Source of the DNA: an uncultured Eubacteriales bacterium
Lineage (GTDB): Bacteria > Bacillota > Clostridia > Peptostreptococcales > Anaerovoracaceae
DNA: 33,748 bases
Direction: 5' to 3'
Assembly: GCA_949285555.1 (NCBI GenBank)
Contig: CASDYG010000010.1
Coordinates: 1-33,748 of the forward strand
Part shown: in pieces, positions 1 through 33,748 of the stretch
How positions within the stretch are numbered: position 1 is the first letter of the stretch
Layout: each line of letters opens with the position of its first letter
Notes under the pieces: model-generated
Told to the model about the DNA's origin: nothing
The model's input: only the letters and a program-made list of their open reading frames with translations
Database searches by the model: none
Translations under genes and position numbers: made by a program

Positions 1-545
1 AGGCTAATGAGGCTAAGGAAACACCAGCATATAAGGATGCAACAGCCGAAAAGAAAGACGCCTTTGATAAGGCTTTAGAGGAAGCTGAAAAGGTTGCAGC
101 AGACAAGAATGCTACTCAGGATCAGGTGGACAAGGCGGCAAGTGACCTTAAGAAAGCAACAGAAGAGCTTGATGGTGATAAAAAGGCTGAGAACACAGCT
201 GATGCTAAAAAGCAGCTTCAAGATTTAATCGAAAAGATTGAAAATGCAATTAAGGAAAATCCAAATGCAAAAGGTACTGATACACTCAAGGAAATGTTAG
301 AAAAAGCAAAGAAGCAGCTTGTCGATCCTAATGCAACTCTTGCTGATTTAAGAGGAGCATATAGTAAGCTGGATGATGCGTATAAGGCTTGGATGAATGG
401 TGCAAAAGAAACGGCTGATGCTACAAGGAAGTCAGAGCCGGCTAAGGCACCAAAGACGGGTGATGAGGCTGATTTCATAGCTCTTATGACTTTACTAGTA
501 CTTTCAAGTGGTGGACTTCTTGCACTTAAAAGAAAAGAGAACTAA
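1..545 (+). CDS. LPXTG-type cell-wall-anchored surface protein, C-terminal part (5' end outside window)
   Basis: The reading frame is open from the first bases (codon phase starts at base 3) to a TAA at 543-545, so this is the 3' end of a longer gene. The visible ~180 residues are a Lys/Glu/Ala-rich helical stretch with alternating charged residues, of the kind found in FIVAR/GA-like repeat modules of Gram-positive surface proteins. The end is a complete sorting signal: a sortase motif variant APKTG followed by DEAD, a hydrophobic segment of about 18 residues (FIALMTLLVLSSGGLLALK) and a short basic tail (KRKEN). Sortase would cleave between T and G and link the protein to peptidoglycan. The A in place of the usual first L of LPXTG is a visible deviation. 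The binding partner cannot be told because the N-terminal domains are missing. A strong terminator follows. Confidence 0.85.
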   Translation, partial: ANEAKETPAYKDATAEKKDAFDKALEEAEKVAADKNATQDQVDKAASDLKKATEELDGDKKAENTADAKKQLQDLIEKIENAIKENPNAKGTDTLKEMLEKAKKQLVDPNATLADLRGAYSKLDDAYKAWMNGAKETADATRKSEPAKAPKTGDEADFIALMTLLVLSSGGLLALKRKEN

Positions 546-556
546 TATACGAGCTT

Positions 557-582
557 AAAAGGGAGAGAAATCTCCCTTTTTC
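557..582 (+). terminator. Rho-independent terminator of the surface protein gene
   Basis: A perfect 10-bp stem (AAAAGGGAGA / TCTCCCTTTT) with a GAAA tetraloop and a T-run, 12 bases after the stop codon. Confidence 0.9.
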
Positions 583-651
583 ATTGCAAGGAAGAGTAAA
601 GCCATGTATAAACTATTCATGGTAAAAGCATGTGCCTGAAAAATATAGCTC

Positions 652-679
652 TTGATTTTTTGTAGAAAAAGTGTATAAT
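652..679 (+). promoter_or_regulatory. Promoter of rpsF-ssb-rpsR
   Basis: TTGATT (652-657), 16-base spacer and a perfect TATAAT (674-679). It would give a 5' leader of about 70 bases that contains the hairpin described next. Confidence 0.7.
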
Positions 680-685
680 ATATAG

Positions 686-757
686 GCATGCAAATTTTGC
701 TGTGAATCTCTGCACTCCGTATAACAGGAGTGCCATAAGGCCATAGGGAGGTGACAT
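686..757 (+). promoter_or_regulatory. Probable S6:S18 ribosomal-protein leader (autoregulatory)
   Basis: Seen: a 7-bp perfect stem GCACTCC (712-718) / GGAGTGC (727-733) with loop GTATAACA, placing a CCG trinucleotide at the stem-loop border (717-719), just upstream of the SD at 745-753. Known: the S6-S18 complex represses rpsF operons through a leader structure with a conserved CCG element that resembles its 16S rRNA site. The position and CCG fit that element; the assignment is by inspection only. Confidence 0.55.
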
Positions 758-1045
758 ATGACAAATTACGAATTGATGTTTATTTTAGACCCTGCTTTAG
801 AAGATGAGAGCAAGGAAGCTATGGTAAACACTGTTCAAGAGGTTATCTCAGCCGATGGAGAGGTCGAAAAAGTTGATGTTTGGGGTATGAAAAAGCTAGC
901 ATATCCTATACAGAAAAAGTCAGAAGGTTACTATGTAGTGGTAAACTTCAAGGCTAATGCAGACCTTCCAAAGGAGCTTGACAGAAGACTTAGGATTTCT
1001 GACAAGGTAATGAGACACCTGATCGTCAATATAGACGAGAAATAG
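758..1045 (+). CDS. rpsF: 30S ribosomal protein S6
   Basis: A 95-residue protein of typical S6 length. The N-terminus NYELMFILDPALEDE is the first beta strand of the S6 ferredoxin-like fold, followed by the family hallmarks VWGMKKLAYPIQKKSEGYYVVVNF and the C-terminal strand RISDKVMRHLIV. S6 pairs with S18 on the platform of the 30S subunit. A strong SD (AGGGAGGTG, 745-753) fixes the ATG start. It leads the conserved rpsF-ssb-rpsR operon, with ssb starting 9 bases after its stop. Expression is probably controlled by the S6:S18 leader upstream. Confidence 0.97.
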   Translation: MTNYELMFILDPALEDESKEAMVNTVQEVISADGEVEKVDVWGMKKLAYPIQKKSEGYYVVVNFKANADLPKELDRRLRISDKVMRHLIVNIDEK

Positions 1046-1054
1046 GAGGTAAAA

Positions 1055-1531
1055 ATGAACAGTGTAGTTCTTATTGGTAGACTGACAAAGGATCCAGCCG
1101 TTAGCTACACACAGGGCAGTCAGATGGCTGTGACTAGATTTACATTAGCCATTGACAGACCTATGAGAGCGGGAGCTGAGAAGCAGACTGATTTCATAAG
1201 TGTAGTAGTATTTGGAAAGCAGGCCGAAAACTGTGGCAAATATTTAGCCAAGGGAAGAATGACTGCTGTTTCCGGTAGAATACAGACTGGAAGCTATACC
1301 AATAAAGAGGGACGAACCGTATACACTACAGATGTAGTTGCTGATCGCGTTGAATTCTTAGATTGGGGCAATACTCAAAGAAATAGCCATAGCGGTGGAC
1401 AGGATTTTGAAGCTTCGCAAAGAGGCTTTGATAATAGTTCATCTATGGGCATGCAGCAAGAAGAGACACGAGATGATTTTCGTGAGGCTCCACCTGCATT
1501 TGAATCTATTGATGAGGATATGCCTTTCTAA
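1055..1531 (+). CDS. ssb: Single-stranded DNA-binding protein
   Basis: 158 residues. An N-terminal OB fold (about 1-108) opens with MNSVVLIGRLTKDPAV and contains the usual TRFTLAIDRP and TDFISVVVFGKQAENCGKYLAKG stretches. A flexible Gly/Gln/Ser-rich linker follows (about 109-145), and the acidic tip ends in DEDMPF, the docking peptide for replication and repair partners. It binds ssDNA as a tetramer in replication, recombination and repair. The AGGAGG SD lies 4-5 bases before the ATG and the gene sits between rpsF and rpsR, the normal place for the housekeeping ssb of Firmicutes. Confidence 0.97.
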   Translation: MNSVVLIGRLTKDPAVSYTQGSQMAVTRFTLAIDRPMRAGAEKQTDFISVVVFGKQAENCGKYLAKGRMTAVSGRIQTGSYTNKEGRTVYTTDVVADRVEFLDWGNTQRNSHSGGQDFEASQRGFDNSSSMGMQQEETRDDFREAPPAFESIDEDMPF

Positions 1532-1546
1532 AGAAAGGGGAGAAAC

Positions 1547-1783
1547 ATGGAAAAGAAAAGATTTTCTAACAGAAGATGGAAGAAGGTTTGCCAATTTTCT
1601 GCAGAAGAGCTAGATAGAATCGATTATAAGGATGTAGATAAGCTAAAGGTATTTATTTCCGAAAGAGGTAAGATTCTACCTAGAAGAGCTACTGGAGCAA
1701 GTGCAAGACACCAGAGAGCTATTGTAAAGGCTATTAAGAGAGCTAGACAGGTAGCCTTACTTCCATATATTGCAGATAAATAA
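1547..1783 (+). CDS. rpsR: 30S ribosomal protein S18
   Basis: 78 residues, the usual S18 length. It has the family core [50 protein letters not shown]; the signature is ILPRR-TG-SARHQR. The N-terminal segment has one cysteine (VCQF) rather than a zinc-ribbon set. S18 binds S6 on the 30S platform. It follows ssb by 15 bases with SD AGGGGAG, closes the operon, and a strong terminator follows the stop within 5 bases. Confidence 0.97.
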
Positions 1784-1787
1784 AATT

Positions 1788-1812
1788 AAGATGGGCTGTG
1801 CCCATCTTTTTT
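1788..1812 (+). terminator. Rho-independent terminator of rpsF-ssb-rpsR
   Basis: Stem AAGATGGGC / GCCCATCTT with a 3-base loop TGT, followed by a T-run. Confidence 0.92.
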
Positions 1813-1813
1813 A

Positions 1814-1843
1814 TTGTAACTAGTTTGATATATGTAGTATAAT
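1814..1843 (+). promoter_or_regulatory. Promoter of the fchA-ftcD group
   Basis: TTGTAA (1814-1819), 18-base spacer, perfect TATAAT (1838-1843), about 30 bases before the fchA ATG. The -35 box lies in the T-rich tail of the preceding terminator. Confidence 0.6.
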
Positions 1844-1873
1844 AAATTTATACATAGAAAAGGAGCATAAGCT

Positions 1874-2515
1874 ATGAATAAAAATATGGACAAAAGCCAC
1901 AAGAGATCTGTTAGTGATTATTTATATGATTTAGGCTCCGATGCACCCATTCCAGGGGGAGGATCAGCTGCTGGATTACAATTGGCAATGGGATGCTCTC
2001 TTGCGCTGAAATGCCTTTCGTTGACAGTAGGAAAGCCGAAATTTGCACAATATGATACTGAGCTTAGGGATGCTATTGAAGAGCTTTCCGATATTCGTGA
2101 GCTGGGATATAACATAATGGATGAGGATCAGGAGGCATATAGCAAGCTTACCAGAGCTTATGCGTTGCCCCAGGATGCAGATTCCGAAAAAGAGCTTCGC
2201 AAAAAGGAAATCGACAAGGCTTTATCTGAGGCAGCCATTCCACCGTCCAAGCTTATGGAATTTGCCATTATAGCACTTAGAATATTGGAGGAACTGGAAG
2301 GAAAGACGAATCCCATGCTAAAAAGTGATCTTTTGATGGGTGTAGATTGTATCTATCTGGCTCTAAGATCGGGATACCAGAATATGATAATCAATGGAAA
2401 GTATATAAAGGATGAATCTCTGTCAAAGGATATATTAACGCATGCAGCTAAATATCTAAGGACTGGTGCAGAGATTTTTTCCATTTGGAAAGAGGATTGT
2501 AAGCTTGAACGCTAA
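1874..2515 (+). CDS. fchA: Formimidoyltetrahydrofolate cyclodeaminase
   Basis: 213 residues, the size of free-standing FTCD_C-family cyclodeaminases. The N-terminal glycine-rich motif PIPGGGSAAGL is the family signature, followed by the all-helical fold. It converts 5-formimino-THF to 5,10-methenyl-THF plus ammonia in the cytoplasm, feeding one-carbon metabolism. It overlaps the next gene, a formimidoyltransferase that makes its substrate; in animals the two activities are fused in one protein. SD AAAGGAG lies 8 bases before the ATG. No histidase or other hut genes are near, so whether the source is histidine or purine breakdown cannot be told here. Confidence 0.9.
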   Translation: MNKNMDKSHKRSVSDYLYDLGSDAPIPGGGSAAGLQLAMGCSLALKCLSLTVGKPKFAQYDTELRDAIEELSDIRELGYNIMDEDQEAYSKLTRAYALPQDADSEKELRKKEIDKALSEAAIPPSKLMEFAIIALRILEELEGKTNPMLKSDLLMGVDCIYLALRSGYQNMIINGKYIKDESLSKDILTHAAKYLRTGAEIFSIWKEDCKLER

Positions 2516-3674
2516 TGATAAAATAAAGGATAGTGAACTACAGCTAGAAGAGGCTCTTATTGAAAGGGTGAGAAAAATTAACCTTTCAGAGAAAGCCGTC
2601 ATAGAGGCTATTGTAAACATTAGTGAAGGTAGAAGAATCGATGTGATTGATAAAGTCGCACTCGCAGTAAAAGAGGGGCAGGCTTCACTAATTGATGTAA
2701 CCAGTGACTATAGTCATAATAGAACTGTGCTGACCTTTATGTCAGATCCAATTAAAATTACACGAAGCATTATTAGACTTATAAAAGCAGCTACGGAAGA
2801 GATAGATTTAAATTTTCACGAAGGGGTACATCCCCGAATAGGGGCTGTTGATGTGGTGCCACTTGTTCCGATTAAAGGGGTCACATATGAAGAATGTGTC
2901 AAGCTGGCAAATGTAATAGGACAGTTTATAGGTGATGTGCTGAAAATTCCAGTTTATCTTTATGAAAAAGCGGCTAAAGATAAAAATCGCACAAACCTTG
3001 CAAGCTTTCGAAATATGGGATTTGAAAAGCTAAGAGCACAGCTTATTAAATTACATGGTGGTGAAAAAGCATCATATGACGTCATAGCATCATGTAGTGA
3101 AAAGGCATCATATGAAGACCATGAATCACATGGCGATAGAGAATCATGCAGCGAAAGTAAAGTAAGAACATCCGCTAATTCACAGGATGATATGGTACAA
3201 ACTCAATATTTGACAGAAAATCACATTTCTTATATGCCAGACTATGGACCGAGGCTACTGCATGAAACAGCTGGTGCTATTGCTCTAGGAGTGAGAAAGC
3301 CACTTATAGCATTTAATGTTAATCTTGGTACAGATGATGTTCATATTGCCAAGGAAATTGCAGGAATTATACGAGAGAAAAATGGTGGTATGCCAGGTGT
3401 AAAGGCGCTTGGGCTAGAGGTGAAGCTAAAGGAAGGTACATCCATAAGAAAGGTGGCTCAGGTATCTATGAACATTGTGGATTACCATAAAAGCTCGCTC
3501 TATCAAATAGTGAATAAGATTAAAATACTAGCACATGAGCGAAATACGGAGATTTATAATACAGAAATAATTGGTTTATGTCCAATGGAACTGGTAGGAG
3601 AATATTTCAGGCAGTCGCTTAAACTAAAGGGATATAATGGCAATAGAACTATTATAGAATGGAATTTGTTATAA
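2505..3674 (+). CDS. ftcD: Glutamate formimidoyltransferase
   Basis: Moves the formimino group from N-formimino-L-glutamate to tetrahydrofolate. The conserved start of the fold, VIEAIVNISEGRR, and DVTSDYSHNRTVLTF, HPRIGAVDVVPLVPI and AIALGVRKPLIAFNVNLGT are clear. The frame is also open from a GTG at 2466, but the TTG at 2505 is preferred: GAGG at 2492-2495 is well spaced from it and the overlap with fchA falls from 50 to 11 bases (389 residues). Two oddities: about 20 extra residues before the fold, and a polar insertion of about 50 residues in mid-protein (near residues 185-235) made partly of 12-residue repeats (see 3061-3115). The normal sequence resumes at YMPDYGPRLLHETAG. Confidence 0.88.
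   Translation: MNANDKIKDSELQLEEALIERVRKINLSEKAVIEAIVNISEGRRIDVIDKVALAVKEGQASLIDVTSDYSHNRTVLTFMSDPIKITRSIIRLIKAATEEIDLNFHEGVHPRIGAVDVVPLVPIKGVTYEECVKLANVIGQFIGDVLKIPVYLYEKAAKDKNRTNLASFRNMGFEKLRAQLIKLHGGEKASYDVIASCSEKASYEDHESHGDRESCSESKVRTSANSQDDMVQTQYLTENHISYMPDYGPRLLHETAGAIALGVRKPLIAFNVNLGTDDVHIAKEIAGIIREKNGGMPGVKALGLEVKLKEGTSIRKVAQVSMNIVDYHKSSLYQIVNKIKILAHERNTEIYNTEIIGLCPMELVGEYFRQSLKLKGYNGNRTIIEWNLL
3061..3115 (+). repeat. Imperfect 36-bp tandem repeat inside ftcD
   Basis: GTGAAAAAGCATCATATGA (3061-3079) recurs with one change at 3097-3115, a period of 36 bases = 12 residues (EKASYDVIASCS / EKASYEDHESHG). A third, more decayed unit (RESCSESK) follows. The repeat keeps the reading frame and lies in the linker insertion. 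Confidence 0.8.
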
Positions 3675-5611
3675 AAGGGTATTTGGAGACGCAGTTGAAC
3701 ATTTTTAAAAGAAGGAAACTATTAAATAAGGGTACTGTAAAACATAGGGTTGGCAGTATAAACCCGAAGAAACTTGAGATAAATGGCAGTGGAAGAAACT
3801 TAGGCATAGAAGGATTGAGAAGTCTGGCGATGATTAGTATTTTGGCATATCATTTATTGCCAAATAAAATTGTCGGTGGACATATTGGAGTATTGGTATT
3901 CTTTATCATCACCGGTTTTTTTACTTTAGATTATATGTTAAGGCATAAGCCGGCTATAAAGGAGTTAGGAAGCTATCTTCTAAAGCGTATTTGGAGTATT
4001 TCATTGCCGCTGCTTGTAGTTACATCTATTGTCAGCTTTTTTGTTTTCGTATTTAATAAGCCGCTTTTAAGCGGGCTCAGGGGGGATTTCTTATCGGCTA
4101 ATCTCTTCTACAACAATTGGTGGCAAATTGCATCGGGCAATTCATATTTTGATAAATTCTTATCTCCTTCAGTTTTTTCACACCTGTGGTTTTTGTCTGT
4201 ACAAATGCAATTTGTAATTGTAGCAACTATCATATGCTTTATTGTAATTAACATAAATAGGAGATCTAAGGATAGCGGAAGAGGCAGGTGGCAGCTATTT
4301 CTTATCATGGGTGCACTCATGCTGTTATCTATGCTCTATATGGCATTTAAATATAGAGATGGACAGGATCCAACGGGGGTATATTATAGCACATTGACAA
4401 GAAGCTATACCCTGCTAATGGGATCTTTATTAGCTATTTTATCACCAGGCTATATACTTGGCAGCAAAGGTGGAGCCAACATCATAAAATGGAATCTTTA
4501 TCTAAAAAACACTTTGGGCATTTTAGTGCTGTTCCTATGGGGCTATGGAGTATTTCACTTCAGTGCTGTGAGCAGCTTTAGCTACCGAGGGGGCTTTATA
4601 ATACTGTCCATCCTTTCGCTACTATTAGTAGTAGCAGCTGCACAAAAAAATACTATATTAAACATGGTACTTTCCAGCTCTCTGTTGGTAGCGATTAGTA
4701 AAAGAAGCTATATATTATATTTATGGCAATATTCTATAGGTGTATTATATGAAACGATGGCTCGTGGACTAGGACTATCATCAAATAAGGGGATATTTTT
4801 CCAAATTTTGATAACAATTATTTTGTCGGAGATTACCTATCAGAGCATTAGATTTTGTAAGAACAAGGCGAGAGGCGATATGAAGCAAAAAATAATAATA
4901 GCACTCATTTTCATAATTATAATAGGCGCAGGACTTACTGGTGTAGTAAGCGGGGCAGAGCGAGAAAAGGATGCAGGGCAAATGCAGCTGGAACTGGCAC
5001 TTAGACAAAAAAGTGCAGGAGGGGCAAAGCTGACTCGTGCTATGGCAATTTTAATCGTACAAGGAGCAAGTGATCACAGAAATATAAGTAAAACGCAAAA
5101 ACGTATTGGTGATTCCCTTGAGATTACTTTTTTAGGTGATTCGGTACTTCTAGCGACTGAAGACTATCTGAAAGATTATTTTCCGGCAATGATATCTGAG
5201 GGCGATGTAGGAAGGCAGTTTTATTCTGCACCTGAAAAACTACAGGAAATGGAAAATGCAGGAGAGCTGAAGAAAGTCGTGGTACTTGTACTAGGTAATA
5301 ATGGTACCATTACAGAGGATGACTTTGCTCAGGTCATGAAGGTGATTGGCAAAAAAAGAATGATATTTGCAGTCAATATGTTGGTTCCTAGAAGCTGGGA
5401 GGAAGGAAATAACAGGCTTTTAGAAAAAATGGGTAAAAAATATCCTAACCTTCATATTATACATTGGCATTCAAAGGCGAAGGAACATACAGAGTGGCTA
5501 TATGGTGACGGGGTACATCCAAATCCAGATGGAGCGAAGATATATGCAGAGTTTGTAGCCCATGAAATATTAAAGGTTATCGAGTACAAGAAGAATATCA
5601 TTGGTAAGTAG
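3659..5611 (+). CDS. OatA-like membrane acyltransferase (acyltransferase 3 + SGNH domain)
   Basis: 650 residues with the two-domain plan of OatA-type wall polymer O-acetyltransferases. Residues about 45-420 are a multi-pass acyltransferase-3 domain (start GIEGLRSLAMISILAYHL with the catalytic-type His, then GGHIGVLVFFIITGFF). Residues about 490-645 are an extracellular SGNH hydrolase-like domain with block I GDS (FLGDSVL), GNNG and the C-terminal DGVHPN (Asp-x-x-His). Such enzymes carry acetyl groups across the membrane and transfer them to peptidoglycan or other surface glycans, giving for example lysozyme resistance. The ATG overlaps the end of ftcD by 16 bases without a good SD; a TTG at 3695 preceded by GGAG is an alternative start that loses only 12 residues. 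The substrate is inferred. Confidence 0.88.
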   Translation: MEFVIKGYLETQLNIFKRRKLLNKGTVKHRVGSINPKKLEINGSGRNLGIEGLRSLAMISILAYHLLPNKIVGGHIGVLVFFIITGFFTLDYMLRHKPAIKELGSYLLKRIWSISLPLLVVTSIVSFFVFVFNKPLLSGLRGDFLSANLFYNNWWQIASGNSYFDKFLSPSVFSHLWFLSVQMQFVIVATIICFIVININRRSKDSGRGRWQLFLIMGALMLLSMLYMAFKYRDGQDPTGVYYSTLTRSYTLLMGSLLAILSPGYILGSKGGANIIKWNLYLKNTLGILVLFLWGYGVFHFSAVSSFSYRGGFIILSILSLLLVVAAAQKNTILNMVLSSSLLVAISKRSYILYLWQYSIGVLYETMARGLGLSSNKGIFFQILITIILSEITYQSIRFCKNKARGDMKQKIIIALIFIIIIGAGLTGVVSGAEREKDAGQMQLELALRQKSAGGAKLTRAMAILIVQGASDHRNISKTQKRIGDSLEITFLGDSVLLATEDYLKDYFPAMISEGDVGRQFYSAPEKLQEMENAGELKKVVVLVLGNNGTITEDDFAQVMKVIGKKRMIFAVNMLVPRSWEEGNNRLLEKMGKKYPNLHIIHWHSKAKEHTEWLYGDGVHPNPDGAKIYAEFVAHEILKVIEYKKNIIGK

Positions 5612-5760
5612 AGAGATGTTAACACAAATGAAGTCTATCATTTTCTGTAGGTCAACCTGCACTGAGTATCTACCTATACGAGTTTTAGACTAAACCATAC
5701 ACATAGGATATACGTCTTTTTAATTATTAACTTAATCTTTCGTTGTGATTTTGAAAAGCT

Positions 5761-5787
5761 AAAAACCGTCTTATTTAGGCGGTTTTT
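5761..5787 (+). terminator. Rho-independent terminator downstream of the acyltransferase gene
   Basis: Stem AAAAACCGTC / GGCGGTTTTT (10 pairs including one G-U) with loop TTATTTA and T-run, about 150 bases after the stop. Confidence 0.88.
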
Positions 5788-5996
5788 GCATGCAACAAAT
5801 TTTTATAAGGACTTATCGTTAATCTTCTAAAGTGGTCTATTGATAATTCTTATAATAAATAGGAGATTGGATGTGATAGCATATCAAGTATTTGTAATAA
5901 GTTTAGCTAGTACTTTATCAGGAGTGCCTACAGAGAAGTTAAATCCTTTATAAACAACCTACATAGCATGTAAAAGCAAAAAATATATCAATATTA

Positions 5997-6025
5997 TTGA
6001 CTTATAAAAATAAATATGATAAACT
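5997..6025 (+). promoter_or_regulatory. Candidate promoter of the small secreted protein gene
   Basis: TTGACT (5997-6002), 17-base spacer, TAAACT (6020-6025). The -35 is good and the -10 is moderate. It implies a leader of about 180 bases before the secreted protein, covering the leader ORF and hairpin listed next. Confidence 0.45.
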
Positions 6026-6109
6026 TTCTGTAATAAAATAAGAGATATAATAATAAGAATGTTATCAAATGCTAAAGTAATATACTTAGAAAAGTGAGGA
6101 GGGATATTA

Positions 6110-6151
6110 ATGTATTATAAAAATCCTCAGAGGTATAAAAATGGAGACTGA
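6110..6151 (+). CDS. Possible 13-codon leader peptide
   Basis: ATG at 6110 with a near-perfect SD (AGGAGGG, 6097-6103) encodes MYYKNPQRYKNGD and stops at TGA 6149. It is too short to recognise. Its ribosome site is better than that of the secreted-protein gene 60 bases further on, which suggests a leader ORF or the remains of an older gene start. Frame continuation after the TGA stays readable for only a few codons (VIFDKRF), so a decayed gene fragment is an alternative. Confidence 0.35.
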   Translation: MYYKNPQRYKNGD

Positions 6152-6156
6152 GTTAT

Positions 6157-6198
6157 TTTCGATAAAAGATTTTAATTAATTTTGTAGAAAAATCGAAA
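6157..6198 (+). promoter_or_regulatory. Inverted repeat just before the SD of the secreted protein gene
   Basis: TTTCGAT (6157-6163) pairs perfectly with ATCGAAA (6192-6198), leaving a 28-base AT-rich loop. It ends 2 bases before the SD (6201-6207) and could affect ribosome access. No T-run follows, so it is not a terminator. Confidence 0.4.
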
Positions 6199-6211
6199 GT
6201 GAGGGGGTTTC

Positions 6212-6769
6212 ATATTAAAGAAAAAGTTATATATTACAATTTTGATGACTTTATTGATGGTAGGGCTAGCGATACCAGCCAATCATGCCTTTGCACAAGA
6301 GGATAAATCTGCTAGCGAAAAAGAAATAATAGCTATAGAGTCAGCTGAATTAAAACAACTAATTACAGAAGAAAATATTAGTTCTATATATGTAAACCAT
6401 GTTAGGAATAGAAAAACTAATGTTAGGACATATAATGAATGGTCCTCTTTCAAAAGAGTATCTGATAATATTAAAACTGGGAAGAGTGGAGGATCAATAA
6501 CAGCCAATAAAAAAGTCTCATTTGGATGTAGTGTATCGGGAAGTATTAATGGATTAAGTATATCAACAAATATTTCCATTAGCAGTTCTACGGGGTATAC
6601 ATTAAAAGTTGGCAAGAATAAGAGAGTTTATATGGGATATCGAGTGTATTATAAAGTTGAAACAGGCATAAATGAGTATTACGATGCTATTAATGGAAAA
6701 GTAATAAAATCCAATTCATATACAATAAAAACACCACAATATGGTGAGTATCAGCTTATAAATTATTAA
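6212..6769 (+). CDS. Small secreted protein of unknown function (apparent ATA start)
   Basis: The frame begins after a TGA at 6200 and encodes a full Sec signal peptide: LKKKLYITILMTLLMVGLAIP, then ANHAFA, probable cleavage before QEDK. There is no ATG, GTG or TTG upstream of 6242; the TTG at 6242 or ATG at 6245 would remove the basic n-region. The codon at the right distance from the SD (GAGGGGG, 6201-6207) is ATA at 6212, so the start is either a rare ATA or an ATG changed by one base. The mature part (about 155 residues) is beta-rich, with an alternating Ser/Gly/Ile segment (SFGCSVSGSINGLSISTNISISSS) and a Tyr-rich C-terminus ending YGEYQLINY. I do not recognise a named family. A small two-helix membrane protein gene follows at 31 bases. 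Confidence 0.65.
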   Translation: MLKKKLYITILMTLLMVGLAIPANHAFAQEDKSASEKEIIAIESAELKQLITEENISSIYVNHVRNRKTNVRTYNEWSSFKRVSDNIKTGKSGGSITANKKVSFGCSVSGSINGLSISTNISISSSTGYTLKVGKNKRVYMGYRVYYKVETGINEYYDAINGKVIKSNSYTIKTPQYGEYQLINY

Positions 6770-6800
6770 ATTAAAGCTTCTAAAGCAAGGAGGAGATTTT

Positions 6801-7010
6801 ATGAAAATTGGTACAGCTTTTTATATAATATTAAAAGTAACTCTTATAATGATATCACTTTATTATTCTTTTAATAGTGAAAGGTATGATATAGGACATG
6901 GGTCACCTGTCGAATTTGCTCTTTGTAAAATCTTGTGCCTTTTATGCGCAATATATATAGCATCAACAATGCTTGATAATATCCATGACGGGGATGACAG
7001 TAAATCATGA
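6801..7010 (+). CDS. Small membrane protein of unknown function
   Basis: 69 residues with an excellent SD (AGGAGGAG) before the ATG. Two hydrophobic segments (about 5-22 and 40-58) are separated by a polar loop (FNSERYDIGHGSPVE), with an acidic tail (DNIHDGDDSKS). It follows the secreted protein by 31 bases and shares its terminator, so the two are probably co-transcribed. Small membrane partners of secreted proteins are sometimes immunity proteins, but nothing here proves that role. Confidence 0.65.
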   Translation: MKIGTAFYIILKVTLIMISLYYSFNSERYDIGHGSPVEFALCKILCLLCAIYIASTMLDNIHDGDDSKS

Positions 7011-7038
7011 AGCTAGATTAATAAAGAATAGTGTTAAC

Positions 7039-7068
7039 GGAGTTGCCACTAAGGTAACTCCATTTTTT
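7039..7068 (+). terminator. Rho-independent terminator of the secreted/membrane protein pair
   Basis: Stem GGAGTTGCC / GGTAACTCC (one G-U pair), 5-base loop ACTAA, then ATTTTTT. Confidence 0.9.
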
Positions 7069-7135
7069 ATTATGTAGAAGGGTTCATGCGAACTAATTTT
7101 TTGCTAACTCTCTTTTACATAAAAACAGAAAAGCA

Positions 7136-7171
7136 AATAAAAAGCCTTTGGGAGTAGTTACACCAAAGGCT
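7136..7171 (-). terminator. Rho-independent terminator of fba
   Basis: On the minus strand AGCCTTTGG / CCAAAGGCT (9 bp perfect, 11-base loop) is followed by TTTTTATTT, 9 bases after the fba stop. Confidence 0.9.
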
Positions 7172-7179
7172 GATGTCCT

Positions 7180-8109
7180 TTATTTTTGACCTGATGCATT
7201 TAATACATTTTTAATCTTGTGCTTTACCATTGCCTTTATTGCCTCACGTCCAGGTCCCAGATATTTTCGAGGATCAAACTCTTCTGGATTTTCAGTAAGT
7301 ACGCGTCTGATTTCGGCAGTCATTGCAAGTCGCAGGTCTGTGTCAATATTAACTTTGCAAATTCCAAGTCCACATGACGTACGAATCATATCCTCAGGTA
7401 CACCCTGGGCTCCAGGAATCTTTCCACCATACTGATTGCATTTTTCGACAAATTCAGGAATCACTGTAGAAGCTCCATGAAGTACAAGAGGTGTATCTGG
7501 GAGCATGCTATGAATCTTTTTCAGCCGTTCATAATCAAGGTAAGGATCTCCCTTAAATTTATATGCCCCATGGCTCGTACCTATGGCAATTGCAAGGGAA
7601 TCTACACCTGTACGCTCTACAAATTCTACTGCCTCATCAGGGTCAGTAAAGGTAGCATCTCTTGCGCTAACATTCACATCATCTTCCACACCGGCTAATT
7701 TGCCAAGCTCAGCTTCTACCACAACACCCTTACTATGGGCGTATTCAACTACCTGCTTGGTAAGTGCGATATTTTCTTCAAATGGATGCTTGGAGCCATC
7801 TATCATTACAGAGGTGAAGCCATCATCTATACATTGTTTACAGATAGCAAAATCCTCGCCATGATCCAGATGAAGAGCTATATCTATTCCAGTATCTATC
7901 ATAGCTGCTTCTACCAGCTTAAGAAGATATGCAGGCTTGGCATATTTTCTGGCCCCGGCAGATACCTGTAATATTACTGGAGCATTTTCTTCGGCAACAG
8001 CTTCGGCTATTCCCTGGATAATTTCCATGTTATTTACATTAAATGCTCCTACTGCAAAATCTCCCTTGAGTGCTTTCTCAAACATCGCTTTAGTAGTTAT
8101 AAATGCCAT
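7180..8109 (-). CDS. fba: Class II fructose-bisphosphate aldolase
   Basis: 309 residues, typical for class IIA aldolase. It has the zinc-binding and catalytic stretches ALHLDHGEDF, SVMIDGSKHPFEENI, VEAELGKLAGVEDDV, SLAIAIGTSHGAYKF and PLVLHGAST, with CKVNIDTDLR near the C-terminus. It splits fructose-1,6-bisphosphate to dihydroxyacetone phosphate and glyceraldehyde-3-phosphate in central glycolysis. SD AGGAGG stands just before the ATG. It lies 68 bases downstream of the MltG-like gene on the same strand, with no terminator between, so a shared transcript from 8715 is possible. Confidence 0.96.
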   Translation of the reverse strand: MAFITTKAMFEKALKGDFAVGAFNVNNMEIIQGIAEAVAEENAPVILQVSAGARKYAKPAYLLKLVEAAMIDTGIDIALHLDHGEDFAICKQCIDDGFTSVMIDGSKHPFEENIALTKQVVEYAHSKGVVVEAELGKLAGVEDDVNVSARDATFTDPDEAVEFVERTGVDSLAIAIGTSHGAYKFKGDPYLDYERLKKIHSMLPDTPLVLHGASTVIPEFVEKCNQYGGKIPGAQGVPEDMIRTSCGLGICKVNIDTDLRLAMTAEIRRVLTENPEEFDPRKYLGPGREAIKAMVKHKIKNVLNASGQK

Positions 8110-8177
8110 ATCATCCTCCTTATCTGTTATTGATAATAACCTTTATATCTCTACTGTATCTACTGTTTCTAATGTAT

Positions 8178-8666
8178 CTACTGTGTAACAATTCTCACTA
8201 CATCGGACTTTTTAGACCCCTTTGTAAAAGTAAAGCTTCCCGCTTTAAGTGTATTTGGATCAATTCCTTCCTGCTCACATATGCTAAGATATTCACTATA
8301 TGAGGAAAGAAGGCCGGATGATACGATGGTTTTCACCGCACCTTCGATTGAATTAGGTTCAATAGTGATACTAACTTCCTTGGAAAGAACATCATTTTTC
8401 CATAGCTGACTGCCGGAAATTTTGTTCTTCTCTTTATCCACCTCACTTTTTTCGTCATTTAGCTTTTTCTTTATATCTTCATGAGAAACAGACTTTTTCT
8501 CATTTTTTTCTTCTTTTGCTACGGTCTTATGTGTACTGACTAATGTATCTGGGTAAGCCATTATGGCATCCACCCTCCACCATATAAGTACTGCTGCAAT
8601 AGATAATATTATTATTGCCAGCAGAATATCGTTAGATGCATGAAATAAATCCTTATGTTTTTTCAT
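8178..8666 (-). CDS. Short membrane-anchored MltG/YceG-like protein
   Basis: 162 residues from the ATG at 8666; a GTG at 8681 is in frame but the SD-like GGGGGTAAGG favours the ATG. One N-terminal transmembrane helix (about 12-32, DILLAIIILSIAAVLIWW), a Lys/Glu-rich linker (about 50-90), then a C-terminal domain of about 65 residues that matches the LysM-like part of MltG (VSITIEPNSIEGAVKTIVSSGLL, LSICEQEGIDPNTLKAGSFTFTKGSKKSDVVRIV). The catalytic lytic transglycosylase domain of full MltG is absent. Such truncated forms are common in Firmicutes; a role at the peptidoglycan is inferred, enzymatic activity is unlikely. Confidence 0.75.
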   Translation of the reverse strand: MKKHKDLFHASNDILLAIIILSIAAVLIWWRVDAIMAYPDTLVSTHKTVAKEEKNEKKSVSHEDIKKKLNDEKSEVDKEKNKISGSQLWKNDVLSKEVSITIEPNSIEGAVKTIVSSGLLSSYSEYLSICEQEGIDPNTLKAGSFTFTKGSKKSDVVRIVTQ

Positions 8667-8686
8667 TTCCCTTACCCCCACTTAAT

Positions 8687-8715
8687 AATGTAACATAAAG
8701 GCATGAAAATCTCAA
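8687..8715 (-). promoter_or_regulatory. Promoter of the MltG-like gene (and possibly fba)
   Basis: On the minus strand TTGAGA, 17-base spacer, TACATT, followed by the gene start about 20 bases on. Divergent from the promoter at 8765. Confidence 0.5.
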
Positions 8716-8764
8716 GGAAAACGCAACCTTATTTTATAATAGTATTTTAAGAGTATGCTGGCTA

Positions 8765-8773
8765 TGATATAAT
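8765..8773 (+). promoter_or_regulatory. Extended -10 promoter giving a leaderless transcript
   Basis: TGATATAAT (TGn + TATAAT at 8768-8773). The expected transcription start, 7 bases after the -10 box, is the A of the ATG at 8780. No SD precedes that ATG. The same layout occurs at 21779-21787. Confidence 0.55.
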
Positions 8774-8779
8774 TATATA

Positions 8780-10027
8780 ATGATTAGTTTTGAGATTGGA
8801 CCAAATGACGAAGGACAAAGATTAGATAGATTTTTACGCAAGCTGATGCCGAGGGCTCCGCTATCACTGATTTATAAACTTATTAGAAAAGATATTAAGG
8901 TGGACAGAAAAAGGGTGGATAAATCATTCAGACTGACTGCCGGAGGTGAGATTGCGTTGTATTTGCCTGAGGAAAGACTAAATGAAATGCTTGATCATCG
9001 CTGGCAGATTTTTGAAGGGCATCTGACATATGTTGGGGGATATCATGCAGATATAGGGAATCAGACAAAGCTAATCAAACCATGTAATACTAGCTCTAAG
9101 CAGCAAATCTCTGGTGGACTTAATGGAGAAAAGGCATTGATATTACAGGGAAGAAGCGTATTATCACAGCATGATATTTTTATAATATATGAGGATGAAA
9201 ACATCGCCGTGGTTCATAAGCCTGTAGGAATGCTAACTCATGGAGATGGTAGAGAAAAGAAAGTGCACCTTGCAAATTATATTCTTGATTATTTCATCTA
9301 TACTGGTGCCTTTATACCTAGAAGCTCACCAACATTTCGGCCTGCCTCTACCAATCGTCTTGATCGAAATACGGAAGGGCTTGTCATTTTTGGAAAAAAC
9401 AGTCAAAGTCTGCGAGAGTTAAATAAGCTTTTTTCAATTAAAGTAAATGAAAATGCCAGATTTGATGAAAAAATCATGTATGAGAATGTAATGGCGAGGA
9501 ATCTAAAAGAGACAGAATGTAAAAGTGATAGCTCAGACACAAAGGTGCAGCCAGATATGCAACGAAGGTTTGCAGTAGAAAAAACTTATTTAGCCCTGGT
9601 GGAGGGCTGCGTAGATAAGTCCATGCAGCTTAGGGGTTTTTTAATAAAGGATGAAAAGAAAAATCGAAGTTACCTTTCCGATGTTAGGAAGGGAGATAGC
9701 AAATATATTGCGACAGATATTGAGCCTGTAAAGGATGTAGGACATGGAAAATATACTTTGATTAAGATAAGGCTACTTACTGGAAGAAGTCATCAAATAA
9801 GGCTTCATCTTTCCAGTATTGGACATCCTCTGGCTGGCGATATAAAGTATGGTGGGCATGAATTTAAGGGCAAAGACGGTATATACGAGCATCAAATGCT
9901 ACTTTCACAAGGGTTGAAATTGCACATTCAAAGTGAATCGCCTTTATACTATTTAAACGATAGAGACTTTTCGATTACAGATTCAAAGTTTCAAAGAGCA
10001 TTAGGATTAGAAGGGAGTAACAGTTAG
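8780..10027 (+). CDS. RluA-family pseudouridine synthase with S4 domain
   Basis: 415 residues. An S4 RNA-binding domain comes first (about 5-55, DEGQRLDRFLRKLMPRAP, LIRKDIKVDRKRVD). The catalytic domain has IIYEDENIAVVHKPVGMLTHG, the motif NRLDRNTEGLVIFGK whose Asp is the catalytic nucleophile position of RluA enzymes, and the C-terminal RLLTGRSHQIRLHLSSIGHPLAGDIKYG. It isomerises uridine in rRNA or tRNA; the exact target is not readable. It is longer than usual because of polar insertions (about residues 85-120 and 220-265). No SD; probably leaderless. It starts a group of four close genes (spacings 7, 21 and 3 bases) ending with smpB. Confidence 0.9.
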   Translation: MISFEIGPNDEGQRLDRFLRKLMPRAPLSLIYKLIRKDIKVDRKRVDKSFRLTAGGEIALYLPEERLNEMLDHRWQIFEGHLTYVGGYHADIGNQTKLIKPCNTSSKQQISGGLNGEKALILQGRSVLSQHDIFIIYEDENIAVVHKPVGMLTHGDGREKKVHLANYILDYFIYTGAFIPRSSPTFRPASTNRLDRNTEGLVIFGKNSQSLRELNKLFSIKVNENARFDEKIMYENVMARNLKETECKSDSSDTKVQPDMQRRFAVEKTYLALVEGCVDKSMQLRGFLIKDEKKNRSYLSDVRKGDSKYIATDIEPVKDVGHGKYTLIKIRLLTGRSHQIRLHLSSIGHPLAGDIKYGGHEFKGKDGIYEHQMLLSQGLKLHIQSESPLYYLNDRDFSITDSKFQRALGLEGSNS

Positions 10028-10034
10028 GAACAAC

Positions 10035-10667
10035 ATGATTCAACAAAGAAAAGATGAAGTAACGGATTATGATCCGCCTATTGACAGAACGCAGGAGCTT
10101 ATGGGGTATGAAAAGCCAAATCGCTTAAAGGATATAATCGAGTGGCTGCGTACTATTGTGTTTGCGCTCCTATTTGCCATTATTATAATGTTTTTCTTCA
10201 CCCCTACAATTGTGAAGGAGCATTCAATGGAGCCTAATTTTTCAGAAAATGATTATGTTATATTGTCTAAAAAGGCCTATGAATTTTTTGGAGATCCAAA
10301 GAGAGGCGATGTAATAGTCTTCAAGTCACACATTCCACTTGAAAATGGAGAAAAAAATCATAATAAGCTACTCATTAAGAGAGTGATCGGTGTGCCGGGT
10401 GATACCATTGATATCAATAATGGCAAGGTATTTGTCAATGGAACAGAGCTTAAAGAGGATTATATCAGTGTAGATTATACATTAGGTAATGTAGTAGATA
10501 AGAAGGTGGGGAAAAATCAGTATTTCTGCTTAGGCGATAATAGACCAGTTAGCCTTGATAGCAGGAGCGGCACTGTAGGTATGGTATCCAGGGATAGTAT
10601 TGTCGGCAAGGCTGTATTCAGACTTCTTCCTGTGAAGAAAATGGGGCTAATAAAAAATCCGTTTTAA
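10035..10667 (+). CDS. lepB: Signal peptidase I
   Basis: 210 residues. A cytoplasmic N-terminal tail (about 1-38), one transmembrane helix (about 39-57), then the extracytoplasmic catalytic domain with the Ser-Lys dyad: Ser64 in KEHSMEPNF and Lys115 in LLIKRVIGVPGD; box E YFCLGDNRPVSLDSR follows. It removes signal peptides from exported proteins, such as the surface proteins at both window ends. SD AGGA precedes the ATG. A second, shorter paralogue follows at once, so this is a tandem pair. Confidence 0.93.
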   Translation: MIQQRKDEVTDYDPPIDRTQELMGYEKPNRLKDIIEWLRTIVFALLFAIIIMFFFTPTIVKEHSMEPNFSENDYVILSKKAYEFFGDPKRGDVIVFKSHIPLENGEKNHNKLLIKRVIGVPGDTIDINNGKVFVNGTELKEDYISVDYTLGNVVDKKVGKNQYFCLGDNRPVSLDSRSGTVGMVSRDSIVGKAVFRLLPVKKMGLIKNPF

Positions 10668-10688
10668 ATAAGTTATACGAGGTTGGAT

Positions 10689-11225
10689 ATGAAGAAGGAC
10701 CATTTAAAAATGGTTGTATTAACGTTGATCTGTACTGCTATTGGACTGGGTGTTTTCTTGTATTTCTTTCAGCCTATGCAGGTGAGAAATTCATCTATGG
10801 AACCGCACTTTTTTGATGGAGATCTTATCCTGGTCAGCCGTCAGGCCTACAGAAAGTCAATGCCCGGTATGGGAGAAGTTATCATATTTCGAGAAAAAAG
10901 TCAGGAAAAGAAAAAAGGCCGATATCTCATTAAGAGAGTTGTCGGTGAGGAGAAAGACTTTGTCACAATCAAGGATGGAGATGTTTACGTCAACGGAAGA
11001 AAGATAGACGATACAGTTTCAAAAGACGGTTTTACCCTTGGAAGGATGAATAATCATCAGGTGGATAAAAATTGCGTATTTGTATTAGGGGATAATAGGC
11101 AGGGAAGCGTTGATTCGCGCCATAAGGAGATAGGAGATGTAGAGGCAGATTCCATCGTCGGCCGCGTAGTTTTTCGCTTTTTTCCTCTTGGCAAAAGATT
11201 TGGATACATAAAAAAGGAGATTTAA
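10689..11225 (+). CDS. lepB: Signal peptidase I, second copy
   Basis: 178 residues from the ATG at 10689, chosen because GAGG (10679-10682) is 6 bases before it; the TTG at 10683 touches the SD. One transmembrane helix (about 8-28), Ser36 in RNSSMEPHF and Lys82 in YLIKRVVG form the catalytic dyad, and VFVLGDNRQGSVDSR is the C-terminal conserved box. It differs from the upstream paralogue by a much shorter cytoplasmic tail and a divergent core, suggesting an old duplication or different substrate preferences (inference). It ends 3 bases before smpB, so it is in the same operon. Confidence 0.92.
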   Translation: MKKDHLKMVVLTLICTAIGLGVFLYFFQPMQVRNSSMEPHFFDGDLILVSRQAYRKSMPGMGEVIIFREKSQEKKKGRYLIKRVVGEEKDFVTIKDGDVYVNGRKIDDTVSKDGFTLGRMNNHQVDKNCVFVLGDNRQGSVDSRHKEIGDVEADSIVGRVVFRFFPLGKRFGYIKKEI

Positions 11226-11228
11226 TAT

Positions 11229-11693
11229 ATGGCTTTGGGCAGGGGGAAAGTATTAGCCAATAATAAGAAAGCCTTTCATGACTATTTTATAGAGGATGAA
11301 TTTGAAGCGGGACTTGTGCTTACAGGTACAGAGATTAAGTCTATTCGTGCTGGAAAAGTGAGCATTAAGGAAAGCTATGTGAGGATTTTTAAAGGTGAAG
11401 CCTATATAATAGGTATGAATATCAGTCCATATGAATTTGGAAATCGTTTTAATGTAGATCCACTCAGAGATAGGAAACTGCTATTACATAAAAAGGAAGT
11501 AATGCATCTTTTCGGTAAGATTAAGCAAGATGGTTATACGCTTGTACCAATTAAGGTCTATCTGAATAGTAAGGGCATGGCGAAGCTACTTATAGGGCTG
11601 GCTAAAGGAAAGAAAAACTATGATAAAAGACATAGTATTGCAGAAAAAAGTGCAAAACGAAGGATGGAGCAAGCAATGAAAAGGAGGGGCTAA
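11229..11693 (+). CDS. smpB: SsrA-binding protein SmpB
   Basis: 154 residues, the family length. Recognised by [40 protein letters not shown] at the start, [18 protein letters not shown] and a basic tail [15 protein letters not shown]. It binds the tRNA-like end of tmRNA and mimics the anticodon arm on stalled ribosomes. SD AAGGAG is 7 bases before the ATG. Its RNA partner ssrA is 1.9 kb downstream (13577-13931), with a TM2 gene and a reverse LysE gene between. Confidence 0.97.
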
Positions 11694-11822
11694 AATTTAC
11701 AGGATATATAGCATCAATTTTATGTTTGCTAACCGTAAAACAACTTTTAATCTTTTTAGATTCTATCTATCATTCTACTAAAACATCTGAATTTTCATTG
11801 GAGAAAGGATGTCTAAAGTATA

Positions 11823-11851
11823 TTGACAACGAATGTATACTAAAATATAAT
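11823..11851 (+). promoter_or_regulatory. Consensus promoter of the TM2 protein gene
   Basis: TTGACA (11823-11828), 17-base spacer, TATAAT (11846-11851): a perfect sigma-A consensus, about 40 bases before the ATG. Confidence 0.85.
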
Positions 11852-11892
11852 AAGTGTTACTAGAGTACTATGTTTAGCATGGAGGAAGCTTT

Positions 11893-12195
11893 ATGAGTGA
11901 TGAATATAACAACAGAGGTATATTGGGTGAGAAAGCTCCTACTTTACAGGGTAAGAATAAGATCATCGCAGCAGTATTGTGCTTTGTTCTTGGTCAGATT
12001 GGAATTCACAGATTCTATCTAGGTCGAGTTGGTTCCGGCATCTTGATGTGTGCACTCACTTTAATTGGCTGGATAACATCAGTAATATATATAGGTTCTA
12101 TTTTTATAGCGGTCGTGGCTATTTGGAATATTGTTGACTTTATTCGCATTCTATGTAACAACTTGCTGGATGCTAATGGAAATAAGCTGATATAA
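11893..12195 (+). CDS. TM2 domain membrane protein
   Basis: 100 residues. After a polar N-terminus (1-23), the TM2 domain begins: KIIAAVLCFVLGQIGIHRFYLGRVGSGILM, with the signature G-x-HRFYLGR between two helices, then a second and third hydrophobic stretch (about 48-85). TM2 proteins are small membrane proteins of unclear function. SD GGAGG lies before the ATG, the promoter is perfect consensus and a terminator follows, so it is a well expressed single-gene unit. Confidence 0.88.
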   Translation: MSDEYNNRGILGEKAPTLQGKNKIIAAVLCFVLGQIGIHRFYLGRVGSGILMCALTLIGWITSVIYIGSIFIAVVAIWNIVDFIRILCNNLLDANGNKLI

Positions 12196-12265
12196 GTGTA
12201 ATTTTAGCTAAAATTTATTTTAACTTGCTAATTTTCACTAATGTGATTTAGGTGAATGTATATAG

Positions 12266-12320
12266 TACAGTAGATTTGCAACCTCTGTTATAAGAGTTTT
12301 GCAAGTTTGCTGTATTTTTT
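12266..12320 (+). terminator. Terminator of the TM2 gene
   Basis: A long hairpin with internal loops: TACAG / CTGTA at the base, TTGCAA / TTGCAA, and CTCT / AGAG at the tip, followed by six T. Confidence 0.75.
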
Positions 12321-12822
12321 ATTTAGTTACTTATAAGTAGAAAAGAAGGAGTAAGGCATTTGTCGGATTTTTATTTCTATCTAAATTGTTGCTAATGGTG
12401 ATAAATTGTGCGAATATTAAATAGCGGACGGGATTTTGTAAAATGTCTTTTAAAATTCTTTCATTTAATATGATCATTTGCACTATTTATTTTAAAAACG
12501 GTTAGAAAAATCTGAACTAATCCAGGGAACAGGGCCGATACGATTATCACTTATGTAAAAAGACATTTTTTCATTGAGCGAAATTTTAAATAAAATCACT
12601 TGTGACATTTACCTTAAGCATATCCATATCTAAAGAGGGGTAATTATTAATTTTTTAGCTATTATAAAATAATTAGAATATGATGAGATTATACTTAAGG
12701 AGGGGCTTAACCACCCCTCCTATTTTTTAAATAAGGCACAAATTGAATATAATGAATCAAATACTGTGTTTATCCCATTTCTATTTTTAAATCAAAAAGT
12801 GTTATTCGGATATTAAATTCTT
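12321..12822. other. Non-coding stretch between the TM2 and LysE-type genes
   Basis: No credible ORF in either direction. The only clear element is a strong plus-strand terminator at 12698-12728 with no gene in front of it. AT-rich short repeats such as AAATTTTAAATAAAAT give no further structure I can name. Confidence 0.6.
12698..12728 (+). terminator. Orphan Rho-independent terminator
   Basis: Perfect 8-bp GC-rich stem AGGAGGGG / CCCCTCCT, 8-base loop, then ATTTTTT on the plus strand. The reverse direction has no T-run, so it does not serve the LysE-type gene. The nearest plus-strand gene ends 500 bases earlier and already has its own terminator. Confidence 0.8.
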
Positions 12823-13434
12823 CTAGATAAAGTGCTCCATAAAATTCCAAAACAGCTTTAGTCCATAAAATACAATTACAGCTCCGCATATTAGGTTAAT
12901 ATAATATACCACCTTGCTTGTAAAGTATTTGCTAAAGGTTGAAATGAGCATGGAAAGGCCGATAAACCAGATGAATGAGGCAAGGTTAGCTCCAAGAATG
13001 AACATTGTAGAATGCTCAGTAGGGAGATTTGCACGAAATGCTCCAAGAAGCATAGTGCCGTCAATTAGTGCCTGTGGATTAAACCAAGTAACTACGCAGG
13101 CAGAATAGATCGTTTTGCCGATACTCACTTTATTTCTATCCAGTTTAAGCTCTTCTTCCTTGCTACGTAACAATGTAAATCCAATGTAGATAACAATAAG
13201 ACTTCCAATAAGTAAGATGGCTTCCTGCACAATTTCATAACGCTGAATAAAGTAACCCATTCCAAAGAAGCAGGCAAGTGCAAGTGTAACATCAAAAAAA
13301 ATAACGATAAGTGCAGTTATAAATGCCCTTCCTCTGCCACTGGTCAGAGCCGAATTTATAACGAATAAATTTTGAAGTCCGATAGGGGCTACATAGGCCA
13401 GTCCAATGGTAATTCCCTGAAAAAAATAGGACAC
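12823..13434 (-). CDS. LysE/ArgO-family amino-acid exporter
   Basis: 203 residues with about six hydrophobic segments and the family N-terminus GITIGLAYVAPIGLQNLFVINSAL (conserved PIGLQN), a charged middle (LLRSKEEELKLDRNK), then FNPQALIDGTMLLGAF as in LysE/ArgO. Members export basic amino acids; the actual substrate is inferred. The start is GTG at 13434 with SD AAGGAGG 6 bases before it. The gene reads towards the TM2 gene, back-to-back with ssrA. Confidence 0.88.
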   Translation of the reverse strand: MSYFFQGITIGLAYVAPIGLQNLFVINSALTSGRGRAFITALIVIFFDVTLALACFFGMGYFIQRYEIVQEAILLIGSLIVIYIGFTLLRSKEEELKLDRNKVSIGKTIYSACVVTWFNPQALIDGTMLLGAFRANLPTEHSTMFILGANLASFIWFIGLSMLISTFSKYFTSKVVYYINLICGAVIVFYGLKLFWNFMEHFI

Positions 13435-13471
13435 TGAGAACCTCCTTCAATTATATATTGTATATGAGAAT

Positions 13472-13500
13472 ATTATATTTTAAATATGTGAAAAAGTAAA
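13472..13500 (-). promoter_or_regulatory. Promoter of the LysE-type gene
   Basis: On the minus strand TTTACT, 17-base spacer, TATAAT, about 40 bases before the GTG start. Confidence 0.65.
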
Positions 13501-13550
13501 CGAATAGCTAGACACTATGTATTTGTTGTCTTTTAAATTTCTTGAAGTTG

Positions 13551-13559
13551 TGGTATAAT
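13551..13559 (+). promoter_or_regulatory. Extended -10 promoter of ssrA
   Basis: TGGTATAAT (TGn + perfect TATAAT at 13554-13559), 17 bases before the tmRNA 5' end. No good -35 box at 16-18 bases, as expected for an extended -10. Confidence 0.65.
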
Positions 13560-13576
13560 AAATGTGTTAGTAACAT

Positions 13577-13931
13577 GGGGATGTAATGGTTTCGACGTGG
13601 ATACTAAAACAAGATAAGCGAGTCGTAGTCACCCAGTCTACGTAAAAAAGGGTCGTTTAAATATAAACGCTAAAAAGAATAATAATTTTGCTCTAGCAGC
13701 GTAATTGCAGGAGCTGCCTCTTAGGGGATTCTCTCAGACCCTACAGCAGGTATCATTTATGAGAGAAGGTGTGCAGTTTATCCACGGTTCTGTACATCTA
13801 GCATAGTGGATCGTAGCACGTGGCTTTGCTATCTGTAGCCATGGGTTATTAAATTCAAACAGTAGCTGTACTCGGAGAAAGTCTTGTGGAGGGGTTTGCG
13901 GACGCGAGTTCGACTCTCGCCATCTCCACCA
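13577..13931 (+). ncRNA. ssrA: Transfer-messenger RNA
   Basis: About 355 bases. The 5' end GGGGATGTAATGGTTTCGAC and 3' end GAGTTCGACTCTCGCCATC, with T-arm GTTCGAC, are diagnostic; acceptor arms GGGGATG / CATCTCC pair with one G-U and are followed by ACCA. The resume codon is GCT at 13669 and the tag ORF reads AKKNNNFALAA and stops at TAA 13702, giving a tag with the proteolysis signal ALAA after the charging alanine. It rescues stalled ribosomes with SmpB. The last 11 bases are also the left core of an integrated element (13921-16175), so the gene end has been re-formed by insertion without loss of the tRNA-like domain. Confidence 0.97.
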
Positions 13932-13934
13932 CAT
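13921..13934 (+). repeat. attL-like 14-bp direct repeat (ssrA 3' end)
   Basis: CATCTCCACCACAT. Eleven bases belong to the tmRNA; the rest lie just after it. Identical copy at 16162. Confidence 0.75.
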
Positions 13935-13939
13935 TTATT

Positions 13940-13970
13940 GCCTTGGCTTATAATAGCCAGGGCTCTTTTA
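13940..13970 (+). terminator. Terminator immediately after ssrA
   Basis: Stem GCCTTGGCT / AGCCAGGGC (9 pairs, one G-U), loop TATAAT, then TCTTTTA. By the att geometry it lies inside the inserted element. Confidence 0.75.
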
Positions 13971-14149
13971 TTGCAAGGAATTCGGGTGATAAGGTCTGCA
14001 GTAGCAAGCCTTCAAATGTAATTAGATTGTTATAGGAAATAAAGCGTTTTATAATCACGATGTACTGACTTTTATTTTCCTGCGGATTTTGAATGTATTT
14101 TTATAATAACAAACAGCAATAATAATATGATCTAATGCATCATTTGTAA

Positions 14150-14203
14150 TTTTAACGCATCACTCGTTAAAATCTTTGTTTTTAACGCGCACATGTGTTA
14201 AAA
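14150..14203 (+). promoter_or_regulatory. Twin operator palindromes TTTTAACG/CGTTAAAA
   Basis: TTTTAACG (14150-14157) with CGTTAAAA (14165-14172), and TTTTAAC (14180-14186) with GTTAAAA (14197-14203). Centres are about 30 bases apart, near three helical turns. The second palindrome covers the -35/-10 region of the downstream gene, which fits autoregulation by its product (inference). Confidence 0.65.
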
Positions 14204-14204
14204 T
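14176..14204 (+). promoter_or_regulatory. Promoter of the AlbA_2 regulator gene
   Basis: TTGTTT (14176-14181), 17-base spacer, TAAAAT (14199-14204); it overlaps the second operator palindrome. Confidence 0.55.
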
Positions 14205-14222
14205 GTTTTCGGAGGTGTTATT

Positions 14223-15872
14223 ATGCTACCAAAGAAAGAAACCTTAACTATTGAGTTTAAAAGCGATAGAAACAAATTGCAGAATTCAGACATTTTTGAT
14301 GCGGTTGTTGCATTTGCTAATACAGAGGGGGGTGATTTGTATCTTGGTATAGAAGACTCTGGGGAGGTAACAGGTGTACACAAGGATCACAAAAATCATG
14401 CAACACTCACTGCATTTATTGCGAACAACACACTTCCTCCTGTCTCAGTTCGAGCAGAGATAATAGAAGAGAACCATCCTGTACTTAAAATATCTGTTCC
14501 GAAGTCTTATAACGGAATTGTTGCTACAATCTCCGGTAAAGTCCTACGACGTCGAATTAAAGCGGATGGAACACCGGAAAACGTACCCATGTATCCTGCA
14601 GAATTTGCAAGTAGACTTTCTGAACTACGGATGATTGACTACTCTGCAATGCCAGTTTTGGAATGTTCCATAGATGATTTTGACCCTTTAGAGATAGAAC
14701 AGTTACGAAATGTAATCCTTTCCTATAATGGTGAGCGTTCTCTTTTGGATCTTTCAGATGAAGACTTATTTAAGGCTCTTGGCCTCGTTCGCGATCTCAA
14801 CGGACAGTTGGTTCCAACAATTACCGGACTTTTGTTGATAGGCAGAATCGATGCACTTAAGTGTCATGTACCAACTCACACTTCATCATTTCAGGTTTTT
14901 GCCGGAACTGATGTAAAGATTAATGATGATATGTGTCTTCCTCTATTGTCGACCATTGACAAAATTAATACGTATATGGATGCTTGGAACCCTGAGCAAG
15001 AAATAGAGATGGGCCTTTTTCGTATATCTATCCCTGATTTTAATAAGAGAGCTTTTCGTGAAGCACTTGTTAATGCATTTAGCCACCGAGATTACTCAAA
15101 AATGGGACGAGTACGTATTGCTATTAATGATGATGGGCTTACTATTGCAAATCCCGGCGGTTTCATAGAGGGTGTATCCATAAAGAATCTTCTCAATGCA
15201 GAACCACATGGAAGGAATCCTCAACTTGCCGATGCATTAAAACGAATTGGTTTAGCTGAGAAAACGGGTAGAGGGATTGATCGTATATATGAAGGCTCTT
15301 TACTTTACGGGAATCCACTTCCGGACTACAGCAATTCAACTCTGGTCACGGTGTCGCTGTTTATTCCACGCAGTAAGCCGGATTCGCAGATAGCAAAACT
15401 TGTATCCAGTGAGCAGAAACGCCTGGGCAGGCCATTATCGTTAAACACTCTGTTAGTCCTAAATGTATTGAAAGACATACCTCGTTCAAATCTTACCGAT
15501 ATCGCCGAAGCGGTGAACCTATCAGAGATTGCTACAAAGGCAATACTAGATACTTCAATAGAATGTGGTATTGTTGATATTTATGGAAGTGGTCGAAACA
15601 GAACTTACATTCTTTCACCAAAGATATACAGCACAAAATCAAAACGCATTGGTTATGTGCGACAAGTTGATATTGATGAAACCAGATACCCTGAACTGAT
15701 TATCAATCTAGCTAAAACCAATGAGTTTATCTCACGTGCAGACGTAGTTCAGCTATTACATGTTGATAATAACAAAGCTTATAGATTGCTCAAGAGTCTT
15801 GTCGACCAGGGAGTTTTAGAACCTATAAACAAAGGACGATATGCGAAATATCGCCATAGTGGAAATGATTAA
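14223..15872 (+). CDS. Schlafen AlbA_2 / ATP-binding regulator (COG2865 type)
   Basis: 549 residues. Residues about 1-130 are an AlbA_2 (Schlafen core) domain: ETLTIEFKSDR, VVAFANTEGGDLYLGIEDSGEVTGV and RRRIKADGTPENVPMYPAE. Residues about 265-385 are a GHKL-like ATPase part (FREALVNAFSHRDYS with the Asn-box type EALVNAF-HRDY; IANPGGF; GRNPQLADALKRIGLAEKTGRGIDRIYEG). The C-terminus (about 410-545) holds two predicted winged-helix segments (SNLTDIAEAVNLSEIATKAIL; ISRADVVQLLHVDNNKAYRLLKSL). SD GGAGG is 7 bases before the ATG. It is the only gene of the ssrA-inserted element. Family members are usually annotated as transcriptional regulators; some AlbA_2 proteins occur in defence loci. The target is unknown; the flanking palindromes are natural candidates. 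Confidence 0.85.
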   Translation: MLPKKETLTIEFKSDRNKLQNSDIFDAVVAFANTEGGDLYLGIEDSGEVTGVHKDHKNHATLTAFIANNTLPPVSVRAEIIEENHPVLKISVPKSYNGIVATISGKVLRRRIKADGTPENVPMYPAEFASRLSELRMIDYSAMPVLECSIDDFDPLEIEQLRNVILSYNGERSLLDLSDEDLFKALGLVRDLNGQLVPTITGLLLIGRIDALKCHVPTHTSSFQVFAGTDVKINDDMCLPLLSTIDKINTYMDAWNPEQEIEMGLFRISIPDFNKRAFREALVNAFSHRDYSKMGRVRIAINDDGLTIANPGGFIEGVSIKNLLNAEPHGRNPQLADALKRIGLAEKTGRGIDRIYEGSLLYGNPLPDYSNSTLVTVSLFIPRSKPDSQIAKLVSSEQKRLGRPLSLNTLLVLNVLKDIPRSNLTDIAEAVNLSEIATKAILDTSIECGIVDIYGSGRNRTYILSPKIYSTKSKRIGYVRQVDIDETRYPELIINLAKTNEFISRADVVQLLHVDNNKAYRLLKSLVDQGVLEPINKGRYAKYRHSGND

Positions 15873-15875
15873 ACT

Positions 15876-15987
15876 AACACTCGTTTAACACGCATATAAT
15901 AAATATAAAAATCTTAACTTTTAGCAAAATGCAGAAATCCAACACGCATTTAACACTTACGTAACGCTCGCCAACGCTCATTTAATA
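15876..15987 (+). repeat. Direct repeats with AACRC(T/G)C core downstream of the AlbA_2 gene
   Basis: AACACTCGTTTAACACGC (15876-15893), AACACGCATTTAACAC (15941-15956), AACGCTCGCC (15963-15972) and AACGCTCATTTAATA (15973-15987). They share the TTTAAC/AACGC words with the operators upstream of the gene at 14150-14203, so the gene is bracketed by related sites. Confidence 0.6.
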
Positions 15988-16161
15988 GAATAGCAAGTAA
16001 AAAATAATATTAGAGAAAAACAATGACTATACAAATCGTGAACTAAAATACTGAAGAAAAGCTTGGAAAGTTAAATACAAAGTTGGAGATAAATTGAAGA
16101 TGTTTGGAGTACGGCCTCTGAAACTCTTAAAACTAAAGGGATTACAGATCTGTAGCCATAA

Positions 16162-16175
16162 CATCTCCACCACAT
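16162..16175 (+). repeat. attR-like 14-bp direct repeat
   Basis: CATCTCCACCACAT, identical to 13921-13934. The bases beyond both ends differ between the copies. Confidence 0.75.
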
Positions 16176-16211
16176 CGTAACGCTTCTAAAGGGATTATAA
16201 TAGAAGCTAGG

Positions 16212-16248
16212 GGATATTCTATGCCTTTGGGATAGTATGTCCTTTTTT
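16212..16248 (+). terminator. Probable original ssrA terminator, now displaced
   Basis: Hairpin GGATATTCTAT / ATAGTATGTCC (11 positions, one G-U, one mismatch) with a T-run, 36 bases after the right repeat. By insertion logic this is the host terminator that once followed ssrA directly. Confidence 0.6.
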
Positions 16249-16404
16249 GTTTGTGATTTTCTGTAGTAATCAGTATATACGCTTGTTAAAATCAAATAAA
16301 ATCATGAATTTAACAGTAGATTATATAGTAGAGAATAATTTTTAAATTGTAGATAGCAAAGTGTAGTTAAGCAATAGTAAAATTTACAAGAGAAAAATGA
16401 AAAC

Positions 16405-16445
16405 AATATCGTGCTATTGACAATAAAACAATAGCATGCTATTAT
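16405..16445 (+). promoter_or_regulatory. marR promoter with overlapping palindromic operators
   Basis: TTGACA (16417-16422), 17-base spacer, TATTAT (16440-16445). A perfect 14-bp palindrome AATAGCATGCTATT (16430-16443) overlaps the -10 box; a related imperfect one, AATATCGTGCTATT (16405-16418), overlaps the -35 box. A third copy lies before the ABC genes (17008-17021). Confidence 0.75.
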
Positions 16446-16482
16446 TATGTGGCTAAAATAATCATGTACATAGGAGGCATAT

Positions 16483-16917
16483 GTGAAGCTGAAAAGTAGC
16501 TGCTATATTATTAAGCTTATAAATGATGCTATCAAAAAAGAAGCTAATATGATGCTCGCAGAAATGGATCTTACCATGACGCAAGCGGGGGTCCTTCTTT
16601 TGTTAAGCCAAAAAAATGACGGGAAGATGAGTTTGAAGGAACTAGAGCGTCTAGTCAATGTATCACAGCCAACTATTGCAGGTATATCATCAAGAATGCA
16701 ACAAAAAGGATTAGTAGAAATAGTAGAAAGCAGTGAAGACAAGAGGGCTAAGATAATGAAGCTTATGCCACAGGGTGAAGAATGCTGCAAAATTGCAAAA
16801 AATCAGATGAAAAGTGCAGAAGAAAAGCTTCTTTCACCGCTTAGTCAGGATGAAGTAAAGGAGCTTAACAGACTTTTACAAAAACTAGCGGAGCCTTTGG
16901 ATAAAGGAAGCTGCTAG
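16483..16917 (+). CDS. MarR-family transcriptional regulator
   Basis: 144 residues, the usual MarR length. The winged helix is clear: MTQAGVLLLLSQKNDGKMSLKELERLVNVSQPTIAGISSRMQQKGLVEIVESSEDKRAKIMKLMPQGEE, with the recognition helix SQPTIAGISSRMQQKGL and the wing ending in SSEDKRAKIMKL (the DxR signature of the wing). Helices at both ends form the dimer. The start is GTG at 16483, with AGGAGG (16472-16477) 5 bases before it; the overlapping ATG at 16481 runs straight into TGA. It probably represses itself and the two ABC genes downstream by binding the shared palindromes; the inducer is unknown. Confidence 0.92.
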   Translation: MKLKSSCYIIKLINDAIKKEANMMLAEMDLTMTQAGVLLLLSQKNDGKMSLKELERLVNVSQPTIAGISSRMQQKGLVEIVESSEDKRAKIMKLMPQGEECCKIAKNQMKSAEEKLLSPLSQDEVKELNRLLQKLAEPLDKGSC

Positions 16918-16974
16918 TACTGAGCTAAGACATCAGACAGTAAGAGGTTAAATCTAAAACTTTGAACTAGATCC

Positions 16975-16995
16975 AAAGCCCCGATGGGCTTTTTT
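16975..16995 (+). terminator. Terminator after marR
   Basis: Stem AAAGCCC / GGGCTTT with loop CGAT and T-run. It separates marR from the ABC pair, so the latter probably has its own promoter. Confidence 0.85.
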
Positions 16996-17007
16996 AAAAA
17001 ATAAATC

Positions 17008-17021
17008 AATAGTATGCTATT
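17008..17021 (+). promoter_or_regulatory. MarR operator before the ABC transporter pair
   Basis: AATAGTATGCTATT differs by one base from the perfect palindrome on the marR promoter (16430-16443). It lies 108 bases before the ABC gene. I could not place the -35/-10 boxes here with confidence. Confidence 0.6.
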
Positions 17022-17128
17022 AAATTAACTACAATTGATGATTTTAATACTGTTTAAGGATATTAAGGGTGAACAATTATAATATTTCATCAAAATAAAA
17101 TAATTGTTAAATAAAAAAGGAGCAACAA

Positions 17129-18880
17129 ATGTTAAAAATTAGAAAGTATCTATCTAAAACACAGTGGCTGTACATAATAATTTCAGTCCTATTTATAGTG
17201 GGACAGGTATGGCTTGATTTGAAGTTACCTGACTATATGTCATCTATCACAAAATTAGTACAGACAGAGGGAAGCAAGATGGGAGATATACTGATGCAGG
17301 GAGCATACATGTTATTATGTGCATTTGGAAGCGTTCTCTCATCTGTGATTGTAGGTTATTTTGTAGCAAAGGTAGCGGCGGGACTTTCTCGAACATTAAG
17401 GAGAAAGGTATATGATAAAACCTTGGAATTTTCCATGGAGGAATTAGATCATTTTTCCATAGCCAGCCTTATAAATCGTACTACAAACGATATTACACAA
17501 TTTCAGACATTGATTGCAATGGGACTTCAGGCAATGGTAAAAGCACCAATTTTAGCTATATGGGCAATTATTAAAATCGCTGGTAAGGATTGGCACTGGA
17601 CTACAGCTACAGGCATAGCCGTATTCGTTCTAATGTTGGTAATGATGCTACTTCTTGCAATTGCCCTGCCTCGTTTTAAGCGAATACAATTTCTCACCGA
17701 CAATATAAACAGAGTGAGTAGAGAACAGCTATCAGGCATTAGAGTGGTGCGTGCGTACAATGCAGAGGTATATCAGGAAGCGAAATTTGATGCAGCTAAT
17801 CAAGATATCACGGATAATAATCTTGTAGTAGGTAGAACCATGGCACTTTTACAGCCAATGATGAATTTCATAAGCGTTGGACTTACATTAGCTGTATATT
17901 GGATAGGTGCATATCTAATATATGAAGCCGGCATAATGAAAAAGCTAGGTATTTTTGCTGACATGATAGTATTTTCAAATTATGCTATGCAGGTAATAAT
18001 GGCGTTTATGCTTATGAATATGATGTTTATCTTGCTTCCGCGTGCAGAGGTTTCAGCAAAAAGAGTATGTGAGGTGCTTGATAAGTGCATTGCACTTGTG
18101 GATCCAATTAAAACTATTGATTCTAACAGCTTAGATGTTGAAAATGCTGGAACAGTTGAATTTCAAAATGTTTCCTTTACATATCCTGATGGGGCAAGTG
18201 ACACCTTGCACGATATATCGTTTAGAATTAATCCAGGAGAGACAGTAGCTTTTATAGGGCCTACAGGCTGTGGAAAATCTACTCTTATTAATTTAATTCC
18301 AAGATTCTACGATGTGCGTGAAGGAAGTGTAAAGGTAGATGGTATGGATGTTCGCCACTATAGGCAGAAGGAGCTGAGGGAAAAGATTGGCTATGTATCG
18401 CAAAAATCTGTTTTATTTTCCGGTACTGTAGCAAGCAATATTCTTCTGGGAAGAGAAAAGGAAAAAAGTATAGAAAAGGCCCTGGAAATTGCTCAAGCCA
18501 GTGAGTTTGTTTACAAGATGGAGAATGGAGAGGATGAAGTAATATCACAGGGCGGAAGTAATGTATCAGGAGGACAAAAGCAACGACTTTCCATCGCCAG
18601 AGCTATCGCAAGAGATGCCAGTATTCTAATTTTTGATGACTCATTTTCGGCTTTAGATTATAAGACTGATAGCCTTCTTAGAAAAAAGCTGACAGAGGAG
18701 TTACCAGATATAACTAAAATCATCGTTGCACAGCGAATAAGTACCGTGAAAAATGCGGATAAAATAATAGTCTTAGATCATGGGAGGATTGTTGGCATGG
18801 GCAGGCATGAAGAGCTAATGGATAATTGCAGGCAATATCAGGAAATTGCAGCATCACAGCTATCTAAGGAGGAACTTTAA
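17129..18880 (+). CDS. ABC exporter half-transporter with degenerate ATPase site (subunit A)
   Basis: 583 residues, exporter fold: six-helix membrane domain (about 15-305) then nucleotide-binding domain. Walker A GPTGCGKST (377-385), signature VSGGQ (479-483), Walker B ILIFD with Asp504 where the catalytic Glu normally stands (FDDS), and AQRIST with Gln535 in place of the switch His. These losses mark the degenerate-site subunit of a heterodimeric exporter (as in BmrCD or TM287/288); the partner is the next gene. SD AAGGAG is 7 bases before the ATG. Substrate unknown; with a MarR regulator next door, drug or toxic compound export is the natural inference. Confidence 0.9.
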   Translation: MLKIRKYLSKTQWLYIIISVLFIVGQVWLDLKLPDYMSSITKLVQTEGSKMGDILMQGAYMLLCAFGSVLSSVIVGYFVAKVAAGLSRTLRRKVYDKTLEFSMEELDHFSIASLINRTTNDITQFQTLIAMGLQAMVKAPILAIWAIIKIAGKDWHWTTATGIAVFVLMLVMMLLLAIALPRFKRIQFLTDNINRVSREQLSGIRVVRAYNAEVYQEAKFDAANQDITDNNLVVGRTMALLQPMMNFISVGLTLAVYWIGAYLIYEAGIMKKLGIFADMIVFSNYAMQVIMAFMLMNMMFILLPRAEVSAKRVCEVLDKCIALVDPIKTIDSNSLDVENAGTVEFQNVSFTYPDGASDTLHDISFRINPGETVAFIGPTGCGKSTLINLIPRFYDVREGSVKVDGMDVRHYRQKELREKIGYVSQKSVLFSGTVASNILLGREKEKSIEKALEIAQASEFVYKMENGEDEVISQGGSNVSGGQKQRLSIARAIARDASILIFDDSFSALDYKTDSLLRKKLTEELPDITKIIVAQRISTVKNADKIIVLDHGRIVGMGRHEELMDNCRQYQEIAASQLSKEEL

Positions 18881-18881
18881 A

Positions 18882-20696
18882 TTGGCAGAAAAAAGAGTAA
18901 ATAGTAAGCGTCAAAGCATAGGTAGAGGGCGCATGGGAAACGGAGAAAGTGCCAAGAATTTTAAACGTGCCATGTCCGATTTTTTAAATTATATAGGCAA
19001 GTATAAGGTTGGACTTTTATTATCCTTTGTTTTTTCTGTAGCAGCAGCATGCCTAGCTCTAATTGGGCCACATAAATTAGGAGAAATGACAGATTTGATA
19101 AAGGAAGCTTTCTTTAATCGTATGGATCTGCCAGCTGTTATAAAAGTAGCTACAACGCTTGCCGTGATTTATGTGCTAAGCTTTATAATCAATTATGCTC
19201 AGGGCTTTTTGATGGCAACCATTACACAGAAAATTACAAAAAATATGAGAGGGGATATCTCGAAAAAAATCAATGCTCTTCCATTAAAATACTTTGATTC
19301 TCATCCAATAGGAGATACTTTAAGTAGAATTACCAATGACGTTGATATGGTAGGTCAAACCATGAATCAAAGCTTTACCACCCTCATTTATTCACTGGCA
19401 TTATTTCTTGGTGCTGCAATAATGATGATAATTACAGATTGGATTATGGCACTTAGTGGCATCGTTTCTGCACTTATAGGTTTTGCTGGTGTAGTGGTAA
19501 TTATTAAGCATTCACAAAAATATTTCAGATTGCAGCAGAAGAGCCTTGGAAGCATAAACAGTCATGTGGAGGAGAGCTATGGCGGAATTAAAATAATTAA
19601 GGCATATAATGCACAAACCGAATTTCGTACAGAATTTAATAAACGAAATGATGAGCTATATAAAAGTGCATGGAAAAGCCAGTTTTTGTCTGGTTTAATG
19701 ATGCCTCTCATGAATTTTATTGGTAACTTCGCCTATGTTGTCGTTTGCATAGTGGGAGCTGTACTAGTAATGAAGGGCAGAATCAGCTTTGGTGTGATAG
19801 TAGCTTTCATGCTATATATTAGAAACTTTACATTTCCTCTGGTGAACATTTCACAAGCTCTTGCTAGTGTACAGGGGATGGCTGCCGCCTGCGAGCGTGT
19901 GTTTGAATTTATGAATGAAGAAGAGATGAATAAAGAGGATGCTTTGGACATAGATGTGTCGAACATTAAAGGTGATGTAAAATTTGAAAATGTAAGGTTC
20001 GGATATGATGAAGAACGACTGATAATCAAAAATTTTAATGAGGAAATTAAGGCTGGACAGAAGATAGCTATTGTAGGACCAACAGGGGCAGGTAAGACTA
20101 CACTTGTAAATTTACTGATGCGATTTTATGACACTACAGGTGGAAATATTTACATTGATGGAATAAATATTAAGGATATGAGCAGAAGCCAGGTGCATCA
20201 GATATTTGGTATGGTATTACAAGATACCTGGATGTTTGAAGGAACAGTCAGAGAAAATCTGGTTTATAATAAGGCGGGCGTTACCGATCAAAAATTAGAT
20301 GAAATATGTGAAATGGTGGGGCTTAAGGACCTGATAGAGCAGCTTCCTAACGGTTATGATACAGTACTTGGTGATAATGCAAGCCTATCAGAGGGGCAAA
20401 AGCAATTTTTCACTATTGCACGGGCAATGATTGCCGATCACCCACTCTTGATACTTGATGAGGCTACAAGCTCTGTAGATACGAGAACGGAAGCTAAGCT
20501 TCAAAAGGCGATGGATATTATTTCAAAAGGCCGTACCAGCTTTGTTATCGCCCATAGAGTATCTACGATTAAAAATGCAGATTGCATACTGGTTTTAAAG
20601 GATGGAGATGTGATTGAAAGTGGAAACCATGAAGAACTTTTAGCTTTAAATGGATTTTATGCCGAGCTTTATAATAGTCAATTCGAAGTAGCTTAG
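18882..20696 (+). CDS. ABC exporter half-transporter, catalytic partner (subunit B)
   Basis: 604 residues from TTG at 18882, chosen because AGGAGG (18868-18873) is 8 bases before it and it directly follows the stop of subunit A; an upstream TTG at 18846 is possible but unsupported. An N-terminal basic stretch (about 1-30) precedes six membrane helices (about 42-325). Walker A GPTGAGKTT (399-407), Walker B LLILDE with Asp526-Glu527 intact, switch His558 in AHRVST, but the signature is LSEGQ (502-506) rather than LSGGQ. The altered signature faces the Walker motifs of subunit A, so both defects fall in the same composite site. Heterodimer of the multidrug-export type. Confidence 0.9.
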   Translation: MAEKRVNSKRQSIGRGRMGNGESAKNFKRAMSDFLNYIGKYKVGLLLSFVFSVAAACLALIGPHKLGEMTDLIKEAFFNRMDLPAVIKVATTLAVIYVLSFIINYAQGFLMATITQKITKNMRGDISKKINALPLKYFDSHPIGDTLSRITNDVDMVGQTMNQSFTTLIYSLALFLGAAIMMIITDWIMALSGIVSALIGFAGVVVIIKHSQKYFRLQQKSLGSINSHVEESYGGIKIIKAYNAQTEFRTEFNKRNDELYKSAWKSQFLSGLMMPLMNFIGNFAYVVVCIVGAVLVMKGRISFGVIVAFMLYIRNFTFPLVNISQALASVQGMAAACERVFEFMNEEEMNKEDALDIDVSNIKGDVKFENVRFGYDEERLIIKNFNEEIKAGQKIAIVGPTGAGKTTLVNLLMRFYDTTGGNIYIDGINIKDMSRSQVHQIFGMVLQDTWMFEGTVRENLVYNKAGVTDQKLDEICEMVGLKDLIEQLPNGYDTVLGDNASLSEGQKQFFTIARAMIADHPLLILDEATSSVDTRTEAKLQKAMDIISKGRTSFVIAHRVSTIKNADCILVLKDGDVIESGNHEELLALNGFYAELYNSQFEVA

Positions 20697-20776
20697 GTGT
20701 ATAATGTCTCCACGCTGGGGAATTTCTCAAAGATGGGAATAAGGCGGATTCTCCCATGTGTAATATGAAGATTTTC

Positions 20777-20857
20777 ACTAAAAAAGCCCTTAGATTTATA
20801 CTCTCCAAAGATTAAGACAAATCTGACAAATGGGACGGGTATGAATTTAGGGGCTTT
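20777..20857 (-). terminator. Long hairpin terminator of the SDR gene
   Basis: Two 21-base arms (20783-20803 and 20837-20857) pair along their whole length, with G-U pairs at all five non-Watson-Crick positions, around a 33-base loop. On the minus strand the stem is followed by a run of T. In the plus direction only three T follow, so service to the ABC pair is uncertain. Confidence 0.6.
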
Positions 20858-20895
20858 AAGTATTTATAGATTTAATGTAAGAAGTGAGACAAGCC

Positions 20896-21708
20896 TCAGC
20901 CTTTAAGTCCGGCTAAAAGATGAAGATTAAGGTGAAGGCCACCATCTACAGGTATATCTGAACCGGTAATAAATGAAGCTTCATCACTTAGTAGAAATTT
21001 AGCTACATTAGCAATGTCTTCCGGTCTTCCTACACGTCCTGCTGGAGTGAGCCTTTTGAGACCTTCCATGGCCTCTGGGTGAGCTTCAGCTGCTTTTAGT
21101 GCCATCTCAGTCATAATTATACCAGGAGAAATAGTTAGAATTCTTGCTCCTTTTTTACCAAATTCACCAGCCATTTCTTGTACTAAAAGATGAGAACCTC
21201 GCTTACTTAAATTGTATGCTTTATTTCCATCATCACCTGCAATCTCCACAAGCTTTTTTATATTTTCATCTTCTAAAGGATTGATGAGAAGCTCATCTTG
21301 GGCAGTATCAGGAGCAATAGCATAGCCCATCATGGAGGCTATGAGAATAAGTGTCATTCCCTCTTCGGCAATCTTCAGCGCTTCATCTGCCAAAATTTTT
21401 GCACCTACAAGATCTATTTTAAATGTTTGTATAGGCTCATGACCCACACCACTTACTCCGGCACAGTTAATAATGCCCTTTACCTTTCCTAAATCTTTTC
21501 CCTTTTTTAAAAGAGCCTCAACAGAAGCCCTATCGGTTACATCTGCCACCATATAGTGAGCATCAATGCCTTTACCTTTTAGCTCATCTACTGCCTTTCG
21601 AAGCTTATCTTCGCTTCTACCAGAAATTAAAACCCTTCCGTCCGTAATGGTATGTGAAATAGCAAGGCCTATGCCACTTCCTCCTCCAGTAATTATATAT
21701 GTATTCAT
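20896..21708 (-). CDS. Short-chain dehydrogenase/reductase (SDR)
   Basis: 270 residues, classical SDR plan: nucleotide-binding TGGGSGIGLA (8-17), the basic residue pair after beta-2 (ISGRSEDKL, suggesting NADP), NCAGVSG (the NAG motif), the catalytic Ser in LILIASMMG, and Tyr/Lys in YNLSKRG. PAGRVGRPEDIANVAKFLLSDEASFITGSDIPVDGGL is the usual C-terminal part. The middle has about 25 extra residues between Ser and Tyr (DTAQDELLINPLEDENIKKL), as in some 3-alpha-hydroxysteroid dehydrogenase-like SDRs; the substrate is unknown. SD GGAGG precedes the ATG. Divergent from rlmD with an 85-base shared region. Confidence 0.88.
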   Translation of the reverse strand: MNTYIITGGGSGIGLAISHTITDGRVLISGRSEDKLRKAVDELKGKGIDAHYMVADVTDRASVEALLKKGKDLGKVKGIINCAGVSGVGHEPIQTFKIDLVGAKILADEALKIAEEGMTLILIASMMGYAIAPDTAQDELLINPLEDENIKKLVEIAGDDGNKAYNLSKRGSHLLVQEMAGEFGKKGARILTISPGIIMTEMALKAAEAHPEAMEGLKRLTPAGRVGRPEDIANVAKFLLSDEASFITGSDIPVDGGLHLNLHLLAGLKG

Positions 21709-21746
21709 AAAACCTCCGTATTCTATCTTTTCTATTTACTACTTTA

Positions 21747-21776
21747 TAGATACACACATAGGCATAGCATAAACAA
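21747..21776 (-). promoter_or_regulatory. Candidate promoter of the SDR gene
   Basis: On the minus strand TTGTTT, 18-base spacer, TATCTA. It lies back-to-back with the rlmD promoter. Confidence 0.4.
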
Positions 21777-21778
21777 AA

Positions 21779-21787
21779 TGGTATAAT
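21779..21787 (+). promoter_or_regulatory. Extended -10 promoter giving a leaderless rlmD transcript
   Basis: TGGTATAAT, with TATAAT at 21782-21787. The ATG begins 7 bases after the last T, the expected transcription start. No SD precedes the ATG. Confidence 0.6.
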
Positions 21788-21793
21788 GCATAT

Positions 21794-23299
21794 ATGGATT
21801 TAAGAGATTTTTTGAAAAAAGATGATGTGTTTACTACCTCTATATTTGATATTGATGATAGGGGAAGGGGTATTGGCAAAGTATTAGAAGGTGCTATTTG
21901 TTTTGTGCCTGACGCCAGGCTAGGTGAACTGGTCAAGATTAAACTGGAAAAAGTAAAAAAGGGATTCTGTGAGGGAAGAATTTTAGAGACCCTTGAAAAA
22001 TCGCCTATTATAGATTATCAATATTGCCCATATTTACAAAGGGGATGTGGTGGTTGTAGTCTTGGTGGTGTCAATTATGAAGAACAACTGATGTTAAAAA
22101 AATGGAAGATTCTCAATGCTATCAGGCGCATTGGTGCAGTAAAGCTGGAGGATATTCAAAAAGAGCTGATAATTCAAGAATCGCCTGTTACAACTAACTA
22201 TCGCAACAAGGTAACATTCTTTGTTGACAATGGGAATGTAGGATTTAAGGGTAGAGGAAGTAGTAATGTGATAGACTGTGCTTCCTGCAAGCTTTTGGAA
22301 CCTGTAGTTGCCACCGGTTATAACGCGATTAGAGATTTTTTTAAAACCAACTCAGATGTTGGCATGCTTGTAAAAAGTGTAATGATAAGAAAAAGCGTCT
22401 ATCTGAATGAAAATAACGATGTTTTAGAAGAGGGAATTTTGGTGAAGCTGACATTCCATAAAGGTGTAAGGGACTCAGAGTTTCCATGGAATATTTTTGC
22501 GGCTAAAATTGATGAAAAAGCTACCCTGTTTTCCCTTTATGGGAATGAGCATATCGCAGGTGATCGTGTTACATATCATCATCTTTCCAATGGCAGAAGA
22601 CTGGAAATTTTACCAGAATCCTTTTATCAGATAAATGATAAGGTTGCAAAACTACTGTACGATGAAGTAGGGACAATCCTTATGTCGGTTATTGATGAAG
22701 TGGATGATACAGAGGAGAAATATATTAACGCCTCTTTGCTTAAATCTGCGGATAAGACTTTGATATTAGACTTATATTGTGGCTGTGGCTCTATAGGACT
22801 TGCTGTCGGCAGTAATACCTTAAATGTCAGGGGGATAGAGTTAAATCATGATGCTTTTTTAAGTGCAAACAGGAATGCAATGTTAAATGGACTTGTTTCA
22901 TATCAGTATTTGGAGGGCGCCTGCGAAAATAAAATAGAGGAAATATTAAAGGAAAATATATGGCAAAAGAAAGTGGCTATAGTAGATCCACCAAGGGCCG
23001 GATGTGATCATAGATTATTAGAAGCCATGGTCGATAATAGAATAGATCATATTATATATGTGTCATGTGATCCCGCTACACTGGCAAGAGATATAAGGCT
23101 CCTTGGGGAAATGGGATATAGGATTGTAAAAGTAAAGGCTTTTGACATGTTTCCACAGACGGTGGAGGTAGAGACGGTAGTGTTATTGTCTAAACTGAAT
23201 GTCGATAAGCACATAAGTGTTGAAGTAGAGCTGGATGAACTTGATTTGATAAGTGGTGAAAGTAAGGCAATATATACTCAAATCAAAGAATATGTTTGA
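21794..23299 (+). CDS. rlmD: 23S rRNA (uracil-5-)-methyltransferase, RlmD/RumA family
   Basis: 501 residues. An N-terminal TRAM domain (about 10-68) is followed by an Fe-S cluster region (Cys78, Cys85, Cys88, and Cys162 or Cys165 in CASCKLL), then the SAM-dependent domain: LDLYCGCGSIGLAVG, VRGIELNHDAFLSANRNAMLNG, IVDPPRAGCDHRLLEAM and the catalytic YVSCDPATLARD, ending in MFPQTVEVETVVLL. It methylates a uridine in 23S rRNA. The enzyme core is complete, so activity is likely. The present TGA at 23297 cuts off a conserved C-terminal extension whose remains continue in the same frame (next entries). Probably leaderless. Confidence 0.88.
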   Translation: MDLRDFLKKDDVFTTSIFDIDDRGRGIGKVLEGAICFVPDARLGELVKIKLEKVKKGFCEGRILETLEKSPIIDYQYCPYLQRGCGGCSLGGVNYEEQLMLKKWKILNAIRRIGAVKLEDIQKELIIQESPVTTNYRNKVTFFVDNGNVGFKGRGSSNVIDCASCKLLEPVVATGYNAIRDFFKTNSDVGMLVKSVMIRKSVYLNENNDVLEEGILVKLTFHKGVRDSEFPWNIFAAKIDEKATLFSLYGNEHIAGDRVTYHHLSNGRRLEILPESFYQINDKVAKLLYDEVGTILMSVIDEVDDTEEKYINASLLKSADKTLILDLYCGCGSIGLAVGSNTLNVRGIELNHDAFLSANRNAMLNGLVSYQYLEGACENKIEEILKENIWQKKVAIVDPPRAGCDHRLLEAMVDNRIDHIIYVSCDPATLARDIRLLGEMGYRIVKVKAFDMFPQTVEVETVVLLSKLNVDKHISVEVELDELDLISGESKAIYTQIKEYV

Positions 23300-23431
23300 A
23301 ATAAATTTCAATTAAAAGTTCCAACATTATATATTGCACAGATAAAAAGGGAATGTGGAATAGAGTTGAGAGAAAATTATAATAAATCAAAAAAAGAAAA
23401 ACAAATTATTCCACAATGTACACCTGAAAAA
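23300..23431 (+). pseudogene. Out-of-use C-terminal extension of the rlmD-family gene
   Basis: Directly after the TGA, the same frame continues for 44 codons: NKFQLKVPTLYIAQIKRE, then CGIELRENYNKSKKEK, ending PQCTPEK. I recognise the LYIAQIKR-x-CGI-x-x-x-ENYN-x-x-K-x-(D/E) to PQCPPEK pattern as a conserved Firmicute C-terminal extension of TrmA/RumA-type proteins that normally follows a segment like the IYTQIKEYV seen just before the stop. So the TGA is probably a secondary nonsense change or a recoded codon. The usual final segment (EK-x-x-x-x-DAL-x-HF-x-MI) is missing here and appears at 24314-24358. Confidence 0.6.
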
Positions 23432-23806
23432 ATAGATAGATTTTTCAAAACGGTTTTATCACAAAATGCAGAATAACTTAGGAAATATTTTCAAAAGAAT
23501 GCTGTTATAAAAGGGCATTGTACAAATGAGTTTTTTACCTTAGATGAGTATATAAAGGCAAATTGTGAATATCCAGGAAATTGGAACGGAGAAATAAAGA
23601 GAATTGAAAAAAATGAAGATACCATTATTTTAGCTTGTCGAGTTTTTTCAGCAGATAATAGTGAGTCTTTTCATGTAGTAAGTTTTATCAATCTTGAAAA
23701 TAATTTGATTATTGAAATGGATGAATATTGGTCTGATGATGGATTGGCACCAGAATGGCGTAAGAAAATGAAAATCGGAAAAGAATTAAATAAAATTGAA
23801 TTATAG
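23432..23806 (+). pseudogene. Broken NTF2/SnoaL-like protein gene
   Basis: The frame of the preceding tail runs on without a break into IDRFFKTVLSQNAE, a TAA at 23474, then LRKYFQKNAVIKGHCTNEFF and on to YIKANCEYPGNWNGEI, FHVVSFINLENNLIIEMDEYW, SDDGLAPEWRKKMKIGKEL, stop at 23804. This is a small nuclear-transport-factor-2-like (SnoaL) protein, often of unknown function. The TAA replaces one codon in an otherwise intact frame, and no in-frame start lies after it, so the gene is dead. Its own start codon is missing because it was joined to the rlmD tail. Confidence 0.65.
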
Positions 23807-23814
23807 GGGGAAAT

Positions 23815-24228
23815 ATGAAAAAGTATATTGGAATAGCCTTAGCTTTAATCTGTATCCTATCGTTGACTTCTTGTGGTACTAATAAAAAAATAACTTTACC
23901 TGAACCTAAAAATATAGCAGAAATTGAAATTGTGAATAATACTTCAAAAAGTGATAAGAAAATTACAGAACAAGATGAAATTTCTAAAATTATTAGTGAA
24001 ATAAAGGAAAACATTAAAAATACAGGAAAAGAAAGTGTTAGTGACCAACCTGTAAACATAGATGACTATATTATTATTAAATTTCACCACGAGAATACAG
24101 TTGGAAACCCAAGTATAGCTTATTTGTATAATGATAATGGCATAAGTTATATAGAACAGCCTTATTCAGGTATATGGAGGTTAAAAGAAGAAATATTTGA
24201 AAATATCAGTAGTGACTTGACTAAATAG
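23815..24228 (+). CDS. Small lipoprotein of unknown function (DUF5301-like)
   Basis: 137 residues with a lipoprotein signal peptide: MKKYIGIALALICILSLTSCG, lipobox LTSC with Cys20 as the lipidated residue. The mature part is charged, with a beta-type N-terminal strand (IAEIEIVNN), a helix (QDEISKIISEIKENIKNTG) and a C-terminal strand region ending in YSGIWRLKEEIFENI, consistent with the DUF5301 group as I remember it. SD GGGGG precedes the ATG. It lies in the inserted 0.9 kb segment between the two halves of the rlmD extension and has its own terminator. Confidence 0.7.
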   Translation: MKKYIGIALALICILSLTSCGTNKKITLPEPKNIAEIEIVNNTSKSDKKITEQDEISKIISEIKENIKNTGKESVSDQPVNIDDYIIIKFHHENTVGNPSIAYLYNDNGISYIEQPYSGIWRLKEEIFENISSDLTK

Positions 24229-24268
24229 GTTCGAGTTCGAGCAAATAATTTAAAAGATACTAACACAG

Positions 24269-24301
24269 AACAGTAAATCAAAAAGGTTTACTGTTTTTTT
24301 T
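24269..24301 (+). terminator. Terminator of the lipoprotein gene
   Basis: Perfect 9-bp stem AACAGTAAA / TTTACTGTT, loop of 9, followed by a T-run. Confidence 0.9.
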
Positions 24302-24313
24302 GTCTAAAAGCGG

Positions 24314-24358
24314 AAAGAAGGACACATGGATGCGTTAAGGCATTTTAAGATGATTTAA
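24314..24358 (+). pseudogene. Detached last segment of the rlmD-family extension
   Basis: Reads KEGHMDALRHFKMI and stops at TAA 24356. It matches the typical end of the extension (EK-x-x-x-x-DALRHFKMI) that is missing after PQCTPEK at 23431. The two pieces join to PQCTPEK + EGHMDALRHFKMI if about 0.89 kb is removed, and both junctions fall at GAAA-type sequence. Confidence 0.5.
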
Positions 24359-24376
24359 TAGAAATGGAGGGTATTT

Positions 24377-24658
24377 ATGAGATGGATATTAAAAATAATT
24401 TTATTTCCAATTAGATTGCTGTTAAGTATCCTCACTGCATTTCTGACATTTCTACTTGGTATCGGAACAGCCCTACTGTATTTGCTGATGATTTTTTGCA
24501 TATTTGGAGCAATTGCCTCTTTTCTGCAAAAAGAAGTTACCATCGGAATCGAAGCATTGATTATTGGATTCTTAGTTAGTCCATACGGAATACCGATGGT
24601 TGGAGCAACAGTTATAGCTTTTTTACAAGGTATCAATGAAGCGATAAAATCAATCTAA
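24377..24658 (+). CDS. CD1845-like small membrane protein (conjugative-element associated)
   Basis: 93 residues, very hydrophobic: helices about 3-25, 27-48 and 55-85. The frame MRWILKIILFPIRLLLSIL and the end GIEALIIGFLVSPYGIPMVGATVIAFLQGINEAIKSI match my memory of the CD1845 family, small proteins carried by Tn1549-type conjugative elements of Clostridia. SD GGAGGG precedes the ATG and a terminator follows, so the gene may still be expressed. Neighbouring debris (broken replication-type gene at 24745) supports a decayed integrative element. Confidence 0.7.
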   Translation: MRWILKIILFPIRLLLSILTAFLTFLLGIGTALLYLLMIFCIFGAIASFLQKEVTIGIEALIIGFLVSPYGIPMVGATVIAFLQGINEAIKSI

Positions 24659-24681
24659 AAAATTTCATAAAAATGGTTACC

Positions 24682-24714
24682 AAAGGCGATATAAGAAAAA
24701 ACTATCGTCTTTTT
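24682..24714 (+). terminator. Terminator of the CD1845-like gene
   Basis: Stem AAAGGCGATA / TATCGTCTTT (one G-U), loop of 11, T-run. Confidence 0.8.
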
Positions 24715-24744
24715 ATTTGGAAAAAGAAATGAGTGTTTGATGGT

Positions 24745-24903
24745 ATGTATTTATTTGATGAACAACCTATAGTAGTAAATAAAACTCTTGTAAGAGAATT
24801 AGGATTAATCGAAGTGTTTGCACTACAGTAGAACAATTATTGGATAGAAATAAAAAAAGCGGGGAAGAATTACATGACGGAAAATATTGGATATATATTT
24901 AAA
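24745..24903 (+). pseudogene. Broken N-terminal fragment of a mobile-element replication-type (winged-helix) protein
   Basis: ATG at 24745 reads MYLFDEQPIVVNKTLVRELG, then LIEVFALQ, an in-frame TAG, and NNYWIEIKKAGKN. Further on, the +1 frame gives HDGKYWIYI. Intact relatives read LFDEQPIVVN-x-x-LA-x-x-IGLNEAI-x-LQQLNYWIEIN-x-x-x-GKN-x-x-DGKYWIYN, found in phage and ICE replication proteins. So one stop and one frameshift broke it, and the rest of the gene is gone. Confidence 0.6.
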
Positions 24904-24940
24904 GATATCAGGATACTTTAAATATTTTCACAAAAAAGGC

Positions 24941-24969
24941 TTGTTAGAATAAACTAACTAATGTATAAT
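24941..24969 (+). promoter_or_regulatory. tetR promoter with TetR operator
   Basis: TTGTTA (24941-24946), 17-base spacer, TATAAT (24964-24969). The inverted repeat GTTAG-N6-CTAAC (24943-24958) overlaps the -35 box and spacer. The same repeat with the same spacing occurs at 25710-25725, before the first ABC gene. Confidence 0.75.
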
Positions 24970-25011
24970 GTACTTATTGACGGTATCGTCGGTATATGGA
25001 AAGGTATAAAT

Positions 25012-25602
25012 ATGTGTGCTGCAAAAAGGCTAAGTGAGACAGAGCGAAAGCAAGAAATTATGGATGCTGCCGCCAGGATAATTTCATCTAAGGGGCTTGA
25101 AAAAACCACCATGGAAGATATTATTGCAGGAACTACTCTATCTAAGGGTGGAGTATATCATTATTATGGCAGCGTCATTGAAATTTTTAAAGATATAATG
25201 CTACGTGGTATTGAATACAGAGAAACCGTTATAAAGCAGCATTTACATGGTGAAAAGCAACCTGTTGTAACAAGAGATTTTATTGCTAGGGAGCTTGTAA
25301 ACAAAATGCTGGATGACAATCCATATATGCCACTATACATTGAACTGCTTATTGCAAAGAAGAGAAATCCAGAACTAAGTGACTTAATGTCAGAATTAAA
25401 GGAGAAGACAAAAACAAGGCTCAATTTTTTGACGAGGGATGTTCCAGAATGGCTGGATGATCCTAATATTTTTGAGTTTATAACTAATTTTATTAATGCG
25501 ATCATTTTGGCATCAGATGTACTGGAAGCGAGAGAGAATCTTGCCAGAAATAGACATATTTTAGAGAAGATGATTCTAAACATCATGGATGAAAATGTAT
25601 AG
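25012..25602 (+). CDS. TetR-family transcriptional regulator
   Basis: 196 residues from the ATG at 25012. The frame opens at 24961, but that position lies inside the promoter, upstream of the expected transcription start, and GGAAAGG precedes the 25012 ATG at a good distance. The HTH is clear: RKQEIMDAAARIISSKGLEKTTMEDIIAGTTLSKGGVYHYYGSVIEIFKDIM (TetR signature TT-x-x-DI...SKG-x-YHYY). The all-helical C-terminal part binds the ligand. It probably represses itself and the downstream transporter genes through the GTTAG-N6-CTAAC sites; the inducer is presumably linked to the transported compound. Confidence 0.92.
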   Translation: MCAAKRLSETERKQEIMDAAARIISSKGLEKTTMEDIIAGTTLSKGGVYHYYGSVIEIFKDIMLRGIEYRETVIKQHLHGEKQPVVTRDFIARELVNKMLDDNPYMPLYIELLIAKKRNPELSDLMSELKEKTKTRLNFLTRDVPEWLDDPNIFEFITNFINAIILASDVLEARENLARNRHILEKMILNIMDENV

Positions 25603-25709
25603 GGTTAGAATATAAAATTCTAGAATATTGGTGTGTACAACGGATTATACACATGCTGTTAATGATAATATTCATTTTCGACAGTAGAGGAAAATTTTTT
25701 TAAATATAT

Positions 25710-25725
25710 GTTAGCGAATACTAAC
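25710..25725 (+). promoter_or_regulatory. Second TetR operator, before the ABC/ECF genes
   Basis: GTTAG CGAATA CTAAC, same half-sites and spacing as 24943-24958. It ends 17 bases before the ATG. A weak promoter TTCGAC-17-TTAAAT (25677-25705) lies just upstream, so bound repressor would sit at the transcription start. Confidence 0.7.
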
Positions 25726-25742
25726 GGAAGGGAGATAAAATA

Positions 25743-27680
25743 ATGGAAGGTGAAAAGCATAATGACAGACTTCATAATGCTAATGAAAAGCCCAATGTTC
25801 CAAAAGCCAAGGCAAAAAAGCAAAAGTTAAATGGGACTCTGATTCATGAGGTAGAAAGTTTAAATTTGGATGTCCCTGATGAGATTATGCAGCGAATAGA
25901 AAGCGATGCCACGCAAAGTGAACAAAAGCCCAAAATAAGCATGGGTGAATTAAATAAGGCGCTTATGGCTATTGCTCCGGAATATAAGGGGAAAATGAGG
26001 TTCTCAATTATATTTGCTTGTATAGGAGAGCTTTTTGGGTTTGCCACTTACTTTTTTAGTGCCTATGCTGCAGGCTGGCTTATAAAAAATGCCGGTGGGA
26101 ACATAACCGCATTTGATGGGCTTTTAAAATATGCCTTGTTAGCAATATGCTCACTAATACTTTATTTTATATTTACTGGCGTTAGTACAACCATTTCACA
26201 TAAAGTATCCTTTTCAATCTTATCAAAGCTGAGACAGACCCTGTTTGAAAAGCTTAAGAAAATCCCAATGGGATACCTAATTGATAATCCGGTAGGGAAA
26301 ATAAAGGTAATAATTATGGATAGGGTATCGGATATGGAAGATTGGGTGGCTCACCTCATGCCGGAGCTTCCTAGCAAGCTAATGCATCCAATACTATGCA
26401 TAGTGATTATATTTTGCTTAGACTGGCGAATAGGTCTTTCTATATTTGTTCCAGTGCCAATTGCCTTTATCGGTATGGCTACTATGATGTATAAGTATCG
26501 CAGTAGAATGGCTGTGTGGCTTTCAAGCTATGCGAATGTTGCAGATAGAAGCACTGAGTATGTTCGGGGAATACCAGTTATAAAAGCCTTTGTGCAAGAT
26601 AAGCTTTCGTATGGGAAATTTTCCGATGCGGTAAAATTTTACCATTTCTCGACGATGAAGTGGTGGAGACAGAGCTGGTTTGGAAAAGCGTTAATGACAG
26701 CAGCCATGATGTCACCACAGTTAGCTAGTATGCCACTGGCATTCTATCTATATGGCAATGGAGAAATTGAAATACAGACCTTGCTTTTAGCTCTTGTTCT
26801 TCCAATTACAATACTGCCACAGGCTTATACAATTATAATGAGCTTTGAACTGTTTCAAATGGCCTCAAATACATGGGTATCCATTCAGGAACTACTGGAT
26901 CTTCCTATACAAAAAAGACCTGATTCAGAAGAAAGGGTGAATTTAAATAATAATAAGGGGATAAGGTTTGATAGTGTAAGCTTCTCATATTACGACGGCG
27001 TGCAGGTGCTTAATAATATTTCCTTTGAAACAAAGCCAGGTGAGGTAACCGCTTTGGTGGGGCCATCTGGAGGAGGAAAGTCAACAATTGCCAAGCTGCT
27101 TGCAGGATTTTGGGATCAGACAGAGGGAAGCATATATCTTGGAGGTGTAGATACAAGAGAAATCTCTTTTAAGCAGCTTGCAGAAGAAATATCATTTGTA
27201 TCGCAGGATAACTTCCTCTTTGATGTTAGTTTAAGAGATAACATAAGGCTTGGTAATCCCAATGCGAGTGAAGCTGAGATTATTGCAGCATCTAAAGCCG
27301 CCCATTGCCATGAATTCATTATGAATCTTCCTGATGGTTATGATACTAAGGCTGGAGAAGCGGGTGGTGCGTTATCAGGTGGCGAAAGGCAACGAATAAC
27401 CCTTGCAAGGGCAATGTTAAAGCCGGCATCTACCATTATCCTTGATGAAGCTACTGCATATGCAGATCCTGAAAATGAAGCGTTAATTCAGGAAGCAATC
27501 TCAGAGCTTGTAAAAGAGAAAAATCTAGTAATGGTTGCCCATCGTTTAAATACAATTAAGCAGGCACATCAAATAATACTTATTGACAAAGGCAAAATTA
27601 TTGCCAGAGGAACACACGAAGAGCTTCTAAAGGAACCACTTTATGCCGGACTTTGGAAACAATACTTAGGGGAGGAGTAA
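25743..27680 (+). CDS. ABC half-transporter, IrtA/YbtP-like (first of pair)
   Basis: 645 residues. An unusual charged N-terminal extension of about 80 residues (1-80) precedes six membrane helices (about 88-370) and the nucleotide-binding domain: Walker A GPSGGGKST, signature LSGGERQR, Walker B STIILDEATAYADPENE, switch His in VAHRLNT. All catalytic residues are intact. The D-loop variant ATAYADPENE is like that of the exporter-fold importers YbtPQ/IrtAB rather than the usual ATSSVD. SD GGAAGGGAG precedes the ATG. The partner gene begins 3 bases after the stop and the ECF genes follow. Role in uptake of an iron-chelate, haem-like or other compound is inferred from the context, not shown. Confidence 0.88.
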   Translation: MEGEKHNDRLHNANEKPNVPKAKAKKQKLNGTLIHEVESLNLDVPDEIMQRIESDATQSEQKPKISMGELNKALMAIAPEYKGKMRFSIIFACIGELFGFATYFFSAYAAGWLIKNAGGNITAFDGLLKYALLAICSLILYFIFTGVSTTISHKVSFSILSKLRQTLFEKLKKIPMGYLIDNPVGKIKVIIMDRVSDMEDWVAHLMPELPSKLMHPILCIVIIFCLDWRIGLSIFVPVPIAFIGMATMMYKYRSRMAVWLSSYANVADRSTEYVRGIPVIKAFVQDKLSYGKFSDAVKFYHFSTMKWWRQSWFGKALMTAAMMSPQLASMPLAFYLYGNGEIEIQTLLLALVLPITILPQAYTIIMSFELFQMASNTWVSIQELLDLPIQKRPDSEERVNLNNNKGIRFDSVSFSYYDGVQVLNNISFETKPGEVTALVGPSGGGKSTIAKLLAGFWDQTEGSIYLGGVDTREISFKQLAEEISFVSQDNFLFDVSLRDNIRLGNPNASEAEIIAASKAAHCHEFIMNLPDGYDTKAGEAGGALSGGERQRITLARAMLKPASTIILDEATAYADPENEALIQEAISELVKEKNLVMVAHRLNTIKQAHQIILIDKGKIIARGTHEELLKEPLYAGLWKQYLGEE

Positions 27681-27683
27681 AAG

Positions 27684-29420
27684 ATGGAATTTCTGAGATT
27701 ATCTATAAAACTAGCCGGACAATATAAGAATCGTCTCAAAGCTGGTATCTTGCTTATTTTTCTGCAAAATGCTTCCATGCTTGTCGCCTTCTTCGCACTG
27801 TATCTTGGATTCGGCTGGATGCATGAAACAAGCGAAAAGCATCTGTGGATAATATTTGGTGTGCTTGTCATATCATTTTTATTCAACTTCCTTACAGGAT
27901 GGGCCAAAAGTGGGCTTAGCGACGGTGTGTTTTTCGGTATTTTTAAGGATTACAGACTTGAGGTTGGCGAGAAACTAAAGAAAGCTCCGATGGGATATTT
28001 TGCAGAACAAAGTCTGTCGAGAATTATGGCTGCATTTACCAATGTGATGAAAAGCCTTGAGAATTACTCTGCAATGAGTATAGATTTTACTGTTTCTGGA
28101 ATATCAATATCATTTTTTCTGCTCATTGGAATGTTTGGTGTAAATACTAAGATAGGTTTTTTAACATTAATATGCCTAATCATTATCTGGCTTTGCTTTT
28201 TTGTCATGATGCGTCTTGCAAAGAGGGAGGTGATAGGTGAACACAAGGCGCTAACTGATGTAGGGGATGCTTTGGTTGATAGTATTAGTGGAGTACCTGT
28301 TCTTCGTAGCTTTCCATACGCAGATAAAGGAGTGGTAGAGGAGATTCATGCTAAGTTAGCAACTACTTCTGAGAAGCTTATGAAAATACAGATTCACTTT
28401 GAAATCATATTTGTAATCTTTTCAAGAATTTTCTCCACTGTAATAAATCTTTCCAGTCTGCTTGTTACGTTGTTTTCATGCTATCTGTATACAAAAGGAG
28501 AGGTCCTTCTGCCACAGGCACTAACTGTTTCGGCAGCTGGCTTTATGATTTTTGGAGGCTTGAAACAGCTGGAGAATGCAGCAGTTTTGATGGTGAAAAA
28601 TCCTGCTAATATGCAGTATCTGGAAGATGTATTAGATATTCCTGAAATAAAGGATGGCAGTCTTGAGGTGATGGAAAATAAGGATATTACTTTTGAAAAT
28701 GTACACTTTAGCTATGATAATCGAAATTCGGTACTTAAAGATATTTCCTTTACCATTCCGCAAGGTTCAAAAACTGCTATCGTAGGACCATCGGGATCAG
28801 GGAAAACTACTATTATAAATTTAATAGCACGTTTTCATGATGTTGATAGTGGAAAAATCAGCTTGGGGGGAAAGGATATACGCGAATATAAGGTGGAAAG
28901 CCTATTGAAAAATTTATCTCTGGTTTTTCAAGATGTATATCTGTTCCAAGATACAATAGAAAATAATATTCGTTTTGCAAAGCCTGATGCAAGTCATGAA
29001 GAGGTAGTAGAAGCTGCTAAAAAGGCGAGATGTCACAATTTCATTATGGAGCTTTCCGACGGATACAATACTGTGGTAGGGGAAGGTGGCAGCTCACTTT
29101 CAGGAGGAGAAAAACAACGTATCTCCATAGCAAGAGCCTTGTTAAAAAATGCACCTATCATTCTTTTGGACGAGGCAACAAGCTCTGTGGATCCGGAAAA
29201 TGAACATGAGATTTTGGCGGCGATAGAAGAACTATCGAAAGGTCATACGGTTATTTCCATAGCCCATAGGCTTTCTACCGTTAGAAATGCAGATCAGATC
29301 CTGGTTATCGAAGACGGTAAGTTGGTGCAAGAAGGAAAACATGACGAGTTGATAGAGGCAGAAGGTATATATAGAGCGTTTATAGAAGCACGTGAGCGTG
29401 CCAGCAACTGGACTTTATAA
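27684..29420 (+). CDS. ABC half-transporter, IrtB/YbtQ-like (second of pair)
   Basis: 578 residues with six membrane helices (about 20-310) and an intact nucleotide-binding domain: Walker A GPSGSGKTT, signature LSGGEKQRISIARALLK, Walker B PIILLDEATSSVDPENE, switch His in IAHRLST. It starts 3 bases after the first ABC gene with SD GGGGAGG spanning that stop, so the two are translationally close and should form a heterodimer with two active sites, unlike the MarR-linked pair. The next gene, an ECF S component, starts 18 bases later. Confidence 0.88.
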   Translation: MEFLRLSIKLAGQYKNRLKAGILLIFLQNASMLVAFFALYLGFGWMHETSEKHLWIIFGVLVISFLFNFLTGWAKSGLSDGVFFGIFKDYRLEVGEKLKKAPMGYFAEQSLSRIMAAFTNVMKSLENYSAMSIDFTVSGISISFFLLIGMFGVNTKIGFLTLICLIIIWLCFFVMMRLAKREVIGEHKALTDVGDALVDSISGVPVLRSFPYADKGVVEEIHAKLATTSEKLMKIQIHFEIIFVIFSRIFSTVINLSSLLVTLFSCYLYTKGEVLLPQALTVSAAGFMIFGGLKQLENAAVLMVKNPANMQYLEDVLDIPEIKDGSLEVMENKDITFENVHFSYDNRNSVLKDISFTIPQGSKTAIVGPSGSGKTTIINLIARFHDVDSGKISLGGKDIREYKVESLLKNLSLVFQDVYLFQDTIENNIRFAKPDASHEEVVEAAKKARCHNFIMELSDGYNTVVGEGGSSLSGGEKQRISIARALLKNAPIILLDEATSSVDPENEHEILAAIEELSKGHTVISIAHRLSTVRNADQILVIEDGKLVQEGKHDELIEAEGIYRAFIEARERASNWTL

Positions 29421-29438
29421 AATCGAAAAGGAGGAATT

Positions 29439-30017
29439 ATGAAGGGAAATTTGAAAATCAAAGATTTAGTGACAATTGGTGTCTTTGCTGTAATTTACTT
29501 TATAGTAATGTTTGCAGTAGGTATGATGGGTATGATACCTATATTATTTTTAGTATATCCTACAGTACTTGGTATAGTAGGAGGAACTATTGTCATGTTA
29601 TTTATGGCAAAAGTGCAAAAACCTTGGGCATTATTTATTTTCGGGATATTATCACCACTAATCATGTTTGCCATGGGACACACATATGTATTGGCTCTGC
29701 ATGGAATTATTGTAATGCTTATTGCTGAAATGATAAGGAGAATGGGCGGTTATAATTCATTTAAATATAACATGTTTGCGTATGCAATATTTAATACATG
29801 GATCTGTGGTTCGCTCATGCAAATGTTGCTTGCAAAAGAAAAATATATGGAATTATCTATGATGATGGGAGAAGACTATGCTTATGCAATCGAAAAATTG
29901 ATAACATATCCGCATATGGCATTAGTATATTTAGGTGCTATCATCGGTGGAATTATTGGTGCATATATTGGAAAGGCGCTACTAAAAAAACATTTTAGTA
30001 AAGCAGGAATTGCATAG
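29439..30017 (+). CDS. ECF transporter S component, MptD/Trep_Strep family
   Basis: 192 residues, five or six hydrophobic segments. The N-terminus KIKDLVTIGVFAVIYFIVMFAVGMMGMIPILFLVYPTVLGIVGGTIVMLFMAKV follows the MptD/Trep_Strep S-component pattern (LKTKDLI-x-IGIF-x-A-Y-F..., GMIP, then a KV turn). This subunit captures the substrate and docks on the T/A module encoded by the next two genes. SD AAGGAGG precedes the ATG. The substrate of this family is not settled; association with ABC pairs of the IrtAB type is a recurring layout as I recall it. Confidence 0.82.
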   Translation: MKGNLKIKDLVTIGVFAVIYFIVMFAVGMMGMIPILFLVYPTVLGIVGGTIVMLFMAKVQKPWALFIFGILSPLIMFAMGHTYVLALHGIIVMLIAEMIRRMGGYNSFKYNMFAYAIFNTWICGSLMQMLLAKEKYMELSMMMGEDYAYAIEKLITYPHMALVYLGAIIGGIIGAYIGKALLKKHFSKAGIA

Positions 30018-30709
30018 TGGAATTACAAAAAAATAATAAACTAAATCCCAATCCCATAACAAAGCTTTTTGTTGTGGGATTACTCGGGATTACGGTGGTG
30101 AATTCCATACATCCCATTTTTGAATGGTTGATAATACTTATAATTTCCATTATGTTTATGATAAATGGATTCAAAAAAGATGCAATAAACAATGTTATAG
30201 TTTTTGCAATCTTTTTTATTGTTCCAAATTTCGAGGCATTGTCTCATCTACCGATTTTAATTAAAATATTTCTATCTTTACTATTTGTACTTAGAATGTT
30301 TTATATTCCGTATATAGCAGGAAAATTTCTGATAAAAACTTCAGATGTGGGAAGTATAATCTCCTCTATGGATGCATTAAAAATTCCTCAAGCAATATCT
30401 ATTCCAGTAGCTGTAATGTTTAGATTCTTTCCGTCGTTTGTGGAAGAAAAAAATAATATTAAAATGGCATTAAAAATAAGAGGGCTGAATACAAAAAATC
30501 CATTCAAATATTTAGAGTATGTAGCAGTGCCACTCTTAATTATTTCATCTAATATTGCTGATGATATCTCAAAAGCTGCAGAAACTAAGGCAATAGCAAA
30601 TCCCATAAAAAAGACCAGATATATAAAAGTACATGTGGGTGCAATAGATTTTATATATGCGATAATAATTTTAGGAGCTGTAGTAGGAGGATGGATATGC
30701 TTGAAATAA
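30017..30709 (+). CDS. ECF transporter T component
   Basis: 230 residues with about five membrane segments and the cytoplasmic coupling helices: VAVMFRFFPSFVEEKNNIKMALKIRGLNTKNP (first Ala-x-x-x-Arg-Gly type motif, KIRGL) and SKAAETKAIANPIKKTRY (second, less typical). EcfT joins the S component to the ATPases. The start is GTG at 30017, overlapping the TAG of the S gene by one base, with SD AGGA 8 bases before it. The gene is more AT-rich than the ABC genes upstream, with many AAA/ATA/AAT codons. It overlaps the A gene by 13 bases. Confidence 0.85.
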   Translation: MELQKNNKLNPNPITKLFVVGLLGITVVNSIHPIFEWLIILIISIMFMINGFKKDAINNVIVFAIFFIVPNFEALSHLPILIKIFLSLLFVLRMFYIPYIAGKFLIKTSDVGSIISSMDALKIPQAISIPVAVMFRFFPSFVEEKNNIKMALKIRGLNTKNPFKYLEYVAVPLLIISSNIADDISKAAETKAIANPIKKTRYIKVHVGAIDFIYAIIILGAVVGGWICLK

Positions 30710-32082
30710 AAGATTTTACACTAAAGAGCGGAGAGCATAAAATTCTGGAAAATATAAACTTAAAAATCATGGATGGGGAATGTGTACTCTTGACTGGTGA
30801 AAGTGGAAGCGGTAAAACCTCAATCATAAACTCTATAAATTCACTTTTATTTTTTTATGAAAATTTAGAAAGTAGCGGAAGTATAAAAGTAAATGGCAAG
30901 GAAATAAAAAATCAGGAACTCTATGAGACATCACTTATTATATCTAGCGTATTTCAAAATCCAAAAACTCATTTTTTTAATGTAAATACCACGCTTGAGC
31001 TTTTATTTTACCTGGAAAACATAGGGCTTACTACAGATGAAATGGATAAACGCATGGATGAAACCTTAAAACTTTTCCCAATAGAACACCTGCTGGGACG
31101 TAGCATATTTGAACTATCTGGTGGAGAAAAACAAATACTTTGCGTGGCTTCTGCATATATATCAGGATGTAAAATAATAGTGCTGGATGAACCATCTGCC
31201 AACTTGGATGAAAAACATATAGAAATAATAACAGAGATGTTAAAAAAATTAAAATCAAAAAAAATAACTTTAATACTTGCAGAACACAGAATTTATTATT
31301 CTATGGAAATTGTGGATAAAATATATCGAGTAGAAAAAGGAAAAATAGAAAATACATATTCAAGAAAAGAGTTCATGGAACTAGCAGACGAACAATTAAA
31401 AGAGTGGGGACTACGCGCCAGAGAAAAAACACCTCTACAAATACATGAAGTCACAAAAGGTAAAAATTTATTGATAAAAAATATTAAAATTGAATTTGAT
31501 GGAGAATGTGAATTAAAGGTAGAAGATGTAGCATTTGATATGGGGAAAATATATGGAATTGTAGGAAAAAATGGCTGCGGAAAATCAACCTTTTTTAGAG
31601 TGATGACGGGGCTAAATAAAAAGGATAAGAGTAAAATATATCTTGACGGAAAAGAAATATCAAAAAAAGAGAGGCTGAAAAACTCAAGCCTTGTGATGCA
31701 AGATGTAAATCATCAGCTCTTTTCTGATTCGGTGGAAGAGGAACTAAAACTGGGAATAAAAAATCTAGCACCTCAAAAAAAAGAAGAAATATTAAATGCA
31801 CTCGGGTTAATTCATTTAAAAGAAAGACATCCCATGAGCCTATCTGGTGGAGAAAAGCAAAGAGTTGCCATCGCATCTGTAATATGCAAAAATTCCAAAT
31901 TCATTTATTTTGACGAACCTACAAGCGGAATGGACTATAAAAATATGTTAAAAATATCCAAACTTATACGGGATATAAAAAAAGAAGATAATATAATATT
32001 TATAATCTCTCACGATATAGAATTTCTCAATAAGACGGCGGATTATATATTATGTTTAGAAAAATTTTGCAGAAAAATGTAA
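30697..32082 (+). CDS. ECF transporter A component, two ATPase domains in one protein
   Basis: 461 residues from the ATG at 30697; an ATG at 30691 touches the SD (AGGAGG, 30685-30690) and is less likely. Two fused ABC ATPases: domain 1 (about 1-220) with Walker A GESGSGKTS, signature LSGGEKQ and Walker B KIIVLDEPSANLD; domain 2 (about 250-461) with GKNGCGKST, LSGGEKQRVAIA and FIYFDEPTSGMD, His in ISHDIEF. Both look catalytically intact, so one protein replaces the EcfA1/EcfA2 pair. It closes the operon; no clear terminator follows. Very A-rich codon use like the T gene. Confidence 0.88.
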   Translation: MLEIKDFTLKSGEHKILENINLKIMDGECVLLTGESGSGKTSIINSINSLLFFYENLESSGSIKVNGKEIKNQELYETSLIISSVFQNPKTHFFNVNTTLELLFYLENIGLTTDEMDKRMDETLKLFPIEHLLGRSIFELSGGEKQILCVASAYISGCKIIVLDEPSANLDEKHIEIITEMLKKLKSKKITLILAEHRIYYSMEIVDKIYRVEKGKIENTYSRKEFMELADEQLKEWGLRAREKTPLQIHEVTKGKNLLIKNIKIEFDGECELKVEDVAFDMGKIYGIVGKNGCGKSTFFRVMTGLNKKDKSKIYLDGKEISKKERLKNSSLVMQDVNHQLFSDSVEEELKLGIKNLAPQKKEEILNALGLIHLKERHPMSLSGGEKQRVAIASVICKNSKFIYFDEPTSGMDYKNMLKISKLIRDIKKEDNIIFIISHDIEFLNKTADYILCLEKFCRKM

Positions 32083-32245
32083 TTTAAGGATACAAATTAT
32101 GAAATAGTACATGTAAAATTATGGTTTGAAATTAAATTTTTAAAAAATTTCGAATTCATACTCAAAATAACTGGAAAAATAGCTGAAATCAATGTATAAT
32201 TTATGTGATATATTTAATTATTTAATTATTTTTGGAGGTCCACAA
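32083..32245 (+). promoter_or_regulatory. Intergenic region with candidate promoter of the adhesin gene
   Basis: A perfect TATAAT at 32195-32200 with a weak CTGGAA (32171-32176), 18-base spacer, precedes the adhesin ATG by about 45 bases. SD GGAGG is at 32234-32238. AT-rich inverted sequence GAAATTAAATTTTT...AAAAATTTC (about 32129-32151) may end the ECF transcript but lacks a T-run. Confidence 0.45.
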
Positions 32246-33748
32246 ATGACTAAGCCAAACGCTATGAATAAAGTAATTGGACTTATACTGGTACTTGCAC
32301 TACTAGTTAGTACAGCGGTTTACTCTATGGGTGCAAAAAGTACATATGCAAACACGGGAAAAGAGATGGAAGCTGGTGGATCAGCCGCAGATCTTTTCAC
32401 CATAGACAAGGTAACGCTTTTAGATGAGGACGGTGAAACTGAAGCCAGCCAAGTAGCTTATTCTGATATGCAGGATGCAGCATACAATTATAAGCTGAAA
32501 TATGAGTTTGCTACAGAAAAAGGAGATGATGTAGGAAGAAAGGATCTCATACTTCACGTTCCAGATGGCTTTGTGGTAACAACTGTTACTGCTGAAAGGC
32601 CTTTTATCGTCAATGGTACACCACAGGGTACATTTACTTTAGATGGTGATACTAATACTGTTATCATCAGGTTTAATGAAACTGTAAATAACCTTAGCAA
32701 GGGTGAGTTTGTACTGGATATTTCTACAAATAACGAGCTTCTTAAGGCTAATCCAGACACACCATTAAATGTGGGTGGCAGGAGCATACCTGTTGTTAAG
32801 CATGAAATAGATACTGGAAACTTACCTCCAGCAGCTAAGAGCGGTGAGGTATATGAGGATGAGCCATTTAATGACGGACACCATATATTATGGACAATAT
32901 CAATCAATCCTGCTGCAAGGGGAGATTTGACGGAGCCTATGGTAATAGAAGATTCTATGCCAGGTATATATGGCAATGCAGCTGTTGTAATGGATGGGCT
33001 AAATCCAGAAGAGGGCAATCCATCTGCGCTTACTATTGCAGCAATAGAAGATGGAGCACCTGTTCCTGTAGAGGGATTGAGTGCGACTCTAAATCCGGCA
33101 AAAAATGGTTTTTCTGTAACTATTCCAGCGGAAAAAATAAATGGTAAAACTCTCGTAATGATGTATGTGGTCAGATACCTAAACAAAGAGGCAGGAGAGC
33201 TTTTGCAAATCCCTAATAATCTGACTGTTGAACCAAATGCCAACTTCCCTACAGGTGGAAAAATCAGTGAAGTGATTGATAAGAGCGGTGGAAGCGGTGT
33301 ATCTGATGCGCTCGGAACCTTTGCTGAAAATCATTATTTCTTCTCATCTATGGAGGAATATAATAATGGCAAGGAGAATGCGAGCAGCAAAATAGAGCAA
33401 GAAGAGCCTACAAAAGGTAGGAATGGTGTCCAGATTATTTCTAGTGCCTTTAGTGAAGAGGGGCTTGCTAAGACTGGCTATAAGCTGGTGAAAATGGAAG
33501 CTGGTACACCAGATACTACAGGAGTAGATGAGAAGGGCAAAGCCTACGAAAATGCCTTTTTTGAAAATAATAAGCATAAGGTGATAAACTATTATTATGT
33601 AAAGGAAGAGACCGAACCTGTAGAACCAGTTGAACCGAAGCCAGAACCAGAAGTACCTGCTCCTGTAGAGGAAAAGAAGGGTACATTTATCGAAGAGCAT
33701 CACTACTATGAAGATGAGGCAATGACTCAGGAAAATGAAGAACTAAAG
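32246..33748 (+). CDS. Large secreted surface adhesin-like protein, N-terminal part (runs off window)
   Basis: Open from ATG 32246 (SD GGAGG) to the end, 501 codons without a stop. A signal peptide MTKPNAMNKVIGLILVLALL...YA is cleaved near residue 35. Residues about 40-330 have the look of tandem Ig-like adhesin domains (FTIDKVTLLDEDGETEASQ, LILHVPDGFVVTTVTA, HHILWTISINPAARGDLTEPMVIEDSMPG), the last resembling Cna/SdrG-type or DUF11-like repeats. From about 450 a Pro/Glu-rich stretch (EPVEPVEPKPEPEVPAPVEE) acts as a stalk, then GTFIEEHHYYEDEA begins what may be a repeat region. A C-terminal wall anchor is expected but lies outside. Ligand unknown. Confidence 0.82.
   Translation, partial: MTKPNAMNKVIGLILVLALLVSTAVYSMGAKSTYANTGKEMEAGGSAADLFTIDKVTLLDEDGETEASQVAYSDMQDAAYNYKLKYEFATEKGDDVGRKDLILHVPDGFVVTTVTAERPFIVNGTPQGTFTLDGDTNTVIIRFNETVNNLSKGEFVLDISTNNELLKANPDTPLNVGGRSIPVVKHEIDTGNLPPAAKSGEVYEDEPFNDGHHILWTISINPAARGDLTEPMVIEDSMPGIYGNAAVVMDGLNPEEGNPSALTIAAIEDGAPVPVEGLSATLNPAKNGFSVTIPAEKINGKTLVMMYVVRYLNKEAGELLQIPNNLTVEPNANFPTGGKISEVIDKSGGSGVSDALGTFAENHYFFSSMEEYNNGKENASSKIEQEEPTKGRNGVQIISSAFSEEGLAKTGYKLVKMEAGTPDTTGVDEKGKAYENAFFENNKHKVINYYYVKEETEPVEPVEPKPEPEVPAPVEEKKGTFIEEHHYYEDEAMTQENEELK

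Follow-up and report, generated by a model that had tools for sequence, protein, structure and literature searches.

Directly behind the tmRNA gene ssrA of an uncultured Eubacteriales bacterium, two identical 14-bp repeats enclose 2.2 kb of DNA with a single, intact gene for a Schlafen-type protein. We read this stretch as an integrase-less islet remnant of the cis-mobilizable type, inserted at ssrA and carrying a phage-triggered Schlafen RNase that binds the sites around its own gene, and would give this reading a probability of roughly 0.55. Judged from its sequence, the islet looks like a movable defence gene pared down to the minimum. The window, which is the whole stretch of 33,748 nucleotides analysed here, is contig C10 of an assembly of 1,445,866 bases in 16 contigs that is 90% complete. 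The boundaries of the islet are marked by the following features:

13577..13931, plus strand: tmRNA gene ssrA, encoding the tag AKKNNNFALAA (Rfam RF00023, 170.9 bits)
13921..13934, plus strand: left copy of the 14-bp repeat, attL-like, made up of the tmRNA 3′ end including the encoded CCA and extending 3 bp beyond it
13940..13963, plus strand: hairpin with a T-rich tail, 5 bp past the left repeat (folding z −3.7), presumed to be an element-borne ssrA terminator
16162..16175, plus strand: right copy of the repeat, attR-like, an exact match to the left copy
16209..16245, plus strand: hairpin with a T-run, 33 bp past the right repeat (z −2.7, equalled by 2 of 200 shuffles), presumed to be the original, displaced ssrA terminator

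The shortness of the repeat, 14 bp, counts against its being the mark of an insertion. Both copies, at 13921-13934 and 16162-16175, read CATCTCCACCACAT. Identical 14-bp repeats at the tmRNA 3′ end and about 2.24 kb further on, with one gene between them, had been proposed in an earlier sequence-only reading of this DNA; the exact copies were confirmed, and the only ORF of at least 80 aa in the 2.2 kb between them is that at 14223-15872 (549 aa). Within the assembly, exact CATCTCCACCACAT occurs at the two islet ends only, while 23 other sites match it with 1 or 2 mismatches. Shuffled sequence is expected to yield 0.22 sites with up to 2 mismatches per window, both strands included, and since 862 sequences lie within 2 mismatches, an exact copy is calculated to arise about 3e-4 times per window. 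When the ssrA end was aligned locally with the 1.5 kb 3′ of the gene, the score was 28, and 300 simple letter shuffles reached at most 26. The second copy of the 14-mer exceeds chance.

The tmRNA gene is a classical integration target, and site-specific recombination would have put the 2.2-kb islet at its 3′ end, with the 14-bp core remaining on either side and a new terminator for ssrA coming with the islet. A hairpin behind each repeat copy is what is expected if the element brought a replacement terminator and displaced the old one, and the paired hairpins lend moderate support to an insertion just behind ssrA. A scan for terminator patterns picked out the left hairpin only, with a count for the region (2, against 1.8 in shuffles) that shows no excess.

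What the islet lacks is a recombinase. The sequence-only reading had remarked on this, and the searches bear it out: besides the single ORF between the repeats there is no integrase of its own, such as an ICE, an IME or a phage satellite would carry, and neither PF00589 (tyrosine integrase) nor PF00239 (resolvase) matched anywhere on the whole contig of the window. Elsewhere in the assembly, PF00589 has three matches (C1:117588, C3:151817 and C3:105264), the first adjoining miaA-like and lyase-like genes by ORF reading and the last being a C-terminal piece that contains a stop, and PF00239 matches once and in part, in a 149-aa frame over profile positions 1-64. On this basis a helper integrase within the genome was considered and set aside, as the assembly holds two full-length recombinases, at least one of them apparently chromosomal, plus remnants, and none was recognised as ssrA-directed. 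With these two profiles, no co-resident or adjacent helper using the ssrA site was recognised in the 90%-complete assembly, and for this reason we say that the islet works like, rather than is, a cis-mobilizable element.

Integrase-less islands at ssrA are already in print. A report on Dehalococcoides describes 15 ssrA genomic islands without an integration module and terms them possible cis-mobilizable elements (PMC3146451). As in the islet, the ssrA 3′ end is repeated at the far end and a recombinase is absent from the inside. The Dehalococcoides islands, however, have a 20-bp repeat and stand in tandem arrays beside islands with serine recombinases, while the window holds a lone gene bounded by 14 bp (PMC3146451).

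Comparison with related genomes for an empty site, or for a larger version with an integrase, was proposed in the sequence-only reading. Neither form was found among four congeners. We detected ssrA in three of the four (G001, G002 and G004), in each case without the right flank of the window beside it, while G003 gave no ssrA match; the smpB side of the window is common to G004 only among these congeners. As no same-species empty site is at hand, we only infer the insertion.

Relatives of the gene are rare, being found in about 2-3% of the sampled genomes of the family, order and phylum, and are scattered across phyla. A scan of genome contigs gave 24 relatives out of 39 candidate stretches, with 87-79% identity in four Lachnospiraceae/Clostridia MAGs, 83% in an isolate of [Clostridium] aminophilum where the gene has an internal stop, 70% in a MAG called Synergistes, 64% in the isolate Alloscardovia macacae, 58% in MAGs of Aeromonadales, Succinivibrionaceae and Acidaminococcaceae, 37% in a MAG called Methanothrix, and others between these values; MAG contigs may be misbinned. 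Within its own family the gene has a relative in 8 of 296 sampled genomes (E ≤ 1e-80, own genome counted), the seven others at 52-58% identity, and relatives occur in 7 of 393 genomes of the order and 8 of 398 of the phylum (E ≤ 1e-100, own genome counted), the family and order matches overlapping. The Alloscardovia isolate is thus nearer than all seven sampled relatives from the same family, which speaks for horizontal spread. The four congeners have no close copy, and three of them gave weak matches.

Genomic settings were compared over 40 loci, namely the window, the 24 from the genome scan, seven from the family sample and eight from wider taxon sampling. In four of these (the window, L026, L032 and L073; 3 of 39 when the window, which was picked for its tmRNA, is left out) the 1 kb upstream includes a same-strand tRNA or tmRNA gene, compared to none of 155 other ORFs of at least 150 aa from the same loci (Fisher p 0.0016). 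In L032, copies of a tRNA-Thr 3′ end with a terminator mark off first what ORF reading suggests is a RelBE-like pair and after it the Schlafen gene, and in L026 a second tRNA-Arg-like sequence, spotted by eye, lies upstream of the gene. The closest relatives (L017-L020 and L037, 79-87% identity) have no tRNA or tmRNA in the upstream DNA examined, so the gene would also move by other routes. In Alloscardovia, the gene and an AbiEi-like neighbour are missing from all four congeners examined, in which the two genes flanking the pair are adjacent.

No intact integrase was found near the Schlafen gene by tblastn with 19 integrase seeds, a set that can overlook divergent integrases, in the flanks of the 40 loci (up to 6 kb per side for the 24 genome-scan loci, of which seven fall short of 1 kb on one side or both, and about 1.5 kb for the remaining 15). 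A looser integrase pattern had picked out two ORFs, neither of which we judge to be an integrase. C-terminal integrase remnants lie 89-137 bp from the gene in L020, L026 and L033, and among the matches listed G186 has an integrase 14.8 kb away on the same contig. Apart from the motif arrays described below, long direct repeats are missing around the gene in many relatives. Direct repeats do surround the gene in L036 and L022; those of L037 (119 bp, 80%) were dropped as candidate att sites, one copy lying inside a helicase gene.

A defence-type gene is nearby in 6 of 11 loci for which 20 neighbour proteins, one or two per locus, were searched. The neighbours are an SLFN-g3 helicase (PADLOC PDC-S41) with nSTAND3 in L018, a DUF3427/PLD helicase (mREase_IV) in L037, type I restriction in L022, TIR in L023, AbiEi in L028 and HNH in L017. 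The other five loci have ordinary or unassigned neighbour proteins, and none of the searched neighbour proteins of the window was recognised as defence-related.

The gene and the domains of its product are as follows:

14223..15872, plus strand: 549-aa bacterial Schlafen-type protein (Pfam SLFN_AlbA_2, HATPase_c_4, HTH)
Protein residues 6-100: SLFN_AlbA_2
Protein residues 296-373: HATPase_c_4
Protein residues about 408-451 and 503-544: winged-helix stretches

The SLFN_AlbA_2 match scores 63 bits against a curated Pfam cut-off of 25.3, and HATPase_c_4 scores 58.8 bits. The winged-helix assignment is closer to threshold, with whole-protein scores slightly above the cut-off for HTH_IclR (24.1 bits) and HTH_24 (22.8 bits) that no individual stretch passes by itself, and an NCBIfam search of the protein gave no match. 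We aligned the window protein with 20 of the 24 genome-scan relatives (L027, L034, L037 and L039, being cut or broken, were excluded). Across these 21 sequences, E6 and E11 never vary, while D45 is kept in at least 90%; E280, N284 and D303 are invariant as well and resemble, as we take it, the N- and G1-box residues of GHKL ATPases. A profile of the alignment matches the core domains of SLFN8/13, SLFN11, SLFN5, SLFN12 and SLFN14, and E6, E11 and D45 align with the residues of the 5yd0 chain that correspond to E205, E210 and D248 of rat SLFN13, by an offset of 13 between chain and protein numbering that is our own calculation. These three form the RNase triad of SLFN13, and changing them abolishes or reduces cleavage (5YD0; PMC5862951).

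The sequence-only reading took the product for an AlbA_2/ATPase regulator. Both domains stand, while the aligned acidic triad makes a bacterial Schlafen, as a putative RNase with a GHKL-type ATPase and winged helices, a better fit than a regulator. The triad does not prove activity, since human SLFN5 and mouse SLFN1 retain the equivalents of E205/E210 and yet reportedly leave the tested tRNAs uncleaved (PMC5862951). The gene is under strong purifying selection: compared with L017, dN is 0.073 and dS 2.15, with dS saturated against L018-L020.

As a class, the protein is not new, and bacterial Schlafens are already in print. A recent report (2026; PMC12839542) describes Schlafen RNases that carry a minimal histidine kinase and a wHTH as fused domains and are spread beside BREX systems, and the window protein is like them in domain order, in the triad and in the defence genes near many of its relatives. 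It differs in standing alone in an islet with no other gene and in having palindromes before its gene and phased repeats behind it, sites that go unmentioned in the consulted part of that report (PMC12839542). A further resemblance is to PDB 3lmm ("uncharacterized protein"), whose ATPase-like and winged-helix parts align at E 2.1e-30, while its AlbA_2 part differs in aligning over profile positions 25-55 alone (11 bits). We presume 3lmm to be DIP1874 of Corynebacterium diphtheriae.

Motifs of the same type bracket the gene, as palindromes at the promoter and as 11-bp-phased direct repeats behind it, and this is new here. In the window they are:

14150..14172, no strand assigned: predicted operator 1, palindrome TTTTAACG-N7-CGTTAAAA, upstream of the gene
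14180..14203, no strand assigned: predicted operator 2, palindrome TTTTAAC-N10-GTTAAAA, in the promoter region
15876..15979, plus strand: six AACRC half-sites in direct orientation, starting at 15876, 15887, 15941, 15952, 15963 and 15973, with 10-11 bp steps within two groups

Motif counts and permutations cover 38 of the 40 loci (L027 and L034, with their downstream DNA cut off, were dropped), one of which, L072, is a partial gene whose "upstream" DNA is not true flank. The upstream side holds 31 palindromic pairs in 21 of 38 loci (null mean 0.57, maximum 4 in 1000 shuffles), and the downstream side 24 phased pairs in 11 of 38 (null mean 0.26, maximum 3 in 1000 shuffles). In 14 of the 38 loci the upstream side lacks AACRC half-sites on at least one strand, and 27 lack a downstream phased pair; a looser motif finds the downstream array also in L040, the Methanothrix-labelled relative. 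Control stretches 600 and 1000 bp further on gave 0 and 1 phased pairs (36 loci each), and seven loci with five distant AlbA_2-type genes from the own genome and congeners gave none. The two sides also co-vary, sharing a mean of 5.6 8-mers within a locus versus 1.8 across loci, a sum that none of 20000 permutations reached. This co-variation belongs to the set and not to each locus, since the upstream side of the window is better matched by the downstream flanks of seven other loci, and that of L017 by seventeen. A narrow search of the open-licence PMC literature found no description of flanking arrays for bacterial Schlafens.

The simplest reading of these motifs is that the winged helices bind the flanking sites and repress the gene's own promoter. 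Binding to the two upstream palindromes would keep the gene nearly silent, and the phased downstream sites would be bound along one face of the DNA. A signal of phage origin, sensed by the ATPase and winged-helix part, may then free the AlbA_2 nuclease, which could cut tRNA or other RNA and so stop growth.

Several other explanations have to be weighed against this one. The islet could still be an active minimal satellite, excised and moved in trans by the ssrA integrase of a co-resident element, and the identity of the two att-like copies would suit this, as would relatives that occur as small units at tRNA genes, such as L032 with its tRNA-Thr 3′-end copies. We nevertheless think it quite improbable, given that no ssrA-directed integrase candidate was recognised in the 90%-complete assembly, that the assembly has no second copy of the region, and that viral contigs gave no match to the search patterns and plasmid and phage records only matches below 60% identity. 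A remnant is preferred because no recombinase serving ssrA was recognised and the region is single in the assembly. Where the sequence-only reading had left a choice between a decayed island and a satellite moved in trans, its premise of a missing recombinase holds, and the two options cannot be separated. It is also conceivable, if unlikely, that there was no element at all; illegitimate or homologous recombination would then have brought the gene in behind ssrA, and the second 14-mer would reflect chance or an unrelated duplication. The earlier reading had said that the same gene behind ssrA without the second repeat would count against an element, and the distant genome G784, of another family, is such a case: a 49%-identical relative lies 160 bp behind its ssrA, the 12.8 kb downstream hold no second copy of the ssrA end above shuffles, and the one exact 11-base copy, 3.6 kb upstream of the ssrA 3′ end, cannot be a right end. 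The many relatives without long direct repeats other than motif arrays point the same way, as does the DNA similarity to L017, which is confined to the gene and its near flanks (14121-15894) and falls short of the full 2.2 kb. These points have to be set against the tiny number of exact second copies expected per window, the hairpins paired behind the repeats and the enrichment of tRNA/tmRNA genes upstream of the relatives.

Other doubts concern the protein. It may be merely a DNA-binding regulator of neighbouring defence genes, without nuclease function, in the manner of WYL (BrxR-type) proteins; to our knowledge, WYL-domain regulators have neither an AlbA_2 nor an ATPase domain. The WYL-domain regulators of defence islands are likewise transcription regulators near defence genes (PMC9122601). 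Palindromes over the promoter, the winged helices and the defence-type genes near 6 of the 11 relatives examined agree with such a role, and it gains further, at the expense of our preferred explanation, because some Schlafens with catalytic residues, namely SLFN5 and SLFN1, left the tested tRNAs uncut (PMC5862951). Conservation of E6, E11 and D45 in the nuclease domain argues for an RNase instead, and the window offers no recognised adjacent defence gene to regulate, which leaves the regulator a possible but somewhat doubtful explanation. More speculatively, and with low odds in our estimate, the gene may spread together with its flanking repeats as one unit, a Schlafen cassette of a single gene that regulates itself, framed by promoter palindromes and an 11-bp-phased array, whose flank sequences co-vary between lineages, and which would cross phyla without a recombinase by hitch-hiking on any integrase of tRNA/tmRNA sites or by using the arrays as ends or as a sensor of DNA state.

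If the reading of an integrase-less remnant with a phage-triggered Schlafen RNase is true, a defence-gene islet of very small size occupies a classical integration site here. Bacterial Schlafens would also gain a testable regulatory anatomy, in which operators cover the promoter, a phased array follows the gene and the locus-specific flank sequences can be paired with their proteins.

Three of the loci surrounding relatives of the Schlafen gene retain the C-terminal end of an integrase, and 89-137 bp separate this remnant from the relative:

L020, 5781-5912: C-terminal integrase remnant
L026, 7740-7982: C-terminal integrase remnant
L033, 7781-8035: C-terminal integrase remnant

The window's own genome also holds an integrase C-terminal piece, interrupted by a stop, on another contig (C3:105264).

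A second, independent instance of a Schlafen gene at ssrA was seen in a genome of another family (G784:C10; L073 / L108 6723-8872), where the gene lies 160 bp behind ssrA. No second repeat was found downstream of this gene in the 12.8 kb searched, and G784 has a further copy of the Schlafen gene on contig C9. In the congener G002, a broken, distantly related AlbA_2-type gene (C26:77184-78417; L005, L007) is located ∼330 bp off the 5′ side of ssrA.

In the window, the right 14-bp repeat is accompanied by shorter ones. The 12 bases ATCTGTAGCCAT at 16148-16159, which stop 2 bases short of it, are identical to a stretch within the tmRNA gene (13831-13842). CTAAAGGGATTA occurs once on each side of the right 14-bp repeat, at 16133-16144 and 16186-16197, with a spacing of 53 bp. 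This flanking pair could be arm-type sites or could have arisen by chance.

Repeated motif arrays surround the Schlafen gene in L022 (5040-5654 and 7645-7980), and, by eye, what looks like a second, truncated AlbA_2-type gene accompanies them. The Alloscardovia locus L028 carries an AbiEi-like gene and a Schlafen gene (5041-7660) that are missing in four congeners, with a 12-bp inverted repeat, CTACTGGGGTAA/TTACCCCAGTAG, at both ends. In L032 (2272-5020), three copies of the tRNA-Thr 3′ end with its terminator delimit first two genes, a putative RelBE-like pair as read from the ORFs, and then the Schlafen gene, an arrangement that resembles a small cassette row.
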